From Herpetosiphon giganteus (GTDB lineage: Bacteria; Chloroflexota; Chloroflexia; Chloroflexales; Herpetosiphonaceae): a DNA stretch of 64,000 bases. The stretch lies in contig NZ_JAFBCZ010000002.1 in assembly GCF_016907925.1 (NCBI RefSeq), positions 186,001 to 250,000 of the forward strand. Reading direction: 5' to 3'. The notes beneath the pieces are model-generated. The model saw only the letters and a program-made list of their open reading frames with translations. It was not told the DNA's origin and made no database searches. The first letter of the stretch is position 1. The number at the start of each line of letters is the position of its first letter. Made by a program: the position numbers and the translations under genes. Shown piece after piece: positions 1-64,000 of the stretch.

Positions 1-882
1 GCACCCGACGGCCCGATGCCCCAAACCCGCGAACACATCCTCTTGGCTGGCCAAGTTGAAGTGCCCGCGATGGTCGTCTTCTTGAACAAAGTCGACATGA
101 TGGACGACCCTGAGTTGCTCGAACTGGTCGAAATGGAATTGCGCGAGTTGCTGACCAAATACGGCTTCCCGGGCGACGAAATTCCGATCGTGCGTGGCTC
201 AGCCAAAGGCGCATTGGATAGCGCATCAACCGATGCGAGCCAACCAGAGTATCAATCGATCCAAGAATTGATGCAAGCGGTTGACGACTATATCCCAACG
301 CCAGAACGCGCCATCGACAAACCATTCTTGATGCCGATCGAAGACGTGTTCTCGATCAAAGGCCGCGGTACCGTGGTAACCGGTCGGATCGAACGCGGGA
401 TCGTCAAAGTTGGCGATACGATTGAAATCATCGGGATGGGACCAGACGTACGCACCACTGCCGTCACCGGCGTGGAAATGTTCAAGAAGTTGCTGGACGA
501 AGGTCGCGCCGGCGACAACGTGGGGGCACTCTTGCGCGGGATTGAACGGACGGACGTGGAACGCGGTCAAGTCTTGGCAAAACCAGGCTCGATCAAGCCC
601 CACACCAAGTTCAAAGCCGAAGTGTACGTGTTGAAGAAAGAAGAAGGTGGCCGCCACAGCCCATTCTTCAGTGGCTATCGCCCACAGTTTTACGTGCGGA
701 CGACGGACGTGACGGGTGCGATTGGCTTGCCCGAAGGCGTGGAAATGGTGATGCCAGGCGACAACATCCAAATGACGGTGGAGTTGATCGTTCCGGTTGC
801 TATCGAACAAGGCTTGAAATTTGCGATTCGTGAAGGTGGCCGCACCGTGGGTGCTGGTATCGTGACCGAAATCATCGCATAA
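1..882 (+). CDS. tuf: Elongation factor Tu, 5'-truncated by window edge
   Basis: GTPase that delivers aminoacyl-tRNA to the ribosomal A site in the cytoplasm. The frame is open from base 1 ([10 protein letters not shown]), so the true start lies upstream; the Met at 16 is internal. The 293 residues seen correspond to the end of the G domain (NKVDMMDD nucleotide motif near residue 28, SAKGAL near 67), then domain 2 ([13 protein letters not shown]) and domain 3 ([21 protein letters not shown]). The P-loop is outside the window. It heads the run of translation genes through rplA. The family assignment is certain; whether the genome has a second tuf copy cannot be seen here. Confidence 0.98.
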
Positions 883-899
883 GCTAATGCTTTGAAAAA

Positions 900-940
900 G
901 CACAAACGCGATCAGCCGCTTGGTCTGGTCGCGTTTGTGC
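900..940 (+). terminator. Long hairpin after tuf
   Basis: A stem of about 16 pairs (GCACAAACGCGATCAG against CTGGTCGCGTTTGTGC, with one G-T pair) lies 18 bases after the tuf stop. No T-tract follows, so it may be a weak terminator, a processing site or a 3'-end stabiliser between tuf and rpmG. Confidence 0.5.
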
Positions 941-1035
941 CTCAACCTGCGTCAGCAGCAGGCTAAGCATAACAAGACGGGGGCAACCCCGCATTATTAT
1001 GTTTGGCACTGATTCACATCTACAGAGGTTTTATC

Positions 1036-1200
1036 ATGGCAAAGAAAGAAAACCGAATTGTGATCACCTTGGCTTGTACCGAGTGTGGCGATCGCAATTA
1101 CACAACGACCAAGAATCGCAAAAACGACACAAATCGTTTAGAATTGATGAAGTACTGCCCACGTTTGCGCAAACGCACCTTGCACCGCGAAACGAAGTAG
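1036..1200 (+). CDS. rpmG: Large ribosomal subunit protein bL33
   Basis: 54-residue structural protein of the 50S subunit. An upstream in-frame start at 1003 exists, but the ATG at 1036 begins [11 protein letters not shown] and follows a CAGAGG ribosome-binding site, so it is preferred. The core [18 protein letters not shown] is typical. The N-terminal zinc pair CxxC is present, but the usual second pair (CPxC) reads Cys-Pro-Arg-Leu, so the fourth zinc ligand is missing. The order tuf-rpmG-secE-nusG is a common bacterial arrangement. Confidence 0.95.
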
Positions 1201-1269
1201 TACCAGAAATTGCGCAAACGCGGTCGCGCCTAGCGCCCCGCAGCATTTCTATTTCATCAGGAGGTTGTG

Positions 1270-1485
1270 GTGGCCGTGGCAACAGAAGACAAAGAAGATT
1301 ACAAACCGAATCCAATCGCCCAATTTTTCCGCGATGCGTTTTCGGAAATGCGCAAGGTCGTTTGGCCAAGCCGCGAGGAAACTCAACGCTTGACGCTAGT
1401 CGTGATTGGCATTTCGTTGTTGGTCGGGTCGATTCTAGCAGTCTTCGACTTGCTATTTGAAACGCTGGTGCGGATCATCCAATAA
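1270..1485 (+). CDS. secE: Preprotein translocase subunit SecE
   Basis: Small membrane subunit of the SecYEG channel, about 71 residues with one transmembrane helix near the C-terminus (LTLVVIGISLLVGSILAVF). The amphipathic helix before it carries the hallmark EMRKVVWPSREET. Start choice: a strong AGGAGG at 1259-1264 is followed by GTG codons at 1267, 1270 and 1276. Spacing favours 1270, but 1267 or 1276 is possible. It lies 66 bases after rpmG and 24 bases before nusG, the usual secE-nusG pairing. Confidence 0.95.
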   Translation: MAVATEDKEDYKPNPIAQFFRDAFSEMRKVVWPSREETQRLTLVVIGISLLVGSILAVFDLLFETLVRIIQ

Positions 1486-1509
1486 ATACCGCCAAATGCG
1501 AGGCTCAGT

Positions 1510-2082
1510 ATGTCTGACAACGAAAACGAAGCAGAAACAACGCTTGATCCCGAGGGTGTCCATTGGTATGTTATTCATACCTACTCAGGCTATGAAAACA
1601 AAGTGATGCAAAATCTCCGACATCGGATTGAATCGATGGATATGCGGAACCAAATTTTCCGCGTCGTCGTGCCAACCGAAGAAGAGATTGAAATCAAAAA
1701 TGGCCAACGTCGGACTGTTCAAAAAAAGGTGTTTCCTGGCTATGTGCTGGTTCAGATGGCCATGACCGACGATTCGTGGTATGTGGTGCGTAATACACCA
1801 GGTGTCACCTCGTTTGTGGGCATGGGAACCAAGCCATCACCATTGGCCGATGAAGAAGTTCGCTTTATTCTGAAGCAAATGGAAGAAGAAGCACCCAAAG
1901 TCAAGGTCAACTACGAAATTGGCCAAACTGTCAAAATTACCGACGGCCCCTTCACCGATTTTGAAGGCGTGGTCGATGAGATTGACGAAGAACGAGGCCG
2001 CGTACGCGTGCTTGTTTCGTTCTTTGGTCGCGAAGCACCAGTTGAGCTTGATTTCTTACAAGTTATCCGGGTTATCGAATAA
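1510..2082 (+). CDS. nusG: Transcription termination/antitermination factor NusG
   Basis: 190-residue factor that binds RNA polymerase and couples it to Rho or the ribosome. An acidic N-terminal tail of about 17 residues precedes the NGN domain (HWYVIHTYSGYENKVMQNL), which continues through FPGYVLVQM and NTPGVTSFVG. The C-terminal KOW domain starts near residue 135 (IGQTVKITDGPFTDFEGVV). Length is close to the family norm. ATG start; 35 bases separate its stop from the rplK start. Confidence 0.98.
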   Translation: MSDNENEAETTLDPEGVHWYVIHTYSGYENKVMQNLRHRIESMDMRNQIFRVVVPTEEEIEIKNGQRRTVQKKVFPGYVLVQMAMTDDSWYVVRNTPGVTSFVGMGTKPSPLADEEVRFILKQMEEEAPKVKVNYEIGQTVKITDGPFTDFEGVVDEIDEERGRVRVLVSFFGREAPVELDFLQVIRVIE

Positions 2083-2117
2083 ACACCCGCGACACCTAGT
2101 TCGCGAAGGAGTCCCTT

Positions 2118-2543
2118 GTGGCAAAGAAAGTAACCGCAGTCGTAAAGTTGCAATTGCCTGCTGGTAAAGCAACGCCTGCACCACCCGTTGGTCCTGCACT
2201 TGGTGCAACTGGTATCAACATTATGGCGTTTTGTAAAGATTACAACGAAAAAACGTCAGCTCAAGTTGGCACGATTATTCCCGTTGAAATTACGGTTTAC
2301 TCAGACCGCTCGTTTACCTACATTCTGAAAACCCCACCTGCTGCCGACTTGTTGCGCAAAGCTGCTGGGATTCAACGTGGTAGCGGCAAAACTGGGACTC
2401 AAGGTGCTGGCTCAATTACCCGCGCTCAATTGCGCCAATTGGCCGAAACCAAAATGCCTGATTTGAACGCCAACGATGTTGAAGCCGCCGAAAAAATTAT
2501 CGCCGGTACCGCCCGCTCAATGGGTATTACAATCAAAGACTAA
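2118..2543 (+). CDS. rplK: Large ribosomal subunit protein uL11
   Basis: 141 residues, the standard uL11 length; it binds the GTPase-associated centre of 23S rRNA with bL10 and bL12. The GTG start follows AAGGAG. The N-terminal domain carries [19 protein letters not shown] and the C-terminal RNA-binding domain ends in [10 protein letters not shown]. Followed by rplA as usual, but a 200-base gap containing short CATCCTT repeats separates the two. Confidence 0.98.
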
Positions 2544-2552
2544 GTGGAAATA

Positions 2553-2690
2553 TGAAGGATGAGTTATGAATTATGAATAGCTTGCATCCTTTAGATTTTT
2601 ACTGAGTCCGTCGATTAATATATTGAAACCAAGCTGAAGTGACGGCTGAACGATATTTATCCTTCATCCTTCATCCTTCATCCTTCATAC
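2553..2690. repeat. Inverted and tandem CATCCTT repeats between rplK and rplA
   Basis: TATGAAGGATGA near 2552 is the inverted copy of TCATCCTTCATA near 2679, and the right arm is a run of four CTTCATC units. The same phrase recurs in other gaps of this window (11220, 12910, 26805, 36945). It could form a long cruciform or RNA hairpin inside the rplK-rplA transcript. Confidence 0.6.
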
Positions 2691-2743
2691 ATGTTGTGGC
2701 AGAAGCTTTGGCTTCGCTTAAGACCACAAGGAGCTAATTGTTC

Positions 2744-3457
2744 ATGGCAAAGCAACACGGTAAAAAGTACCAAGCTGCTGCGGCAAAAGTAGAAGCTGAT
2801 CGCTTGTACACGCCCGAAGAAGCTGCGGCTTTGGTCAAAGAAACCTCGTTCACCAATTTTGATGCAACCGTTGAAGTTCACTTGCGCTTGGGTATCGACC
2901 CTCGCCACGCCGACCAAACGGTTCGGAGCACCGCTTCATTGCCCCACGGTACCGGTAAAAACGTGCGCGTGTTGGTCTTCGCCCAAGGCGATACCGAAAA
3001 CGTTGCTCGCAATGCTGGCGCTGATATTGTCGGCGGCGATGAGCTGATTCAACGCATCGAAAAAGAAAACTTCATCGATTTCGACGTAGCCGTTGCCACC
3101 CCCGACATGATGGGTAAGGTCGGTCGCTTGGGCCGGATTCTTGGCCGCCGCGGCTTGATGCCAAACCCCAAGAGCGGTACGGTTGTGCCACCAAGCGATT
3201 TGCCCCAAGCTATCAAGGCTTTGCAAGGCGGTCGCGTCGAATTCCGCAACGATAAAACCGGTTTGTTGCACGTTGCCATCGGCAAGGTTAGCTTCAGCGC
3301 TGAGCAAATTCAAGAAAACTTGTTGGTTTTGTTGGATGCGATCAAAGCTGCTAAACCAAGCGGTTCAAAAGGTGTTTACATTCGCAGCATTACCCTGACC
3401 AGCACCATGGGTCCTGGGATTCCGCTCGATGTGAACGTTGCACAAGCAACCGCCTAA
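2744..3457 (+). CDS. rplA: Large ribosomal subunit protein uL1
   Basis: 237-residue L1-stalk protein that assists release of E-site tRNA and in many bacteria represses its own operon. The start is ATG at 2744 (MAKQHGKKY), 10 bases after AAGGAG; a TTG two codons upstream is less likely. Conserved segments include DVAVATPDMMGKVGRLGRILG, GLMPNPKSGTV and the C-terminal TLTSTMGPGI. A strong terminator follows at once, so transcription ends here and rplJL is not part of this unit. Confidence 0.98.
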   Translation: MAKQHGKKYQAAAAKVEADRLYTPEEAAALVKETSFTNFDATVEVHLRLGIDPRHADQTVRSTASLPHGTGKNVRVLVFAQGDTENVARNAGADIVGGDELIQRIEKENFIDFDVAVATPDMMGKVGRLGRILGRRGLMPNPKSGTVVPPSDLPQAIKALQGGRVEFRNDKTGLLHVAIGKVSFSAEQIQENLLVLLDAIKAAKPSGSKGVYIRSITLTSTMGPGIPLDVNVAQATA

Positions 3458-3469
3458 TTGAATTCGATC

Positions 3470-3512
3470 AACCAGCGGGAATGGCTGCTGCCGTTCTCGC
3501 TGGTTTTGTTTT
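3470..3512 (+). terminator. Rho-independent terminator of the rplKA unit
   Basis: Stem AACCAGCG...CGCTGGTT with extra GAA/TTC pairing inside, then TTGTTTT. It lies 12 bases after the rplA stop and faces the end of the convergent ddaH gene. Confidence 0.85.
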
Positions 3513-3523
3513 AGCCCTCAAGT

Positions 3524-4288
3524 TCAATCAACTAACACGCTGCAACAGGTCAACGCACCCTCGGCTTTGGCTAGCTCGCTATTATCCAGCAAAATTAATT
3601 GATAGCCCTGCTGGCGCAAGCGTTCAGCAGTTGCCGGATACGCTTGTTCGTAGAGCAAACGCCCATCGTGCAGCTGCACCACATTCGCCGCATACTCCTC
3701 GCGTGGGTCAACCTCGATCACCTTATATTCAGCAAATACCTGCCGATCAACCCATTGTGGATTGATCAAGACTGTGGTTTGATCAACGGCACAAACAGCG
3801 CTTTTGAGATGCAGGCACTGGCCCAATTCCACGCCTTGGACGCGATAGCCAAATGGCGCGGTTAACGTCTGCATTTGCTCAACCGCTGCTTGATTGCTGC
3901 GGCTCGACAGCCCAATCCAGATGCTTTTGCCCAAAACGACCACATCGCCGCCATCGAGGGTTGCTGGCTCGCTGAGCCAAGCCAATTGGCGGTAGTTTTG
4001 CAGCACGGCGGCCATGGCTGCCAACTCTGGGCGACGCGATTCAGCGCCAGGTCTGGTAATAATCGCTAATTCGGGCAACACGACGGCGGTATCTTCGACA
4101 AACACCGAATCGGCCAAATCTTCGGCTAAAGTGAGTTCGACCACCTGATAGCCATGAGCCGCAAGCGTGGTGCAGTAGCGATTATGCTGGCTCTGAGCAT
4201 TGCTCAAATCAATCGGCAAACGTTCGAGGTGCGTTAGCTCACATGCTTGAATTGCCGGACTAACCGGACGGACAATTGCGGTTGGCAT
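3524..4288 (-). CDS. ddaH: Dimethylarginine dimethylaminohydrolase family protein
   Basis: 254-residue guanidino-group-modifying enzyme of the amidinotransferase fold. DDAH hydrolyses N-methylated arginines to citrulline and methylamines. Visible landmarks are SVFVEDTAVV (61-70), LDGGDVVVLG (111-120), the catalytic-type His at 160 in CLHLKSAV, and the terminal TCCSVL with Cys 248/249 as nucleophile. Length matches bacterial DDAH. The start has a purine-rich AAAAAGGA upstream. It is transcribed divergently from rpoN and converges on rplA. The exact substrate (dimethylarginine or another guanidino compound) is inferred from family resemblance. Confidence 0.9.
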   Translation of the reverse strand: MPTAIVRPVSPAIQACELTHLERLPIDLSNAQSQHNRYCTTLAAHGYQVVELTLAEDLADSVFVEDTAVVLPELAIITRPGAESRRPELAAMAAVLQNYRQLAWLSEPATLDGGDVVVLGKSIWIGLSSRSNQAAVEQMQTLTAPFGYRVQGVELGQCLHLKSAVCAVDQTTVLINPQWVDRQVFAEYKVIEVDPREEYAANVVQLHDGRLLYEQAYPATAERLRQQGYQLILLDNSELAKAEGALTCCSVLVD

Positions 4289-4439
4289 AAAAATTGCTAT
4301 CCTTTTTGGCTACTTCAAAAGTCCACGTATGTACCACAGAAAGCCTTCACCTTGTGGTTTACCGTATAATAGCAATAGAATTACCTTGTTTGCCAGCATA
4401 CGTGTTGGCAAAGCACCAAACCTATGGAGGAATTGCGCC

Positions 4440-5825
4440 ATGGAATTTCGCATGGGCATGTCGCCTGAGGCGCTAGCACAACAAGCCATGTCAACCAAAG
4501 CATCACCGGCTTTGATTGCATTAAACAATATGCTGGTGCTTTCAACCCACGAATTGCAACAATTGATCCAGCAAGAATTAGAGGAGAATCCAGCGCTCGA
4601 GAATGTTGATCTGGAGCCAGATGAAACATGCTCACGCTGTGGTCGGCCTTTGATCGAAATGCTGTGTTTATATTGCGTTCACGAAGACCAACGCTTGGCC
4701 GAGGCTGAACGCAGCGATTACACCGCCGCTGGCGAGGAAGATGAATTTGATCCTTTAATGATGGTGGCTACGCCAGCCCAATTGAGCGAAGTGTTGTTGC
4801 GCGATTTGCGGGCCTCGTTGCCAGAACAAGATTATTTTATTGCTGAATATCTGGTTGGCTGCTTGGATGAACAGGGCTTTCTCGATGCCAATACCGCTGA
4901 TATTGCTGCAACCCTCACCATTGACGAAGATCGGGTAATTGCAGTGTTGCTCAAACTGCAAGATATAGCCCCAGTCGGTGTGGGCGCGCGCACGGTGCAA
5001 GAATGTTTGTTGTTGCAATTGCGCCGCCTCGAAGAAGAAGATGTACGGCATCCGTATGTTGAGCGCGTGATCACTGAGTTTTGGAACGATTTGGCTGAGC
5101 ACCGCTACGGCGCAATTGCCCAAGCCTTGAATGCAGAATACGATGATGTGGTCGAAGTACGCGAGTTTATTCGCGAACATTTGCGGCCCTATCCCTTGGC
5201 GCTCAGCGGCGAAGGCTCGGCCCGCACCAACTACATCATGCCCGATGTAATTATTCGTGAGAACGAAGGCAAGCTCGAAGCCGAAGTGCTGATGTCGGAT
5301 CGCAGCTTCCTGCGCATCAATCCGCTGTATCAATCATTGGCCAAACGTGGCCGCGAATCCGAAGCTGAAATGTCTTCAGAAGAGCGCGATCACCTGAGTC
5401 AATATGTTGCGCGTGCTCAAATGTTCCTGACCAACATTCGCCAACGCCGCGAAACCATTCGCCGAATTAGCGAATTTTTGATTGAAACCCAAGAAGATTT
5501 CTTGCGTCAAGGCGTGCGCTTCCTGCGTCCAATGACACGGGCTGAGGTTGCCGATGGCATTAGCGTCCACGAATCGACAGTCAGCCGTGCAACCGCCAAT
5601 AAATATGTGCAATTGCCCAATCGCTCGGTGATTCCATTTAGCCATTTCTTCACCGCCTCGTTGAATGTCAAAGATGTGTTGTTGGAATTGGTGCAAAACG
5701 AAACTCGCCCACTGACCGACCAAGAATTGGTTGAATTGCTCTCAGAGCGTGGTTTTGATGTGGCGCGCCGCACGATTGCTAAATATCGCAATCAACTGAA
5801 TATTTTGCCTTCGACCTTGCGCTAA
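4440..5825 (+). CDS. rpoN: RNA polymerase sigma-54 factor with a four-cysteine insertion
   Basis: 461-residue alternative sigma factor for -24/-12 promoters that needs AAA+ activators. Start: ATG 4440 after GGAGG at 4426. The N-terminal activator-interacting region (1-55) has Leu/Gln-rich MLVLSTHELQQLIQQELEENPALE. Directly after it lies TCSRCGRPLIEMLCLYC, with Cys 64, 67, 76 and 79 spaced like a zinc ribbon. The core-binding domain follows, then a helix-turn-helix (VHESTVSRATANKYV) and the RpoN box ARRTIAKYR at 442-450. A TATAAT at 4365-4370 without a clear -35 may be its promoter. I see no activator gene in the window. Confidence 0.95.
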   Translation: MEFRMGMSPEALAQQAMSTKASPALIALNNMLVLSTHELQQLIQQELEENPALENVDLEPDETCSRCGRPLIEMLCLYCVHEDQRLAEAERSDYTAAGEEDEFDPLMMVATPAQLSEVLLRDLRASLPEQDYFIAEYLVGCLDEQGFLDANTADIAATLTIDEDRVIAVLLKLQDIAPVGVGARTVQECLLLQLRRLEEEDVRHPYVERVITEFWNDLAEHRYGAIAQALNAEYDDVVEVREFIREHLRPYPLALSGEGSARTNYIMPDVIIRENEGKLEAEVLMSDRSFLRINPLYQSLAKRGRESEAEMSSEERDHLSQYVARAQMFLTNIRQRRETIRRISEFLIETQEDFLRQGVRFLRPMTRAEVADGISVHESTVSRATANKYVQLPNRSVIPFSHFFTASLNVKDVLLELVQNETRPLTDQELVELLSERGFDVARRTIAKYRNQLNILPSTLR

Positions 5826-5848
5826 ACCTTTCAAGAAAGGCTGTTGTA

Positions 5849-6139
5849 ATGCAACGTTGGCGAATTTGGCTCGAATGGTTGCTCGCGGCTGGTTTAAGTC
5901 TATTAATTGCGCGCTTGGTATTGCTCCTATTTGCTGCCAACCCCGCTCAGCCGTTTACCCAACTGATTCTTTGGTTGAGCCAAGCCTTGGTTTGGCCCTT
6001 GGCATGGCTCGACGCAGCGCAGCCGCAAACGGGCGTGCGCTTTGAGCGTGGCACATTCTTGCTTATAGTGCTGGGAATGCTTGGAATCGGCATTTGGCAA
6101 TTGAGGCAAGCACGGAGAACCACCCATGGATTGGAGTAA
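5849..6139 (+). CDS. Small membrane protein of unknown function
   Basis: 96 residues with two or three hydrophobic helices (about 9-28, 36-54 and 69-82) and a basic C-terminal tail RQARRTT. I do not recognise a family. It begins 24 bases after rpoN and overlaps the next gene by 14 bases, so it is probably co-transcribed with the lipid-kinase gene further on. Confidence 0.7.
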   Translation: MQRWRIWLEWLLAAGLSLLIARLVLLLFAANPAQPFTQLILWLSQALVWPLAWLDAAQPQTGVRFERGTFLLIVLGMLGIGIWQLRQARRTTHGLE

Positions 6140-6506
6140 CTTTTTCAGGGCTGTTGGTTGGACGATTGCAATTGCTGGGGGATTGGGCTTGCTTGGCCTA
6201 GCCCTCATTTGGTATCGGCTCAAACGCCTGAATGTGCCCGAAGGCGCATCGTATCGCGAAACTATGCTGCGCGTTCCCTTGAGCTTGGTGATTGTGCTCG
6301 ATTTGCTTGATTTGGCCTTTGATGTGTTTGCTGCACCAATTTCGTGGTTGGTGCTTAGTCACTTCAACTTGCAAGGCTTGCGCCGCGTCAGCGTGGTCGA
6401 GGCCCTAATTCCAGGTACTCAGGTGATTCCTTGGATGACGGTTAGTTGGTTTGCAGTGCGGTTATTTGATCGCCATTCGCAACCAGATGAAAGTATTGAG
6501 CCATGA
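6126..6506 (+). CDS. Small membrane protein of unknown function
   Basis: 126 residues. A first helix spans about 7-29, followed by a basic stretch (YRLKRLNVPEG) and two more hydrophobic segments near 50-80 and 95-112. No family recognised. Overlaps the upstream gene by 14 bases and the downstream lipid kinase by 4 (ATGA), which indicates translational coupling. Confidence 0.72.
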   Translation: MDWSNFFRAVGWTIAIAGGLGLLGLALIWYRLKRLNVPEGASYRETMLRVPLSLVIVLDLLDLAFDVFAAPISWLVLSHFNLQGLRRVSVVEALIPGTQVIPWMTVSWFAVRLFDRHSQPDESIEP

Positions 6507-7462
6507 GCGACGAGGCCACTTTGAAAATTAGCCTAATCATGAATCCGGCTTCGGGCACGTCTGAGCAAGGCGCTTTGCTGCGCGAAACGCTGGCCCCAAT
6601 GAGCGGTGTCACAATTCTCACGACCGATGCTGCTGGCGATGGCGAGCGTTTGGCCCGCCAAGCAGTGGCTGATGGAGCTGAATTAGTTGTCGCTGCTGGC
6701 GGCGATGGCACGATCAACGAGATCGTCAAAGGCCTGCTAGAAGCTGAACGGCGCGTGCCACTGGGCGTAATTCCGTTGGGAACGGGCAACGATCTGGCGC
6801 GCACCTTGGCCTTGCCCACCGATCCGCTCGAAGCTTGGAAGTTGATTTTGGTTGGCGAGCGGCGCAAGCTTGATGTGATTGAGATTCGCACCCCGCGCGA
6901 ATTGCATTATGCCCTGAATGTTTCGGCTGGTGGCTTTAGCGGCCAACTCAACGAAGCCTTATCCGGCGATGTCAAGGCAACGTGGGGTCCATTGGCCTAC
7001 TTGCGCGGAGCTTTGGGCGTTTTGCCCGATCTAACCACCTATCGCACCACAATTCAATATGATGAAGAAGCGCCTGAGCAGGTCGATGCGCTGAATATTA
7101 TTATTGCCAATGGCCGAACCGCAGCAGCTGGTGTGCAAGTTGCACCCTTGGCCAATCCCGAAGATGGCTTGCTCGATGTGGTGATTGTGCATTATGGCTC
7201 GATTTTAAGCTTAGCTGGAGCGGCGGCACGCTTATTGGTCAATGGTAATTATCTGAATAGCGAGTTGGTCGAATTGCGGCGCGCCAAGAAAGTCCAAGTC
7301 GTCTCTGAGCCAGAAATTTGGTTCAACGCCGATGGCGAATTAATTACCAACGAGCCAATTGTGTTTACTGTGCAGCCCCAAGCCTTGGAAGTGGTCGTGG
7401 GTTCTGAGTATCAGGCCGAAGTTGAGGGATTAGGTGAAAAGGAGTCAGGGGTCAGGGAGTAG
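6503..7462 (+). CDS. YegS/diacylglycerol-kinase family lipid kinase
   Basis: 319-residue kinase of the diacylglycerol-kinase catalytic-domain family, predicted to phosphorylate a membrane lipid at the inner leaflet. N-terminal IMNPASGT, then AAGGDGTINEIVKGL near 62-76 (the GGDGT nucleotide motif), and IPLGTGNDLARTLALP near 90. The C-terminal beta-sandwich domain includes FNADGELI. The last residues (KESGVRE) are encoded by GAGTCAGGGGTCAGGGAGTAG, the same AGGGGTCAGG phrase that fills intergenic repeats elsewhere, so the natural end of the gene seems replaced by repeat sequence. Translationally coupled to the membrane protein upstream. Confidence 0.9.
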   Translation: MSDEATLKISLIMNPASGTSEQGALLRETLAPMSGVTILTTDAAGDGERLARQAVADGAELVVAAGGDGTINEIVKGLLEAERRVPLGVIPLGTGNDLARTLALPTDPLEAWKLILVGERRKLDVIEIRTPRELHYALNVSAGGFSGQLNEALSGDVKATWGPLAYLRGALGVLPDLTTYRTTIQYDEEAPEQVDALNIIIANGRTAAAGVQVAPLANPEDGLLDVVIVHYGSILSLAGAAARLLVNGNYLNSELVELRRAKKVQVVSEPEIWFNADGELITNEPIVFTVQPQALEVVVGSEYQAEVEGLGEKESGVRE

Positions 7463-7539
7463 TGAATAGCGCTTTTTGATCAAGATGTTCCTGAACCCTA
7501 GACCCTGAACCCTGATCCCTCAATAACAAGGAGATTCGA

Positions 7540-7842
7540 ATGAGTGATGATTTACGTGATGAACTACGCGAATTAGCTGGCTATCGCAATGAAGAAAGCG
7601 ATGTTTTGGGCGTGTTCAATGCCAATGAAGTTGAAAATCTGCAAGATTTTACGATTACTGATATTGAGCAAGGTGAAACTGAAGCCTACAGCGATTTGAA
7701 CGAGCCGCTCGAATCATACGATGAATTGACTGGCGAGAACTTGCGCGAAGGCGAAACCGACGATCCCATGGAAGCGATTCAAGAAGGGCTAAGCTATGTG
7801 CCGCCAGTCGATGATCCCTTAGATTTCGACGACGCTGAATAA
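7540..7842 (+). CDS. Small acidic protein of unknown function
   Basis: 100 residues, very rich in Asp and Glu and ending PLDFDDAE, with no membrane segment or recognisable motif. A good AAGGAG stands 8 bases before the ATG and codon use matches neighbouring genes, so it is probably expressed. It follows the lipid-kinase gene after a 77-base gap with GGGGTCAGG-type repeats. Confidence 0.65.
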   Translation: MSDDLRDELRELAGYRNEESDVLGVFNANEVENLQDFTITDIEQGETEAYSDLNEPLESYDELTGENLREGETDDPMEAIQEGLSYVPPVDDPLDFDDAE

Positions 7843-7862
7843 GAATGAGGCTCTTGGCTATT

Positions 7863-8045
7863 TGTAATGGTTCATTAGGTTAGAAACCAGAGCATGCCCT
7901 CACCCCCAGCCCCTCTCCCACTAAACGCGGGCGAGGGGAGCACTGGTTTTACCGACGTATTGCGCAAGAACCACGGCGTGAAAGCCCCTCGCCCGCGCCA
8001 CGGGAGAGGGGTTGGGGTGAGGGGATCTTAATAACCTACCTTTGT
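7863..8045 (-). mobile_element. Palindromic GC-rich element, copy 1 (MITE-like)
   Basis: Begins TGTAATGGTTCATTAGGTTA and contains the arms CCCTCACCCCCAGCCCCTC and GAGGGGTTGGGGTGAGGGG. It matches the reverse complement of the copies at 15757 and 26847. Its right end (AACCTACCTTTGTAA) is eroded, so that boundary is approximate. No open frame inside. It fills most of the 480-base gap before the pterin operon. Confidence 0.7.
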
Positions 8046-8241
8046 AAGGAGGGGTTGAGGGGAACAAGCCATATTTAACCCAATAAACCCTTACAACTAG
8101 CCTAGAGCAGCTGCGGCTTTGGATTAAAAACTCACTTCCTCATCCCCAATTCCCATCCTTCAGTATTGATTATTCATCCTTCTGGTTTATTCGTGCGTAG
8201 TCTCAAGCGGCATAACTTGCTAAGATCATGCTTAAAAAGCA

Positions 8242-8270
8242 TTGAGAGCCTAGAGTTTCAATGGCATAAT
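8242..8270 (+). promoter_or_regulatory. Sigma-70-type promoter of the pterin operon
   Basis: TTGAGA (8242-8247), 17-base spacer, CATAAT (8265-8270); each box differs from consensus at one base. It lies 57 bases before the start of the PTPS gene. Confidence 0.6.
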
Positions 8271-8326
8271 AAAAAGACATGATCGATAGCTGGGGGATTG
8301 GTCGTTAACATAAGGATGAATTGCAC

Positions 8327-9148
8327 ATGGATGTTTTTGCAACTAGGCGCTTTAATTTTTCGGCTTCGCACCGCTATTGGCGCGAGGAATGGAGCCAAGA
8401 GCAAAATGAGGCGGTCTTTGGCAAATGCACCAATCGCTATGGTCATGGCCATAACTACGAGTTGTTTGTGACCGTCGCTGGTGCTGTTGATCCGATCACC
8501 GGCATGGTTATGAATATGGTTGAGTTGAAGCGCTTGGTCACAACGGTATTAGACCAATTTGATCATAAACATCTGAATGAAGATACCCCCTACTTTCGTG
8601 AGATAATCCCTACAACCGAAAATTTGGTGCAAGTCTTGTGGGGTCAGATCGAGCCGCAATTACCCAAAGGAGTCCGTTTAGCCAAATTACGCTTATACGA
8701 AAATAACGATTTGTATGCTGAATATTTTGGTCAGCAACAGCGCGCCACCTTCAACCGGCGCTATGAGTTTTCGGCAGCGCATCGCTTGCATGCGCAACAG
8801 TTATCCGATGAAGCAAACCGCGATTTATATGGCAAATGCAATAATCCCAATGGCCATGGCCATAATTATCAACTGGAAGTGACCGTTGATGGCCTAATCG
8901 ATGCCCAAACTGGCATGGTGATCGATTTGGTCGATATGGATCGACGCGTGCAGAGTGTGCTTGACGACTGGGATCATCGCCATCTTGATTATCAGGTTGC
9001 TGAATTTGCCGAACAGCCTTCGACCGCCGAAAATATTGTGGTCGTGCTGTGGCAACGGCTCGAAGCGTTGTTTGGCTCGCAATTAAAACATTTGCGGCTG
9101 TGGGAAACTGCCAATAATGTGTTTGATTACCCGTTGAGCCACAACTAA
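8327..9148 (+). CDS. Two-domain 6-pyruvoyl-tetrahydropterin synthase/QueD-family protein
   Basis: 273 residues made of two tandem PTPS domains (about 1-132 and 138-273); ordinary PTPS/QueD is about 120-145 residues. Both halves keep the zinc histidines (15, 40, 42 and 152, 177, 179), the catalytic-type Cys (34, 171), the Asp-His pair (DHKH at 79-82, DHRH at 216-219) and the C-terminal Glu (98, 235). So both may be active on 7,8-dihydroneopterin triphosphate. Start is ATG 8327, 10 bases after AAGGA; a TTG at 8321 is also in frame. Followed by folE and an SDR, which suggests biopterin-type synthesis; a queuosine (QueD) role is the alternative. Confidence 0.9.
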   Translation: MDVFATRRFNFSASHRYWREEWSQEQNEAVFGKCTNRYGHGHNYELFVTVAGAVDPITGMVMNMVELKRLVTTVLDQFDHKHLNEDTPYFREIIPTTENLVQVLWGQIEPQLPKGVRLAKLRLYENNDLYAEYFGQQQRATFNRRYEFSAAHRLHAQQLSDEANRDLYGKCNNPNGHGHNYQLEVTVDGLIDAQTGMVIDLVDMDRRVQSVLDDWDHRHLDYQVAEFAEQPSTAENIVVVLWQRLEALFGSQLKHLRLWETANNVFDYPLSHN

Positions 9149-9207
9149 GCCTAGGCCTGAATGATGGACGAGGTTCTGGAACTACTACTAATTAAAGGAT
9201 TAATCAG

Positions 9208-9828
9208 ATGACGCTTATTTACTCTGGCAATGGACTCAATAGCAACTCAGCCCCAGCTGTGCGCGAAGATATGGAAGCAGCAGTCAAAACAATTATCGAA
9301 GGTCTCGGCGAAGATGTTGAACGCGAGGGTTTGCAACGCACCCCGCACCGGGTTGCCAAAATGTTTACCGAGCTTACCGCTGGCTATCGCACTGATCCCG
9401 TGGCCTTGATTAACGAGGCAATCTTCACGGTTGATTATAACGAGATGGTTTTGGTACGCGATATTGAGTTTTCGTCGCTTTGCGAGCATCATATGTTGCC
9501 ATTTTGGGGCAAAGCCCACGTTGCCTACATTCCCAATGGCAAGGTAATTGGGCTTTCGAAGATTCCCCGCATTGTCGATATGTTTGCCAAACGCTTACAA
9601 GTGCAAGAGCGGCTTACCCGCGAGGTTGCCGATTTTGTGGCTGAAGCAATCGGTGCTAGTGGTGTAGCGGTGGTGGTTCATGGCGCGCATATGTGCTCGA
9701 TGATTCGTGGCGTTAAAAAAGCTAATGCTCGCATGGTGACGCAATCACTGCAAGGCGTGTTTAAAACCGATCCCCAAATTCGGGCTGAATTTATGGGTCA
9801 TATTACGGCGAATTATTCCGATGAGTAA
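9208..9828 (+). CDS. folE: GTP cyclohydrolase I
   Basis: 206-residue enzyme that converts GTP to 7,8-dihydroneopterin triphosphate, the first step of folate, biopterin and queuosine routes. [14 protein letters not shown] is the signature, zinc ligands sit in [11 protein letters not shown] (Cys 92, His 95) and HMCSMIRGV (Cys 163), and [20 protein letters not shown] is canonical. It supplies the substrate of the PTPS protein 59 bases upstream and overlaps the following SDR gene by 8 bases. Confidence 0.98.
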
Positions 9829-10522
9829 AACAATTGTCATTACTGGCGCAGGGCGTGGCATTGGGCGAGCGATTGCCTTGGCTTGTGCCGCCCAGAATCA
9901 GCTAATTTTGCTGGCTCGCAGCGAAACTGAGTTGCAAGCAGTTGCCGCTGAAATTCAAGCTGCTGGCGGGACGGCGCAGGTTGTGGTTGGTAATGCCAGC
10001 GATCCGGCGCTTGTGCAGCAAGCGATTGAGTTGGCTCAGCAAGTAGGCCAAGGCCAGATCGATGCCCTGATTTTGGCTGCTGGCGTGGCGCATGTGGCCG
10101 ATGTTGGCGCGTTGAGTTTGCAGCAATGGCAGCAATCGTTGGATGTAAACTTGACTGCCAGCTTTTTGGCTTGCCAAACTGCCTTGCCCTACCTTAAAGC
10201 TGGCAGCCAGATCATTGCAATTTCATCGATTGCTGGCAAGAGTGGCTTTCCTGGTTGGGCGGCCTATTCGGCCAGCAAATTTGGCTTGATGGGCTTTTTG
10301 CAGGCCTTGCGCGAGGAGCTGCGTCCGCAATCAGTGCGGGTTACCGCAGTCGTTTCGGCGGCAGTTGATACGGCATTGTGGAACGATGTGGCTGGCAGCT
10401 GGAACCGCCAAAATATGCTCCAAGCCAGCGAAGTTGCCAACACCGTCGCGCATATTTTGAGCCAACCAAGCCATGTGCTGATCGATGAGATCAGCATTGG
10501 CCATGTCGTTGGCAAATTGTAG
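9821..10522 (+). CDS. Short-chain dehydrogenase/reductase, possible sepiapterin-reductase-like
   Basis: 233-residue classical [11 protein letters not shown] (8-15) binds NAD(P)H, Asn 110 sits in the DVNLT motif, Ser 135/136 with Tyr 149 and Lys 153 (YSASK) form the catalytic set. Overlap with folE by 8 bases and the upstream PTPS gene suggest it reduces 6-pyruvoyl-tetrahydropterin, the sepiapterin reductase step. Substrate is inferred from context only, since SDR sequences rarely reveal it. A clear hairpin 11 bases after its stop ends the operon. Confidence 0.85.
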
Positions 10523-10533
10523 CCAACAAAAAA

Positions 10534-10560
10534 CCGAGGCGGTAAATGCCGCCTCGGCTT
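10534..10560 (+). terminator. Hairpin ending the pterin operon
   Basis: CCGAGGCGG-TAAATG-CCGCCTCGG, a nine-pair GC-rich stem, followed only by CTT. Placed 11 bases after the SDR stop. Confidence 0.7.
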
Positions 10561-10589
10561 ACTCTGGAAGTCCCAGATTGAGATTGGTC

Positions 10590-10790
10590 GAGCATCAAAC
10601 TGAAAGGCTGCGATGTGCGATGGTAGTGCGATGTCGAGTGCAATGAGCTAGAATGGTGCGACAACGTGCTAGAATGTCGTGCTGCAATGGAGTAGTGCGA
10701 TGAGTGCTGCAACGAGTTTGGTTGGTGCGACGATGTGCAATGATGTGTACTGCGACGATGTTAGATTGCTTGGCGACTACGATGTTCAGT
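10590..10790. repeat. Degenerate TGCGATG-type microrepeat region
   Basis: About 200 bases packed with variants of GTGCGATG, GTGCGACGATG, GTGCAATG and CTGCAACG at irregular 9-20 base spacing. It opens the 0.92-kb gap between the SDR gene and the next dehydrogenase. No credible open frame, tRNA or known RNA is seen. Further right (10953-11015) AATTTCGTCATT and GTGCCTCA each occur twice. Confidence 0.5.
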
Positions 10791-11076
10791 TCGATTACTC
10801 TGGATGTATCATACCAAGCTTATTCCACTGATTCAATCAAGCGACAGTCCATAGCTTGATAGCACCTCGCTTCCCCCATATGTGTCATCAAAAATTTTTA
10901 AGAAATCACCCGTTTAAGCTGTAATTCAAACACTTCGATTTGTATGCTGCCTAATTTCGTCATTTTAGTGCCTCATAAAGCGCAATTTCGTCATTCGGCT
11001 GGCGATTGTGCCTCAACAAAGGGGTGATGATGCCAATAGCTACTAATATGCCTCGTAGTAATTGGGCTTAATGATT

Positions 11077-11345
11077 GATCCACGAAGCGCACAAAGAGCA
11101 CGAAGGATCGAAACCGCGAAGAGCACGAAGAACACGAAGGATGTTTTTTAGCCACAGATTCCACAGATTATTTTGATTATTGTTCTGCTGGCTCATAGCC
11201 TGATTATTTCATCCCTCATCCCTCATCCTTCATCCTTTCGCTATGTTCTATACTCTTTTGATTTTTGCCTTCTGACTTCTGCTTTGGCATTTCATCCTTC
11301 ATCCCTCCTCCTTCATACTTTCCCTATGTTCTATGCTCTCTGTTC
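11077..11345. repeat. Mosaic of short dispersed repeats
   Basis: Contains, in order, CACGAAG/CACAAAG phrases (11077-11143), AGCCACAGATTCCACAGATT (from 11150), ATCCCTCATCCTTCATCC (11212-11240) and TTCTATGCTCTCTGTTCTGT (11328-11347). Each recurs in other gaps of this window. Small open frames here are made of repeat and are not counted as genes. Confidence 0.65.
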
Positions 11346-11363
11346 TGTGCTCTGCTTAGCACT

Positions 11364-11392
11364 TTGACAGTAGTGGCACAGACTTGTATCCT
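11364..11392 (+). promoter_or_regulatory. Probable promoter of the isocitrate/isopropylmalate dehydrogenase gene
   Basis: Perfect TTGACA (11364-11369), 17-base spacer, TATCCT (11387-11392, four of six consensus bases), 55 bases before the start codon. Confidence 0.55.
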
Positions 11393-11446
11393 TAGGTGAA
11401 CTTTGTTTATTTTCAAAACGATCGATACGATAAGGAGTTAAGTTAA

Positions 11447-12526
11447 ATGAGTAAGCCAACGATTGTTGTCCTTGAGGGCGATCAAACGGGGCAAGAACTG
11501 CTTGAAGAAGGTCTGCGCGTGCTTGACCCTGCGGTAACCGGGGTTGAAGTCGAATTGAAGCGCTACGATCTGAGCCTCGAATCGCGCCGAGCGACCAATA
11601 ATCAAATTGTGTTGGAAGCAGCTCAAGCGATGAAAGAAGCTGGCTTTGGCTTGAAAGCCGCAACCATCACCCCAGAAAAAGCTGGCGATGTTGGTAGCCC
11701 GAATGCAATTCTGCGCGAACAAATCAATGGCACGGTGATTGTACGGACTGGCCGCCGGATTCCAGGCGTGCGCCCAGTTGGCGGTGCCTATGCTCCCATC
11801 TCGGTCATTCGCATGGCGGTTGACGATGCCTATGGTGCTAAAGAATGGCGTGAAGGCGAAGGCGATAACGAAATTGCCTATCGCACCGAAAAAATTACCC
11901 GTGGCACGTGCCGCGCTGTTTCAGAATATGCCTTTATGCATGCCAGCCGCATGAAAGCCAAAGTTTTTGGCGGCCCCAAATATACTGTTAGCCCAGTTTA
12001 CGAAGGCATGCTCAAAGAAGAAATGGACGCAGCAGCCAAGCGCTATGCTGATGTGCGCTACGAACCACAATTGATTGATGCAACCTATGCCTTGCTCTTG
12101 ACCAACTCAGGCGATCCAATGGTCATTCCTGCGCTCAACCGCGACGGTGATTGCTTGAGCGACTTGGTTTTGCAAATGTTCGGCACGATTGCTGGCGCTG
12201 AATCGTTGTTGTTGGCCTTCGACAAAGATTTCAAGGTTAATGTTGTGATGGCCGAAGCGCCACACGGCACGGCTCCCAGCTTGGAAGGCAAAAATGTTGC
12301 TAATCCAATGGCAATGATTTTGGCCTCGGCTGCCTTGCTTGATTACATTGACACCCCACAAGCCAACATGGCTGCCCGCGCAATCAGCGAAGCCACCTTG
12401 GAAGCAGTGTACGATGGCGTGCGCACCGCCGATTTGGGTGGCCACACCACGACCACCGATTTCACCGATGAAGTGATTCGCCGCGTCAAAACCAAGCTCG
12501 AAGTTTGGCCTTCGCTCGGTAACTAA
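11447..12526 (+). CDS. Isocitrate/isopropylmalate dehydrogenase family protein
   Basis: 359-residue beta-decarboxylating dehydrogenase, most likely an isocitrate dehydrogenase; NAD use is possible, and homoisocitrate or isopropylmalate as substrate is not excluded. Landmarks are RTGRRIPGVRPVGG, EKITRGTCRAVSEYAF, the NRDGDCLSDL segment with metal-binding Asp, and EAPHGTAPSLEGKNVANPMAMILASAAL near the coenzyme site. The usual N-terminal GDGIG reads Gly-Asp-Gln-Thr-Gly. Start: AAGGAG 11 bases before ATG. It stands alone with its own promoter and terminator; no citrate-cycle or leucine neighbours are present. Confidence 0.88.
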   Translation: MSKPTIVVLEGDQTGQELLEEGLRVLDPAVTGVEVELKRYDLSLESRRATNNQIVLEAAQAMKEAGFGLKAATITPEKAGDVGSPNAILREQINGTVIVRTGRRIPGVRPVGGAYAPISVIRMAVDDAYGAKEWREGEGDNEIAYRTEKITRGTCRAVSEYAFMHASRMKAKVFGGPKYTVSPVYEGMLKEEMDAAAKRYADVRYEPQLIDATYALLLTNSGDPMVIPALNRDGDCLSDLVLQMFGTIAGAESLLLAFDKDFKVNVVMAEAPHGTAPSLEGKNVANPMAMILASAALLDYIDTPQANMAARAISEATLEAVYDGVRTADLGGHTTTTDFTDEVIRRVKTKLEVWPSLGN

Positions 12527-12556
12527 GTTGCTGATTGCCAGCAATTGATCAATTCG

Positions 12557-12587
12557 AAAGCACACTGCAACGACGGAGTGTGCTTTT
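12557..12587 (+). terminator. Terminator after the dehydrogenase gene
   Basis: AAAGCACACT-(10)-AGTGTGCTTTT, a ten-pair stem closing on T residues, 30 bases after the stop codon. Confidence 0.75.
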
Positions 12588-12599
12588 GGCGTATTTGGG

Positions 12600-12938
12600 G
12601 ATTAGTTTTGATCCACGAAGGGCACGAAGCGCATGAAGGAGATGTGTCTATTGGCTATTGGCTTTCGGGAAGTATTGACTTATCACAAAACGTTCCGATA
12701 GCCCAGAGCCTCATCCTCTCTGCGTCTCTGCGTTAATGGTTGATCCACGAAGAACTATTTTGTAGCCACGAATTCCACGAATTGCCCGAACAATGTTCCG
12801 ATAGCCAAAAGCCATTAATCCTGTGTGTCTGCGTTAGTAACCTGATCCCCAGCCCCCGACAACCGATCCTCAATATGTTCTGATTTTTAATTTCTGCCTT
12901 CTGCCTTTTGATTTCATCCTTCATCCTTTCCCTATGTT
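12600..12938. repeat. Mosaic of short dispersed repeats
   Basis: Holds GATCCACGAAGGGCACGAAG (12610), CTATTGGCTTTCGG and AACGTTCCGATAGCC phrases, CTCTGCGTCTCTGCGTTAA (12719-12736), AGCCACGAATTCCACGAATT (12762) and CATCCTTCATCC (12916). No gene is supported between the dehydrogenase terminator and the convergent membrane-protein gene. Confidence 0.65.
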
Positions 12939-13598
12939 CTATGTTCTTTGCTCTATGTTCTTAGTCCGTATCAAAACAACCCCAACCCAGAAAAACCAGC
13001 CAATCATGCCTACGCCAAAGAGTGTGCCAGCCTCGTAGAATGTAGGCAATACGGTTGCAATGCCCGCAGCACCGACCAGCAAGCCAAGATAATTGAGTGC
13101 TTTCGGTAAGTGTTTGGTTTGTAGCCCTGCAAGGCTAATTAAGCTGACCCACACCCCACCAGGCAATTCGATTGCCCCACCCAACCCACTGGCAATTGCT
13201 GAGATTGCGACCCACACAGCGCCCGTCTGGGCAGGATCGCTCTGCTGAAGCTCGGCAATGATTTTGAGATTATTGATCAACAACATGCCGCTTGAAAGAA
13301 TTGTAGTCGCCCAAATAATGGCCATGGCTGTGGCAACGCGCAGCAAATTTGGCGCAGCTTGTTGCATCCGTTGCTGCAAGCCAAGCGCTAGCGGAACCAT
13401 CCAAACCCCTGCGACCAAGTAGATAATCAAATACCAGAGGGCCATCAAGCTTTGATGTTCGAGCAAAAAGCTGATTTTTTCTGCTTGGCTGGCCGCAAGG
13501 AAGGGCGCTAAAATGGTCACGACCATGCCAATCCCAATCAGATAGGCAACCCCATTGATCACGGCGGCAATGCCGCCCCATTTTTGTGTGCTCTGCAT
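12939..13598 (-). CDS. DUF4386-like integral membrane protein
   Basis: 219 residues with about six transmembrane helices (near 8-33, 45-70, 85-108, 125-150, 160-180 and 185-207). The glycine- and alanine-rich layout resembles the DUF4386 family of unknown function. GGAG lies 8 bases before the ATG. Isolated between two repeat-filled gaps. Its last codons (residues KNIEQRT) run into the AACATAGAGCAAAGAACATAG repeat, so the native 3' end may be altered. Confidence 0.75.
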   Translation of the reverse strand: MQSTQKWGGIAAVINGVAYLIGIGMVVTILAPFLAASQAEKISFLLEHQSLMALWYLIIYLVAGVWMVPLALGLQQRMQQAAPNLLRVATAMAIIWATTILSSGMLLINNLKIIAELQQSDPAQTGAVWVAISAIASGLGGAIELPGGVWVSLISLAGLQTKHLPKALNYLGLLVGAAGIATVLPTFYEAGTLFGVGMIGWFFWVGVVLIRTKNIEQRT

Positions 13599-13679
13599 CG
13601 CTTACTCCAACTAGAGGCTAGACTTCTGCGTTTAAGCATACAAAAATGGGAGCTGTTGGCAGAGACACCAAAGTGTTGT

Positions 13680-14083
13680 TGATGGGTGTTTATCATTAGT
13701 GAGGGGTCAGGGGTCAGGATTCAGGGGCCAGTTCCGGCAATTTCATGATCAAGAGAAACAAAGCACTACGAAGCACGGAACCGCGAAGGACGCGAAGAAC
13801 GCGAAGGATTATTTTTAGCCACGAATTGCACGAATTCCACGAATACTTATTTTAGCCACAGATTGCACAGATTATGATGATTATCCTGCTATGCCCCACA
13901 TTTCATCCTTTTGCTCTCTGCGCCACTGCGTTAACTCGTGCTCCATGAAGGACACAAAGAGCACGAAGAACGCTAAGTATGCGCAGGGGGTAGGCTTTGG
14001 ATCTCAAGTTTTGAACCAAATCTCCGATAGCCAAAAGCCAAAAGCCCGATCCCTAATCCCCAATAACCGACCCCCTTTAACGC
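13680..14083. repeat. Mosaic of short dispersed repeats
   Basis: Contains GAGGGGTCAGGGGTCAGG (13700), GAACCGCGAAGGACGCGAAG and GAACGCGAAGG (13778-13808), AGCCACGAATTGCACGAATT followed by a second CCACGAAT phrase (13817-13845), AGCCACAGATTGCACAGATT (13855), CTCTCTGCGCCACTGCGTTAA and AAAGCCAAAAGCCC phrases. A 78-residue open frame here is repeat-derived. Nothing else is seen in the 543-base gap except the terminator at its right end. Confidence 0.65.
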
Positions 14084-14119
14084 ATAAAAACACCCCTCGC
14101 CCGCAATTGGACGAGGGGT
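14084..14119 (-). terminator. Terminator of the aminotransferase gene
   Basis: On the minus strand CCCCTCG-(12)-CGAGGGG is followed by TGTTTTTATG, 22 bases after the stop. The stem uses the same GAGGGG/CCCCTC words as the palindromic mobile-like elements, so it may be a co-opted remnant. Confidence 0.75.
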
Positions 14120-14141
14120 TGGCGTGAGTGAAAATTGGTTC

Positions 14142-15467
14142 TTACTTTGCGCCGAGGGCTTGTAGGGTATCGTTCAACAAATTGATGCCTTCATCAACTT
14201 GGTCTTTGGTGAGCACCAACGGCGGGCAGAAGCGGATGGTCGATTTGCCACAGGTCAACAGCAACATGCCACGGCGGAACGATTCTTCCATCACGGCGTT
14301 GGAAAGCTCGCCATGGGGATCTTTGTTGACATTATCTTTGATGAATTCCATGCCAATCATCAAGCCACGGCCACGCACATCGCCAATGCACTCGTAGCGA
14401 TCTTCGAGTTCGTGCAGACGTTGTTTGAAGTAGCCACCAACCTCGTTGGCATTGGCCATTAATTCTTCTTCGGCGAGGCATAAGGTTTCGTAGACGGCAC
14501 GCATTGCCAAGGCGTTGCCACCATAGGTATTGCCGTGTGCGCCTGGTTTCCAAACGCTGCTAATTTCTTTGCGGGCGATCATCGCGCCAACTGGTACACC
14601 TGAGCCAATGCCTTTGGCGCTGGTGATGATGTCGGGCACAACGCCCTCGTATTCAACTGCCCACATTTTGCCAGTGCGGCCAACGCCACTTTGCACTTCA
14701 TCGGCGATCAACAAAATGCCGTGGCGATCGCAGAGTTCGCGCAAGCCTTGCCAGAAGCCTGGGGCTGGCACGACATAGCCGCCTTCGCCTTGAATTGGCT
14801 CGACGATAATTGCTGCCACATCTTCGGCTGGCGTGGTGGTGGTAAACAAGGTTTTTTCGATGAAATCCAAGCAGATTTCGGCGACCCGTTCTGGCTCAAC
14901 GCCCCATGGCGTGCGATAGGGGTTGGGATAGAAGGCGTGGAATACGCCAGGCATCAAGGGGAAGAAGCCTTTGCGTTGATACGGCTTCGAGGCAGTTACC
15001 GACAAACTGCCATACGAGCGACCATGGAATGAGCTATAGAAGCCAATAATATTTTGGCGTTTGGTGTAATAACGCGCCAATTTGATTGCTGCTTCGACTG
15101 ATTCGGTGCCGCTATTCGCAAAAAAGACTTGCCACTCGCCTGAGCCAGGCATCAATGAGGTTAATTTTTCGGCGGCCTTAACCATTGGCTCGTTATAAAA
15201 ATCCGTCCCAGCCATATGGATAAACTTCGCCACCTGATCTTGCAGTGCGCTTACGAGGCGTGGATGACTGTGGCCAGTTGAAACCACCGCAATCCCTGCG
15301 TTTAAATCGAGGTAGCGATTACCATCAACATCCCACACTTCAGAACCAAGGCCACGTTCCATTACAAAAGGATAGACACGCCCACTACATGGGGCCATTA
15401 CCGCCGTATCGCGATCAACTAGGGCAGTTGCGCGGGGGCCAGGAATCGTCGTCAGCAGATCAGTCAC
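14142..15467 (-). CDS. Class III PLP-dependent aminotransferase (acetylornithine/GABA aminotransferase family)
   Basis: 441-residue pyridoxal-phosphate enzyme transferring an omega-amino group to a 2-oxo acid. Start is GTG at 15467, 6 bases after AAGGAG; an in-frame ATG at 15545 would add 26 atypical residues. ANSGTESVEAAIKLAR, SFHGRSYGSL, EPIQGEGGY and DEVQSGVGRTG are canonical, and the PLP lysine lies near residue 285 in SAKGIGSG. Close relatives include acetylornithine, GABA and ornithine aminotransferases, so the substrate cannot be fixed. It is monocistronic with a terminator downstream and repeat-filled DNA upstream. Confidence 0.9.
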   Translation of the reverse strand: MTDLLTTIPGPRATALVDRDTAVMAPCSGRVYPFVMERGLGSEVWDVDGNRYLDLNAGIAVVSTGHSHPRLVSALQDQVAKFIHMAGTDFYNEPMVKAAEKLTSLMPGSGEWQVFFANSGTESVEAAIKLARYYTKRQNIIGFYSSFHGRSYGSLSVTASKPYQRKGFFPLMPGVFHAFYPNPYRTPWGVEPERVAEICLDFIEKTLFTTTTPAEDVAAIIVEPIQGEGGYVVPAPGFWQGLRELCDRHGILLIADEVQSGVGRTGKMWAVEYEGVVPDIITSAKGIGSGVPVGAMIARKEISSVWKPGAHGNTYGGNALAMRAVYETLCLAEEELMANANEVGGYFKQRLHELEDRYECIGDVRGRGLMIGMEFIKDNVNKDPHGELSNAVMEESFRRGMLLLTCGKSTIRFCPPLVLTKDQVDEGINLLNDTLQALGAK

Positions 15468-15579
15468 GGGGAACTCCTTAAACAGGTTGATAGGCGACAT
15501 TGCCAAAATACCCATCCTTGGCACAGTGATCGGTATTATGCTCATTCTATCCGAGCCATTCTAGCCCGTCAAAGGTGAA

Positions 15580-15756
15580 GCAAAGAACATAGAACAAAGA
15601 ACATAGAACATAGGAATTAGGGATCGGAGATCGGGGATCAGGGGTTGGGTTTTAACGCAGCGGCGCAGAGGAATAAGGGCTATGGGCTGATGGCTTTGGG
15701 CTAGCGGAACGTTTTTTGGAATTTCCAAGAATCTCTCAAAGCCTATAGCCTAGAGC
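15580..15756. repeat. Mosaic of short dispersed repeats
   Basis: GAACATAGAACAAAGAACATAG (from 15587), GGGATCGGAGATCGGGGATC, TTTTAACGCAGCGGCGCAGAGG (15650) and GGGCTATGGGCTGATGGC phrases. It directly abuts the palindromic element at 15757. Confidence 0.6.
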
Positions 15757-15928
15757 TGTAATGGTTCATTGGGTTAACCACCGTCTGATCCTCTCACCCC
15801 CTCGCCCCCGCTCCCGTCGAACGGGCGAAGGGGAACCACGAATCCAGTGCTCCCCTCGCCCGCGTTCAGTGGGAGAGGGGCTGGGGGTGAGGGCATGCAC
15901 CTAGTTGCCAACCCAATGAGCTAGTACA
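15757..15928 (+). mobile_element. Palindromic GC-rich element, copy 2 (MITE-like, 172 bp)
   Basis: Starts TGTAATGGTTCATTGGGTTA and ends AACCCAATGAGCTAGTACA, giving imperfect terminal inverted repeats of about 20 bases. The centre is a second inverted repeat (CTCACCCCCTCGCCCCCGCT against AGGGGCTGGGGGTGAGGG). It carries no open frame. It sits inside a run of TATAGCC repeats, as if inserted there. Length and sequence match the copy at 26847. Confidence 0.75.
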
Positions 15929-16023
15929 TATAGCTCATAGCCCCATCTTCGTGTTCTTCGTGCTCTTAGCGGTTTCGTACCTTCCTTATGTTCTATGCTC
16001 TCTGTTCTCTGTTCTGTTTGGTT

Positions 16024-16052
16024 TTGACGAAAATGACAAAGCCTGCTATAAT
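16024..16052 (+). promoter_or_regulatory. Consensus sigma-70 promoter of rplJL
   Basis: TTGACG (16024-16029), 17-base spacer, perfect TATAAT (16047-16052). Transcription would begin near 16060 and run through the L10 leader into rplJ. Confidence 0.85.
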
Positions 16053-16070
16053 CTCGCTTCGGTACAAGAA

Positions 16071-16136
16071 ATACCACCGTAGACAGCAGGTGCGTTCGCG
16101 CTTAATGATGCCAAGCATCGCCCGCCGAGGTAGCTG
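16071..16136 (+). ncRNA. L10 leader (ribosomal protein autoregulatory element)
   Basis: The segment CCACCGTAGACAGCAGGTGC...GCCCGCCGAGGTAGCTG has the conserved arms of the L10 leader: AGACAGCAGGTGC on the left and CCGAGGTA on the right, around a variable stem. In other bacteria the L10-L12 complex binds this structure and represses rplJL. It begins about 10 bases after the expected transcription start. Confidence 0.8.
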
Positions 16137-16175
16137 ATAGATTCTTTGCAATCTTCCACACATTTGTGTGCTCCT

Positions 16176-16208
16176 GCCTCTGCGTGTCTTGACACTCAGG
16201 GCTTTTTT
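16176..16208 (+). terminator. Attenuator-like hairpin before rplJ
   Basis: GCC...GTGTC-TT-GACAC...GGC (16176-16202, imperfect) is followed by TTTTTT (16203-16208), 28 bases before the rplJ start. A competing hairpin CACACA-TT-TGTGTG lies just upstream (16157-16170). The layout suggests that L10 binding to the leader could set read-through. Confidence 0.55.
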
Positions 16209-16235
16209 ATTTGCCTGTGAAAGGAGGTGAACGGA

Positions 16236-16760
16236 ATGCCAACACAAGCTAAGGTTGCAACCGTTGCCGAATTAACCGAACGCCTAAACCGCGCTCAAAT
16301 GCTTTTAGTTGCCGACTATCGCGGCTTGACAGTTGCCGAATTGAGCGAACTTCGCAAGAAAGTTCGTGAAAAAGGCGGCGAGGTGATTATTGCTAAAAAC
16401 ACCTTGACCCGCTTGGCAGCACGCGAAGCAGGTAAAACTGACATTGAAGAATTTTTGGGTGGCCCAACCGCTCTGGCATTTTCATACGATGATATTCCAG
16501 GCGTTGCCAAGGCAATTGACGATTTCTTCAAAGCTTCGAAGAAAGACATCAAGATCAAAGGCGGGCTCGTCGGTACCTCAAAAATCACTGGCGCAGATGT
16601 CGAACGGGTGGCCAAAATGCCAACCCGCGACGATAGCTTGGCCAAGATCTTGGGCGGTATCAACGCTCCAGCAAGCCGCATTGTCGGTGGCTTGAAGGGT
16701 GTTATGCGCAATATTGCCTACATCCTCGGCGCACACGCACAAAAGGGTGCTGAAGGCTAA
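16236..16760 (+). CDS. rplJ: Large ribosomal subunit protein uL10
   Basis: 174-residue stalk base protein that anchors bL12 dimers on 23S rRNA. ATG 16236 stands 8 bases after AGGAGG; the GTG at 16227 overlaps that ribosome-binding site and is unlikely. [21 protein letters not shown] and [15 protein letters not shown] are typical, and the C-terminal helix that binds bL12 ends in [10 protein letters not shown]. Pairs with rplL 85 bases downstream. The pair is detached from rplKA. Confidence 0.97.
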
Positions 16761-16845
16761 ATCGCATTCGTTCGGCGAATCGCCTAGCCTTTTCGCCAAT
16801 CAACCTTGAAATTCGTATTTTATTGCTTTGGAGGCAATTACACTC

Positions 16846-17241
16846 ATGGCTTCAGAAAAAGTAACTGCATTGTTGGAAGAACTCAAAGGCTTGACCTTGG
16901 TCGAAGCTGCTGAATTGGCCAAAGAAATGGAAGAAGTATTCGGCGTTTCAGCTGCTGCTCCAGTGATGGTTGCTGGTGGCGCTGCTGCTGGTGGCGATGC
17001 TCCAGCCGCTGCTGCTGAAGAACAAACCGAATTCACCGTTATCTTGAAAGGCGCTCCAGCCGACAAGAAAATCGCGATCATCAAAGCTGTTCGCGAAGTT
17101 GTCGCTGGCTTGGGCTTGAAAGAAGCCAAAGATTTGGTCGAAGGCGCACCAAAACCAATCAAAGAAGGTGTCAGCAAAGAAGAAGCCGAAGCTGCCAAGG
17201 CTGCTTTGGCCGCTGCTGGCGCAGAAATCGAAATCAAGTAA
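16846..17241 (+). CDS. rplL: Large ribosomal subunit protein bL12
   Basis: 131-residue stalk protein that recruits translational GTPases. Start ATG 16846 ([16 protein letters not shown]), 11 bases after GGAGG. N-terminal dimerisation domain, a flexible Ala/Gly hinge (about 40-60), and the C-terminal domain with [23 protein letters not shown] and [21 protein letters not shown] strong terminator follows; rpoB and rpoC are not next to it. Confidence 0.98.
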
Positions 17242-17261
17242 GTTTTTTACTTGGCTTTCAG

Positions 17262-17302
17262 CCGACGTTTGGGGGTTTCTCCCCTCAAACGTCGGTTTTT
17301 TT
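17262..17302 (+). terminator. Rho-independent terminator of rplJL
   Basis: CCGACGTTTG...CAAACGTCGG with internal GGG/CCC pairing, followed by TTTTTTTG. It starts 20 bases after the rplL stop. Confidence 0.95.
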
Positions 17303-17383
17303 GTTAATTGCCGCCACTAAGCCTGCCATTCTGCCAAAATTGGATTAAACTGAGGAGAAGAGTTTTTTCAGCTGTGAGTTGAC

Positions 17384-17881
17384 ATGCTTGTTGTTGTCCA
17401 ACTAATCAAAACGCGCTGGACTGTGCCCCACGGCCAACGTCCACCGCAGTTGTGTCAAGGTACACCTGAACGGTTAAGTGTGATGCCCCTGCCACCTCAT
17501 GGTTTTGTGCAAGGCGCTGTACTGCACCATACCGAGTTTGATGAGACCAATGCCTACACCCGCCCAACCAGGGCGAATCTGCGTACCTATAGCGATTTGC
17601 GTCACCTGTATCATAATGGCTTAGGCTTGCGCCTCAATCCGCTGCCACAACTTGAAGTGCTGTTGCGCTTGCCCGAACAAACCACCTCAACCAAGATTCT
17701 GCAATTGGCAATTGGCGAATGGGGCCAGTTGAGCTATAAAACCCGTTTTGGCTTGGAACGTGAGGCGACTTACACCAAATATACCTTTAATATCACCTAC
17801 CGCGCCTATCTCGACCCCTTTGTGTTTATGCGCGGCAATCCAACCTACACGATTCACTTGCCTTTGGAGCATAGCCCATGA
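17384..17881 (+). CDS. Conserved-looking protein of unknown function
   Basis: 165 residues with no signal peptide, membrane helix or motif I recognise. The composition is that of a compact beta-rich cytoplasmic protein (many Thr, Tyr and Arg). It overlaps the following sugar-kinase gene by 4 bases (ATGA), so the two are probably co-translated and functionally linked. The start is uncertain because the nearest Shine-Dalgarno-like GAGGAG is more than 25 bases upstream. Confidence 0.65.
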   Translation: MLVVVQLIKTRWTVPHGQRPPQLCQGTPERLSVMPLPPHGFVQGAVLHHTEFDETNAYTRPTRANLRTYSDLRHLYHNGLGLRLNPLPQLEVLLRLPEQTTSTKILQLAIGEWGQLSYKTRFGLEREATYTKYTFNITYRAYLDPFVFMRGNPTYTIHLPLEHSP

Positions 17882-18657
17882 GCCTTGAGTATCTGTTAAT
17901 TGGCGCATTAACTCGCGATCTGACTGCAACCGGCTGGCAACAAGGTGGTACTGGCACGTTTGCTGCGCGGGCATTAGCCTCGTGGGGCGTGGCAACTACA
18001 ATCATCACCCCAGCTCAAACCAAGATTGTGTTTGATTTGCCAAGCAGCTGTACCTTGTTGCGTTTGCCAAGCAGCGCCACCGCCACCTTTGAAAACCGTT
18101 ATCAGGGTGATGCTCGTACTCAATGGCTGCACGCTGCGCCCACAACCTTGGATTGGGCAACGCTTGGGCCATATTGGCGCACAGCCCGCTTGGTTCATCT
18201 TGCGCCCTTAGCTCAAGAATTAACCGCGATTCCGCCACGTAGCCTTTTTCCGCAGGCCTTGATTGGCTTGACGGCTCAGGGTTGGCTGCGCATGTGGGAT
18301 AGCACTGGTCGAATTCAACCGAAACGTTGGCAACCAACCCCAACTGAGTTAGCCCAAATTGATGCTTTGGTGGTCAGCGATGAAGATGTTGGCGGCAATT
18401 TTGAGCTGGTTGCTAGTTGGGCCAAAGCTTGTGGCTTGGTGGCGATGACCCAAGGTTCGCGCGGCGCAACCATCTGGATCAATGGCACGGCCCAGCATGT
18501 GGCAGCTTATCCGGCGCAGGTGAGCGACCCAACTGGGGCTGGTGATGTTTGGGCGGCGGCATGGTTTTGGCGGATGCAGCAAGGCGCTGCGCCATTGCAA
18601 GCAGCCGATTGGGCCTGCCAACAAGCAGCCTTGCAGATCAGTGGCCAATTGGGCTAA
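17878..18657 (+). CDS. PfkB-family carbohydrate/nucleoside kinase
   Basis: 259 residues, short for the ribokinase/PfkB fold (usually 300 or more). The C-terminal signature DPTGAGDVWAAAW near residue 217 holds the catalytic Asp and anion hole; GGTGTFAARALASWG near 23-37 replaces the usual N-terminal GG motif. TQGSRGATIW precedes the signature as in the family. The lid region is reduced. Substrate unknown. Coupled to the gene upstream; its stop is followed directly by a truncated palindromic repeat. Confidence 0.85.
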   Translation: MSLEYLLIGALTRDLTATGWQQGGTGTFAARALASWGVATTIITPAQTKIVFDLPSSCTLLRLPSSATATFENRYQGDARTQWLHAAPTTLDWATLGPYWRTARLVHLAPLAQELTAIPPRSLFPQALIGLTAQGWLRMWDSTGRIQPKRWQPTPTELAQIDALVVSDEDVGGNFELVASWAKACGLVAMTQGSRGATIWINGTAQHVAAYPAQVSDPTGAGDVWAAAWFWRMQQGAAPLQAADWACQQAALQISGQLG

Positions 18658-18712
18658 TGTAGCGTATTATCCCCTCACCCCCAGCCCCCGCTCCCACTGA
18701 AGGCTGGCCAGG
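18658..18712 (-). repeat. Truncated copy of the palindromic element
   Basis: TGTA directly follows the kinase stop codon, then CCCCTCACCCCCAGCCCCCG and CTCCCACTGAA, matching one arm of the 172-bp elements; the other arm is absent. Confidence 0.6.
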
Positions 18713-18767
18713 GAAGTTTAAAGTATTGGATTGATTAATAAAGGGTGGATGTTTACAGATTGAATTT

Positions 18768-18830
18768 TAGGGGGTGCAGGGGGATTAAAGCCCCCTGCGT
18801 TTCCCGCCTTGAGGCGGGACGGAAGGGTGG
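18768..18830 (+). repeat. Two-hairpin repeat, copy 1
   Basis: GGGGGTGCAGGGGGATTAAA, then GCCCCCTGCGTTTCCCGCC and TTGAGGCGGGACGGAAGGGTGG. It folds as GCAGGGGG/CCCCCTGC and CCCGCC/GGCGGG hairpins. Related copies lie at 36876, 42835 and 44725. Confidence 0.75.
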
Positions 18831-18887
18831 TGATCATCAACGAGCGTTGACAACCTACCCTTGAAAGCAGAGGGCTGCAAATATCTT

Positions 18888-19268
18888 TTAGCGCAATACA
18901 ATCACTTCAACTTCAACTTGCACATCGCGGGGCAAGCGCGCAACTTGCACGGTTGAGCGGGCTGGTGGATTTTCGGGGAAGTATTCGCCATAAATTGCAT
19001 TGACGGTGGCAAAGTCGTTCATATCGGCCAAGAAAATCGTAGTTTTGACCACTTTTTCCAGGCTCGTGCCAGCTGCCGCCAGCAAGGCGCGAATATTTTC
19101 CATCACTTGGCGGGTTTGGGCGCTCACATCGCCTTCGATTACTTGGCCAGTCGCGGGGTCAAGCGGAATTTGGCCTGAGCAGAATAATAATCCATCAATG
19201 GCAATTGCTTGTGAGTATGGGCCAATTGCGGCTGGTGCGTTGGGCGTGCTAATAACTTCACGGGTCAT
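18888..19268 (-). CDS. ridA: RidA-family enamine/imine deaminase
   Basis: 126-residue trimeric protein that hydrolyses reactive 2-aminoacrylate-type enamines released by PLP enzymes. PNAPAAIGPYSQAI, GLLFCSGQIPLDPATGQ, and NPPARSTVQVA with the key Arg are all present, and length matches the family. AAGGAG precedes the ATG. yraN lies 21 bases upstream on the same strand, so the two may be co-transcribed. Confidence 0.95.
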   Translation of the reverse strand: MTREVISTPNAPAAIGPYSQAIAIDGLLFCSGQIPLDPATGQVIEGDVSAQTRQVMENIRALLAAAGTSLEKVVKTTIFLADMNDFATVNAIYGEYFPENPPARSTVQVARLPRDVQVEVEVIVLR

Positions 19269-19289
19269 GCAAAACTCCTTGATCGCTAC

Positions 19290-19664
19290 TTATTCAATCG
19301 AAATTGCCTGAAAATGTTCAAGTTGGGGCTGACCACGGGAGAGGGTGATGGCGATGGCATCGATGCGATATTCACCAAGCCATGGGGTTTTGGCTTGATC
19401 GAGCGCTTGCAGATAGGCTTGCATCAATCGGGCTAAACGCTGGCGTTTCTTGAGGGTCAATGATTCTGCTGCACTGCCATGCGCTGCGCCGCGGCGGGTG
19501 CGAACTTCAATAATCACCAAGGTTGCTTGATCGTAGGCGATCAAATCGATTTCGCCCCAACGACAGCGCCAACCGCTGGTAATTAATTGATAGCCTAATT
19601 GCTGTAGATAGGCGGCGGCGTAGTGCTCGCCCCACTGCCCAAGTGCTTTGCGATCATCGGCCAT
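19290..19664 (-). CDS. UPF0102/YraN-family protein (nuclease-like fold)
   Basis: 124 residues. LGQWGEHYAAAYLQQLGYQL is the family N-terminus; WRCRWGEIDLIAYD and LVIIEVRTRRG hold the Glu/Asp-Asp-Glu-x-Lys-like nuclease motif, though the final Lys is Arg (EVRTR). Family function is unproven, with links to DNA or Holliday-junction processing suggested by its fold. GGGGGAG precedes the ATG. Located between eno and ridA. Confidence 0.9.
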   Translation of the reverse strand: MADDRKALGQWGEHYAAAYLQQLGYQLITSGWRCRWGEIDLIAYDQATLVIIEVRTRRGAAHGSAAESLTLKKRQRLARLMQAYLQALDQAKTPWLGEYRIDAIAITLSRGQPQLEHFQAISIE

Positions 19665-19689
19665 GCTTGCTCCCCCTAAAATAGCAAGC

Positions 19690-19711
19690 GGACACGCGCC
19701 ATTGCGTGTCC
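19690..19711 (-). terminator. Hairpin after eno
   Basis: GGACACGC-AATGGC-GCGTGTCC on the minus strand, 18 bases after the eno stop, followed by GCTTGCTATTTTA; the T content is modest. Confidence 0.55.
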
Positions 19712-19728
19712 TGAATGGTCAGTGTCGA

Positions 19729-21057
<1,329 letters not shown>

Positions 21058-21109
21058 TCATACCACGCTCTGTCCATTCGCTGGGTAGCGGTTTCGCGAC
21101 CTATTGAGA

Positions 21110-21490
21110 TAAATTCAAAAGGCAAAAGGCAGAAATCAAAATGGGGATCAGGGGCCAGGGATAAGAGGTCGGGGGTAGGGATAAGGAGCGAGATTTTAAC
21201 GCAGAGGCGCAGAGGAACATGGCTCAAGGCTATGGGCTATAGGAACATTTTTATGAATTCCATGATGATACGTCCTATAGCCAATAGCCCAAAGCCTATA
21301 GCCTTCTCTTCGTGTCCTTCGTGCTCTTCGTGGATCAAATTCTTAACGCAGAGGCGCAGAGGAGCATGGCAATTGGCTTGAGGCTATCGGAAATCATTTA
21401 TTACCCAACAATCTTCCCATAGCCAATAGCCAACAGCCTATAGCCTTCGTATCCTTCGCGTTCTTCGTGCCCTTCGTGGTTTCAGTCGTG
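21110..21490. repeat. Mosaic of short dispersed repeats
   Basis: Includes AAAAGGCAAAAGGCAGAAATC, GGGGATCAGGGGCCAGGGAT, TTTTAACGCAGAGGCGCAGAGG (21192) and CTTAACGCAGAGGCGCAGAGG (21342), CAAGGCTATGGGCTATAGGAAC, AGCCAATAGCCCAAAGCCTATAGCC, and CTTCGTGTCCTTCGTGCTC (21307) with CTTCGTGCCCTTCGTGG (21463). No gene seen in the 480-base gap upstream of eno. Confidence 0.65.
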
Positions 21491-21496
21491 CTCTTC

Positions 21497-22183
21497 CTAC
21501 GCCACAACGACGGTTTCAACTCCATCCAAAAAGCCATTCAGATCGGTAATCCGCACCCGCCCGACATGCTGAGCTGCCAACGAGGCTGCTTTGACCACCG
21601 AGGTATAGCTTGGATCGAATGCCCCTTGTTTGATGTAGCGATCACATTGCCGCCCAGAAATGCCACTGATTCGTCGTCCCGCAGCATACACCCCCGGGGT
21701 TTGCACAATATAGGTTAATTGATCAGCGGCTAATGCCGAGGCGATCATCTGGGCGGCGGTATCGGCGTTGAGCAATTTCACCGCGCCGGTTGCGCTTTCC
21801 ATGGCAAGTGGAGCTAGCACTGGCAACCATGCCTGCTCCAATAAATAGTGCAACACCTCGAAGCGCACAATCGGCTCATCGCTTTTGGGTAGCAAATACA
21901 TCAATTCCAAATCTGAGCCACATAAGCCAATTGCTTGTAAATGATGTTGGGTGAGCGCCGCAACCAAGCGTGGATTGATGCCGCCACGAAGTGCCATGGC
22001 GGCAATTTCAGCTGCTGCCGGATGGTTCGTGCCGCCAATCGCGTTCAGAACGCGTGGCAAAATGCTGCCACCACCATGAATTAAAACCACTTGATCGTTG
22101 ATGCTGCTTAAGGCGCTAATTAATGTTTGCAGTGAATCAGCGTGATCCACTTCGTAGCCGCTAATTTTGATTACATGCGTCAT
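21497..22183 (-). CDS. Amino-acid kinase family protein (acetylglutamate kinase-like)
   Basis: 228 residues, shorter than usual ArgB or LysZ (about 250-300). VVLIHGGGSILPRVL is the phosphate-binding GGG motif, LNADTAAQMIASALAADQLTY is the conserved AAK segment, and VVKAASLAAQHVGRVRI matches the C-terminal nucleotide-site lysine region. The N-terminal KxGG is altered to Lys-Ile-Ser-Gly. No argC, argJ or lysine gene is nearby, so the phosphoryl acceptor is open. Its stop lies 6 bases from a CTTCGTGG repeat run, so the C-terminus may have been reshaped. Confidence 0.8.
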   Translation of the reverse strand: MTHVIKISGYEVDHADSLQTLISALSSINDQVVLIHGGGSILPRVLNAIGGTNHPAAAEIAAMALRGGINPRLVAALTQHHLQAIGLCGSDLELMYLLPKSDEPIVRFEVLHYLLEQAWLPVLAPLAMESATGAVKLLNADTAAQMIASALAADQLTYIVQTPGVYAAGRRISGISGRQCDRYIKQGAFDPSYTSVVKAASLAAQHVGRVRITDLNGFLDGVETVVVA

Positions 22184-22298
22184 TTCTGGTAGTCCCCATC
22201 TGTGTTGTGCTCAATTGTAACGAGGGGGACTAGCAAACAATAGGATTAAAGATGACGAAGCGCTGACAGTTTATTGATCGGCTGCTTGATCAAACTGC

Positions 22299-22814
22299 TT
22301 AGCGTGGGTGGGCGATAATCCATGGCGCATCATACCAACCAACTTCGGTTGTGGGCTGCTCGCGCCATTGTTGCAAAATATGTAGGTGGAATGGGGCTAA
22401 TGCTGGGTATTGATCAGGCGCAAACCAGCCCATTTGGTCAACCTCGCGCGAGGCTTGAAATGTGCCACCGATCAGCGTGCCACAAACCACAAATTCAAAT
22501 TTGGGGCGGTCGCGGGTTACGCCGATTAATGCCAAGCGGTCGGCCCGCACCTGCAAGCCCGATTCTTCGCGCACCTCGCGTTCGAGGGTTTCGAGCGGCG
22601 ATTCTGCTTTGCTCATCCAACCGCCTGGCATTCCCCACGGATGCGAGCGGCGATAGGTATGATGAAACAACAACAAGCGCCCTTGCTCATCGGTAATGAT
22701 CCCAGCCACGCCCAGCAAAAAATGCGGATTAATCGCATTTGCTGCCAACCAATGTAAACGTGGTGGCAAGCGAAAGCGTTTTAATAAAGGAAAAATAAAG
22801 CTCGGTAATTCCAT
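22299..22814 (-). CDS. Nudix hydrolase
   Basis: 171 residues. A perfect Nudix box, G-x5-E-x7-REVREESGL, begins in GGWMSKAES near residue 80, so it should cleave a nucleoside diphosphate linked to another moiety. An N-terminal hydrophobic stretch (LPSFIFPLLKRF) may associate with membrane. Start ATG 22814 after GAGG; a TTG seven codons upstream is the alternative. Substrate not predictable. Divergent from lexA. Confidence 0.88.
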   Translation of the reverse strand: MELPSFIFPLLKRFRLPPRLHWLAANAINPHFLLGVAGIITDEQGRLLLFHHTYRRSHPWGMPGGWMSKAESPLETLEREVREESGLQVRADRLALIGVTRDRPKFEFVVCGTLIGGTFQASREVDQMGWFAPDQYPALAPFHLHILQQWREQPTTEVGWYDAPWIIAHPR

Positions 22815-22957
22815 AATCGCCTCAGTCCAAATCAAAATGAGATCATTAAAGTATAAACCGATTGCAGCGCTTGCTCGACCAAGTTAATTATTTGCTCATG
22901 ATTTTGCCAATTTTGGGTTGAATTTTGCCGTTTTAGCTAAAAAGTAGAACATCCTAG

Positions 22958-22986
22958 TTGACAGAACATATGTATTTTTCTATAAT
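22958..22986 (+). promoter_or_regulatory. Consensus promoter of lexA
   Basis: Perfect TTGACA (22958-22963), 17-base spacer, perfect TATAAT (22981-22986). The spacer carries a LexA-box-like site, so repression by occlusion of RNA polymerase is expected. Confidence 0.9.
22964..22975 (+). promoter_or_regulatory. LexA-box-like site 1
   Basis: GAAC-ATAT-GTAT, close to the GAAC-N4-GTTC palindrome used by LexA in many Gram-positive lineages, between the -35 and -10 boxes of lexA. Confidence 0.6.
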
Positions 22987-22994
22987 AACAAGTA

Positions 22995-23006
22995 GAACGT
23001 CTATTC
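22995..23006 (+). promoter_or_regulatory. LexA-box-like site 2
   Basis: GAAC-GTCT-ATTC, a second approximate GAAC-N4-GTTC palindrome at the transcription start. Its AAGTAGAAC context repeats one at 22941, hinting at a third half-site. Confidence 0.55.
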
Positions 23007-23057
23007 GTGTATGGCTGAATACCCACAGCTACGTCGGCCCAGAAAGGAAGCGCTTCA

Positions 23058-23702
23058 ATGAGCGGATTATCGCAACGCCAACAACGGATCTATGATTACA
23101 TCAAGCAATTTATTCGCACAAATGGCTATGCTCCGGCGATTCGCGATATTCAACGCGAGTTAAGTATTTCATCAACCTCAGTGGTTGCTTATAACTTACG
23201 CGCCCTCGAAAGCAAAGGCCAAATTCGCCGCGAAGGCAACATCTCGCGCGCAATCGAATTGATTAATGTTGAACAACCATTGCCCACCGTGCTTGGCGGC
23301 CAACGCGTGCCAGTGCTGGGCGTTATTGCCGCTGGCCAGCCAATTCCAGGCCCCAACGAATCAACCAACTCCGAAGATTCGGTCTTGGTGCCCGAAGAAA
23401 TTGTTGGCAGCGATAAGCTGGGCGATGTCTATGCCTTGCGGGTCAAAGGCTACTCGATGGTCGATGCCTTGATTGCCGATGGCGATATTGTTTTGTTGCG
23501 CTATCAGGAAACTGCCGAAAATGGCGAGATGGTCGCAGCCCGCATTCGCGATGAAAATGAAGTTACTTTGAAGCGGATTTATTGGGAAGGCGACCGCGTG
23601 CGGTTGCAGCCAGCCAACGTTACCATGGATGCGATGTACTATCCATCGACCAATGTCGAAGTGCAAGGCCGTGTAGTTGGGGTTATCCGTAACCTCGGCT
23701 AA
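23058..23702 (+). CDS. lexA: SOS repressor LexA
   Basis: 214-residue repressor that self-cleaves when RecA filaments form on damaged DNA. N-terminal winged HTH (QRQQRIYDYIKQFIRTNGYA to IRREGNISRAIEL), the Ala92-Gly93 cleavage site in VIAAGQPIPG, and the Ser133/Lys172 catalytic dyad (GYSMVDAL, VTLKRI) are all present. AAGGAAG precedes the ATG. The LexA-like boxes in its promoter point to autoregulation. Monocistronic with a bidirectional terminator. Confidence 0.97.
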   Translation: MSGLSQRQQRIYDYIKQFIRTNGYAPAIRDIQRELSISSTSVVAYNLRALESKGQIRREGNISRAIELINVEQPLPTVLGGQRVPVLGVIAAGQPIPGPNESTNSEDSVLVPEEIVGSDKLGDVYALRVKGYSMVDALIADGDIVLLRYQETAENGEMVAARIRDENEVTLKRIYWEGDRVRLQPANVTMDAMYYPSTNVEVQGRVVGVIRNLG

Positions 23703-23727
23703 AATCCCGATTTCAAACAGCATACCC

Positions 23728-23755
23728 AAAGGGACGGAATTAATTCCGTCCCTTT
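23728..23755. terminator. Bidirectional terminator after lexA
   Basis: AAAGGGACGGAATTAATTCCGTCCCTTT, a perfect 14-base palindrome arm pair followed by TTGGTTTTTT. It also overlaps the stop codon of the convergent 97-residue gene. Confidence 0.85.
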
Positions 23756-24033
23756 TTGGTTTTTTGGTTAATTTTGGCTTGGGTTTCGATCAACTTGGTT
23801 TGTTGTTGCTCAAGTTTGTGCTGTTCTTGGGCTTTCTTGAGGGCTGCCTCGCCTAGTTTTACCCCAACCGCTTTGAGTTCGCGATCATAGGCTCGCTTGC
23901 CGCGCCACAACAAAAATGGAATCAAAATCGGCCACCATGGCTTAAGATCTTGAAATCGCTGACGATACCCATCGACTTGCGCTCGGACACTGGTGATATT
24001 GCTGAGGGTGGCTAAGATTTTTTGCTTGACCAT
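23740..24033 (-). CDS. Small basic protein with a hydrophobic segment and coiled-coil tail
   Basis: 97 residues. A central hydrophobic stretch (KPWWPILIPFLLWRGK, about 31-46) may be a membrane or interfacial helix, and the C-terminal half (about 58-95) is Lys/Gln-rich and likely coiled coil. No family recognised. GGAG stands 9 bases before the ATG. It lies downstream of the Hsp70-like gene on the same strand after a 113-base gap. Confidence 0.6.
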   Translation of the reverse strand: MVKQKILATLSNITSVRAQVDGYRQRFQDLKPWWPILIPFLLWRGKRAYDRELKAVGVKLGEAALKKAQEQHKLEQQQTKLIETQAKINQKTKKGRN

Positions 24034-24146
24034 CGCGCATACTCCCTACTAAGGCTATCTGCATTATAGCTGAGATTGCCAAGCTATGGCCGTGATGTTG
24101 TGCTGGGCCATAGCTTGGGCTTGCAGGTTCGATGCCAAGCCTTGAG

Positions 24147-25493
24147 TTAGCTTGCTTCGCCGCGTCCTTCGTAGGCGGCAACTGCCAAGCCTGCGCCAAC
24201 GCTGGTGAAGGGATCTTGCTCGCGTAGCCGATCTTCGGTGAAGCGATCGGACAATAATTTGATGAAGCGCGGAATCCGCGAGGAGCCGCCAGTGCGCAAC
24301 ACCACATCAATTTGGTCGTGGCTAAGGCCAGCAGCCTTGATTGTGCGATCAACACATGCGCCAATCGAGCGCGCTTCGGGGCCGATCAGGCGCTCAAATT
24401 CAAAGCGTGGCAACAAATGGTCAAAATCGATGCCATCGACATGCATGCTAATTTCAACTTGGCGCTCGCTGGAAAGCTGGCGTTTGGCTTCCTCGGCGTG
24501 TTCGTATAGCACCAAACCGTAGTTCTCGCGCACGAGGGTGCGCAATGCCTTGAGTTCTTTGGGTTTATCACTGGTGCGCACCGCTTCTTCGATAATCTCA
24601 AGCATTTTTGGCGTATGCATTTCGAGAATATTTTGCCAGTTGTCGAGGTGCTCCAAAAGGGTTGCGGGCAAGGGCAATTTGCGCGGGCCAAGCCGTGCGC
24701 CATCGCCAAAATATTGGCGTAGCGCCCCAGTCACGATTTTGCTATCGAGCACATCGCCGCCAATTGGCACGCCATCGGTGGCCAATACCTGACGCTCATC
24801 GCCGTCAATCGCCATCACGGTAACATCGAGCGTCCCGCCGCCAAAGTCGAACACCACAATATTGCGACGTTCGTGTTGGCTGGCAGCAAAGGCATGGGCG
24901 GCAGCAACTGGCTCGGGCATAAAACTTACATTCGGCAAATCGGCCAATTCGCAGGCTTCGCGCATCCGCCGAATCGCCAAGGCATCGCCTTCGGGTGTAT
25001 CGGCGTAGTGCACAGGCCGCCCGACCGTAATGGCGCTAATTTTTTCGCCAGTAAAGCGCTCAATTTCGCGGCGAATGGCCCGCAGAATTTTGGCAATCAG
25101 TTCTTCGAGCGGGGTTTCTTGGCCAAACACGTTAGTTTTAATGTAGGATGGATCGCGAAGCATGGTTTTGATCGATTGAAACAAGCGGCCTGGTGGATTG
25201 CTATCGACCATACCTTCAACCGATTGGACGATTGTGCCAACCCCAGAATAGGTGTTGGTGACCGTGCCAACATAGCGCCGTTCGTAGATAATTTCGCGGC
25301 CAACATTGCCCTCAGTAAAGGCGTTGATTGCTGCGCGACCAAACAGCTGCTGGCCTTCTGGCGTAATAAAGAGCGCAGTGCGTAACACATTGGGGTTTGC
25401 CGCTACGGAGTCTAGCGGGACCAAGGTTACCTTTGCGCCGTCGTAAATTGCTGCGGTCGTATTAGTTGTTCCGAAATCTAAGCCTACCCGCAT
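24147..25493 (-). CDS. Hsp70-family ATPase domain protein without substrate-binding domain (YegD-like)
   Basis: 448 residues covering only the Hsp70 nucleotide-binding fold. GLDFGTTNTTAAIYD is the phosphate-1 motif, VVFDFGGGTLDVTVM the phosphate-2 motif, and VLRTGGSSRIPRFIKLL the adenosine motif. DnaK would continue about 200 residues into a beta-sandwich substrate domain, which is absent. Such proteins resemble E. coli YegD, of unknown function. A perfect AAGGAGG precedes the ATG. No DnaJ or GrpE gene is adjacent. Confidence 0.9.
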   Translation of the reverse strand: MRVGLDFGTTNTTAAIYDGAKVTLVPLDSVAANPNVLRTALFITPEGQQLFGRAAINAFTEGNVGREIIYERRYVGTVTNTYSGVGTIVQSVEGMVDSNPPGRLFQSIKTMLRDPSYIKTNVFGQETPLEELIAKILRAIRREIERFTGEKISAITVGRPVHYADTPEGDALAIRRMREACELADLPNVSFMPEPVAAAHAFAASQHERRNIVVFDFGGGTLDVTVMAIDGDERQVLATDGVPIGGDVLDSKIVTGALRQYFGDGARLGPRKLPLPATLLEHLDNWQNILEMHTPKMLEIIEEAVRTSDKPKELKALRTLVRENYGLVLYEHAEEAKRQLSSERQVEISMHVDGIDFDHLLPRFEFERLIGPEARSIGACVDRTIKAAGLSHDQIDVVLRTGGSSRIPRFIKLLSDRFTEDRLREQDPFTSVGAGLAVAAYEGRGEAS

Positions 25494-25770
25494 CGCAAAG
25501 CCTCCTTAAAATGTATGGGTTGCACGGCGAAATGCCGCCCGAACCCAAAACTGGGGGGCGGCTTGTGCAGAACATGGATTGTAACAAAGCATTTTGCTTC
25601 CCATGATCGGTCTTAAGACGGATGTTGTATGGGCAATGCTGTATTTTAGCCAGCGTGGGTGAGGGCCGGCAAAAAACGTCAAGCATGGAATGTCCATCGT
25701 TGGGTGGTTGCAGCCAAGCCAAGCCTCGATTAAGCTAGCGCTAGTATTGTTCGCTGAGGAGCTTTTGCGT

Positions 25771-26808
25771 ATGAGCCTCGCCCTAATTTCACACGATCAT
25801 TACCTTGACCACGACCAGCCTGAACACCCCGAAAATGCCAATCGTTTGCGGGCGATTCATGCGCTGCTCGCTGCTGATTACGATTTACAACAGCATTTGA
25901 CGAAGCTTGAACCACGTCATGCCAGCGCCGCCGAGATTGAGGCGGTGCATGTGCCAAGCCATTTGCCAAGCCTGCAACGGATGGGCCAATTTGGCGATTG
26001 GGCTGATCCGGAGACCTATATTTTGCCAGATTCGGTCGAGATTGCCCAACTTGCTGCTGGTGGTTCGATTGTTGCGACCGATGCGGTGTTAAGCGGTCGC
26101 CACCCCAATGCCTTTGCCTTGGTGCGCCCGCCAGGCCACCACGCCACCGCTGATCAGGCTATGGGCTTTTGTTTATTCAATAATGCTGCAATTGCCGCCG
26201 CCTTTGCCCAACGCGAATATGGCCTCAAACGGGTGGCAATTTTGGATTGGGATGTACATCATGGCAATGGCACCCAAGATATTTTCTATACCAACCCCGA
26301 TGTGCTGTATATCTCAACTCATGGCTGGCCGCTTTGGCCTGGCTCCGGCCATTGGAAGGAGATGGGCGAAAAAGCGGGCTTGGGCACGACGCTCAATCTG
26401 CCGTTGCGCCCATTGACTGGCGATATGGGCTTTAATCTGATTTTCGAGCACACAATTGCGCCAGCAATTCGGCGCTTCGAGCCAGAATTATTGATCATCT
26501 CAGCAGGCTATGATGCCCATGTGTATGACCCATTGGGTAACTTGGCGCTCTCGACTGGTGGTTATGCCCAGCTCGCTGCCATCGTGTATAATTTAGCCGC
26601 CGAGTGTTGCGACGGACGCTTGGTGGGCTTGCTTGAGGGTGGTTACAACCTCGAAGCCCTTGCTCAAAGCCTCAATGCAACGCTGCAAACCTGGGTTTCT
26701 GGTCGGCCTGCCCCTGCCTTTAATCAAGAAGTCAGTCACACCCCAGAACCAGATGTGATGTGGTTAATCGAGCATTTGCGCCGCGAACATCCACTTTTAA
26801 AAGGATGA
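25771..26808 (+). CDS. Histone-deacetylase-superfamily amidohydrolase (class II type)
   Basis: 345-residue zinc enzyme of the arginase/deacetylase fold, predicted to remove acyl groups from acetylated amines such as polyamines or acetyl-lysine. RPPGHHATADQAMGFCLFNN holds the catalytic His-His pair, LDWDVHHGNGTQDIFY the zinc Asp/His, SAGYDAH the second zinc Asp, and LEGGYNL the terminal loop. ATG 25771 follows GAGGAG; 27 in-frame residues upstream are discounted. Alone between two gaps, divergent from the Hsp70-like gene. Confidence 0.92.
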   Translation: MSLALISHDHYLDHDQPEHPENANRLRAIHALLAADYDLQQHLTKLEPRHASAAEIEAVHVPSHLPSLQRMGQFGDWADPETYILPDSVEIAQLAAGGSIVATDAVLSGRHPNAFALVRPPGHHATADQAMGFCLFNNAAIAAAFAQREYGLKRVAILDWDVHHGNGTQDIFYTNPDVLYISTHGWPLWPGSGHWKEMGEKAGLGTTLNLPLRPLTGDMGFNLIFEHTIAPAIRRFEPELLIISAGYDAHVYDPLGNLALSTGGYAQLAAIVYNLAAECCDGRLVGLLEGGYNLEALAQSLNATLQTWVSGRPAPAFNQEVSHTPEPDVMWLIEHLRREHPLLKG

Positions 26809-26846
26809 AGTATGAGGGATGAGGGATGAAGAGCATAGAACATAGA

Positions 26847-27017
26847 TGTACTAGTTCATTGGATTAACGACGGTTTGCCCCTCACCCCCTAGCCCCCTAG
26901 CTCGCCCGCGGGCGAGGGGGAACCACGAGACCAGCGCTCCCCTCGCCCGCGTTCAGTGGGAGCGGGGCTGGGGGTGAGGGAATGATCCTGGTTGCCAATC
27001 CAATCAACCATTATACA
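26847..27017 (+). mobile_element. Palindromic GC-rich element, copy 3 (MITE-like, 171 bp)
   Basis: Starts TGTACTAGTTCATTGGATTA and ends AATCCAATCAACCATTATACA, so the ends are inverted repeats. The inner arms (GCCCCTCACCCCCTAGCCCC and GGGGCTGGGGGTGAGGG) match the copy at 15757. It is flanked on both sides by TAGAACATAG repeats, consistent with insertion into one repeat run. The rest of the 351-base gap (26809-26846 and 27018-27159) is AAGGATGAA, GAACATAGA and AGCCTATAGCC phrases. Confidence 0.75.
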
Positions 27018-27159
27018 TAGAACATAGAGCATAGGACTGGGAACTGACAATAAGCTATTGGCACTTGGCTATCGGAGATTGATTGGGATTTCAAATTAGC
27101 CTATAGCCAAAAGCCTATAGCCCATAGCCTATCCCCTCAAATACCTACAAGGACAATCA

Positions 27160-27789
27160 ATGATTGCAGTGATCAATTATGGGGCTGGCAACTTGCCAAA
27201 TGCCGTGCGCGCCTTGGAATATGTGCAAGCTCCAATCGAAGTTGTGACTGATCCGGCGGCGGTGTTGGCCGCCGATGCTGTCGTGTTGCCCGGGGTTGGC
27301 GCGACCGCCGATACCATGCGCTCGTTGCGCGAAATGGGCATGGATGCGGCGATTCGCGCGGTAATCGCCCGTGGCACGCCATTTTTGGGCATTTGTGTTG
27401 GCATGCAAGTGCTGGCCGAGCAAAGCGAAGAATTTGGCTTGCATGAATGTCTTGGTTTGGTGCCAGGCACAATTCGCCGTTTCGATCAAGGCCTCAAAGT
27501 GCCGCAAATTGGCTGGAATAGCGTGCAGCACGATGGCAGCGCCTTGTGGGATGGGATTCCCAATGGTGCTGAATTCTATTTTGTCCATTCCTACTACTTG
27601 GCAACCAATGACCCTACTTTAGTTGCTGGGCACACCGAGTATGGGCTGAATTTTCCAGCGGCGATTGCCCGCGATAATATTACTGCCGTGCAATTCCACC
27701 CCGAAAAAAGCGGCCAATGGGGCCTCAAATTATTGGGGAATTGGGTGCAGGGGGCAGTAGTCAGGGGTCAGGGATCAGCACAGCATTAA
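27160..27789 (+). CDS. hisH: Imidazole glycerol phosphate synthase, glutaminase subunit HisH
   Basis: 209-residue class I glutamine amidotransferase that feeds ammonia to HisF in histidine synthesis. [15 protein letters not shown] opens the domain; the catalytic Cys lies in [11 protein letters not shown], and His/Glu in [12 protein letters not shown]. The final residues ([11 protein letters not shown]) go beyond the natural end and are encoded by GTCAGGGGTCAGGGATCAG, an intergenic-type repeat. First gene of the hisH-hisA-coiled-coil-hisF unit. Confidence 0.97.
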
Positions 27790-27879
27790 AGATATTTATG
27801 ATTAAGTCAGTGAAATAATATTATGGCAGGGGTTCCTAATACCTTATCCCCAACCCCTGGCCCCTACTTTAGGAGCACC

Positions 27880-28602
27880 ATGCAATTAATACCAGCAATC
27901 GATTTGCGCGATGGCCGCTGCGTGCGGCTTGTGCAAGGTGATTTTGAGCAAACAACGGTTTATGGCGACGATCCGGTGGCGGTCGCGCAACAATGGGAAG
28001 CAGCAGGCGCAAGCCGGATTCACATTGTCGATCTTGATGGAGCTAAGGCTGGCCGCCCAACCCAAACCAGCACGATTGCCGCAATTACCAAAGCGGTTGG
28101 TGTGCCGGTGCAGCTTGGCGGTGGCCTGCGCGATGCAGCCAGCGTTGCCGCTGCCTTTGAGCTTGGCATAAGCGATGTGATTTTGGGTACAGTGGCGGTG
28201 CGCAACCCAGAATTGGTTGCTGAATTGGTCGGCCAATATGGCAAGGCAATTACAATTGGCATCGATGCCCGCAATGGCGTGGTTGCGACCGAAGGTTGGC
28301 TGGCAAGCAGCCGCCAGCGCGCCACCGAGCTAGCCGAACAAATGGCCCAACTCGGAGTTGCGCGGATCATCTATACTGATATTAGCCGTGATGGCACCTT
28401 GAGCGAACCAAATTATGCGCAAACTGCCGCGTTGGTAACGCCCGCTGGCCCAGCAATTGTGGCTTCTGGCGGTATTGCTCGCGTCGAACATTTGGCGCGC
28501 TTGGCTGAGCTTGGCATTAGCGGGGCAATTATCGGCACGGCACTTTATACAGGCCATATTGATTTGGCCTCGGCAATTCAAACGATTGAACACGGAGGCT
28601 AA
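27880..28602 (+). CDS. hisA: ProFAR isomerase HisA
   Basis: 240-residue TIM-barrel enzyme isomerising the ProFAR intermediate of histidine synthesis. Start ATG 27880 ([20 protein letters not shown]) just after AGGAG; an in-frame ATG 57 bases upstream lies in GGCCCC-type repeat. The first catalytic Asp is in PAIDLRDG, the second in [11 protein letters not shown], and phosphate-binding loops read LGGGLRD and ASGGI. Two bases separate its stop from the coiled-coil gene. Confidence 0.97.
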
Positions 28603-28604
28603 AC

Positions 28605-29702
28605 GTGTCATCATCGAAACAAGATATTACCGCTCGCTATGAAGAGGAGCGTTTACGCGCCCAAGAGCAATCGCAATTGCTCTATTTGCAGAATCAAATC
28701 GATGAATTGCGTCGTCAAATCAAAGACGTAAATGGTAAATACGCGTGGTCAACCGAGCAATCGCGCAAATCTGAAGCGGTGGTGGCCCAATTGCAAGGTA
28801 TGATCGAGCGCCAAGCCCAAGAGCAAGCCCAAACCCTCGAAAGCTATCGGCGTGAATTAACCACCTTGCGCAAGGAAATTGCCAACAGCACCGTGCGCAT
28901 GGACGATGGAGTTAAGCCAATTCGCGATATTCAGCTTTCGTTGGCCCAACAGCAAGAACATCGCAAACAAGATTTGCAAACCTCACAAAGCTGGTTTGCC
29001 CGCATTGAATTGCTCGAACAACGCATGAGCGATTTCGAAGCCCGCATCCGTGAGCAAAACGATCAGCATCGCTCACTCGGTGGCCAGCTTGAACAGTTGC
29101 GCGCTGTCGATGCTGAAACCGTGCAAGATATGCGCAAACTCAGCGAAGATGTGCAGATCGAAAAGCAGCAAATGCGTCGCCAAGCAGTCGAAACCCAACA
29201 GATGGTGATCGACATTGGCGAAGGGATTCGCGAGTTGCGTTCGCGCTTCGAGCGGCTTGAGGATTTGCAAAAAGGTGTCGAAGCTCAAATTGAGCCATTG
29301 CCTGAGCAGATTGAGGTTGTGCGCGCCCAATTGCCCGATATGATCGCCGAAATCAAGCGCATCGAGCGGGTCAGCACCGAACGCTTCTTGATGAACCAAG
29401 AGCGCTTGGAAGAGTTGCGTGGTCAACATAACGAGCAGCTTGATGAATTGCGTTCGGTTGATGAAATTCATCTGCGCCAAATTATGGGTTCGTTAGAGCG
29501 GATTGATACTTGGTGTCATGAGTACGAATCGAAGCTCAGCCGCACCCAAAACCGCCTCGAAGATGTGCAAATTGCCAACTTGAGCCGCATGCAAGATTTG
29601 GAACGGCGCGAAGTGCAAGCGCTCAGCGATGTTGTTTCGGCAATTCAAGGCCGTTTGCAAATTGCCCAAAGCGAAATCTTGGAACGCGGAAGCGAGATCT
29701 AA
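28605..29702 (+). CDS. Coiled-coil protein of unknown function inside the his operon
   Basis: 365 residues, almost entirely alpha-helical heptads rich in Glu, Gln, Arg and Leu ([20 protein letters not shown] onward), with no signal peptide, membrane helix or enzymatic motif. GTG start after GGAGG at the hisA end. It sits 2 bases after hisA and 2 before hisF, so it must be co-transcribed. Not a known histidine enzyme. It could be a structural or tethering protein; function unknown. Confidence 0.85.
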
Positions 29703-29704
29703 GT

Positions 29705-30496
29705 ATGTTGACCCGTCGAATTATTCCTTGTTTGGATGTGAAGGCTGGGCGCGTGGTCAAAGGCATTAGCTTTCTCAACCATCGCGATGCTGGCGACCCA
29801 GTGCAATTGGCGGCCTTCTACAACGAATCGGGTGCTGATGAATTGGTGTTTTACGATATTACTGCTTCATCCGATGAGCGCAATATTATGGTCGAGGTGG
29901 TGGAGAACGTCGCACGCCAAGTGTTTATTCCCTTGACGGTTGGTGGCGGCATTCGTACCGTCGATGATATGTATCGCATGCTGCGGGCTGGCGCTGATAA
30001 AGTTTCAATTAATACCGCTGCTGTGCTCAACCCGCAATTAATCGAAGATGGAGCCAAGCGCTTTGGCTCGCAATGTATTGTGCTTTCGATGGATGCCCGT
30101 CGGATCAACGAGCCAGGCCAGCCCAGCCAATGGAATGTCTTCACCCACACTGGCCGCGATCCACGGCCAACGGGCTTGGATGCAATTGAATGGGCCAAAC
30201 GAGTGGTCGATTTGGGCGCAGGCGAGTTGGTGATCAACAGCATGGATGCTGATGGCACTGGCGCTGGCTACGATAACGAATTGCTAGCGGCGATTAGTGC
30301 TCAAGTTGGCGTGCCAGTAATTGCCTCTGGTGGCGCTGGCAAGCCCGAACATTTGCTGGCTGCGCTGCACGAAGGCCAAGCAGATGCAGTGTTGGCAGCC
30401 TCGATCTTCCACTTTGGCACCTATACCGTTGAGGCGGTCAAGGAATATCTGGCAAATCAGGGAATTCCGATGCGCCGCACCCCGAGGCCATTATGA
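29705..30496 (+). CDS. hisF: Imidazole glycerol phosphate synthase, cyclase subunit HisF
   Basis: 263-residue TIM-barrel partner of HisH; it combines PRFAR with ammonia to give imidazole glycerol phosphate and [17 protein letters not shown] and [13 protein letters not shown] carry the two catalytic Asp residues, and GGGIRTVDD and [10 protein letters not shown] bind phosphates. The last bases overlap moaD by 4 (ATGA), linking histidine and molybdopterin genes in one transcript. Confidence 0.97.
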
Positions 30497-30732
30497 TCAT
30501 CACCATTCGTTTCTTTGCTGGCTTGCGCGAAGCCCTCAACCAAAGCAGCTTAAGCTTGGAGTTGGCTGAAAATGCCACGGTTGGCACGGTGCTGCAACGC
30601 TTGGCTGAGCTATATCCAAACTTGCCCTTGACTGGCTTGGCCTATGCGATCAATCGCCAGTATGTAACGCTGGAGGCAACCTTGAAGCCCAACGATGAAT
30701 TGGCCTTGATTCCGCCAGTTAGTGGAGGCTAA
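30493..30732 (+). CDS. moaD: Molybdopterin synthase sulfur-carrier subunit MoaD
   Basis: 79-residue ubiquitin-fold protein ending in Pro-Pro-Val-Ser-Gly-Gly; the terminal GG is thiocarboxylated to donate sulfur to cyclic pyranopterin. [11 protein letters not shown] opens the fold, and [13 protein letters not shown] is the family C-terminus. Overlaps hisF by 4 bases and is followed immediately by moaE. Activating MoeB/MoaB genes are not in the window. Confidence 0.95.
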
Positions 30733-30733
30733 G

Positions 30734-31150
30734 GTGCAAGCATTTTTGGTAACCGAAACCGTGTTGCAGGCCGAGCCGTTGCGGGCCTTGGTCGCCGATG
30801 CTGGGCATGGCGCGATTGTGCTGTTTGAAGGCGTGGCGCGCAACAATTTTGGCGGTCGCGCCACCGCCTTTTTGGAATACGAAGCCTACCCCGAAATGGC
30901 CGAGCAGCAATTAGCTTTGTTGGGCCAACAAGCCCAAGCCCAGTTTGGCATCGGCAAAGTGGCAATTCATCATCGAATTGGCGTGTTGCAAATTGGCGAA
31001 ACAGCAGTGCTGATTGCGATTGGCTCAGCTCATCGTGGCGCAGCATTTGCTGCGGTGGCTTGGCTGATGGATCAAATCAAATTGGTGGTGCCAATTTGGA
31101 AATGTGAACATTGGGCCGATGGTTCGCAAGAATGGGTGGGTCAGCGTTGA
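30734..31150 (+). CDS. moaE: Molybdopterin synthase catalytic subunit MoaE
   Basis: 138-residue subunit that with MoaD converts cyclic pyranopterin monophosphate to molybdopterin. GTG start one base after the moaD stop, 5 bases from GGAGG. VLFEGVARNNFGGRATAFLEYEAY, HHRIGVLQIGE and the lysine-bearing C-terminus (DQIKLVVPIWKCEHW) are present. A residue usually Lys or Arg after that WK is Cys. The two family lysines appear kept. Followed 16 bases later by the macroglobulin-like gene. Confidence 0.95.
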   Translation: MQAFLVTETVLQAEPLRALVADAGHGAIVLFEGVARNNFGGRATAFLEYEAYPEMAEQQLALLGQQAQAQFGIGKVAIHHRIGVLQIGETAVLIAIGSAHRGAAFAAVAWLMDQIKLVVPIWKCEHWADGSQEWVGQR

Positions 31151-31166
31151 AGCACTAAGGTGAACT

Positions 31167-34100
31167 ATGCGATTGCTCGAAAAACTAGCACGATGGTGGT
31201 GGCGTTGGTTGCTCACAATACTAACCTTGTTGGGCATGGCGCTGCTTGGCGTGATTGTGGCGAGTATCGCTGGTTGGGTGCCGCAACCAACTGTTCTGCG
31301 CTTAACGCCGTTGGCTGGTAGCCGCGAATTGCCGCCAGCCACGGCCTTGGAATTCAACTTTAACCTGCCGATGGATCGATCGAGCGTTGAAGCTGCGCTG
31401 GTGATTACGCCGCCAGTGCGTGGCCGTTGGCAATGGGAAGGCCGCACCCGTGCACGTTGGCAGCCAGAATTTGGCTGGACCCCAGGCACAACCGTCACCG
31501 TTCAATTGCGGCCAAGCGCACAATCGATGTTGCGCCAAAGCTTGCCAACCACAGTTACAACCCAGTTTGCCGCTGCCCCAGCGCCATTGTTGGTCTTTCG
31601 CTCGCCCTTACCCAATGCCACAATCGCCCCAAATATGCCCATCTTGCTACGTTTCAATCGGGCGATGATTGACTACTCCAGCCAACCCCAGCGCGATTTA
31701 GCTGAACTCAACATCGAGCCAAGTGTTGCGCGCCAAGTGCGTTGGCTTGATGATCGTAGCGTGTTGGTGCAAGCCGAATGGCAGCTCGGCCAGCGCTATC
31801 AACTAAGCTTGCACAATCTCAACGATTTGCTGGGAATTCCGGTGCAAACCAGCGAATGGCAACTCAACGTTAGCGAGCCAAGCCTGATTGCGCCACCAAC
31901 TGCGCAAACTATCGAGACGAATCAAGCGTTGGAGTGGGCTTTTGAAGGCTTGCTTGATTCAGCCACAAGCCAGCAATTAATTGATCGGATTCAATTCACG
32001 CCAGCTCTGAGCGCGACATGGCAAGTGCATTATCAAGCAGAGCCGTTGCCGCAAACTGTCTTGCTTGCTAGGCCAGATGTAGCTTGGCCAGCAGGCCAAA
32101 CCGTAACTACCAGCCTCCAACTGAGCCAGCCAATCAGCCAAGTTTGGCAGGTGCAATCCAAGCTGCAATTGATTGGCTCGGTGCCTGGGCGCGGCGGCAG
32201 TTTGGCGCTTGCCGATTCGTTGCGCCTCTTGTTTAACCAAACGCCTGAGCGCGAGCAGATTGCGGCCCAACTCTCTATCGAGCCTGAAGTGGCCGATTTG
32301 GCGATTAGCATTGTCAATCAACAAGCCCTGATTAGCGCCGCTTGGCAACCAAGCACAAGTTATACGCTGACCTTGGCTGGCTCTGCGCCGCTGAATTTTC
32401 GCACCCAAACTCAAGCCCAACCATTGCAAATCGAAGGCGCTGGCTATTCGTTGTTGCTGCCCACAACGCAGGCTGAATTGCGCTTGAATGGCCGCGAAAC
32501 CAGTCGTCTCACCGCGACCTTGTATCCAATGGATCGGGCGGTTTTGGCAGCAGCCCTGCAACAACCGCAAACGCCGCTCAATCCACAGCGCTATAATCTA
32601 CAACCGCAACAGCAATGGCAAATTGGCGCAGCGCCTGATCGAACATTAACCATCACACCAACCCAAGGCGCGTTATTATTGCAAATTCAAGCTCCCAATG
32701 CAGAGCTTGTGCAACATGTGCTCATTTGGACACCCTATCGCGCGCAATTGTTGGCAAGCGCCGAGCAAGCCCAAGCCTGGGTGGTTGATTTGGCGAATCG
32801 CCAGCCAGCCGCCGTCGAAAATTTAAGCATTTTGGCTGGAGCGAGCCAACTAGCTACGGGGGCAAGCGATCAGCAAGGGCTTTGGCAAACGCCAATCCGC
32901 GCCAGCAGCGGGCGCTTGGTCTTGCTGGGCGGCGCGCAACAAGCGCCGATTGTAGCCGAAACAATTATTCAGCCACAGCGCCAAGCGCCAAGTTTGAGCA
33001 GTCAACTGATGCTCGAACGCCATAGCTACCAAGCCAACCAACAACTCACGATTATTGGTAGCAGCCAATTTGCTGCTGGATTAGCAACCACGCCAAGTTT
33101 GACGCTCGCTGTGCTCGATCTGAGCGGCCAAGCGATTGCCCCCGAGCAAACCTTTAACTTGACCCAAACCCTGTGGCTGCGCCAAGTGCAGCTTGCAGCC
33201 GAAGTCCCACCTGGCTTGTATCAGGTTCGGCTACGCTACGCCAATCAGGTTTTGGCCAGCCAAACCTTTGTCGTCAACGATCCTGCGCCTAGCTATCAGG
33301 TTGTTTTGCCCGAATTTCAGGCTACCAACGCAATTGTGCCTGCTGAAATTATCAGCGTGCTGCCGCATCAACAGGGTTCGTGGCGCTTGCTCGATCAAAA
33401 CAATCGTCAAATTTCGGCGGGGGTTTGGCAAAGCAACGCCGCTGGGATTGCCCAATTTGATTATCAACGCAGCCAAGCTTTGCTTGGTGATTATGTGTTG
33501 GCAATTCAGCTTGGCCCGCAAACCAGTTATCATTATCTGCACATTCGCTATGCTGCCGATTTACAAGCCAGCACCAGCCAACAATTGCTCAACCAGAACC
33601 AAGCAGCCAGCATCAGCTTCCAATTGCGTGATCAACAAGGCATGGCTTTGGCCAATCGCAATCTCCAAATCGAAGTGACTGGTGCGACTTCGAGCACCCA
33701 AAGCTTGCGTACCAACGCTGCTGGTGAGGCGATTTGGCGCACAACTGGTTTGCGTTCTGGCCAATGGCTGATTCGGGCAAGTAGCCCAGATGCTGCCAGC
33801 GTGGAAGTGCCGTTATGGGTGCTTGGCGCAGCCAGCGAACAGGCGATTGGCCGTAGCCAAAGCAGCTTAGTTACCGCGACCGATTTAGATCTCGCGCCGC
33901 TGACCAATCAAACTGCCACCAGCGTGCTCGTGAGTTGGTTCGAAGGCAGCACGATTCGCCAGCAGCTTCAGCCGTGGGTCGCAGGCCAGCGCATCGCAAT
34001 TTCGCCAAGCTTGAGCAATACTCAGCAATTGGATGTTGCCTTGGCTTGGCTTGATGGCCAACAACTGCGCAGCAGCAGCAGCCAAATTCCCTTCCAAAGC

Positions 34101-35948
34101 GTTGCGCCGCTTGAGTTGACAATGGTTGTCAGCGGCTCGCAACTAGTGCTAGGCACGCAACGCGCTGGTCAGCCAGTCGCCAGTATGGTTGGTTTGAGTT
34201 TTCAATCAAGCTTCACCACCAGCCTAACCAGCCAGCATCGCCTGATTCGCACTGCGAGCAATGGCCAAGCCTTGCTCGATTTGACGGGCTTTGATGCAGG
34301 CCATATTGAGGCCTTAGCCAGTGATGGCCTGAGCAGCGCCGCAGCCACAACCGTTTTTGGGTCAAGCCCGCCAATCGCTGCCCAATTGCTGCTGCCTGAG
34401 CGATTGCTGCTTGGCGATCAATTAAGTGTCACGGCGCGCTTGAATTTGCTGGCAACGCGCGGCGGAATTCCAAGTATCACGCTTAATTATGATCAAGCCC
34501 AATTTACGGCGCTGGCTGAGCCAACAACTGGCAATAGCAGCCGTATTTATAGCGCGACCCAAGGACTCATTGCCAGCAAACTGGGCACAACCACGCTGAC
34601 CGCGACCTTCGAGGTCAATCAACAAACTCAAATCATCACCAAAAGTTTGGTCATTGAGCCGCCAAGCCAAGTCTTGTTGCGGCAAAGTCGCTTGATCACC
34701 GAGCCAACCGATATTACGTGGCAAGTGCCAACCGCCAACCAAGCAGCCTCAATCGAGCTGGCGATTGCTAGTTTAGCCCAAGCAACCCAAGCCTTGCCCA
34801 GCCAGTTTAATGGCTCTGATCCGCTGAGTTTGGCCGGGCAAATCGCCATGGCGCGCTATGCTACGCAGCCCGCCAACGCAGCGATTGCGCAATTGGCCCA
34901 GCAGCAATTGGCCAATGGCAGTTGGAGCGGGGATGGGCAAAGTGGCGATGTGCAATTAACCGCCTTGATTGTGCAGCTAATCGCCAACGAACAACGCTCG
35001 CCCACGCTTAGCCAACTGATCGATCAGGCAACTCGTTGGTTGGCCTTGGCTAGCCCGCTTGATCCCGATTTGCGTAGCGAAATGTTATTGGCCTTGGCCC
35101 AAAGCAACAAAACTGTCGAAGCCCAAGTCACAACCTTGCTCAAAAATAACCAACTCACTGCGCCCCAACGCTTGCGCCTGATCTATGCCTTGGTGTTGCT
35201 CGATTCGCCCCAAGCTGATCAATATTTGGCTGAAGTGCGCCAAATGTTGAATCAACCCTTGGAGCCAAGCCCTTGGATGAGCCGTACCCGTCAAGCTGCC
35301 ATGATTGGCATCATTTTTGAGCGCAGCCAACCAAGTTCAGCGCTGCGCGCACAGGTGCTGAGCCTGCTTGCTGAGGGCTGGAATGGCACAACCTGGGAAG
35401 ATTTGCCAAGTAGTATCGCGGTTTTTCAGCTTAGCCAACAGGATTTTCCAACCAGAGCGAACTATGCGTTTGGCTTGAATCAAGCAGCCTTGGATGGTTA
35501 TGCTCAGGCGACGCGACTGAGCTTGCCGATTACCCACCAATTGAACCTCCAGATCGAGCCAAATGGGCCAATTTTGTTGGCCAGCCAAGCCAGTTGGCAA
35601 GCTCCTGCACCCCAAGCCCGCTTGCTCCATGCCACGCCAATCGAGCAGTTGGCGTATGGTCAGCAATGGCTTTGGCAAGGCTATTTGGTGCTTGAACGCG
35701 ATGTTGAGTTGTTGCAGCTGCGCTTGGCTGCACCCAACGGAGTGACGTGGCAATTGGGCGCAGCGCCAGGCTTAATCTGGCATGATGGGCAATTCAGTGC
35801 GCCACAGTTACGGGCTGGCATTTATCCTATTCAGCTGTTGGGGGTTGCGCGCCAAACTGGCCAATTTACTTGGCCTGCCGCCCAATTGACGAGCGCTGGC
35901 CAAACGCTAGAGCTTGAGCAAACTGCGCCGCCAGTGCGTATTCGCTGA
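31167..35948 (+). CDS. Very large alpha-2-macroglobulin-like surface protein lacking the thioester
   Basis: 1593 residues. An N-terminal membrane anchor (about 13-35, after WWWRW) is followed by a bacterial Ig-like domain (LEFNFNLPMDRSSVEAALVI) and serial beta-sandwich MG-type domains. A helical domain near 1200-1400 contains QQQLANGSWSGDGQSGDVQL and resembles the alpha/alpha toroid thioester domain. Where bacterial macroglobulins have YGCxEQ, this protein reads PSQFNGSDPLSL near 1211, so no thioester can form. Composition is Gln/Ala/Leu/Ser-rich with very few cysteines. Bacterial homologues trap proteases in the envelope; here the role is unclear. It ends 44 bases before the toroid-protein gene. 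Confidence 0.75.
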   Translation: MRLLEKLARWWWRWLLTILTLLGMALLGVIVASIAGWVPQPTVLRLTPLAGSRELPPATALEFNFNLPMDRSSVEAALVITPPVRGRWQWEGRTRARWQPEFGWTPGTTVTVQLRPSAQSMLRQSLPTTVTTQFAAAPAPLLVFRSPLPNATIAPNMPILLRFNRAMIDYSSQPQRDLAELNIEPSVARQVRWLDDRSVLVQAEWQLGQRYQLSLHNLNDLLGIPVQTSEWQLNVSEPSLIAPPTAQTIETNQALEWAFEGLLDSATSQQLIDRIQFTPALSATWQVHYQAEPLPQTVLLARPDVAWPAGQTVTTSLQLSQPISQVWQVQSKLQLIGSVPGRGGSLALADSLRLLFNQTPEREQIAAQLSIEPEVADLAISIVNQQALISAAWQPSTSYTLTLAGSAPLNFRTQTQAQPLQIEGAGYSLLLPTTQAELRLNGRETSRLTATLYPMDRAVLAAALQQPQTPLNPQRYNLQPQQQWQIGAAPDRTLTITPTQGALLLQIQAPNAELVQHVLIWTPYRAQLLASAEQAQAWVVDLANRQPAAVENLSILAGASQLATGASDQQGLWQTPIRASSGRLVLLGGAQQAPIVAETIIQPQRQAPSLSSQLMLERHSYQANQQLTIIGSSQFAAGLATTPSLTLAVLDLSGQAIAPEQTFNLTQTLWLRQVQLAAEVPPGLYQVRLRYANQVLASQTFVVNDPAPSYQVVLPEFQATNAIVPAEIISVLPHQQGSWRLLDQNNRQISAGVWQSNAAGIAQFDYQRSQALLGDYVLAIQLGPQTSYHYLHIRYAADLQASTSQQLLNQNQAASISFQLRDQQGMALANRNLQIEVTGATSSTQSLRTNAAGEAIWRTTGLRSGQWLIRASSPDAASVEVPLWVLGAASEQAIGRSQSSLVTATDLDLAPLTNQTATSVLVSWFEGSTIRQQLQPWVAGQRIAISPSLSNTQQLDVALAWLDGQQLRSSSSQIPFQSVAPLELTMVVSGSQLVLGTQRAGQPVASMVGLSFQSSFTTSLTSQHRLIRTASNGQALLDLTGFDAGHIEALASDGLSSAAATTVFGSSPPIAAQLLLPERLLLGDQLSVTARLNLLATRGGIPSITLNYDQAQFTALAEPTTGNSSRIYSATQGLIASKLGTTTLTATFEVNQQTQIITKSLVIEPPSQVLLRQSRLITEPTDITWQVPTANQAASIELAIASLAQATQALPSQFNGSDPLSLAGQIAMARYATQPANAAIAQLAQQQLANGSWSGDGQSGDVQLTALIVQLIANEQRSPTLSQLIDQATRWLALASPLDPDLRSEMLLALAQSNKTVEAQVTTLLKNNQLTAPQRLRLIYALVLLDSPQADQYLAEVRQMLNQPLEPSPWMSRTRQAAMIGIIFERSQPSSALRAQVLSLLAEGWNGTTWEDLPSSIAVFQLSQQDFPTRANYAFGLNQAALDGYAQATRLSLPITHQLNLQIEPNGPILLASQASWQAPAPQARLLHATPIEQLAYGQQWLWQGYLVLERDVELLQLRLAAPNGVTWQLGAAPGLIWHDGQFSAPQLRAGIYPIQLLGVARQTGQFTWPAAQLTSAGQTLELEQTAPPVRIR

Positions 35949-35992
35949 TGGTACAATAGCGCTATCTTTATTTTCAGAATTAAGGCACAGCA

Positions 35993-36802
35993 ATGCGTAT
36001 TCCAGAAGCAATTCAATGGATTGAACAATCGGGCAATGTTTTAGCCCAAGCCAAAATAACCCACATGCTTGAGGCCACGCCCGCCGATGAAGAATTACTT
36101 GATCAATTAGCGGCCTTGCAAAACGACGATGGCGGTTTTCCGCTGAATGGCGTTGCAGGGCGACCGAGCACGCTCAACGATAGCTGCAACATTATTCGCC
36201 ATTTTGTTGAACTTGGGGCTAGCGACCATCCAGCGGTTGTTGCTGCCAGCCGCTTTATCCTCGATGCCCAATCGCCGCGCGGCTGGTGGCGCGAAAGCAG
36301 CAATTTGGCCATGTATAGCCCACCCTTGTGGATGGATAGCGAGTCGGATGCAGCGCTGATCTTCACCACTGCTGTTTGTTCTGCCAGCCTCGCCTTGTTG
36401 GATAACCCCGAGGTCAATGTGGCCGCCGACAAAGCCAATACTTGGTTGCTTGGCCAAATTGCCAATAATGGCTTGTTGCCAGGTTTTCGGGTCGAGGCCA
36501 CTGGTTGGGCGATGTTGGCCGCAGTCTTGTTGGGCCATCGCGAAAGTCGGCCAGTTAAGCGCATGTTGGGCGGCTTAGGCGATCTCATTTCCAACGATTG
36601 GGATGCGCCGAGCCTTGCCGTGATGTTGAACGCCGCTGGGATTGCCCGCATTCCCCGTATGACGCGCGCAGTTACCCAGGCAATCAACGTTTTGCGCAAC
36701 CTGCAACAACCAAGTGGTGCATGGCTCAACGAAGATGGCCTGCCCGACCCCTTGCTGACCGCCTGGATTGTACGGATCGTGCGGCGCTTCGGCTTACGGT
36801 AA
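35993..36802 (+). CDS. Prenyltransferase/squalene-cyclase-repeat (alpha/alpha toroid) protein
   Basis: 269 residues with repeat signatures of the terpene-cyclase toroid: LDQLAALQNDDGGFPLNG, ARFIL-type helices after DAQSPRGWWRES, and LRNLQQPSGAWLNEDGLPDP. No DxDD or QW catalytic signature of a true cyclase is evident, so it may be a binding scaffold. It follows the macroglobulin-like gene, whose own toroid domain is similar in kind. AAGG stands 6 bases before the ATG. Confidence 0.75.
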   Translation: MRIPEAIQWIEQSGNVLAQAKITHMLEATPADEELLDQLAALQNDDGGFPLNGVAGRPSTLNDSCNIIRHFVELGASDHPAVVAASRFILDAQSPRGWWRESSNLAMYSPPLWMDSESDAALIFTTAVCSASLALLDNPEVNVAADKANTWLLGQIANNGLLPGFRVEATGWAMLAAVLLGHRESRPVKRMLGGLGDLISNDWDAPSLAVMLNAAGIARIPRMTRAVTQAINVLRNLQQPSGAWLNEDGLPDPLLTAWIVRIVRRFGLR

Positions 36803-36875
36803 AACTTGCTAGGATATGTGGCTCCTCCAATTGATAGGTTCATCGGTTGATGCTTGAGAGCCGATTAATGTCCTT

Positions 36876-36934
36876 GAGGGGGTGCAGGGGGATTAAAGCC
36901 CCCTGCGTTTCCCGCTGGCAGGACGGAAGGGTGG
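36876..36934 (+). repeat. Two-hairpin repeat, copy 2
   Basis: GAGGGGGTGCAGGGGGATTA, then GCCCCCTGCGTTTCCCGC, a shortened TGGCAG loop, and GGACGGAAGGGTGG. Same family as the 18768 copy. Confidence 0.75.
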
Positions 36935-37200
36935 AAAAATGAAGCATGAAGGATGAGGGATGAAGCCTAGAGCCAATAGCCCCAGCTTAGTGCTCTTTGT
37001 GCCCTTCGTGGAACACATTTTTAACGCAGAGGCGCAGAGAAAATATGGCTATAGGCTGTGGGCTATCGGAACATTATTGGTGCAATTCGAGCAATTTGTG
37101 CTAAGAAACCTTCGCGATCTTCGTGTCCTTCGCGGTTTCAGCCCTTCGTGCCCTTCGTGGATCAAAATGTTAACGTAGCGGCGCTGAGCAGCGAAGGATG
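36935..37200. repeat. Mosaic of short dispersed repeats
   Basis: Successive phrases: GAAGCATGAAGGATGAGGGATG, AGAGCCAATAGCCCCAGC, CTTTGTGCCCTTCGTGG, TTTTTAACGCAGAGGCGCAGAG (37018), GGCTATAGGCTGTGGGC, CTTCGCGATCTTCGTGTCC, CTTCGTGCCCTTCGTGGATC (37144) and a variant ACGTAGCGGCGCTGAG. The remaining 37200-37350 has GCAATTTTG and GCAATTGCTGCAA words. No gene or clear promoter seen. Confidence 0.65.
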
Positions 37201-37363
37201 CGGTGATCGTCCAAAAGGACTAGTGCTGACAGATCGAAAGATCATTTTGCAATTTTGGCAATTTTGGCAGAATAGTGATCAATCGCTGCAATTGCTGCAA
37301 CTATTTTTTGCGGGTCAGCGTCTGAAGCAATAGAAGCCACGCTGATGGCAAGGAGTTGTAACT

Positions 37364-38029
37364 GTGGCCGAACCAACTGCTGAAATTCTCAATCGCGCTC
37401 AACGCAATGATCCCGAAGCAATGGGAGCATTGATTGTTAGCCAACAACATTATATTTACAACATCGCCATGAGCGTGATGCGCCAGCCCGAAGATGCCGC
37501 TGACCTAACCCAAGATGCTTGTATCAAGCTGTTGCGGGTAATCGGCCAGTATAATGGCGAAAGTCGGTTTACAACATGGCTCTATCGTTTGGTTATCAAC
37601 CTTGGGCGTGACGAGTTGCGCAAGCGCGGTCGGCGTGCCCCAGAGATGCCAGCCATGACCGATGACGATGGCGAAACCGTCGATCCGTTATCGAGCATTG
37701 CCGATGATAATCGTTGGGCCGACCCCCAAGAAGTGGCCTCGAACCACGAACTGCGGGCCGAAGTTTCCCAAGCTTTAGATAAGCTTGAAGATCATTATCG
37801 CTTGGCATTAACCCTCTACTATTTTGACGATTTGCGGTACAATGATATTGCAGAAATTTTAGAAGTACCACTGAATACAGTTAAAAGCTATATTCGCCGT
37901 GGTAAAGAGCGCCTCGCTTTGCTCTTAGCCGCCAATCAATCGGAAGCACTCTTGCCAGCAAAGCGCGAGCCTGTTGCCGATGAACGGCCAAACCGTGGTC
38001 GCTTTGCATTTGCCCTAGGATGGCGCTGA
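37364..38029 (+). CDS. ECF-type RNA polymerase sigma factor
   Basis: 221 residues. Region 2 (NIAMSVMRQPEDAADLTQDACIKLLR and FTTWLYRLVINLGRDELRKR) melts and reads the -10 element; region 4 (LEDHYRLALTLYYFDDLRYN, then IAEILEVPLNTVKSYIRRGK) reads the -35. A 30-residue C-terminal tail is extra. GTG start 8 bases after AAGGAG. It overlaps the upstream reading of the anti-sigma gene, which starts 9 bases after its stop. The regulon is unknown. Confidence 0.93.
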   Translation: MAEPTAEILNRAQRNDPEAMGALIVSQQHYIYNIAMSVMRQPEDAADLTQDACIKLLRVIGQYNGESRFTTWLYRLVINLGRDELRKRGRRAPEMPAMTDDDGETVDPLSSIADDNRWADPQEVASNHELRAEVSQALDKLEDHYRLALTLYYFDDLRYNDIAEILEVPLNTVKSYIRRGKERLALLLAANQSEALLPAKREPVADERPNRGRFAFALGWR

Positions 38030-38037
38030 GGTGTGTC

Positions 38038-38574
38038 ATGAAGCGTTGTGAACATCGAACCAATTATGATCTGCGCGAAGAAGCGTTAGATCCACAACTG
38101 ACAGACCATCTTGATACATGTGAAAGCTGTGCTACCCGCGCACGGCGTGCTGAAGCCTTCGATACGGTTGTGCGCTCAGCGATGATCACATCGGTTCCTG
38201 ATGATCTGACGGCCAAGCTTCTGGCCTTGGTCCCTGGCTTGATGCCACCATTGATGGTGCGCAGCAAACATTGGAAGTTGCAACGCCGCGCCTTTGTTGG
38301 CTTAAGTGGGGTTGCAAGCATTTTGGCAATCGGTTTGCTGGTCTATGGCTTGTTTCTCTTGGCTGGGGCCGTTGGCCTAGAACAATGGCTGGCAAGCGCA
38401 AGCACATGGCCCGGCGTCGCAATCGATTGGCTCTATCGCCATATTCCATCATCACGCTCGGTTGTGGCAGCACTGATCACGGTGCACCAACCGCTGCAAT
38501 GGATTATTCTCTTGATCTTGATTTGGCAAGTTTGGGAACGGATGCCGCTCCCGAACAAGCAACAAACCGCCTAA
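38038..38574 (+). CDS. Membrane anti-sigma factor with zinc-finger domain
   Basis: 178 residues. The N-terminal zinc-binding anti-sigma motif is HLDTCESC (His-x3-Cys-x2-Cys) with an upstream Cys in KRCEH. Two membrane helices follow (about 90-115 and 157-168). It should hold the preceding ECF sigma factor at the membrane until a signal arrives. ATG 38038 after TGAGG; an ATG at 38020 overlapping the sigma gene is less likely. A hairpin follows. Confidence 0.85.
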   Translation: MKRCEHRTNYDLREEALDPQLTDHLDTCESCATRARRAEAFDTVVRSAMITSVPDDLTAKLLALVPGLMPPLMVRSKHWKLQRRAFVGLSGVASILAIGLLVYGLFLLAGAVGLEQWLASASTWPGVAIDWLYRHIPSSRSVVAALITVHQPLQWIILLILIWQVWERMPLPNKQQTA

Positions 38575-38580
38575 AAAAGC

Positions 38581-38608
38581 AACCCGCAAGTCGTCTGGCT
38601 TGCGGGTT
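38581..38608 (+). terminator. Hairpin after the sigma/anti-sigma pair
   Basis: AACCCGCAAG-(8)-CTTGCGGGTT with only TGGTTT behind it. It overlaps the region just before comF, so read-through into comF is possible. Confidence 0.65.
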
Positions 38609-38623
38609 TGGTTTGGGGGTACG

Positions 38624-39295
38624 ATGATCAACCGTTTGTGGAATAGCTTGCTTGATCTCGTTTACCCGCCGCGCTGCTACAGCTGCGGCAAGGCTGGAAC
38701 CCAATTTTGCCCAAGCTGCCTCGCCGAATGTATTCCCCTCGCTCCCAATCAACGCCCGCAGCCTTTAGCCGCCGATTCGCCGCTTGAACGCGCGTTGGGC
38801 ATCTACCCATTTCAAGGCAGTTTGCGGGCTGCTATCCACGCATTTAAATATCAAAATGCCTATCCCTTGGCCCAGATTTTGGCTCCGTTGCTGTTTGAAT
38901 TTTGTGCTTGGCAAGACGTTGTGCTGATGCCAGTGCCGCTCCATGGCGTGCGCAAACGTGAGCGGGGCTATAATCAAGCTGAATTATTGGCCCGCAATTT
39001 GGCCAAAGCTTGGCACTTGCCACTCAGCATCGAGCTTAAACGGGTGCGTGCCACCGAACATCAGGTTGGCCAACAAGCCCAAGCCCGCGCAACCAATGTC
39101 GCTGGTGCGTTTGCCTGGCATGGCCAACAACCTGCCCCAGCCCATATTCTCTTAATCGACGATGTGCTGACAACTGGCTCGACCTTTGAAGCCTGTGCTA
39201 GTGCGTTGCTTGCCGCTGGCAGCAAGGCCGTTGAAGGCTTGGCCTTGGCCAAAGCGATCGTTAAGCCTGCGCCCCCACTTGATAGGCCTGAATAA
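38624..39295 (+). CDS. comF: ComF-family phosphoribosyltransferase-like protein
   Basis: 223 residues. An N-terminal zinc ribbon (Cys 18, 21, 29, 32 in RCYSCGKAGTQFCPSC) precedes a type I phosphoribosyltransferase fold with the PRPP loop LLIDDVLTTGSTF and the family motif RKRERGYNQAELLARNLA. ComF is linked to DNA uptake in competent bacteria, though many hosts carry it without known competence. GGGGGT precedes the ATG. Its 3' end overlaps the convergent DUF5946 gene by 35 bases. Confidence 0.92.
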   Translation: MINRLWNSLLDLVYPPRCYSCGKAGTQFCPSCLAECIPLAPNQRPQPLAADSPLERALGIYPFQGSLRAAIHAFKYQNAYPLAQILAPLLFEFCAWQDVVLMPVPLHGVRKRERGYNQAELLARNLAKAWHLPLSIELKRVRATEHQVGQQAQARATNVAGAFAWHGQQPAPAHILLIDDVLTTGSTFEACASALLAAGSKAVEGLALAKAIVKPAPPLDRPE

Positions 39296-39698
39296 TTCTG
39301 GCCCAACGAAGCAGTCGCTCGACCACACCTTGCGGTTGATCAGGCAGATAGACATCGGCAATTGTCATTGACCAACGCTGCAATTGCGGTTGGCGTTCAG
39401 CCTCGGGCCGCAAAACCCGCGTCGCTCCTGCATAGCGTTTGGCTGCTTGTTGACGTAATGTAGCGGCACTTACCCCATGATCAAGATAATCGTTGAAGCC
39501 AACCCACAATTCTGCCAGCGCCGCCGCGGTAAATTGGGCTGGGTGTTGCAAATTGTAGCAGGCCACCACCAAAAAATGCCGAGCATGCAAGGCTGGGTCG
39601 TTATATTCCCACGCAATCAACCCGCCTAGTTGCTCCCAACAGCTTAAACCTTCGACCTGCGGCGCGCCACATTCGGCGCACATATCGCTAGTTGGCAT
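39261..39698 (-). CDS. DUF5946-family protein
   Basis: 145 residues. An N-terminal CAECGAP knuckle with a later Cys (SCWEQ) may bind metal; the body has LIAWEYNDPALHARHFLVVA, typical of DUF5946 (function unknown). The gene converges on comF with a 35-base overlap. The promoter of the divergent acetyltransferase overlaps its start codon. Confidence 0.8.
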   Translation of the reverse strand: MPTSDMCAECGAPQVEGLSCWEQLGGLIAWEYNDPALHARHFLVVACYNLQHPAQFTAAALAELWVGFNDYLDHGVSAATLRQQAAKRYAGATRVLRPEAERQPQLQRWSMTIADVYLPDQPQGVVERLLRWARIIQAYQVGAQA

Positions 39699-39720
39699 GG
39701 CTCACCTCGTTCGGTATAAT
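39692..39720 (+). promoter_or_regulatory. Promoter of the GNAT gene, overlapping the DUF5946 start
   Basis: TTGGCA (39692-39697), 17-base spacer, perfect TATAAT (39715-39720). The -35 lies on the first codons of the opposite-strand DUF5946 gene. Confidence 0.65.
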
Positions 39721-39797
39721 CAAGCGATAGCATAAGCGACAGCAAATTCAGCAACATCTGCCAAATGATTGATTAGAAATAGAGGAAATGCTTGCCT

Positions 39798-40343
39798 ATG
39801 CAGCGCGACGTTACTACAACCTATCTTCAAATGCTGGCGGCGAGCGAGCTTAAACCAAGCTTGCGCCATGATCCAGATTTTCGTTTTGTGCAGGTTCAGC
39901 GAATTAGCCCTGAGCTTAATCGATTTTTCTACACTGCTGTTGGTGGCGAATGGTTTTGGCTCGATCGGCTTAGCTGGTCGTATCAGCAATGGCTTGATTA
40001 TCTCAGCCAGCCAACGGTTCAAACGTGGCTTGGCACGTATCAAGGGATTCCGATTGGCTATTGTGAATTGGTGCAAGAAGCCGATGGCTCGGCCCAAATT
40101 GGCTATTTTGGCTTATTGGCGCAATGGTATGGCCAAGGCTTAGGCGGCATCTTGCTCACTGCGGTTATTCAACAGGCCTGGCAATTAACCAACTCGCGGG
40201 TTTGGGTGCATACCTGCACGCTCGATGGCCCAACCGCTTTGGCCAATTATCAAGCCCGTGGCTTCACGATCTATGCTCAAAAAACTGAGCCAGTAGAATT
40301 GCCAAACCAAGCGCCAGGCCCATGGCTTGGGGCAAGAAGTTGA
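39798..40343 (+). CDS. GNAT-family N-acetyltransferase
   Basis: 181 residues with the GNAT fold: beta strand TYQGIPIGYCELV, then IGYFGLLAQWYGQGLGGILL, which carries the acetyl-CoA loop Q/RxxGxG/A as YGQGLGG, and a late NYQARGFTIY strand. Substrate unknown. ATG 39798 about 10 bases after GAGGAAA; a TTG two codons upstream is possible. Confidence 0.85.
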   Translation: MQRDVTTTYLQMLAASELKPSLRHDPDFRFVQVQRISPELNRFFYTAVGGEWFWLDRLSWSYQQWLDYLSQPTVQTWLGTYQGIPIGYCELVQEADGSAQIGYFGLLAQWYGQGLGGILLTAVIQQAWQLTNSRVWVHTCTLDGPTALANYQARGFTIYAQKTEPVELPNQAPGPWLGARS

Positions 40344-40387
40344 CAGCTATGCTAGAGTAACGGGGATTTTGTTTGGAGGATGCGGTT

Positions 40388-40786
40388 ATGGCTGATCAAG
40401 CTGGGTTGATGATTCTGATTGCGGGTCCCTATCGTTCGGGCACTGGCGACGATCCGGCTAAAATTGCAGCCAATGTGCATCTGATGGAATCGTATGTGTT
40501 GCCCTTGTTCAATGCTGGCCATTTGCCAGTACTTGGTGAGTGGCTGGCCTTGCCAATGGTCGATTTGGCTGGCTCCAAGCGGATTGGCGATGCAGCGTTC
40601 AACGCCATCTTTCACCCCATTGCTGAGCGCTTGGTGATTCGTTGCGATGCGGTGTTGCGGGTTGGCGGCCCCTCACAGGGCGCAGATCAAATGGTTGAAT
40701 TGGCGAAAACCCATGGTCGCCAAACCTTCGCACGCTTGCAGGATATTCCAAACTGTGGCGAATTGATCGATCCGCAAGAATATTAG
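40388..40786 (+). CDS. DUF4406-like protein (nucleoside 2-deoxyribosyltransferase-like fold)
   Basis: 132 residues. The N-terminal ILIAGPYRSG resembles the nucleotide-binding loop of nucleoside deoxyribosyltransferases and DUF4406 proteins; RCDAVLRVGGPSQGADQMVELAK matches their C-terminal half with a conserved Glu. Biochemical role unproven. GGAGG stands 10 bases before ATG 40388. The methyltransferase gene begins 10 bases after its stop. Confidence 0.75.
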   Translation: MADQAGLMILIAGPYRSGTGDDPAKIAANVHLMESYVLPLFNAGHLPVLGEWLALPMVDLAGSKRIGDAAFNAIFHPIAERLVIRCDAVLRVGGPSQGADQMVELAKTHGRQTFARLQDIPNCGELIDPQEY

Positions 40787-40796
40787 GAATCCAGCA

Positions 40797-41603
40797 ATGA
40801 GCGCAAACACCGAATGGCCTGAATTGAACGCCCAATCGAATGCCGCTTGGGAAGCTAACGCCGAGCATTGGGATAGTTCGATGGGTCAAATTGGCAATCG
40901 TTTTCATTTGCAATTGGTGCGGCCTGCGATGCTGCAATTGTTGGGGCTACAAGCAGGACAGCGCATGCTTGATGTTGGTTGTGGGAACGGTCTATTTGCG
41001 CGCCATTTGGCCGAATTGGGAGCAACGGTGCTGGCAGTTGATGCCAGCGCCAGCCTAATCGCACGCGCCAAGCAGTATCCCGTCGCTAGTTCGCTTGAAT
41101 ATCAAGTTGTCGATGCGACGAGTTTTGAGCAATTGCTCAGCTTGGGCGTTGCCAGCTTCGATGCCTTAGTTTCGACGATGGTGCTGATGGATTTGCCAAC
41201 GCTTGAGCCATTGTTTCAGGCAGCGAGCCAATTGCTCAAGCCGCAAGGCCGTTTTGTGCTGGCAAGCGTCCATCCATGCTTTCAAGCGCCGCAGAGTCGC
41301 AAAATTGTCGAGCAATTTGAAAATGAACAGGGCGAGGTTGAAACGCGCTCGCACCTCCAAATTGGCAGCTATCTCACACCTGCCACTCATCAAGGCGTTG
41401 GGGTGGTTGGCCAACCAATGGCCCAATGGTTTTTTCATCGCTCGCTGGCGAGCTTGCTTGGCGCGGCGTTTGCAGCAGGCTTTGTGCTGGATGGCTTGTT
41501 AGAGCCAAGCTATCCGCCAGATACGCCCCGCACGCATCCATTTTCGTGGGCCAATTTTAGCGAAATTCCCCCAGTTTTGGTGTTGCGTTTACGCCGAAAT
41601 TAA
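40797..41603 (+). CDS. Class I SAM-dependent methyltransferase
   Basis: 268 residues. The SAM-binding motif I reads MLDVGCGNGLFARHLAELGA, followed by the acidic VLAVDASASL and a motif near VSTMVLMDLPTLEP. The C-terminal half has no recognised substrate domain. Probably co-transcribed with the DUF4406-like gene. A strong terminator lies just downstream. Confidence 0.9.
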   Translation: MSANTEWPELNAQSNAAWEANAEHWDSSMGQIGNRFHLQLVRPAMLQLLGLQAGQRMLDVGCGNGLFARHLAELGATVLAVDASASLIARAKQYPVASSLEYQVVDATSFEQLLSLGVASFDALVSTMVLMDLPTLEPLFQAASQLLKPQGRFVLASVHPCFQAPQSRKIVEQFENEQGEVETRSHLQIGSYLTPATHQGVGVVGQPMAQWFFHRSLASLLGAAFAAGFVLDGLLEPSYPPDTPRTHPFSWANFSEIPPVLVLRLRRN

Positions 41604-41611
41604 CCAAGTTC

Positions 41612-41640
41612 AACCCTTCTCTTGAAATAAGAGAAGGGTT
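41612..41640 (+). terminator. Terminator after the methyltransferase
   Basis: AACCCTTCTCT-TGAAATA-AGAGAAGGGTT followed by TTGTTGTT, 9 bases after the stop. Confidence 0.88.
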
Positions 41641-41646
41641 TTGTTG

Positions 41647-42348
41647 TTAAACCAACTGCAATAAATCGCGCAAATCGTGCAGAATTGGGCAATCGGCCTT
41701 GGCAACCCGTTTATGGCGATCGATCAAGGCTGCTTCCATGCCAACCGCACGCGCTCCCAACACATCCGCATAATAGCTATCGCCAATATGAATAATCTGC
41801 TCTGCTGCAACTCCGGCCCGTTTGATCGCTAGCTGATAGAGGTCGGTCATGGGTTTGGCATAGCCTGCATCTGCCGAAATTACCGCAAAATCAAAATAGG
41901 GCAAGAGTTTGTTGTAGGCCAAAATTGGACGCAAACTACTGGCCCAATCTGAGACGATGCCAATCCGAATGCCTTGCGCGTGCAAGCTATCGAGCGTTTC
42001 GCGCACATCGGCAAAGGGAACCCAATTTTCTGGCTGCTCGTAGTGTGCGATCAAACGATCGCCAAGCGCCGCGTGATCAAGGCTGGGATCGATTTGATCG
42101 AACAAGTGTTGATAGAATTCGAGCCAGAGCGTGCGAATTGTGGCATCGGAACTCCAATCGTTATTATCAAGCGAGTGGTAGCGCTGATGATACCAACGAT
42201 TGGTGGCGCGACGAGCATCGCGAATTAAGCTTGGCTCTGCTTGCAAGCCAAATTCCTGCAAAACCTCGCCAATTAAATCGTGAGCATCAACCCGTTCGTC
42301 AAGCAAGGTAAAGCCAACATCAAAACAAACTACTGGAAAACGCAGCAT
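41647..42348 (-). CDS. HAD-superfamily hydrolase (HAD-IA, HDHD3-like)
   Basis: 233-residue phosphatase-type protein. Motif I reads FDVGFTLLD, so the second Asp of DxDxT is replaced by Gly-Phe; motif II is GIVSDWASS, motif III has AGYAKPMTDLY with the Lys, and motif IV is IHIGDSYYADVLGA. The motif I change occurs in other HDHD3-like members, so activity is uncertain. GAGG precedes the ATG. Downstream of the ferredoxin gene, separated by a terminator hairpin. Confidence 0.88.
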   Translation of the reverse strand: MLRFPVVCFDVGFTLLDERVDAHDLIGEVLQEFGLQAEPSLIRDARRATNRWYHQRYHSLDNNDWSSDATIRTLWLEFYQHLFDQIDPSLDHAALGDRLIAHYEQPENWVPFADVRETLDSLHAQGIRIGIVSDWASSLRPILAYNKLLPYFDFAVISADAGYAKPMTDLYQLAIKRAGVAAEQIIHIGDSYYADVLGARAVGMEAALIDRHKRVAKADCPILHDLRDLLQLV

Positions 42349-42373
42349 GGGAACCTCGGCTAAATAAAGAAGA

Positions 42374-42397
42374 GGGACACGGAAATTTCCGTGTCCC
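42374..42397 (-). terminator. Palindromic terminator between ferredoxin and HAD genes
   Basis: GGGACACGGAAATTTCCGTGTCCC, a perfect 12-base palindrome arm pair, followed on the minus strand by TCTTCTTTATTT. It lies 27 bases after the ferredoxin stop. Confidence 0.8.
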
Positions 42398-42423
42398 TGT
42401 GTTTCAATTGGCGAAGTTTGGAA

Positions 42424-42657
42424 CTAACCGAAGAAATCGACGTTCTTTTGAGTGAATGAAGCCCATTGTTCTGGCACGCTATCGCCTGAGAAGATTGCGC
42501 TAACTGGGCATTCTGGTTCGCAAGCGCCACAATCAATACATTCGTCTGGGTTGATGTAGTATTGGTCTTCACCTTCGTAGATACAGTCAACTGGACAAAC
42601 TTTGACACAGGCTGAATCTTTGGTGCCGATACATGGTTCTGCAATTACGTATGCCAT
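42424..42657 (-). CDS. Seven-iron ferredoxin
   Basis: 77-residue low-potential electron carrier. The start is ATG 42657 ([18 protein letters not shown]) after AAGGAG; the longer frame upstream is ignored. The first cluster motif C-x7-C-x3-CP fits a [3Fe-4S] site, and the second, [12 protein letters not shown], a [4Fe-4S] site. It is similar to FdxA-type ferredoxins. A Fur-box-like palindrome lies 95 bases upstream. Confidence 0.93.
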
Positions 42658-42751
42658 TGTTGATGCTCCTTCGCGCTGCGGCGATAACTTCATACTTGTT
42701 TTCTGAATGTAGTGTAGCAAGCTCCTAGCCATGCTTCTGTAACTTTAGTCA

Positions 42752-42770
42752 CATAATGAGAATGATTCTA
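42752..42770 (-). promoter_or_regulatory. Fur-box-like site upstream of the ferredoxin gene
   Basis: CATAATGAGAATGATTCTA matches the classic 19-base Fur box at 14 of 19 positions by eye. No gene starts on the other side, so the ferredoxin gene is the only likely target. Regulation by iron is inferred. Confidence 0.4.
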
Positions 42771-42834
42771 ATAAAGACGGTAAAATCAGGGTTTTTAGTC
42801 TAAATTAGGTGCTAATGATCGCATTTTTGTTCGC

Positions 42835-42893
42835 CACCCTTCCGTCCCGCCGCCGGCGGGAGACGCAGGGGGTTTTCAGCCCCCTGCACCCCC
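42835..42893 (-). repeat. Two-hairpin repeat, copy 3 (inverted)
   Basis: CCACCCTTCCGTCCCGCCGC, CGGCGGGAGACGCAGGGGG, then TTTTCAGCCCCCTGCACCCCC: the reverse complement of the 18768 unit, with both hairpins kept. Confidence 0.75.
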
Positions 42894-42939
42894 AAATATC
42901 TATTTTGTGGATTGTTTCTGCTTTGTCTATTCCCACATA

Positions 42940-43200
42940 GTTTTCTTCGTGCGCTTCGTAGTTAGGGGTTGGAAATTGGGATTCGGTGCCATGCCAAATT
43001 TTTATTTTAAACCTTAATGCTTCCGCTAGCCAATAGCCTGTAGCCTAGAGCCCTATTTCTCTGCGCCTCTGCGTTAAAAAATTGATCCACGAAGCACACG
43101 AAGGGCACTAAGGACAGAAACCGCCAAGATCGCGAAGATTTCTTAGCACAAATTATCCGTCCTGCCCGATCCCCAGCCCCTGACCCCTGATCCCTGGCTC
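42940..43200. repeat. Mosaic of short dispersed repeats
   Basis: CTTCGTGCGCTTCGTAG (42947), AGCCAATAGCCTGTAGCC (43029), CTCTGCGCCTCTGCGTTAAA (43058), GATCCACGAAGCACACGAAG with GGGCACTAAGGACAGAAACCG (43083), CAAGATCGCGAAGATTTC, and CCCCAGCCCCTGACCCCTGATC (43171). It fills the gap before the hydrolase-cNMP gene. Confidence 0.65.
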
Positions 43201-43289
43201 CTACTAACTAGCCTCGTATCTATAGAAGTTGCTTGCCTCACTATGCTACAATAACGCTATGGAAATTGGTCCTGCAATGAGGGTAGTCC

Positions 43290-44660
43290 ATGTCAACCTA
43301 TGTGATCGACGGTCAGGAACTGCATATCCGCGATAACCGTCGCAATGCCCCTGTTGCCTTGTTAATTCATGGCTGGTCAAGCTCGTGGTTTACTTGGACA
43401 CCGCTGCTGCAAGCCTTAGGCACGCGCTATTCGTATATGGCGGTCGATTTGCCTGGCTACGGGCGGTCGCCTGCCCCAAAGCACCCAATTACGATTGAAT
43501 GGTATGCTGATTTGATGGCCAAACTGATCGAAGAGGCCAGCGATCGGCCTGTGGTTGTGCTTGGCCACTCGATGGGCGGCCAAATTGCCATGACGCTGGC
43601 GCTACGCCACCCGATGTTGGTCGAACGCTTGATTTTGCTCAATCCTGTGGTCAGTGGCCGCTTATCGACCTTTATCAATCTGTTTGTGGCTCCGCATATT
43701 TTGCTTGAGCGCACCCGCTTGGGCGGTAAAATATTAAGCTACCTCGAAAATACCCCCTTGAGCTATATCAATCAGTTGATGAAGCCAATTTTATTTGCCG
43801 AACGTGCCGCCATTTCGCAACAAGATTACGACAGGATTCGGGCTGATGCTCGTCGGCCTGGCCAAGGAGCCGTGCGCGCTGCCTGTTACGAAGCCATGAA
43901 AATGGGCGATTTGCGCGGCAAACTCAAGCAAATTCAGCCGCCAGCTCAAGTTATTTGGGGCGCTGAAGATAACACCGTCCCCTTGCGTGATGCTGGTGCA
44001 GTCGCCGACGAATGGACGGAAGCCGATTTGCGCTTGATTCCGAATGCTGGCCATTGGCCGCATTTTGAGCAATACGAAACGACCATGCGCTATATTGCTT
44101 CGTTTTTGGGCTTGCCAATTTTGCCCAGCCTGCCCAATGCCCAAGTTCAGCAACAACGCGACCTTGATGTGGGCGAAATTGCTCAATTTCTCTCGAATAC
44201 CGAGTTGGGCCAAGATCTCAGCGAATCGCAACGCATGCGGGTGGCTGGTTTGTGCCATCAACATCATTTTGCGCCCCAAGATATTTTGGCGCTTGAAGAT
44301 TCGAGCGGCGACGAGCTGTTTATTGTGCAAGATGGCCAAGTCGATGTCCTAGTGCGCATCAGCAACGAACTTGGGATTGATGAATCGCGGCGGGTTAATG
44401 TGTTGATGGCAGGCCAAATTGCTGGCGAGATGGCCTTAATTCAAGGCAAAGGTGGTCGCCGTACCGCCGATTTACGCGCTGGCAAATCGGGAGCAACCGT
44501 GCTTTCGATCGATAGCCGCTACCTGTTTGCCTTGTTTGAAGATGATGCCTCGCTTGGTCTGAAGTTGATGCAGAATTTGGCTCGTTCATTGGTGCAGCGG
44601 CTGCGGGTGCAAAATTGGCAATTACAGCTAGCTGAACAACGCGCCGAAGTTCATCGCTGA
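43290..44660 (+). CDS. Alpha/beta hydrolase fused to a cyclic-nucleotide-binding domain
   Basis: 456 residues in two parts. Residues 1-275 form an alpha/beta hydrolase: LLIHGWSSSW oxyanion region, GHSMGGQ with nucleophile Ser94, an acid in WGAEDNTVP, and His in NAGHWPHFE. Residues about 290-445 form a cNMP-binding domain: SSGDELFIVQDGQVDVLVR, AGQIAGEMALIQG and RRTADLRAG correspond to the phosphate-binding cassette (GE-x-AL ... R-x-A). A ligand-controlled esterase or lipase is suggested. GAGGG precedes the ATG. I do not know a characterised protein with this layout. Confidence 0.88.
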   Translation: MSTYVIDGQELHIRDNRRNAPVALLIHGWSSSWFTWTPLLQALGTRYSYMAVDLPGYGRSPAPKHPITIEWYADLMAKLIEEASDRPVVVLGHSMGGQIAMTLALRHPMLVERLILLNPVVSGRLSTFINLFVAPHILLERTRLGGKILSYLENTPLSYINQLMKPILFAERAAISQQDYDRIRADARRPGQGAVRAACYEAMKMGDLRGKLKQIQPPAQVIWGAEDNTVPLRDAGAVADEWTEADLRLIPNAGHWPHFEQYETTMRYIASFLGLPILPSLPNAQVQQQRDLDVGEIAQFLSNTELGQDLSESQRMRVAGLCHQHHFAPQDILALEDSSGDELFIVQDGQVDVLVRISNELGIDESRRVNVLMAGQIAGEMALIQGKGGRRTADLRAGKSGATVLSIDSRYLFALFEDDASLGLKLMQNLARSLVQRLRVQNWQLQLAEQRAEVHR

Positions 44661-44724
44661 TAAACTATTATGTTTTGAACAATTGATTTGACTCAGATAT
44701 GTTTTCATTCGTTTATTGTGATCA

Positions 44725-44788
44725 CCACCCCTCCGCGCCGCCTCAAGGCGGGGAACGCAAGGGGTTTTCATCCCCCTGCACCCCCTAA
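44725..44788 (-). repeat. Two-hairpin repeat, copy 4 (inverted)
   Basis: CCACCCCTCCGCGCCGCCTC, AAGGCGGGGAACGCAAGGGG, then TTTTCATCCCCCTGCACCCCC. The GCAGGGGG arm has become GCAAGGGG, weakening that stem. Confidence 0.7.
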
Positions 44789-44852
44789 AGCACGATTTAT
44801 GGATGTCATAGATCGAACGAGGTATCTGAAACTGTATTTTTCGTCTCGAAAT

Positions 44853-44882
44853 AAACGTCACTGTTTTACCAGTGGCGTTTTT
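44853..44882 (+). terminator. Terminator-like hairpin before the membrane-protein gene
   Basis: AACGTCACTG-TTTTAC-CAGTGGCGTT followed by TTTC. It could end transcription from the hydrolase-cNMP gene 190 bases upstream. Confidence 0.6.
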
Positions 44883-44923
44883 CGTGTACCATTTGGCATG
44901 AACCTCAGATTGCATGGTGCTGT

Positions 44924-46822
44924 ATGAATCGTCAACGAATAATTGGGCTTGCTGGATTGCTTGGGCTAGCGGTGTTGATCTTAATCTTGCCGCAGAGCCG
45001 TTTTTGGTTTGCGGCGCTGGTTTGTACGCTGGCCCCAGGCTACCTGCTAGAACGCTGGCTGGATTTGGAGCTAGCGCCATTGGTGCGTCCAAGTCTCTGG
45101 ATCGGCCTAAGTTTGGCGGTTTGGCCACTGGGCTATGTCTGGTTAACCACGTTTGGTCTAGCCTTCAGCGTTGGCATGATTACCTTTATCGCCTTTGGCT
45201 TAGTTGGTGGAGTCGCTTGGCGGCTATGGCGCGAGGGCGAAGAGCCTTGGGCCTTGCCAGCGCCAGTGCCAATTCTTGGCTTGGCGTTGTTGATTGTGAG
45301 CTTCGCGATTAGCACCAGAATTAGCCATATTCGCAACGTCGCGTTTCCGCCGTGGGTCGATTCAATTCACCATGCCACGATTATGCGGGTGATTGCTGAG
45401 CTTGGCCAAGTGCCCTATTCGTTGCGGCCTTATCTGCCAGTTGATAATTTTGGCTATCACTGGGGTTTTCATTCGACTGCTGCCACAATCTACAATTTGA
45501 GCGGCATGAGCATTCCGCAATTTATGCTGTGGTATGGCCAATTTTTAGGCGTACTGATTGTGATTTCAGTTGGCAGTGCGACGATTGGCCTGACCAAAAG
45601 CCCAATTGCTGGTTTAGCTGCTGCGACCATGACGGGCTTTATCTCGATTATGCCCGCCTATTATCTCAGTTGGGGCCGTTATACCTTGCTTGCTGGGTTG
45701 GCAATGGTTCCGGTGGTTTTGCTATTGGCGTGGGTTGCGATGGATCGCAGCGATCGCAAAGGCCTGATTTTATTGACAATTGCCATTGGTGGGCTGTTGC
45801 CGACCCACTTTGTGGCGGCAGGCTTTGCCTTATTATGGTGTGTCGCGGTCTGGTTGGGGCGCGATGTTTGGTCCGAGCAACGCTGGCGGGTGCTGGGCAA
45901 TCAAGCGGCAGCAGTTGGCATGGCAATTTTGTTGATGTCGCCATGGCTGGCCTTGTTGATTAGCGAAATTCAGCCTGCTGGCAGTGGAACGCCTAAACAA
46001 CTGGTTGGCGGCGGCTACAACACCTACGAAGCTGCTAAAGGTCTGTATTGGACATGGAATAACCTTCAGATCTTCTTAGTAAGTTTGTTGGCGGCTTGGG
46101 TTGGGTTGTTGAAGCAATGGCGTTTGGTATTGATTAACAGCCTTTGGGCGCTGCTGGTGATGCTATTTGCCAATCCAGTCGTGCTTGGTTTGCCCTATCT
46201 CTCATTTTTCAACAACAACATTGTGGCTTTGGCAATCTTTCTGCCGATTAGTTTGTGGTTTGGCTTTGGGGTTGCTTCATTGGACCAAGGCTTGAGCCAA
46301 CATCTTAAAGTGGGCGTGGCCCGAGGTTGGCGCGCGATTCGCACCGCAATCTTGGCAATAACTGTGCTGATTTCGGCTAGCAAAATGCATAACGTGATCA
46401 ACGATGGCACAATTATCGCCAAAGCCGATGATTTAACCGCCCTGAATTGGATTGTGCAGCGCATTCCCAAAAATGCCCGTTTTGCGATCAATACTGAAGG
46501 CTGGCTCTACAATGTGGCGCGCGGCAGCGATGGTGGCTGGTGGATTTTGCCCTATGCTGGTTTGCAGCTGAGCACGCCACCAGTGGTTTATAACCAAGGA
46601 ACCTTTGAGTATATTGATGCAGTTGAGGCTGAAACAGGCTGGTTGCGCAACGCCAGCGATAAAACGCCAAGTGAGCTAGCCCAGTGGATGCGTGAACATG
46701 ACTATGATTATGCCTATGCGACAATTGATGGCAAGATCTTCAATCAAGCCAAATTAGCTAATACGCCGGAATTTGAGTTGGTGTATGAAAATGCGAGTGT
46801 GGCAATTTATCTGCGGAAATAA
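44924..46822 (+). CDS. Large polytopic membrane protein, GT-C glycosyltransferase-like
   Basis: 632 residues with about 12 membrane helices over the first 490, then a soluble domain of about 140 residues at the C-terminus. An extracytoplasmic loop with FPPWVDSIHHATIMRVIAE and FGYHWGFHS is reminiscent of the acidic and aromatic first loop of GT-C enzymes or of DUF-type arabinosyltransferase relatives, but no decisive motif is seen. No clear ribosome-binding site before the ATG. Substrate and pathway unknown. Confidence 0.75.
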   Translation: MNRQRIIGLAGLLGLAVLILILPQSRFWFAALVCTLAPGYLLERWLDLELAPLVRPSLWIGLSLAVWPLGYVWLTTFGLAFSVGMITFIAFGLVGGVAWRLWREGEEPWALPAPVPILGLALLIVSFAISTRISHIRNVAFPPWVDSIHHATIMRVIAELGQVPYSLRPYLPVDNFGYHWGFHSTAATIYNLSGMSIPQFMLWYGQFLGVLIVISVGSATIGLTKSPIAGLAAATMTGFISIMPAYYLSWGRYTLLAGLAMVPVVLLLAWVAMDRSDRKGLILLTIAIGGLLPTHFVAAGFALLWCVAVWLGRDVWSEQRWRVLGNQAAAVGMAILLMSPWLALLISEIQPAGSGTPKQLVGGGYNTYEAAKGLYWTWNNLQIFLVSLLAAWVGLLKQWRLVLINSLWALLVMLFANPVVLGLPYLSFFNNNIVALAIFLPISLWFGFGVASLDQGLSQHLKVGVARGWRAIRTAILAITVLISASKMHNVINDGTIIAKADDLTALNWIVQRIPKNARFAINTEGWLYNVARGSDGGWWILPYAGLQLSTPPVVYNQGTFEYIDAVEAETGWLRNASDKTPSELAQWMREHDYDYAYATIDGKIFNQAKLANTPEFELVYENASVAIYLRK

Positions 46823-46849
46823 GCGAGGCTAAGTGTTGCCTAGCCTCGC
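46823..46849. terminator. Convergent hairpin after the membrane-protein gene
   Basis: GCGAGGCTA-(9)-TAGCCTCGC placed between two convergent stops. On the minus strand it is followed by TTATTT, so it may serve the small coiled-coil gene's opposite neighbour. Confidence 0.5.
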
Positions 46850-46858
46850 TGGGGAAGC

Positions 46859-47146
46859 TTAGGCAGCAGTCGTTGCTGCGTAGGGCAATAAATCGTAGCG
46901 CTCTTGCAAGCGATCGATATACATCATTTGATAGAGCACCGCATCTTCGACATGATCATGGCGTTGGCGCAGATGCTCCAATTCTTGATGTTTGTTTGTA
47001 TCGTGAGTAGCGTCTAATTGTTGTTCCAAATCGACGACAGCATGTTCAAGATCATCGAGTTCCCATACGAGATCTTGCAGTTTGCTGCGCTCATCTTTGA
47101 GTTGACGCAAAAGCTGAGTATGGGCAGCAGGCAATCGCATATGCAT
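46859..47146 (-). CDS. Small coiled-coil protein of unknown function
   Basis: 95 residues, mostly two helical segments rich in Leu, Glu, Asp, His and Arg (LLRQLKDERSKLQDLVWELD and HQELEHLRQRHDHVEDAVLY). ATG 47146 stands 8 bases after GAGGG; a GTG 12 codons upstream would add a basic, hydrophobic stretch. No family recognised. Confidence 0.65.
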   Translation of the reverse strand: MHMRLPAAHTQLLRQLKDERSKLQDLVWELDDLEHAVVDLEQQLDATHDTNKHQELEHLRQRHDHVEDAVLYQMMYIDRLQERYDLLPYAATTAA

Positions 47147-47439
47147 TGGGAAAACCCTCTTGGTAAGTAGAGAAAGTGCCACTAGCTAAAGCTTAGAAAG
47201 TGCAATAGGTTACTTAACAACCTTGCTGCTTCTATCATATCATGTTCCAACAAGAGACTTTGGTATGATTCGGTTAACTCCAAATGGGTAGGCACGTGCT
47301 TATCCAACGGGTGATAGCGGCCTGAAGCTTATTAAACCAAACCCAAGCCGCTTGAATATTGGCCTGGGTTGTTGATAGATGTTCATTTTTTAGCGCTCTA
47401 TGCTTAATCATTGAACTCGAAATGCGTGCATGGCGCTGC

Positions 47440-48174
47440 TTATTTGGCCATTTCGCCTTCGCCAATCCGGCCACCATAGCGGCGTTCGCGATTGCCAAAG
47501 TTGCTCACCGCTTCGCGAAATTGGTCGGGGCCAAAATCGGGCCACAGCAACGGAGTCATGTAATATTCGCTATAGGCTGCTTGCCAAATCAAAAAGTTGC
47601 TTAGGCGTTGTTCGCCGCTGGTGCGCACAATCAAATCGGGGTCGGGAATGCCCGAGGTATACAAGTGACCAGCAATCATCTCGTCGCTAATCTCGTCGGG
47701 ATTGATACCTTTGGCGACAATTTCGCGCACAGCATTGACAATATCAGCGCGTCCGCCATAGTTGAAGGCGACTGAAAGGGTCAAGGCTGTATTTTTAGCA
47801 GTCATGGTAATGGCATTTTGAATTTTTTTGGCCAGCGCTGAATCAACGCCATCGAGCGTGCCAAGTAAGTGCAAGCGCACCCCTTCGGCGTGCAACTCGC
47901 GCAACTCGCGGTCGAGATATTCGGCCATAATCCGCATCAATCCGCGCACTTCCCACGATGGGCGCTTCCAATTTTCGGTTGAAAAAGCATAAATCGTGAG
48001 GTAAGGAATGCCCAAGGCAATCGCCTCGCGCACGATCCGTTTGATATTGCCTGTGCCAGCATGATGCCCTGCCAGACGGGGAAGGCCGCGGCCTTGGGCC
48101 CAACGGCCATTGCCATCCATAATTATTGCCACATGGCGGGGAGCGATAGCAGTTTCAAGTTGTTGTATGGTCAT
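47440..48174 (-). CDS. uppS: Isoprenyl (undecaprenyl) diphosphate synthase
   Basis: 244-residue cis-prenyltransferase that builds the C55 lipid carrier for cell-wall and glycan synthesis. IIMDGNGRWAQGRGLPRLAG holds the catalytic Asp and substrate loop, YAFSTENWKRP the conserved Asn-Trp, and DLIVRTSGEQRLSNFLIWQAA with YSEYY the C-terminal pocket. Length is normal. GAGGTC precedes the ATG. The neighbouring cdsA/dxr genes common elsewhere are absent. Confidence 0.96.
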   Translation of the reverse strand: MTIQQLETAIAPRHVAIIMDGNGRWAQGRGLPRLAGHHAGTGNIKRIVREAIALGIPYLTIYAFSTENWKRPSWEVRGLMRIMAEYLDRELRELHAEGVRLHLLGTLDGVDSALAKKIQNAITMTAKNTALTLSVAFNYGGRADIVNAVREIVAKGINPDEISDEMIAGHLYTSGIPDPDLIVRTSGEQRLSNFLIWQAAYSEYYMTPLLWPDFGPDQFREAVSNFGNRERRYGGRIGEGEMAK

Positions 48175-48316
48175 AGATCTAAAGACCTCATCAATTTAAG
48201 CGTTTGTCTAGCATTCGTTGTAGGGTAACGAATATACTACCATTGTTGCAAGCACTCGCGTGCAATCCATGCGAAACTAGGCTGATCGACTCTTTTTCGC
48301 AAGTGAGGGCATGGCG

Positions 48317-48910
48317 ATGTTACTCAAAGGGCTTATTTTAGGCTTTTCGATTGCCGCACCAGTTGGGCCAATTGGGGTCTTGTGCATTCGACGCAGCTTA
48401 GTTCATGGTCGCTTGGCTGGCTTTTTATCGGGCTTGGGTGCGGCGACCGCCGATGGATTGTATGGTTTGCTGGCGGCGTTTGGCTTGGCGGCAGCGCTTA
48501 ATAACGTCAATCAAGCTTCAGGTTGGTTGGTTGGGCTGCGAATTGTGGGCGGGCTATTTTTAGGCTACTTGGCGATTAAAACTATGCTCAGTCGGCCTGC
48601 AAGAGCTGCGGCAACGGCCCAAGCAGATAATTTGTGGGCGATGTATGCCTCGACGCTCTTTTTGACCCTGACCAATCCCATGACAATTTTATCGTTTGCG
48701 ACGGTGTTTGCAGGCTTGGGGATTACGGCCTACGGCTGGGATAGCGTTTGGTTGGTGGTTGGGGTAACGCTTGGCTCGGCCTTATGGTGGCTGCTGTTGA
48801 GCGGTGGCGTGAGCCTCTTGCGTGAGCGAGTGCAAGGCTACACAATTTGGATCAATCGGATTTCAGGCTTAGTTATTTTGGGCTTTGCGCTGGTGGTGTT
48901 GCTTGGCTGA
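48317..48910 (+). CDS. LysE-family amino-acid exporter
   Basis: 197 residues with six predicted membrane helices. FSIAAPVGPIGVLCIRRSLVHG and FLSGLGAATADGLYGLLAAFG are the LysE/RhtB N-terminal signatures, and FLTLTNPMTILSFATVFAGLG the central one. ATG 48317 lies 7 bases from GAGGG; an ATG at 48311 is too close. Exported substrate unknown. Convergent with pspA across a terminator. Confidence 0.9.
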   Translation: MLLKGLILGFSIAAPVGPIGVLCIRRSLVHGRLAGFLSGLGAATADGLYGLLAAFGLAAALNNVNQASGWLVGLRIVGGLFLGYLAIKTMLSRPARAAATAQADNLWAMYASTLFLTLTNPMTILSFATVFAGLGITAYGWDSVWLVVGVTLGSALWWLLLSGGVSLLRERVQGYTIWINRISGLVILGFALVVLLG

Positions 48911-48924
48911 CGCTTAAATACAAA

Positions 48925-48953
48925 GCGGGTGTTGGTACAAAACCAACACCCGC
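48925..48953. terminator. Bidirectional terminator between lysE-type gene and pspA
   Basis: GCGGGTGTTGGT-ACAAA-ACCAACACCCGC, a 12-pair stem, with AATTT on one side and TTTGTATTT on the other. Confidence 0.8.
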
Positions 48954-48964
48954 AATTTCAAAAA

Positions 48965-49627
48965 CTATTGTTTGCCCATTTTTGCTTTGAGGGCAGCCAA
49001 TTCATCTTCGACAGCGGTATCGCGTTCGAGGTCGGCAAAGCGAGCTTCGAGCGAGCCACCTTCGAGTTTTGACATCGCATCGGCTTGGGCCAAGCGATCA
49101 TCGACCCGTTCTTCCATTTGGGACAATTTATCCATCGCATTGAGGTTGCCCAAACCTTGAACCGTGCGTTGAATCGCTTCTTGAGTTTCGGCGCGATTCT
49201 TCTTGGCGATAATCAATTCTTTCTTGGCTTTGGCTTCTGACAAGCGTGATTCAAGACTGACCAAGGCTTTTTGGAGTTGTTCCACTTGCTCGTCTTGTTG
49301 TTCGTATTGTTGGCGATAGGTATCGGCCATTTTTTGAGCATTGGTTTTGCGGCCTAAGGCAGCTTTTGCCAATTCATCGTCGCTTGCGCGAACCGCAGCT
49401 TCAGCCTTGGATTGCCATTGATCAGCTTCGGTTTGGAATGTCACCATCTTGTTGTGCAATTTGGTTTCATCGGCCATGGCGGATGCAACAGCGGTTTTGG
49501 CTTCGTACAGTTGTTCTTGCAATTGCCGCATGTACTCGTTGACCATTTTTTCAGGGTCTTCGGCCTTATCCAACATCGTATTGAGATTAGCGCTAACCAG
49601 ATCGCGAACTCGACTCAACAACGACAT
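48965..49627 (-). CDS. pspA: PspA/IM30-family membrane-protecting protein
   Basis: 220 residues, almost all helical: an N-terminal amphipathic helix (LLSRVRDLVSANLNTMLDKA) that binds stressed membrane, DPEKMVNEYMRQLQEQLYEA typical of ESCRT-III-like PspA, and long coiled coil. The C-terminal 30 residues include DAMSKLEGGSLEARFADLER. It forms rings or rods on damaged membrane. A perfect AAGGAGG precedes the ATG. No PspF, PspB or PspC genes nearby. Confidence 0.93.
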   Translation of the reverse strand: MSLLSRVRDLVSANLNTMLDKAEDPEKMVNEYMRQLQEQLYEAKTAVASAMADETKLHNKMVTFQTEADQWQSKAEAAVRASDDELAKAALGRKTNAQKMADTYRQQYEQQDEQVEQLQKALVSLESRLSEAKAKKELIIAKKNRAETQEAIQRTVQGLGNLNAMDKLSQMEERVDDRLAQADAMSKLEGGSLEARFADLERDTAVEDELAALKAKMGKQ

Positions 49628-49724
49628 AGGAATTCCTCCTTAGCTAAACACAAAGACTGTGTGAATTTCATTCTAGCACACCGCGCTGGCGGTTCTCAAG
49701 TAGTACGCGCCTTTTTCCAAAAAG

Positions 49725-50435
49725 TTACAAGGGTTTTTTGGATGGTGTGCCAACCGTGCGTGGATAGGTCAATGGGGTCGCAGCTATTTTGTCGACGACG
49801 ACAAGTGAACGGACAGGTTCGGCTGGAATGTTGACATTATAGACCGCCCGTAATTGACCTCCAAGAATGGTTATGGCCTGTTCTGCATCTTGCACTTCAG
49901 GCTCAATTTCAAAGCCTTTTGGTGCAAGCCACATGCCACCGATTTTGCACAAGGGCAAACAGTATTCGGCGAGCGTTGCCAAATTGGCCACCGCGCGGGC
50001 GGTAACAACCTCAAAATGCTCGCGCCAACGCCGTTCGCGGCCAACAACTTCAGCGCGTTCAACTTCAACCAGCACATGGTCAAGCTGCAATTCTTGGGCC
50101 ACATGGCGCAAAAATTCGGCCTTCTTGCCAATTGATTCAATTAATAAGACTTCGGTTTCGGGCCACAAGATTGCCAAGGGAATGCCCGGTAAGCCTGCGC
50201 CAGAGCCAATATCGGCCAAGCTTGCTGGCGCTTGTTGGCAGGTTGTCGCCAGCGAAAATGAATCCAACAGGTGCCGCTTCGTTACTTCGGGCAAGGTCGA
50301 GGGCGCAACCAAATTCATGCGCTCGCTCCATTGGGTCAGTAACGTCACATACTGTTCAAGGCGGTCGATTTGGCTGGCGGAAAGGGTTAGTTCCCACTCA
50401 GCCAAGGTGGTTTGCAGTAGCTCACGATCAATCAT
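49725..50435 (-). CDS. rsmG: 16S rRNA (guanine-527-N7)-methyltransferase RsmG
   Basis: 236-residue SAM-dependent enzyme modifying G527 in the 530 loop of 16S rRNA. LADIGSGAGLPGIPLAI is motif I; VTARAVANLATLAEYCLP and LPLCKIGGMWLAPKG are family hallmarks. The start overlaps the stop of the upstream TPR/zinc-ribbon gene by 4 bases, so the two are coupled. The usual gidA/parA neighbours are absent. Confidence 0.96.
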   Translation of the reverse strand: MIDRELLQTTLAEWELTLSASQIDRLEQYVTLLTQWSERMNLVAPSTLPEVTKRHLLDSFSLATTCQQAPASLADIGSGAGLPGIPLAILWPETEVLLIESIGKKAEFLRHVAQELQLDHVLVEVERAEVVGRERRWREHFEVVTARAVANLATLAEYCLPLCKIGGMWLAPKGFEIEPEVQDAEQAITILGGQLRAVYNVNIPAEPVRSLVVVDKIAATPLTYPRTVGTPSKKPL

Positions 50436-51319
50436 TTTTGTTTTGATAACCTATAGTGCATTTCGGCTTGCTCGTATAAGCCTAGATTATCATAAACCCG
50501 CCCGATTGATGCATGCAGCTGTTGTGGGCGACGGCTGGTTGGTAGTGCTGCCTTCCATTGCTTCACCGCAGCGGCGGGAAAATCGCGGTCGCTATACATT
50601 TGGGCCAGACGTTCGCGATCAAGCTTGCGTTCAGGTGTCAGAAAATTTTCGAAGGAATGACCACATTCGCAAATCCAATTTTCGCGCACATCGAGCACAT
50701 GACCACAATTGGGGCAATCGAAGGTTTGTTCGGTGCCACAATTGCTACATTCGCCAGTGCTTTGGGTTGGCGTGCCACAAAATGCACAGGGGGCTTCGAG
50801 ATTTTGCGGTGGCTTAGGCACATTGCTGGTTGGGCTGTTCGCGACCGCGCTTGGCTCGGGGCTAACTTCAGCGACCATTGGTGCAAAGCCAAAGCCTGGT
50901 AGCGGCTGATCAAGCTCGATTGGCAGGGGTTGAAACATTTCCGCAGGTGGCTCATCGAAACTTGCTGGAGTGCTGATCACCGGAGCTGGCGCTGAAGCGA
51001 TTGGTGCTGGTGCTGGTGGCGGATTTGGCTCGGCTGGTGGCCGGTGTGGCTCGAAGGTCGAAAGAAAATCGGCTGCTTCGCTTTGGGCTAGCTCTTCGAG
51101 GCCGCGGCGAGCAGCAGTATTATCGGGATTGATTGAAAGCACAATTTGCAGACAGTCGCGTTTTTGGGTGCGCGTTTCGACAACGCCGCTGAGCCACAGC
51201 CAAGCGGACTCGTTTTTGGAATCTGTCAGGAGCACTTTTTGCAGATGCTGGCGAGCAAGCTCACGTTGGCCTGCGCGCACAGCAGCGATGCCTTTGGCAA
51301 GTTCATCATCGATTGTCAT
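50432..51319 (-). CDS. TPR and zinc-ribbon protein, paralogue 1
   Basis: 295 residues. The N-terminal 80 residues form TPR-like helices (GIAAVRAGQRELARQHLQKV), then a Pro/Ala-rich linker (about 85-170), a double zinc ribbon (CAFCGTPTQSTGECSNC and FDCPNCGHVLDVRENWICEC, near 178-222), and a C-terminal TPR-like pair ending YEQAEMHYRLSKQK. It is a paralogue of the next gene upstream. Function unknown; domain types suggest protein-protein scaffolding. Coupled to rsmG by ATGA. Confidence 0.8.
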   Translation of the reverse strand: MTIDDELAKGIAAVRAGQRELARQHLQKVLLTDSKNESAWLWLSGVVETRTQKRDCLQIVLSINPDNTAARRGLEELAQSEAADFLSTFEPHRPPAEPNPPPAPAPIASAPAPVISTPASFDEPPAEMFQPLPIELDQPLPGFGFAPMVAEVSPEPSAVANSPTSNVPKPPQNLEAPCAFCGTPTQSTGECSNCGTEQTFDCPNCGHVLDVRENWICECGHSFENFLTPERKLDRERLAQMYSDRDFPAAAVKQWKAALPTSRRPQQLHASIGRVYDNLGLYEQAEMHYRLSKQK

Positions 51320-51420
51320 AACGGTAATCCATCGCTAAAAAGACATTCATTGGCTATTTTTAAGGATACACCGATTGTGACATAGATTTGGCTTGATGCA
51401 AGTAAAGATTGGCTAAGGAA

Positions 51421-52101
51421 TTAGGATTGGGCCACTTGGCGATGAAATTCGGCCTCTTGGTTGCGGCCAATCTTGTCGTAGGCTTGGGCCAATTTTCGGT
51501 GCAACATCACCACATGCGAGCCATCTTTGAGCGCGCGATCCCATTGGCGGGCGGCTGGCTCCCAGCGTTCCATCAAGGCATAGCGTTGGCCTAAGCCTTC
51601 GTGATCGATGCCATCGGGAAAGAAAATGTAGTGGCGTAAACCCTCGCCGCATGGGCAGCGGGTGGTTTCCCATAAGTTAATTGTACTATCACATGAGGGG
51701 CAGGTGAGAATCGTATTTTCGCCACAGACTTGGCAATCGAGCTTGCTACTATCAGTATCAGAATGACAGAATGGGCATTGAATCAATCTGCCATTACTGC
51801 TAGCAGCCATTGAGATGGGAGGAGTTGGCTCTGGCATGGGCGCAGGTTTGGTTTGCACTTCGAGGGCTGCGATGCCGCGTTGGGCTGCTTCGTTGCTGGG
51901 ATTGATCAACAAAACCCGCACGAGGCAATCGCGGCGTTGCTCTGGCGTATCAACAATTGCGCTCATCCAGAGCCACGCTAGTTCGTTTCGTGCATTGAGT
52001 GCTATCACTTGGGTCAGAAAATCACGGGCTGTTGCGCGTTGGCCTGCTTTGGCGGCAGTAATCCCTTCAGCCAATAAATGCGTTTCATGCACGGACGACA
52101 T
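51421..52101 (-). CDS. TPR and zinc-ribbon protein, paralogue 2
   Basis: 226 residues with the same plan as paralogue 1: TPR-like start (GITAAKAGQRATARDFLTQV, ALNARNELAWLWMSAIVDTP), short Pro-rich linker, double zinc ribbon (CPFCHSDTDSSKLDCQVC and LTCPSCDSTINLWETTRCPC), and C-terminal TPR-like helices ending NQEAEFHRQVAQS. The linker is much shorter than in paralogue 1. Start ATG 52101 after AAGGAG; 24 residues upstream are discounted. Lies between lipA and paralogue 1 on the same strand. Confidence 0.8.
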   Translation of the reverse strand: MSSVHETHLLAEGITAAKAGQRATARDFLTQVIALNARNELAWLWMSAIVDTPEQRRDCLVRVLLINPSNEAAQRGIAALEVQTKPAPMPEPTPPISMAASSNGRLIQCPFCHSDTDSSKLDCQVCGENTILTCPSCDSTINLWETTRCPCGEGLRHYIFFPDGIDHEGLGQRYALMERWEPAARQWDRALKDGSHVVMLHRKLAQAYDKIGRNQEAEFHRQVAQS

Positions 52102-52123
52102 AGGAACTCCTTCTATCGATAAT

Positions 52124-53044
52124 CTAGCGTGGTTCGAGTGCGATCCATTCTTGCACTGGGCTAGCCACGTCATTGCTTAATTGCTGATGGTGTAACTCCC
52201 CTGCGTGAAATGACGAGCGGATGAACGGCCCGGCAAAGGTGGCACGAAAGCCCAATTGCTGGCCATAGCTACGGTACAACTCATAACGCTCAGGGGGAAT
52301 ATATTCGCTGACCGCGACATGGGTCAACGATGGTTGTAAATATTGGCCAATCGTGACCAGCTCTACCCCAACCTGTTTGAGATCATCCATGGTTTGGTAG
52401 ATTTCGCTGGTTGTTTCGCCCAAACCCACCATAAACCCCGATTTGGTGCTAATCTGGGGGGCGAATTCACGACTGCGAGCCAATAAGGCTAATGATCGAT
52501 CGTAATCGCCTTGCGCGCGGACACTTTTAAAGACGCTGCGCACGGTTTCGATATTGTGATTGAGCACGTGTGGCTCAGCATCCAAAACTGTTTTGAGGGC
52601 ATCGGCATCGCCCTTGAAATCGGGAATCAAGACCTCGATTTCGGCCTCAGGCAAGCGTTGGCGAATGGCGTTGATGGTGCGGGCGAAGTGGCGTGCGCCA
52701 CCATCCTTCACATCATCGCGCGCCACGGCGGTTACCACCACATATTTTAAGCCCAAGCGTGCCGCAGCTTCAGCCACGTTATTTGGCTCACGTGGATCAA
52801 GCGGAAAGGGCTTGGCGGTGGTTACGTCACAATAATGACAACGCCGCGTACAGCGATCGCCGCCGATCATAAATGTGGCAGTGCCTTGGCCAAAACACTC
52901 GGCGATATTAGGACACGAGGCTTCTTCACACACAGTATTGAGATTGAGATCACGCAGCAGTTGGCGGACATTGCGCAACTCTGGTGAAAGCACGGGTTTG
53001 CGTAACCACTCTGGTTTACGCTGACGATGCGGTGTTGATGGCAT
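52124..53044 (-). CDS. lipA: Lipoyl synthase
   Basis: 306-residue radical-SAM enzyme inserting two sulfurs into octanoyl chains on E2 and H-protein domains. The auxiliary cluster motif CEEASCPNIAEC and the radical-SAM C-x3-C-x2-C (RCTRRCHYCDV) are intact, and the C-terminal RSSFHAG is present. GAGG stands 5 bases before the ATG. No lipB nearby. It is upstream of the TPR/zinc-ribbon pair and rsmG, with a 22-base gap to the first. Confidence 0.97.
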   Translation of the reverse strand: MPSTPHRQRKPEWLRKPVLSPELRNVRQLLRDLNLNTVCEEASCPNIAECFGQGTATFMIGGDRCTRRCHYCDVTTAKPFPLDPREPNNVAEAAARLGLKYVVVTAVARDDVKDGGARHFARTINAIRQRLPEAEIEVLIPDFKGDADALKTVLDAEPHVLNHNIETVRSVFKSVRAQGDYDRSLALLARSREFAPQISTKSGFMVGLGETTSEIYQTMDDLKQVGVELVTIGQYLQPSLTHVAVSEYIPPERYELYRSYGQQLGFRATFAGPFIRSSFHAGELHHQQLSNDVASPVQEWIALEPR

Positions 53045-53304
53045 ACCAACCTCACGTTAAGCAGCACATGCAGCAGTGCAAGTGACGGCAGACGAATGTG
53101 GTTCCAGCTTGCCTAAGCCAGCGATAACCCTCACTCGCTATTGTAAAAAATTATTTAAGCGATTGCGATAACCCAAAAGCACCACTTTGGCCTAACGGCA
53201 ATCCTGCCCATATGGGGGACATCGGAGCGATTTTTAGCGCAGGCGAAAGCCAAAAAGCTCAAGGATCGGCTTGGTAATCTGCGCCAAGTATAGCACGAAC
53301 TTAG

Positions 53305-53333
53305 TTCATTGAACCAAGCGGCTGTGCTATAAT
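53305..53333 (+). promoter_or_regulatory. Extended -10 promoter of radA
   Basis: TTCATT (53305-53310), 17-base spacer, TGC-TATAAT (53328-53333); a perfect -10 with the TGn extension compensates for a weak -35. It lies 37 bases before the radA start. The rest of the 325-base lipA-radA gap shows no other clear feature. Confidence 0.65.
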
Positions 53334-53369
53334 TTAACGAGATGTGGCAAGCAAGGAACTGGTGTTTTT

Positions 53370-54797
53370 ATGGCCAAACAACGTACAATTTTCGTGTGTC
53401 AACAATGTGATGCACAGTTTCCCCGTTGGATGGGCCGCTGTACCGAATGTGGCGCTTGGGATAGTTTGGTTGAACAAATTGTCACGAAGTCAGCAGGTAC
53501 GACAGGCGGTAGTACTCGTTCACCTATAGGAGTGAGCGAGCCATTACGCTTGCCGGATATTCAACTTGGCGATGTGCAACGTTTGCCAGTTCGTGGCAGT
53601 GAATTTGCTCGCGTGCTTGGCGGCGGGATTGTACCAGGCTCGTTGGTGCTGATTGGTGGCGACCCAGGCATTGGTAAATCGACCTTGCTGCTTGAACAAA
53701 GTGCTGCTTTGGCCGAAACCGCTGGCGATGTGCTGTATATTTCTGCTGAAGAATCGCAGCAACAAATTAAGTTGCGGGCTACGCGGCTTGGCTTAGCTGC
53801 CGAGCGTTTATATATTTTGGCCGAAACGAGCCTCGACACGGCGATTGCCACCATCGAACGCATGAAACCAGTCTTGGTGATTGTCGACTCAATTCAAACT
53901 GTGTATAGCGAAGATGTAACTTCGGCGGCGGGCAGCGTTTCGCAAGTGCGCGAAGGCGCGTTGCGGCTCCAGAGGGTGGCCAAGCAACACAATATTTCAA
54001 TTATGCTGGTTGGCCACGTCACCAAAGAAGGCGCGATTGCTGGACCACGGGTGCTTGAGCACATTGTTGATGTCGTGTTGTACCTTGAAGGTGAGCGCTT
54101 TCATCAATATCGTTTGTTGCGCAGCGTCAAAAATCGCTTTGGCTCCACCAATGAAGTTGGGGTCTTCGAGATGAATCAAGGTGGCATGGTCGAAGTTACC
54201 AATCCATCGCAGATTTTCTTGGCCGAGCGCAGCACCAACTCGCCTGGCTCGGCGGTGGCAGTGATGTTGGAGGGCACGCGTCCATTGTTATTGGAAGTGC
54301 AAGCCCTGACAAGTCATACCGCCAATGCGCAACCGCGGCGTACCGCCAATGGCTTTGACCAAAACCGGTTGGCGATGATTATTGCGGTGCTCTCAAAGCG
54401 GGTTGGTGTGCCATTGTTCAATCAGGATATTTATGTTAATGTGGTAGGCGGTTTGAAAGTGACCGAGCCAGCGATCGATCTTGCTGTCGCCACGGCGATT
54501 ACTTCATCATTTCGTAACCAGCGAGTTGAACCAAATACCGTCTTAATTGGTGAAATTGGGCTTTCGGGCGAATTGCGTTCGGTAAGCCAGCTTGATCGGC
54601 GTTTGAACGAGGCTGCCAAGCTTGGTTTTCATAATGCAATTGTGCCGCAGATCGATGCCTTACCGCAGATCGACGCGTTTCAGGTTACTGGCATTCGTTC
54701 ATTAGTTGAAGCAGTTCGTGCTGCTTTAATTGGTGCGCCGCGACCATCACCTGGTGAGCCGCCAACCGCGAAGGCAGCAACTGACCATGATGATTAA
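53370..54797 (+). CDS. radA: DNA repair protein RadA
   Basis: 475-residue RecA-related branch-migration ATPase. N-terminal zinc finger CQQCDAQFPRWMGRCTEC, Walker A GGDPGIGKSTLL near residue 91, the RadA-specific KNRFG motif in RSVKNRFGSTNEVGVF, and a C-terminal Lon-like domain (GGLKVTEPAIDLAVATAIT). Length is typical. First gene of a co-directional run (radA, PIN-TRAM, dtd and onward). Confidence 0.97.
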   Translation: MAKQRTIFVCQQCDAQFPRWMGRCTECGAWDSLVEQIVTKSAGTTGGSTRSPIGVSEPLRLPDIQLGDVQRLPVRGSEFARVLGGGIVPGSLVLIGGDPGIGKSTLLLEQSAALAETAGDVLYISAEESQQQIKLRATRLGLAAERLYILAETSLDTAIATIERMKPVLVIVDSIQTVYSEDVTSAAGSVSQVREGALRLQRVAKQHNISIMLVGHVTKEGAIAGPRVLEHIVDVVLYLEGERFHQYRLLRSVKNRFGSTNEVGVFEMNQGGMVEVTNPSQIFLAERSTNSPGSAVAVMLEGTRPLLLEVQALTSHTANAQPRRTANGFDQNRLAMIIAVLSKRVGVPLFNQDIYVNVVGGLKVTEPAIDLAVATAITSSFRNQRVEPNTVLIGEIGLSGELRSVSQLDRRLNEAAKLGFHNAIVPQIDALPQIDAFQVTGIRSLVEAVRAALIGAPRPSPGEPPTAKAATDHDD

Positions 54798-54830
54798 GCG
54801 TAAATTGTGGATGTGCTCACGAGGAGATTT

Positions 54831-55982
54831 ATGACGATTTCGGAAAAAAAGCCTGTCAACAGAAATCGCTTACTTAGCATTGATTTTTGGATTCGAATTT
54901 TAGGCATGATCGTGTTGGGCTATGTTGGTTGGTATTTTAGCTCACGTTCCGCTAGCAATCCCGCTACCGAAGATGAAATTTTAGCAATGCAATTGCTCAC
55001 CCTTTCGGGGGCTGGCTTGGGCTTGTTAATTACCCATCGCATGATCTTATACCCCATTCGCAATGTGAATCAACGCTTGCGTAAGAGTAGCGCTCAAGAA
55101 TTGATAGCTTTGGGCTTGGGCACGCTCTTGGGCGTAGTAATTGGCGCATTATTATCGATTCCACTGAGCAATTTGCCTGGGTTACTCGGCAATTATTTGC
55201 CAGCAATTGCTAGTTTTTTGGCAATCTACTTTTGTGTGCTAGGTTTTGACTATCAAAAGAAAAACTTGGCTAACTTTAGCGTTTCGTTGCAAACTGCCAA
55301 AGCGCGTCCGGTTAAAGAAGCTGTGCCAATGCGCCGCACCTGTTTGGTTGATACCAGCGCGATTATCGATGGCCGGGTCTTGGCGGTTGTGCGCAGTGGC
55401 TTTCTTGATGGCATTTTAGTGGTGCCACGTTTTGTCTTGAATGAATTGCAGCTGTTGGCCGATTCGAGCGATGATATGAAGCGTATGCGTGGTCGACGTG
55501 GCCTCGATATGCTCGAAGAAATTCGCAAAGATGACCAATTGCGGCTTGAAATGCCCAACGAAGATATTGCCAATGCACGTGGAGTTGACCAAAAATTGGT
55601 CACTTTGGCCTTGCAAGATGGCCATGCCTTGATTACCAACGACAAAAACTTGAGCCAAGTTGCCGAATTGCAAGGCGTGCAGGTGCTCAATTTAAATGTG
55701 CTTTCCGATGCGGTGCGCCCACCAGTTGGCGCTGGCGAAATGTTGGTCGTGAAAGTGCGTGAAGAGGGCCGCGAGCGCGAACAAGGCATTGGCTATCTCG
55801 AAGATGGCACAATGGTTGTGGTCGAAGATGCGCGCGAACGGATTGGCGATGAAGTGCGGGTGATCGTCAGTCGGGTTTGGACTAACGATCGGGGCCGCAT
55901 GGTCTTTGGTCGCATCATGGGCAGTGCTGGGGCATTTTACGGGGGCAAAAACGATGCGGGCAATTATCCAGCGCGTAGCTAG
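54831..55982 (+). CDS. Membrane-anchored PIN-TRAM domain protein
   Basis: 383 residues. Four membrane helices in the first 140 residues are followed by a PIN nuclease-type domain ([20 protein letters not shown], conserved Asp residues also in ADSSDD and LITNDKNL) and a C-terminal TRAM RNA-binding domain ([20 protein letters not shown]). The architecture matches the YacL family. ATG 54831 after GAGGAG. Its 3' end overlaps dtd by 29 bases. Often found near radA in bacteria. Confidence 0.92.
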
Positions 55983-56415
55983 TGCCAGCGTCACCGTTGC
56001 CGAGCAGATGGTTGGCCAGATTAACGCTGGCCTTTTGGTGCTGCTGGCAGTTAGCCCCAGCGATAGTACTGACGATTTGCGCAAGCTGGCTGATAAAATC
56101 CTCAATTTGCGGATCTTCCCCGATGATCAAGATCGCTTTGATCGTTCGTTAATCGATTGTCACGGCGAATTATTGGTGGTTTCGCAATTTACACTTTACG
56201 CTGATACCCGCAAAGGCCGCCGCCCATCGTTTGTTGGCGCAGCAGCGCCAGCCTTGGCTGAGCCGATGGTCGAGCAGTTTATTGCCTATTGTCGTGAGCA
56301 AGGTATTACAACCGCCAGCGGCCAATTTGGCGCGGCAATGCAGGTGCACCTGATCAACGACGGGCCGGTGACGATTATTTTGGATACAGCGGAGTGGCAG
56401 CATGGCCGAGGCTGA
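55954..56415 (+). CDS. dtd: D-aminoacyl-tRNA deacylase
   Basis: 153-residue enzyme that removes D-amino acids mischarged on tRNA. Start ATG 55954 ([20 protein letters not shown]), so it overlaps the PIN-TRAM gene by 29 bases; a further 16 in-frame residues upstream are discounted. [19 protein letters not shown] carries the active-site SQFTL, and [11 protein letters not shown] replaces the usual NxGPVT with Asn-Asp. Also overlaps the next small gene by 14 bases. Confidence 0.95.
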
Positions 56416-56659
56416 TGAGGCAGAGCAGGTTTTGGTTCAATTGGCGCAAAGCCTGCATCGCCATCGGCTCAACGGCGTAGCCCAATTGTTCCTGCGATCG
56501 GGCCATGTTGCCAGCATTGTTTTGAGCCAGCTGTGTTTATTTGGCCAAGCATTTGTGCCCAGCCCGCTACGACAGAGGCTCGCAAGCTATGCCAATGCCT
56601 TAGAAACAGAGGCTAGTTGGCAACGCTTAATTGAGCATCTGAATGCCCTAGAAAGTTGA
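56402..56659 (+). CDS. Small helical protein of unknown function
   Basis: 85 residues, predicted all-alpha, with no motif recognised ([20 protein letters not shown] at the start, [10 protein letters not shown] at the end). It overlaps dtd by 14 bases and ends 86 bases before the DUF6754-like gene, so it belongs to the same transcript. Short and unmatched, so moderate confidence. Confidence 0.55.
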
Positions 56660-56745
56660 CAAAGCATTAACGATGGGCTACACTCAGCGCAATTACGCCT
56701 AGTAGCCTACTTGCTGCAATCTGTGTCTGTTGTGAGGGCCAACCC

Positions 56746-57540
56746 GTGTCTCCTTTTGAGATTCTTGTCGTGTCACTCATCTTAACCCTAGCAATTGCCT
56801 TGCCCTTTGTGTATGCACGGCTAGTTACTGGTGGACGTAAGATCAACCGCCGCCCTCTTCCCCCAATTGACCTGATCAATAGCGCTTTGGCGCGGGCTGC
56901 TGAAACTGGCCAGCCAATTCACGTTTCGCCTGGCAGTGGCTCGCTTGATGGCTCAACAATCAACCCAGAAACTTTAGCTGGTTTGGTTTTGGCCCAGCGC
57001 ATCACCGACATTGCAGCGCGGCGTGGAGCGGGTATTTCGGCCTCAAGCGGCGATCCAATTGCCCATTTGGCGCTACGCGGCACGGTTCGGCGCGCCTATC
57101 GCGATGCTGGCTACAGCGAAGATTATCGGCCCGAACTGATTCAAATGCTGGCCGCAAATGATCCAATTGCCTTTTCAGTTGGCTTAAGTAATCGCGTTAC
57201 CAGCGAACCAATGGAAGCCAGCATTACGGTTGGCTCATTTGAACAAGGTTACTTGTTGTTTGCCGAGCCAGGCCGCGCCAATAATATTTTGCAAATTGCT
57301 GGCACGACTGATCAGCAAGCCCTAACCGCAGCCTTGCTTACTGCCAATGGCACGTTGTTGGGTGAGGAAATCTATGCCGCCGAGGCCTATATTGCCCCAA
57401 CACCATTGGGCTTTGCTCGCATCTTAACCCATGATGTCCTGCGTTCGGTCATTATTGGGATCATTATTTTTGGAATCATTTTGGTTTCTTTAGGCCAATT
57501 AGCAATCTTGCCACAAGATTTTCCATTGCTGCCTAGATAA
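56746..57540 (+). CDS. DUF6754-like membrane protein
   Basis: 264 residues with an N-terminal membrane helix (about 4-24), a soluble region of about 190 residues with conserved-looking PETLAGLVLAQRITDIAARR and GRANNILQIAGTTDQQALTA, and a second membrane helix near the C-terminus (about 234-255). I associate it with DUF6754, seen in Chloroflexota, but this rests on memory of the pattern. GTG start. First member of the membrane cluster that runs to the window end. Confidence 0.7.
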   Translation: MSPFEILVVSLILTLAIALPFVYARLVTGGRKINRRPLPPIDLINSALARAAETGQPIHVSPGSGSLDGSTINPETLAGLVLAQRITDIAARRGAGISASSGDPIAHLALRGTVRRAYRDAGYSEDYRPELIQMLAANDPIAFSVGLSNRVTSEPMEASITVGSFEQGYLLFAEPGRANNILQIAGTTDQQALTAALLTANGTLLGEEIYAAEAYIAPTPLGFARILTHDVLRSVIIGIIIFGIILVSLGQLAILPQDFPLLPR

Positions 57541-57552
57541 AGGATGGGTGGG

Positions 57553-58218
57553 ATGCGTCGAATTGACCTGCTCCGCAATCCAAAGCGCTTAATTCCTATT
57601 TTGATCGGCAGCGTTGCCGGTATTTTCGTTTTAATTGATCGGCTTTTTCCTGGGATTGGCAGTATTGCCAATGGTAGCCAAATTTTGCTCAATTGGGCAA
57701 CGGTAATTGCTGCCTTTGCATTAATTGCTGGTTCAACCAATGTTATTATTCATCATATTAAACGCTTAGCCTCAACCGATCCCAAACGCTGGTATAGCAT
57801 TGCCTTGCTGTTGGGGGTAATTATTCCGCCTGCCTTAGCCGTGTATGGCTATAGCACCCAAGGCCGCGCCAATGTCTTGGAACTTGGTTTGTTTCAAGAT
57901 GTGATCCGCTGGGTCTATGCCCCAATCAGCATTAGCCTCTTGGCGTTGCTGACATTTTTTGGTTTAACTGCGGCGATTCATGCCTTTGGGGCTGGCCAAC
58001 GCGAAGCTATTATTGTGGTGAGCGTTGCCTTGCTCTTTCTGGTGTTGCAATTGCCAGTGCTGGCTGGGCTGCCCTATTTGGGCGAAAGCTTGGGCTGGAT
58101 TCAACGCTACATTGTGATGGCTGGCCTGCGCGGCCTCATCTTTGGGTCGGCAATTGGCGCTATCGTTGCCAGTATTCGCATCTTACTTGGGATTGACCTC
58201 CCATATTTGGATCGCTAG
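57553..58218 (+). CDS. Polytopic membrane protein of unknown function
   Basis: 221 residues with about six membrane helices. RRIDLLRNPKRLIPILIGSV opens with a basic cytoplasmic tail, and the remainder alternates helices and short loops (AIHAFGAGQREAIIVVSVAL). ATG 57553 is 9 bases after AAAGG; an earlier ATG at 57544 sits inside the ribosome-binding region. Lies 12 bases after the DUF6754-like gene and 12 before the large repeat protein, so all three are co-transcribed. Confidence 0.75.
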   Translation: MRRIDLLRNPKRLIPILIGSVAGIFVLIDRLFPGIGSIANGSQILLNWATVIAAFALIAGSTNVIIHHIKRLASTDPKRWYSIALLLGVIIPPALAVYGYSTQGRANVLELGLFQDVIRWVYAPISISLLALLTFFGLTAAIHAFGAGQREAIIVVSVALLFLVLQLPVLAGLPYLGESLGWIQRYIVMAGLRGLIFGSAIGAIVASIRILLGIDLPYLDR

Positions 58219-58230
58219 GAGGCGGCCTCA

Positions 58231-61200
58231 ATGAATTGTCCTCGCTGTGGCACGCCCAATACTCCTGATCGCCAATTTTGTAGCCAATGTCAAGCACCTT
58301 TGGCCGTCGCGCCAACTGCTAGCAACGATTTACCGCCTTGGCTTCAGGATCTTGATCAACAACAAACCGTTGTGCCAGCCAAACGTGGCACGTCGAGCCT
58401 CCCACCGTGGTTGCAAGAAGATAGCCCTGCGCCACCAGCCGCTCCAAGTGCCGAAGCAATTCCTGCTTGGTTGCAAGAGTCGGCTGCGCCACCACCAGCC
58501 CAAAACGCTGCTCCTGCTAATAGCGAGGAGCTTCCGCCATGGCTGCGCGATTTGCAGGCAACTACACCCGCAATTCCAGCTGATGAGCCATTGCCAGCAA
58601 CGCCAAGTCCTGAGCAACCATTGCCAAATTGGCTCTCAGATCTCCAAGCGCCTTCGAATGCTCCCGCGGCTCCAGCGCCAGCAGCGAGCAACGATATTCC
58701 GTCGTGGTTGCAAGGCACAGTTGAATCGGCTCCGGCAGCAGCGCCAACGCCAGCGGCAAGTAATGATATTCCATCGTGGTTGCAAGGTACAGTTGAATCG
58801 GCTCCGTCAGCAGCGCCAACGCCAGCAGCAAGCAACGATATTCCATCGTGGTTGCAAGGCACAGTTGAATCGGCTCCGGCAGCAGCGCCAACGCCAGCGG
58901 CGAGCAACGATATTCCATCGTGGTTGCAAGGCACAGTTGAATCGGCTCCGGCAGCAGCGCCAACGCCAGCGGCAAGTAATGATATTCCGTCGTGGTTGCA
59001 AGGTACAGTTGAATCAGCTCCGCCAGCAGCACCAACGCCAGCAGCAAGTGCTGATGAAGAACCAATGCCCGCATGGTTGCAGCAATTACGCCCGAGCGAG
59101 CCTGCACCGCCGCCAAGTATTGCATCATTTGCTGAAGATAACGATGAACCAGTTATTGCACGCCGCGCCGGAACAGGCAATTTGCCCGATTGGCTTAAAG
59201 ATTTTGATACCGAGCCACCAGTTGTCCAACTATCTGATGTCGATTTAAATGCTGCTGGCCCAAGCGATGATGTTCCACCTTGGCTAAAACCAGCAACAGC
59301 ACCATTGAATACACCTTCACCAGCAGCATCGCCGGCAATGAATGCGGGCGATGATGTGCCGGCGTGGTTACGCGGCGACTTGGCTGATGCAGCGCCAACG
59401 GCTCCAGCCGCAAGTGCGGGCGACGTACCCTCGTGGTTACAAGCGGATGCTCCGGCAGCACCACCAGCCGCAGGTGCGGGCGATGATGTGCCGGCGTGGT
59501 TACGCGGCGATTTGGCTGATGCAGCGCCAACGGCTCCAGCAGCGAGCGGCGATGTGCCGTCGTGGATGCAAGCCGATGCTCCGGTAGCGTCACCAGCACC
59601 GCAGGCAGCAAGTGCGGGCGATGATGTGCCCGCGTGGTTACGCGGCGATTTGGCTGATGCAGCGCCAACGGCTCCAGTAGCGAGCGCGGATGTGCCGTCG
59701 TGGATGCAAGCGGATGCTCCGGCAGCGTCACCAGCACCGCAGGCAGCAAGTGCGGGCGATGATGTGCCGGCGTGGTTACGCGGCGATTTGGCTGATGCAG
59801 CGCCAACGGCTCCAGCAGCGAGCAGCGACGTGCCGTCGTGGTTACAAGCCGATGCTCCGGCAACGCCACCAGCGGCAAGTGCGGGCGATGATGTGCCGGC
59901 GTGGTTGCGCGGCGATTTGGCTGATGCAGCGCCAACGGCTCCAGCAGCGAGCGGCGATGTGCCGTCGTGGTTACAAGCGGATGCTCCGGCAGCGCCACCA
60001 ACACCAGCCGCAAGTGCGGGCGATGATGTGCCGGCGTGGTTGCGAGGCGATCTGGCTGATGTGCCACCAACGGCTCCGGCAGCAAGCAGCGATGTGCCAG
60101 CATGGATGCAGGCCGATGCTCCGGCAGCGCCACCAGCGGCAAGTGCGGGCGATGATGTGCCGGCGTGGTTGCGCGGCGATTTGGCTGATGCAGCGCCAAC
60201 GGCTCCAACAGCGAGCGGCGATGTGCCAGCATGGATGCAGGCCGATGCTCCGGCAGCGCCACCAACACCAGCCGCAAGTGCGGGCGATGATGTGCCAGCG
60301 TGGTTACGCGGCGATTTGAGTGATGTGCCCCAAGCAAGTCCGACGGTCAAACTTGAGAGCACGGAGCAGGATGTGCCGGCGTGGTTACGCGGCGACTTGG
60401 CTGATGTGCCACCAACGGCTCCAGCAGCAAGCAGCGATGTGCCATCGTGGATGCAGGCCGATGCTCCGGCAACACCACCAGCGCCAGCGGCAAGTGCGGG
60501 CGATGATGTGCCGGCGTGGTTGCGCGGCGATTTGGCTGATGCAGCGCCAACGCCACCAGCAGCGAGCGGCGATGTGCCAGCATGGATGCAGGCCGATGCT
60601 CCGGCAACGCCACCAACACCAGCGGCAAGTGCGGGCGATGATGTGCCGGCGTGGTTGCGCGGCGATTTGGCTGATGCAGCGCCAACGCCACCAGCAGCAA
60701 GCGGCGATGTGCCAGCATGGATGCAGGCCGATGCTCCGGCAACGCCACCAACACCAGCGGCAAGTGCGGGCGATGATGTGCCAGCGTGGTTACGCGGCGA
60801 TCTGGCTGATGCAGCGCCAACGGCTCCAGCAGCGAGCGGCGATGTGCCATCGTGGATGCAGGCCGATGCTCCGGCAACGCCACCAGCAGCAAATGCGGGC
60901 GATGATGTGCCGGCGTGGTTACGCGGCGACTTGGCTGATGTTCCCCAAGCAAGTCCGACGGTCAAACTTGAGAGCACGGAGCAGGATGTACCGGCGTGGC
61001 TGCAAGCTGATTTGAATGCAGCGCCACCAGCAAGCGGCGATGTTCCGTCGTGGTTGCAGGCCGATGTTGCAGACCTACCGCCTGTGAATCCAACTATCAA
61101 ACTTGACTCAAATGAGCAAGATCCGAATGTGCCTGCTTGGCTCAATGATCTTGAAACACCGCCTGCGGCTGCACCAACTGATTCGCTCAATTGGATGCAT

Positions 61201-62757
61201 GAAGAAGCGCCAACCGTCAAGCTTGATAATCAAGCAGCAGGCTTGCCAACTTGGCTGCAAGAGGATCTGCCAACCGTTCGGTTGGATAGCGCTGCTAGCA
61301 ATGTACCTGCTTGGTTGCAAGACGATGTAACGCCGATCGTTCCACCAACCAAGGCTGAGCCGAGCATTCCGCAAACGCCCAGCGCAAAGGCTGAAGCTGC
61401 AAATGTGCCTGCTTGGTTGCGCGATGATTTAGATATTGAGATTCCTGCTACGCCAGCAACTGCTGCGCCAAGTATTCCTGGCAACACACCTTCGTGGCTA
61501 TTGGATGATGAGCCAGCTCAATCTGCGCAAGATGATGGTTTGTTGGGTAGTGTTGATTTGCCTGCTTGGTTGCGTCAGACAGGTAAGCAAGAAGAATCAA
61601 CTCCTGTTGTTGAGCCAGATGCGGCTCCAACTATCGCTGAATCAGCCGATTGGCTACGAGTCTTAGGTGAGCCTGAGCCTGTGGTTGCGGCAAACGCTGC
61701 AACAACTGGCCGCTTGCTCGATCAAGCTCCGCCTGCCTTGCTGAACCGAACTCCTGAGCGGGTTTCGGCCATGCACTTGCTGCAAGATTTGGTTACGAAG
61801 CCACTGCCCGAGCCAGCTGAAGCACCAATTGTTGCAACACCGCCATGGTGGCAACGCATTGGCACTCAGCGAATTGTGGCAATCTTGATGTTGCTCAGCT
61901 TGGTTGTTGGGCTGCTCGTGCCGAATCTGCTTGCGATCAATACGCAAGCCTTGACGATTGGCGGTAATACCAGCGATCTCTACAATTATGTTGAAACGCT
62001 CAACCCCGAAAGCCGCGTGCTAATTGCCTATGAAGGCGATTTACGCCATAACGCCGAGTTGGGGCCACTCGAACAATCAATCGCCCAACATTTGATCGAT
62101 CGCAAAGTGCCAATGCTGTTGCTTTCGACCGATACTGAAGGCAGCTTGCTTGCGAGCCAACGGGCCGCCCAATTTCCAATCATCGATCCAACGACAGGCT
62201 ACACTGGCGAAGGTGCCGAATATTTGAATCTTGGTTGGGTCAAAGGCAACGAAGTTGGGATTGCGCAGCTTGGCAGTAATTTGCGCGGTACAATTGCCAA
62301 TCTTTTGCAAAATCGCGAAGGTGCTGACGTTAATTTGTTGCGCATTATGTCGAAGCTCAATTCGAATAATCAGCTTGATCGACCGCGCATTACCACCACC
62401 AGAGATCTTGATCTGTTGATTGTGGTTGCTGATGAGCCAAGCGATGTTCAGCGCTGGATGGAACAATTCTGGTCACGTGAACCATCTTTGCCTGTGGCAA
62501 TTTTAACCACAAACGAAGTTTTGCCTCAAATTCAACCTTATGTTGATGTTAACGTCAACGGCAACCAAGCGGCGATTTATACTGCTGCTGGTTTAGTTGG
62601 CGAGCAGCAGTATACGGCGCTGCGTTCGATCGACACGACGAGTAATGGCTCGATCAACGCACTGAGTTTGGGCATGATCACCACGATTCTGGTGGTGCTG
62701 GTGGGCGGGGTGCTTCAGTTGCAACGGCGTATCCGTGGAAAGAGGAATAGCTTGTGA
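58231..62757 (+). CDS. Giant zinc-ribbon protein with Pro-x-Trp-Leu repeat arrays and a membrane C-terminus
   Basis: 1508 residues. An N-terminal zinc ribbon (MNCPRCGTPNTPDRQFCSQC) leads to about 1,180 residues of Ala/Pro/Asp-rich, presumably disordered sequence with a recurrent Pro-x-Trp-Leu/Met word. It includes a five-unit 24-residue array (IPSWLQGTVES) and 13 copies of VPAWLRGDL alternating with VPSWMQADAP. A membrane helix lies near 1214-1236, a folded domain of about 240 residues follows (SRVLIAYEGDLRHNAELG), and a second helix near 1475-1497 ends in a basic tail. AGGAGG precedes the ATG. The repeat is likely a multivalent docking scaffold; partner unknown. Confidence 0.85.
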   Translation: MNCPRCGTPNTPDRQFCSQCQAPLAVAPTASNDLPPWLQDLDQQQTVVPAKRGTSSLPPWLQEDSPAPPAAPSAEAIPAWLQESAAPPPAQNAAPANSEELPPWLRDLQATTPAIPADEPLPATPSPEQPLPNWLSDLQAPSNAPAAPAPAASNDIPSWLQGTVESAPAAAPTPAASNDIPSWLQGTVESAPSAAPTPAASNDIPSWLQGTVESAPAAAPTPAASNDIPSWLQGTVESAPAAAPTPAASNDIPSWLQGTVESAPPAAPTPAASADEEPMPAWLQQLRPSEPAPPPSIASFAEDNDEPVIARRAGTGNLPDWLKDFDTEPPVVQLSDVDLNAAGPSDDVPPWLKPATAPLNTPSPAASPAMNAGDDVPAWLRGDLADAAPTAPAASAGDVPSWLQADAPAAPPAAGAGDDVPAWLRGDLADAAPTAPAASGDVPSWMQADAPVASPAPQAASAGDDVPAWLRGDLADAAPTAPVASADVPSWMQADAPAASPAPQAASAGDDVPAWLRGDLADAAPTAPAASSDVPSWLQADAPATPPAASAGDDVPAWLRGDLADAAPTAPAASGDVPSWLQADAPAAPPTPAASAGDDVPAWLRGDLADVPPTAPAASSDVPAWMQADAPAAPPAASAGDDVPAWLRGDLADAAPTAPTASGDVPAWMQADAPAAPPTPAASAGDDVPAWLRGDLSDVPQASPTVKLESTEQDVPAWLRGDLADVPPTAPAASSDVPSWMQADAPATPPAPAASAGDDVPAWLRGDLADAAPTPPAASGDVPAWMQADAPATPPTPAASAGDDVPAWLRGDLADAAPTPPAASGDVPAWMQADAPATPPTPAASAGDDVPAWLRGDLADAAPTAPAASGDVPSWMQADAPATPPAANAGDDVPAWLRGDLADVPQASPTVKLESTEQDVPAWLQADLNAAPPASGDVPSWLQADVADLPPVNPTIKLDSNEQDPNVPAWLNDLETPPAAAPTDSLNWMHEEAPTVKLDNQAAGLPTWLQEDLPTVRLDSAASNVPAWLQDDVTPIVPPTKAEPSIPQTPSAKAEAANVPAWLRDDLDIEIPATPATAAPSIPGNTPSWLLDDEPAQSAQDDGLLGSVDLPAWLRQTGKQEESTPVVEPDAAPTIAESADWLRVLGEPEPVVAANAATTGRLLDQAPPALLNRTPERVSAMHLLQDLVTKPLPEPAEAPIVATPPWWQRIGTQRIVAILMLLSLVVGLLVPNLLAINTQALTIGGNTSDLYNYVETLNPESRVLIAYEGDLRHNAELGPLEQSIAQHLIDRKVPMLLLSTDTEGSLLASQRAAQFPIIDPTTGYTGEGAEYLNLGWVKGNEVGIAQLGSNLRGTIANLLQNREGADVNLLRIMSKLNSNNQLDRPRITTTRDLDLLIVVADEPSDVQRWMEQFWSREPSLPVAILTTNEVLPQIQPYVDVNVNGNQAAIYTAAGLVGEQQYTALRSIDTTSNGSINALSLGMITTILVVLVGGVLQLQRRIRGKRNSL
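58681..59040 (+). repeat. Five-unit 72-bp tandem repeat in the scaffold gene
   Basis: Five in-frame units of 72 bases, each coding AASNDIPSWLQGTVES plus APAAAPTP with minor changes (Ala to Ser or Pro). They differ from one another at a few third positions, which points to recent duplication or ongoing homogenisation. Confidence 0.92.
59350..60990 (+). repeat. Long 129-138-bp repeat array in the scaffold gene
   Basis: Thirteen AWLRGDL units alternate with PSWMQADAP or PAWMQADAP units in an imperfect period of 129-138 bases. Two shorter units carry SPTVKLESTEQ instead. Some neighbouring units (near 60540 and 60670) are almost identical in DNA, so copy number is probably unstable. Confidence 0.9.
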
Positions 62758-63419
62758 CAACGCTTGGCCCTTGGATCGCCTTTGGCTTGACATTAATTGT
62801 GCTCAGCCGGGCATTTGGCGAAAATCCACTCTTTCGCTTCAGCCAATATTTGTTTGTTGGTTTGGCGCTTGGCTATACCCTAACTGTGGTCGTTACAACC
62901 GTGTTTATCGTGCCAAGCGGCGATATGATCGATAATCCCGATAGCGTTGGCACAGCCTTGTTTATTGTGCCAGTGCTGGTTGGGTTGCTCTTGTTGACCC
63001 GTTTGCGCACCCAACAGCTTTCGTGGCTGGCCAACGTGCCATTGGCGCTGTTGTTTGGGGTTGCCGCCGCAATTGCGATTGCTGGCACCATTCTCGGTAC
63101 ATTGCTGCCCCAATTACAATCATCGTTCTTCTCGGTTACGAGTTTTACCGATGGCAGCAGTTTAGCCGTAGCCCTTGGCAAACTTGTGTTGGTGATTGGG
63201 GTTGTCTTGGTCTTGCTGTCGTTTCGCTTTAGCAAGGCCGCAACGCCAGAAGCCGCTGATCATAGCGAAACACTCAAACCAAGCGTGGTGGCAAAAGTCG
63301 GTCGGATGTGGCTCTTGCTAAGTTTGGGGGCGGTCTTTGCCGCTACGTTGATCACCTATCAATCAGCCTTGATTGATCGAATCCAGTTTTTGCTGCGGCA
63401 AATAGGCGTGATCTCTTAG
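62754..63419 (+). CDS. Polytopic membrane protein of unknown function
   Basis: 221 residues with about six membrane helices, starting TTLGPWIAFGLTLIVLSRAF and ending IDRIQFLLRQIGVIS. GTG at 62754 overlaps the scaffold gene's stop by 4 bases, after GAGGAA. Similar in size and helix count to the 57553 protein, but I see no clear sequence kinship. Likely a partner of the scaffold protein. Confidence 0.75.
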   Translation: MTTLGPWIAFGLTLIVLSRAFGENPLFRFSQYLFVGLALGYTLTVVVTTVFIVPSGDMIDNPDSVGTALFIVPVLVGLLLLTRLRTQQLSWLANVPLALLFGVAAAIAIAGTILGTLLPQLQSSFFSVTSFTDGSSLAVALGKLVLVIGVVLVLLSFRFSKAATPEAADHSETLKPSVVAKVGRMWLLLSLGAVFAATLITYQSALIDRIQFLLRQIGVIS

Positions 63420-63438
63420 GGGTTGCGAAAGGATTGAT

Positions 63439-64000
63439 ATGACGACCGCTGATCCTGCTGCACTGCTTGTCGTTGATATTGGCACGTTGTTTACCCATGT
63501 GGCGTTGCTCGAATTGGTTGCTGGCGAGTATCGCTTGTTGGGTCGTGCCCAAGCACTCTCAACCTTAGAGCCACCAATTGCCGATGCTTGGCAAGGAATT
63601 TTGACCGCAATTCGCGAAATTGAGCAACTGACCTTTCGCGCGATTGCCCATGTTGATGGTTTGATGACTCCGCATCGCCCTGATGGCTCGGGCGTTGATG
63701 GCATGGTGGTCAGCACTAGCGCCGCCGGAACCTTGCCGATTGTGCTGGCGGCGATTTCGAATGATACCACTGGCGCTAGTTTGCGGCGGGTGGCCCGTTC
63801 GAGCTATACCACCGTGCTCGATATGGTGACGCTCGATGAATATGGCGACCCCGATTTGGCCGAAGGCGAAAGCTGGATTGACTATCAATTAGCCAATTTG
63901 GTGCGCTTGCCAGCTGCCACGGTCTTGATGGCTGGCGGCATCGATGGCGGCAACTCCGCGCCGCTTGAGCGTTTGGCCCACATGCTTGGCTTTACCGTGT
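63439..64000 (+). CDS. MutL/GlmL-like ASKHA-family protein, 3'-truncated by window edge
   Basis: 187 residues visible from ATG 63439 (AAAGGA 6 bases upstream); the frame stays open to the end of the window. LLVVDIGTLFTHVALLELV is an actin-like ATP-binding motif, and VLMAGGIDGGNSAPLERL resembles the phosphate-2 loop. The pattern is that of the glutamate mutase L/MutL family, best known as a gene near adenosylcobalamin-dependent mutases, but no mutase subunit is seen here. The placement after the membrane genes suggests a different role. Family call rests on motif recognition. Confidence 0.72.
   Translation, partial: MTTADPAALLVVDIGTLFTHVALLELVAGEYRLLGRAQALSTLEPPIADAWQGILTAIREIEQLTFRAIAHVDGLMTPHRPDGSGVDGMVVSTSAAGTLPIVLAAISNDTTGASLRRVARSSYTTVLDMVTLDEYGDPDLAEGESWIDYQLANLVRLPAATVLMAGGIDGGNSAPLERLAHMLGFTV

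Follow-up and report, generated by a model that had tools for sequence, protein, structure and literature searches.

A putative signal-controlled serine hydrolase of Chloroflexota: an alpha/beta hydrolase fused to a cyclic-nucleotide-binding domain

Whether a cyclic nucleotide may control a hydrolase within a single bacterial protein is the question raised by a locus of Herpetosiphon giganteus. Among bacterial receptors of cyclic AMP, those studied best regulate transcription, and enzymes under its direct control are few. In the 64,000-nucleotide stretch of the 6.16 Mb host genome that was analysed (hereafter the window; contig NZ_JAFBCZ010000002.1, positions 186,001 to 250,000), one gene joins an alpha/beta hydrolase to a cyclic-nucleotide-binding (CNB) domain. 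The original prediction read the product as a small-molecule-gated esterase. We ask here whether the gene is real, what its two domains are, in which contexts they occur, and which function best accounts for them.

One gene and its relatives

The open reading frame runs from ATG to stop through 456 codons with zero internal stops (Table 1). The protein shares 98-100% identity with its counterparts in Herpetosiphon records (98% with that of H. aurantiacus DSM 785, L086), and the intact fusion is present in six genomes of the same genus. In a survey of 60 related genomes, 35 encode the full fusion in a single frame, among them all nine of the window's family, and one more (G025) has it in two frames. 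A contig scan with two peptide patterns gave 169 pattern matches and 137 relatives; the best 80 of these 137, kept by a ranking that favours full fusions, so that the count is not a fusion rate, all carry the whole fusion in one frame, down to 43% identity. The reading that two genes were joined by a sequencing error or by misprediction of the frame can draw on G025 and on two of the 80 loci (L130 and L157) that stop some 40 residues early, but it is refuted by the independent genomes with an intact fusion, and its probability is negligible. The single gene of the original prediction, free of a frameshift, thus stands. Relative to the H. aurantiacus orthologue, dN/dS is 0.015 overall, 0.012 in the hydrolase and 0.025 in the CNB part; selection on the gene is strongly purifying.

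The same domain combination, for which the original prediction had proposed a search, is almost confined to Chloroflexota among the kept relatives: Herpetosiphonaceae, Roseiflexus, Chloroflexus, Chloroploca, Anaerolineae, Ardenticatenaceae, Thermoflexus and other Chloroflexi. The one exception among the 80 records, assigned to Candidatus Gracilibacteria (L151), may be mis-binned. Within the phylum the distribution is patchy. With four to five candidates per genome scored, a family member was found in 37 of 399 genomes (the fusion in one frame in 33 and in two frames in one, and the hydrolase only, inside frames of about 870 aa, in three). In a second class, surveyed in the same way, 16 of 298 genomes have a member: 11 with the full fusion, four with the hydrolase only, and one cut at the contig start with the CNB part kept. 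Most genomes with the fusion have one copy. A plasmid collection has 1027 matching records, of which none covers more than 80% of the query; the matches listed are hydrolases.

A tree was built from 45 hydrolase domains, comprising 38 of the 80 loci, the window and six paralogues; of the alignments, A2 holds 66 of the 80 loci, and A3 and A4 hold 36 each. A single branch (78/97; 82% of 200 bootstrap trees) separates all 39 CNB-fused rows from the REC-GAF and solo hydrolase rows. The arrangement therefore appears to be old and to have been inherited mostly intact.

The hydrolase and the CNB domain

Table 1. Features of the fusion gene (positions in the window; residues of the 456-aa protein).
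Feature	Position	Strand	Basis
Whole gene, alpha/beta hydrolase-CNB fusion, 456 aa	43290-44660	+	ORF, Pfam, relatives
Alpha/beta hydrolase domain, residues 1-276	43290-44117	+	Pfam, AlphaFold model, PDB fold match
Ser94, nucleophile in GHSMGG	43569-43571	+	80/80 relatives
Helical cap, residues 127-205, with Arg172, Asp186, Arg188	43668-43904	+	Model secondary structure, residue counts
Asp227, catalytic acid in WGAEDN	43968-43970	+	80/80 relatives
His255, catalytic base in GHWPxFE	44052-44054	+	80/80 relatives
Linker, residues 277-297 (21 residues), poorly conserved	44118-44180	+	Column conservation
CNB region, residues 298-456	44181-44657	+	Pfam, profile, model, fold match
PF00027 match, residues 325-418	44262-44543	+	Pfam
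Phosphate-binding cassette, Gly379 to Ala393	44424-44468	+	Conservation in 80 relatives
Glu380 of cassette	44427-44429	+	80/80 relatives
Arg391 of cassette	44460-44462	+	80/80 relatives
Long C-terminal helix, residues 420-455, CNB B/C-helix position	44547-44654	+	Model, alignment

The N-terminal domain matches the Pfam families Abhydrolase_6 (residues 24-263; 1.2e-28, 101.7 bits, cut-off 26.3) and Abhydrolase_1 (2.4e-28). Its Ser-Asp-His triad is complete, as originally predicted; Asp227 lies inside one of the search patterns and its invariance is not independent, whereas that of Ser94, His255, Glu380 and Arg391 is. In the cap, Asp186 and Arg188 are invariant in the 80 relatives and Arg172 is kept in 79. 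The AlphaFold2 model of the whole fusion, made with 67 sequences, has a mean pLDDT of 87.6 and a pTM of 0.79. Its hydrolase part (residues 1-275) is closest to an Exiguobacterium esterase (5h3h; Z 32.1, rmsd 2.2, 252 residues aligned) and an enol-lactonase (2xua; Z 31.9, rmsd 2.4, 255 residues aligned). The sequence profile places HsaD at the top (2e-28), followed by an epoxide hydrolase, a PHB depolymerase and 6i8w, by its title a membrane phospholipase A. In an NCBIfam scan of the fusion protein the best models fall far below their cut-offs, so that no named enzyme family takes the protein.

The motifs narrow the class further. At the positions counted, the hydrolase has HGW-SS and GHSMGG in all 80 relatives; the HGGGPG oxyanion motif and the GNS nucleophile motif of HsaD are absent from it, and on these motifs a place in the C-C (meta-cleavage-product) hydrolase class was rejected. 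Arg172 aligns with the HsaD arginine assigned to the substrate carboxylate, which hints weakly at an acidic substrate. The domain would thus be an alpha/beta serine hydrolase most like carboxylesterases and enol-lactonases, with an acyl ester or lactone, perhaps bearing an acidic group, as its predicted substrate.

The C-terminal domain matches cNMP_binding (PF00027) at 8e-10 and 39 bits (cut-off 27.5). Since the PDB matches found with the whole model were confined to the hydrolase, the CNB domain was folded and searched alone (37 sequences, pLDDT 92.4). Its nearest folds are 3gyd (Z 19.6, 146 residues, rmsd 1.6), Thermus CAP (19.2), PycTIR-cUMP (8jsk, 19.1) and M. tuberculosis CRP-cAMP (19.0), which are tied in Z. 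By sequence profile the best match is a multi-CNB chain (1.3e-39), followed by PKG chains (from 8e-29), PKA and CRP (about 4e-9), a ranking that cannot separate PKG from CRP because multi-CNB chains add up. On these models both folds, that of the esterases and enol-lactonases and that of CRP/PKA-type CNB domains, are confirmed. Mean column conservation is 0.73 in the hydrolase, 0.61 in the CNB domain and 0.38 in the linker.

The GE-x-AL motif and the cassette arginine named in the original prediction are Gly379-Glu-Met-Ala-Leu383 and Arg391, in one frame with the hydrolase. Gly379 and Ala393 are invariant in the 80 relatives, as are Glu380 and Arg391, and the residue after Arg391 is Ser in 61 and Thr in 19 (Arg391-Thr-Ala in the window). 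The spacing from Glu to Arg is nine in 73 of 80 relatives, 11 in six and eight in one; in sequence, nine is the spacing of PKA. The positions aligned with CRP Thr127 and Ser128, which we take to be base contacts, vary among the 80 relatives, so that the base is unpredicted and cAMP and cGMP are indistinguishable by sequence. In the long C-terminal helix, with which the protein ends, Asn429, Arg437 and Arg439 are conserved in 78 of 78 ungapped sequences, and Pfam and the model show no C-terminal helix-turn-helix. The cassette matches the canonical motif as given in the available text of Kannan et al. 2007 (PMC2246266). The same text describes PKA Gly169, in the beta2-beta3 loop, as co-conserved and ties it to cAMP allostery (PMC2246266); by alignment its counterpart is Gly340, which is Gly in 48 and Ser in 23 of the 80 relatives.

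Gene context, nucleotide supply and other uses of the hydrolase

Downstream of the fusion, the 80 loci encode DUF3054 in 13 cases, a CBS pair in eight and a tyrosine phosphatase in eight. A membrane protein of 632-672 aa lies downstream in five of the 80. The gene at 44924-46822 (+) of the window encodes a membrane-like protein of 632 aa with no Pfam match, and relatives of it are found downstream in five of the six Herpetosiphonaceae loci. A bacterial alpha-2-macroglobulin gene is directly upstream in eight of the 80 loci, for example L126:96-5699(+), one of them scanned with Pfam. These neighbours are lineage-specific; gene context therefore points to no pathway, and an operon-based pathway was dropped. 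Within the window, TGTGA-N6-TCACA, presumably the CRP-type operator, gives no signal (16 matches against 22.6 expected, with one near-match at 42738-42753), and promoter and terminator scans are at chance level.

The host genome has 17 Guanylate_cyc matches at about 15 class III cyclase places. In the cyclase alignment one of them (L056) has the adenylate-type Lys/Asp pair, and several others have Lys/Thr, which we take to be the class IIIb adenylate type. None of the cyclase genes lies within the window, and the 666 neighbouring ORFs of the 80 loci include two cyclase matches, both some 5 kb off and neither adjacent to the fusion. With no adjoining cyclase, the fusion would read a diffusible pool and not a dedicated partner.

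Related hydrolases occur with other inputs. One, about 50-55% identical, forms the C-terminus of proteins of 840-861 aa; a Pfam scan of two of these gave HisKA, REC and GAF domains but no HATPase. Proteins of this size class (840-853 aa) lie at L044:3336-5897(-), L045:3758-6319(-), L046:3346-5868(-) and L050:1455-4004(+), and relatives of a DUF1405-family gene adjoin three of these four loci. In Herpetosiphon a solo hydrolase gene of 284 aa is directly 3' of a gene for a HAMP membrane protein; such pairs are at L047:3345-5291(-) and L176:1829-3775(+). The last part of the HAMP protein and the stretch preceding the hydrolase in the REC-GAF fusion are 46% identical over 41 residues (3e-11, pairwise), a resemblance that would fit the division of a single protein into two. 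All six paralogues examined retain the triad together with Arg172, Asp186 and Arg188. Given the HisKA-REC-GAF fusion and the HAMP neighbour, the hydrolase family recurs as a signalling output. In the second class, the solo hydrolases L171:2386-4157(-) and L172:1978-3716(-) adjoin a gene for a band-7/stomatin-like membrane protein (by eye). The CNB part also occurs alone: two relatives of 168 and 171 aa, L048:2258-2764(-) and L049:3275-3790(-), retain Glu and Arg in an intact cassette, and near the latter are a small-GTPase gene and a DUF4388 gene.

Proposed function and known systems

The fusion is probably a signal-controlled enzyme, its signal being cyclic AMP or a similar molecule. More specifically, we favour, with some confidence, control of a serine ester hydrolase by a 3',5'-cyclic nucleotide, for which cAMP is the likeliest candidate. 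Gating by a cyclic nucleotide is the natural reading because the canonical cassette is kept in all 80 relatives and class III cyclases are resident in the genome. In the proposed scheme the protein would be a soluble, autonomous signal-response enzyme. Its CNB domain would bind a 3',5'-cyclic mononucleotide, Glu380 contacting the ribose 2'-OH and Arg391 the phosphate; cAMP, made by the host's class III cyclases, would be the most likely ligand. Binding would move the C-terminal helix (residues 420-455), and the shift would change hydrolase activity or access of the substrate. We infer the binding and identity of the ligand, its coupling to activity, the substrate and the direction of regulation. 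Against cAMP gating speak the variability of Gly340 and of the base positions, the lack of an adjoining cyclase and the existence of hydrolase versions without an obvious sensor (the solo genes).

The main rival holds that cyclic-nucleotide binding by the CNB domain serves location or assembly (at a membrane, with a partner or in an oligomer) and not catalytic gating. It is kept as such because, in the available text on PNPLA7, among studied proteins the nearest one to pair a serine esterase with CNB domains, the analogue 8-CPT-cAMP redistributed the protein and left its lysophospholipase activity largely unchanged (PMC5704489). The poorly conserved linker would allow loose coupling, and two of four solo homologues examined (L171 and L172) adjoin the band-7-like gene; yet Pfam and the model show two soluble domains only and no membrane anchor, and the hydrolase also occurs coupled to REC-GAF and HAMP modules, which are usual control inputs. 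We regard this rival as rather unlikely. That the CNB ligand has been lost, or replaced by a nucleoside or a different small molecule, leaving a structural appendage, has precedents among CNB domains in haem-binding CooA and in CprK (PMC2246266, available text) and would fit a Gly169 equivalent that is not invariant and base contacts that are not conserved. Against it, Glu380 and Arg391 never vary among the 80 relatives, whereas the families with a non-canonical cassette in that text depart from the motif (PMC2246266), and we hold such a change to be distinctly unlikely.

A Pycsar-type role in phage defence, in which a pyrimidine cyclase signals to a CNB-bearing effector, is suggested by matches of the CNB region to the PADLOC models PycC and PycTIR at 28-34 bits and by PycTIR-cUMP among the nearest folds. 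These PADLOC matches are limited to the CNB part, the fusion is neither of the TIR nor of the membrane type, and it is mostly single-copy and kept across genus and family. No cyclase is encoded in the window, and the two cyclase matches among the neighbours of the 80 loci are not adjacent to the fusion. This very improbable reading was rejected.

Beyond the favoured reading, regulation by a cyclic nucleotide, one may tentatively picture a single Chloroflexota-wide hydrolase family with varied sensors (CNB, HisKA-REC-GAF and HAMP), through which cAMP or other inputs would directly control the cleavage of membrane lipids or signalling esters. If cAMP gating is true, the fusion would represent bacterial cAMP signalling that acts at the post-translational level and not through transcription. 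Being soluble, mostly single-copy and widely conserved, with its key residues intact, it is a directly testable candidate cAMP effector and would be a natural model for CNB control over an alpha/beta hydrolase.

Among known systems, the esterase and enol-lactonase structures (5h3h, 2xua) and HsaD share the alpha/beta fold and the triad with the fusion hydrolase but have no CNB domain, and HsaD differs in its motifs as noted above. In Rv1900c-type cyclases of Mycobacterium, an alpha/beta hydrolase and a class III cyclase form one chain. There, as in the fusion, a hydrolase is tied to cyclic-nucleotide signalling within one chain, but the partner makes the nucleotide, whereas that of the fusion would sense it; the pairing of cyclase and hydrolase is discussed in the available text of PMC4886424. 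Neuropathy target esterase (NTE) and PNPLA6-PNPLA7 likewise combine a serine esterase with cNMP-binding domains in one chain; these are eukaryotic proteins of patatin fold that carry a membrane anchor and, at the N-terminus, three CNBs, while the fusion has an alpha/beta hydrolase, to which Pfam models match, and no Pfam match to a patatin-like phospholipase domain. No study of an alpha/beta hydrolase-CNB fusion was found in the open-licence PMC literature, and the original prediction's lack of a link to a studied protein holds for that literature and for the PDB searches. In the available text of Kannan et al. 2007, 30 CNB families are listed along with the domains they accompany; an alpha/beta hydrolase is described for none of these, and the main text never uses the term 'hydrolase' (PMC2246266). 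CRP/FNR regulators and the PKA and PKG regulatory domains (PF00027) share the CNB fold and the canonical cassette with the fusion; they act through a DNA-binding or kinase domain, whereas here the effector is a hydrolase. Enzymes regulated by CNB domains are thus already known, and the pairing with an alpha/beta hydrolase is a new variant.

Follow-up and report, generated by a model that had tools for sequence, protein, structure and literature searches.

What does an ATPase of the MutL type, a family whose members carry the name "glutamate mutase L", do at the end of a cluster of membrane proteins? This question is raised by the window analysed here, a stretch of 64,000 nucleotides (G000:C2:186001-250000) from the genome of Herpetosiphon giganteus, a member of the Chloroflexota with a 100% complete assembly of 6.16 Mb. 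The initial annotation had described five packed genes in one direction and proposed an envelope or secretion-type complex particular to Chloroflexota. Using a sample of 301 genomes spread over the phylum, we find that the genes Z, A, B, C, D and E form a real, conserved and undescribed operon-like membrane-associated system, to which c0, a protein of about 350 residues encoded next to E in other lineages, can be added as a partner.

Gene layout and conservation of the cluster

All five open reading frames of the initial annotation (A to E) were confirmed on the plus strand as described, with spacings of 3, 12, -4 and 19 bases (A-B, B-C, C-D and D-E; Table 1). The unit is larger than these five genes, as the small gene Z upstream of A belongs to it and had been overlooked. 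An HMM built from 11 relatives located Z homologues at 59 loci. Almost all of these have Z immediately before A, while L137, L146 and L160, three loci outside Chloroflexota or without a phylum name, have it immediately before E. E is complete at 726 aa, with its stop about 1.6 kb beyond the end of the window. Only A (PF20539) and E (PF13941) passed a Pfam cut-off once a SAM_3 score on C is set aside, which we rejected as an artefact because none of its stretches is significant alone and the best one falls inside the repeats. Z, B, D, c0 and the membrane domain of C match no family in Pfam or NCBIfam. The promoter scan was uninformative (6 promoter-like sites against 5.7 expected), and terminator-like sites were rarer than expected.

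Table 1. Features of the cluster in window coordinates.
Feature	Position	Strand	Basis
Z: small protein of 85 aa, first gene of the conserved unit	56402..56659	+	HMM; no Pfam/NCBIfam family
A: DUF6754 protein, TM - Rossmann/DHS-like domain - TM (predicted)	56746..57540	+	PF20539, AlphaFold, charge
B: six-TM protein, own family	57544..58218	+	alignment, six TM segments
C: scaffold of 1508 aa; zinc ribbon, PxWL array, TM, predicted extracytoplasmic alpha/beta domain, TM, basic tail	58231..62757	+	
PxWL array of C: 44 [LIVM]PxW[LM] words	58330..61572	+	pattern count vs shuffles
Membrane part of C: TM, conserved domain, TM, basic C-terminus	61861..62757	+	hydropathy, conservation in 20 relatives
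D: 5-6 TM protein, own family; 4-base overlap with C	62754..63419	+	TM segments; found in 69/301 genomes
E: putative actin-fold PF13941 MutL-like ATPase, 726 aa	63439..64000, on to C2:251619 (L002:9619)	+	Pfam

The genome is near-identical in this region to Herpetosiphon species, E being 99% identical to its homologues in H. llansteffanensis and H. geysericola. In Herpetosiphonaceae the cluster is preceded by genes of RadA, PIN-TRAM and D-Tyr-tRNA deacylase type as judged by eye (window 53370-56415), the last of which overlaps Z by 14 bases, and part of this neighbourhood recurs in some other Chloroflexia loci. Further upstream, two neighbouring and apparently duplicated genes (window 50432-51319 and 51421-52173 (-)) encode proteins that begin with a TPR-like part and have cysteines clustered much as in a zinc ribbon. 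Following the contig past position 64,000, as the initial annotation had proposed, leads directly after E into genes for a DUF11/LPXTG-like protein, a Wzz-tyrosine kinase (BY-kinase), a DUF4012-TPR protein and a flippase (L002:9878-16885), an exopolysaccharide-type cluster seen in this position only in Herpetosiphonaceae; no mutase gene follows E.

Profile searches found PF20539 in 66 and PF13941 in 157 of the 301 genomes. In 52 of the 66 genomes with A, E is found 2.2-6.3 kb downstream of it in the same orientation; most of the remaining genomes have both genes close to contig ends, frequently just beyond repetitive C. With families derived from the genes of the window, the order A-B-C-D-E was recovered in loci of distant classes and families, and it was also seen in Chloroflexus, Roseiflexus, Oscillochloris, Chloroploca and many Anaerolineae MAGs, with median gaps of 3 (A-B), 12 (B-C), -4 (C-D), 18 (D-E) and 3 bases (E-c0). 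This comparison across the phylum bears out the earlier view of an undescribed, strongly syntenic system. Neither of the findings that the initial annotation had named as refuting it, missing synteny in related genomes and mutase subunits downstream, was made. D was detected in 69 genomes, always together with E (69/69) and in 65 of the 66 genomes that have A, and A, B, C and D are for this reason best viewed as one membrane module. The further claim that the system is particular to Chloroflexota stands for this module as far as sampled; it does not hold for E and c0, which together with Z in some cases also occur in Armatimonadota, Poribacteria and Eisenbacteria.

The putative ATPase E and its partner c0

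E clearly exceeds the cut-off of the MutL family PF13941 (173.7 vs 27 bits, E-value 7.6e-51) and stays far below those of the GlmL models (NF040745, 50.4 vs 475; TIGR01319, 16.6 vs 204). By inspection of the alignment consensus it keeps the phosphate-1, phosphate-2 and adenosine motifs DIGxxxT, DxGxxT and GGxL, and by these motifs it qualifies as a putative actin-fold (ASKHA) ATPase. It shares this domain with GlmL, from which it differs by an additional C-terminal domain with the motif IDARGRPL and by its membrane-cluster context without mutase genes. Glutamate mutase E (PF06368) gave only a sub-threshold match in the window genome, on another contig, and is over cut-off in just 4 of the 301 genomes, the E of the cluster being present in 181. 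One genome (G176) carries both types at different loci: a MutL of 530 bits at a distance of 152 bases from glmE (C1:1242388-1245214), and E within an A-B-C-E-c0 cluster near C1:757238. With no qualifying mutase, failed GlmL cut-offs and both types at separate loci of one genome, we rejected E as a companion of glutamate mutase. The earlier statement that MutL proteins are known only in that role is an artefact of naming: E represents a branch of its own within the PF13941 family, distinct from true GlmL, and to call it "glutamate mutase L" misleads. Our tree of E is a quick version from which three GlmL rows were left out, and it serves for the broad split between Chloroflexota and other phyla only. 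An apparent mutase-MutL fusion of 1264 residues, whose N-terminal part resembles cobalamin-binding/mutase domains by eye, was observed in another genome (L075:4233-8027, G184:C45) that also has a D homologue elsewhere.

In Chloroflexales E carries a disordered-looking C-terminal extension of 60-180 residues. A basic-aromatic, KRGFFRRK-like end closes 31 of 41 such extended tails, against 10 among 1587 other proteins, a count that includes two minimal scaffolds (see below); short E proteins lack it. The tail in the window genome contains two PxWL words and ends with KPKRGFFRRK, which presumably resembles the membrane-targeting sequence of MinD, and PxWL words were also found in the E tails of other Herpetosiphonaceae and of locus L113. 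The only solved structure that E matched by sequence was PilM (E-value 0.033, not significant). Like FtsA and PilM, E has the actin fold, and its attachment to the membrane seems to come from partners and, in Chloroflexales, perhaps from the basic-aromatic tail; in contrast to them, no FtsZ- or PilN-type partner is found in the cluster, the PilM match is not significant, and we do not claim membership.

Outside Chloroflexales c0 follows E directly in 24 loci (median gap 3 bases), and in the window genome it is encoded alone on another contig (C5:18837-19979). Both occur together in 166 of the 301 genomes (E in 181, c0 in 179; Fisher p 3e-49, which like the other co-occurrence p-values ignores shared ancestry). 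Furthermore, 17 of the 18 genomes with E outside Chloroflexota or without a phylum name (Armatimonadota, Poribacteria, Eisenbacteria, Gemmatimonadota and others) also have c0, which adjoins E in Eisenbacteria. From this co-occurrence within and beyond Chloroflexota it follows that E and c0 are the ancient core. As they are found without adjacent A-D in Armatimonadota and Poribacteria, this core can work without the membrane module.

In its predicted structure (mean pLDDT 88.7), c0 has a KOW domain at the C-terminus in addition to a barrel-sandwich hybrid and a swivelling domain of beta/beta/alpha type. Read as statements about the fold only, the best matches are UPF0107 for the swivelling domain (Z-score 10.9 over 111 residues, 2.4 A), with RraA and the pyruvate-kinase C domain being similar, and SPT5 KOW5 for the KOW domain (50 residues, 1.2 A, 42% identity). 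The model thus combines the folds of the NqrA/RnfC barrel-sandwich, RraA/UPF0107 swivelling and NusG/SPT5 KOW domains; it differs from all of these families in that the sequence matches are sub-threshold or restricted to single domains, and neither Pfam nor NCBIfam has a family for all three together. Among solved structures a sequence search found KOW and BSH pieces only. A plasmid-borne module was rejected, as c0 had no match among 72,556 plasmids. Concerning its neighbourhood, c0 is directly followed by genes of response regulator and/or histidine kinase type in the window genome (contig C5, L084:9838-12656) and at loci of other Chloroflexales and some Armatimonadota (L175, L177, L188 and L191 between these two groups), an association that spans otherwise unlike contexts. 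In several Anaerolineae-type loci (L053, L056, L059, L060, L120 and L142) it is followed by a protein of 150-220 aa with an N-terminal TM segment, a low-complexity stalk and an LPxTG-like C-terminal anchor.

The scaffold C and the membrane proteins

In C the 44 words lie between residues 34 and 1114 (0.12 expected from shuffles), mostly spaced by 20-30 residues and typically by about 22-24. Counted over all loci, the C family has 13.4 of these words per 1000 aa, whereas proteins encoded nearby reach 0.12, a figure to which minimal scaffolds contribute, and 32 of the 39 genome-wide matches to a DNA pattern for D[VIL]PxW fall inside C. The PxWL words are a speciality of C and of the E tails. Hydropathy places two C-terminal TM segments at about residues 1211-1233 and 1473-1498, in agreement with the zinc-ribbon scaffold with multivalent words and a membrane C-terminus that the initial annotation had seen. 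The zinc ribbon itself reached only a sub-threshold Pfam score and is not universal in C, as an N-terminal CxxC-CxxC ribbon is present in 37 of 69 long C proteins.

Shorter forms of the scaffold also exist. In loci L067-L080, which might be Ktedonobacteria-like and have no A, B or D beside E, a shorter gene before E encodes a zinc ribbon and PxWL words and has lost the TM-domain-TM part. These minimal scaffolds have mostly amphipathic or basic-aromatic ends such as RGFIETIRSWFSH, KRGWRRIFGR and RGWRGFFRRGE. The scaffold of L189 combines a double zinc ribbon and PxWL words with a single C-terminal TM segment. From these forms it follows that the recurring features are the zinc ribbon, the PxWL words and some kind of membrane anchor.

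A is a full-length member of DUF6754 (PF20539, 115.3 vs 27 bits, E-value 3.5e-33), so that the profile searches suggested by the initial annotation confirmed both A and E as family members. We know of no described function for DUF6754, and the open-access literature searched contained no paper naming DUF6754, PF20539 or PF13941. The AlphaFold model of A (pLDDT 89.4) matches Sir2 (Z-score about 10.7) and transhydrogenase dIII (9.6), again a statement about the fold only. Since Foldseek gave no match below 1e-3 against the pdb and the VIA list is generically Rossmann-like, we do not claim an enzyme; solved structures were not found by sequence either (best E-value 0.3). The domain between the TM segments contains 17 K/R and, judged from this charge, is probably located in the cytosol. 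D had been described as a second six-helix protein, which is true for many relatives, while five clear TM segments are present in the window genome. That B and D are duplicates of each other was rejected, as profile comparison shows no relation.

A possible membrane-associated complex and its alternatives

The observed gene order, co-occurrence, domains, words and anchors suggest to us, as a tentative model with somewhat less than an even chance of being correct, that Z, A, B, C, D and E together with the unlinked c0 form one membrane-associated complex in which the PxWL scaffold brings E and c0 to the membrane's inner face. The ancient core would be the actin-fold ATPase E and the soluble BSH-swivel-KOW protein c0. 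In Chloroflexota, C would be a zinc-ribbon scaffold that lies in the cytoplasm with its C-terminus anchored in the membrane, and its many PxWL words may be repeated docking sites that concentrate E, and c0 with it, beside A, B and D. The receptor of the words would most likely be E or c0 because both persist when A, B and D are missing, although it need not be either of them. As the tail of E in Chloroflexales carries PxWL words and/or a membrane-targeting-like end, E could enter the docked layer by itself. Binding or hydrolysis of ATP by E might switch the assembly or its activity, and the role of the complex would most likely be to build or position something at the cell envelope, be it the division site, a pole or a surface structure. 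The KOW domain of c0, commoner in transcription and translation proteins, does not obviously fit such an envelope role.

We also weighed other readings. E, with c0 as its partner, could be an ATP-dependent reactivase or chaperone for a cofactor enzyme whose gene lies elsewhere, and A-D would then be its membrane client or dock. E shares PF13941 with GlmL, which like EutA and DdrA we take to be such a reactivase or chaperone, and c0 offers an NqrA/RnfC-like barrel-sandwich hybrid plus a swivelling domain; however, no client gene is kept beside E-c0 across phyla, E scores 50 against the GlmL cut-off of 475, and the few genomes with a qualifying glutamate mutase E do not include that of the window, which makes this reading unlikely in our view. 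We give a similarly low chance to a system for cell division, polarity or filament organisation in which E acts like FtsA or PilM at the membrane. The actin fold, the weak PilM match and the basic-aromatic tails of Chloroflexales, which resemble the MinD and FtsA membrane-targeting sequences, would fit such a function, as would the mostly filamentous growth of the Chloroflexales, but the PilM match is not significant and an unsystematic reading of the neighbours at the inspected loci revealed no link to fts, mre or pil genes.

A machine exporting protein or glycan through the envelope appears quite improbable. Two polytopic proteins, the predicted extracytoplasmic domain of C, the LPXTG-like anchored small proteins right after c0 and the exopolysaccharide-type genes after E would all be in line with it, yet the last are confined to Herpetosiphonaceae, and none of the cluster's proteins matched a family of secretion ATPases, secretins, pilins or translocases in Pfam or NCBIfam searches. 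The proposed "secretion-type complex" lacks positive evidence; B, D and the membrane part of C match no known family in these searches, though remote homology to secretion components is conceivable. Least probable to us is a membrane sensor or signalling hub in which the scaffold would relay the binding of a nucleotide or NAD by the Rossmann/DHS-like domain of A: the A model does resemble nucleotide-binding folds and kinase genes do follow c0 in the window genome and in the lineages mentioned above, but Z-scores of 9-10.7 are common among Rossmann-like folds, an intact nucleotide motif was not established, and the kinase neighbours are not universal. A known anti-phage defence system was rejected, with no PADLOC match for Z, A, B, the membrane part of C, D, E or c0.

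Returning to the proposed docked complex, we call the cluster new because it matches no system described so far, and its function, once found, could place it near a known one. In evolutionary terms, we see a nearly even chance that it represents an ancient, unrecognised cell-biology system of several phyla, consisting of E and a near-obligate c0, and that in Chloroflexota this system became a membrane machine through the addition of the PxWL scaffold and three membrane proteins. With E-c0 in more than half of the sampled Chloroflexota genomes and the membrane module strictly co-inherited in about a fifth, a basic process is likely to be involved, in a phylum about whose cell biology and envelope formation little is understood. 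The cluster would also give a context to the proteins misnamed "glutamate mutase L" and to DUF6754, and C would offer a tractable scaffold with multivalent short motifs in bacteria.
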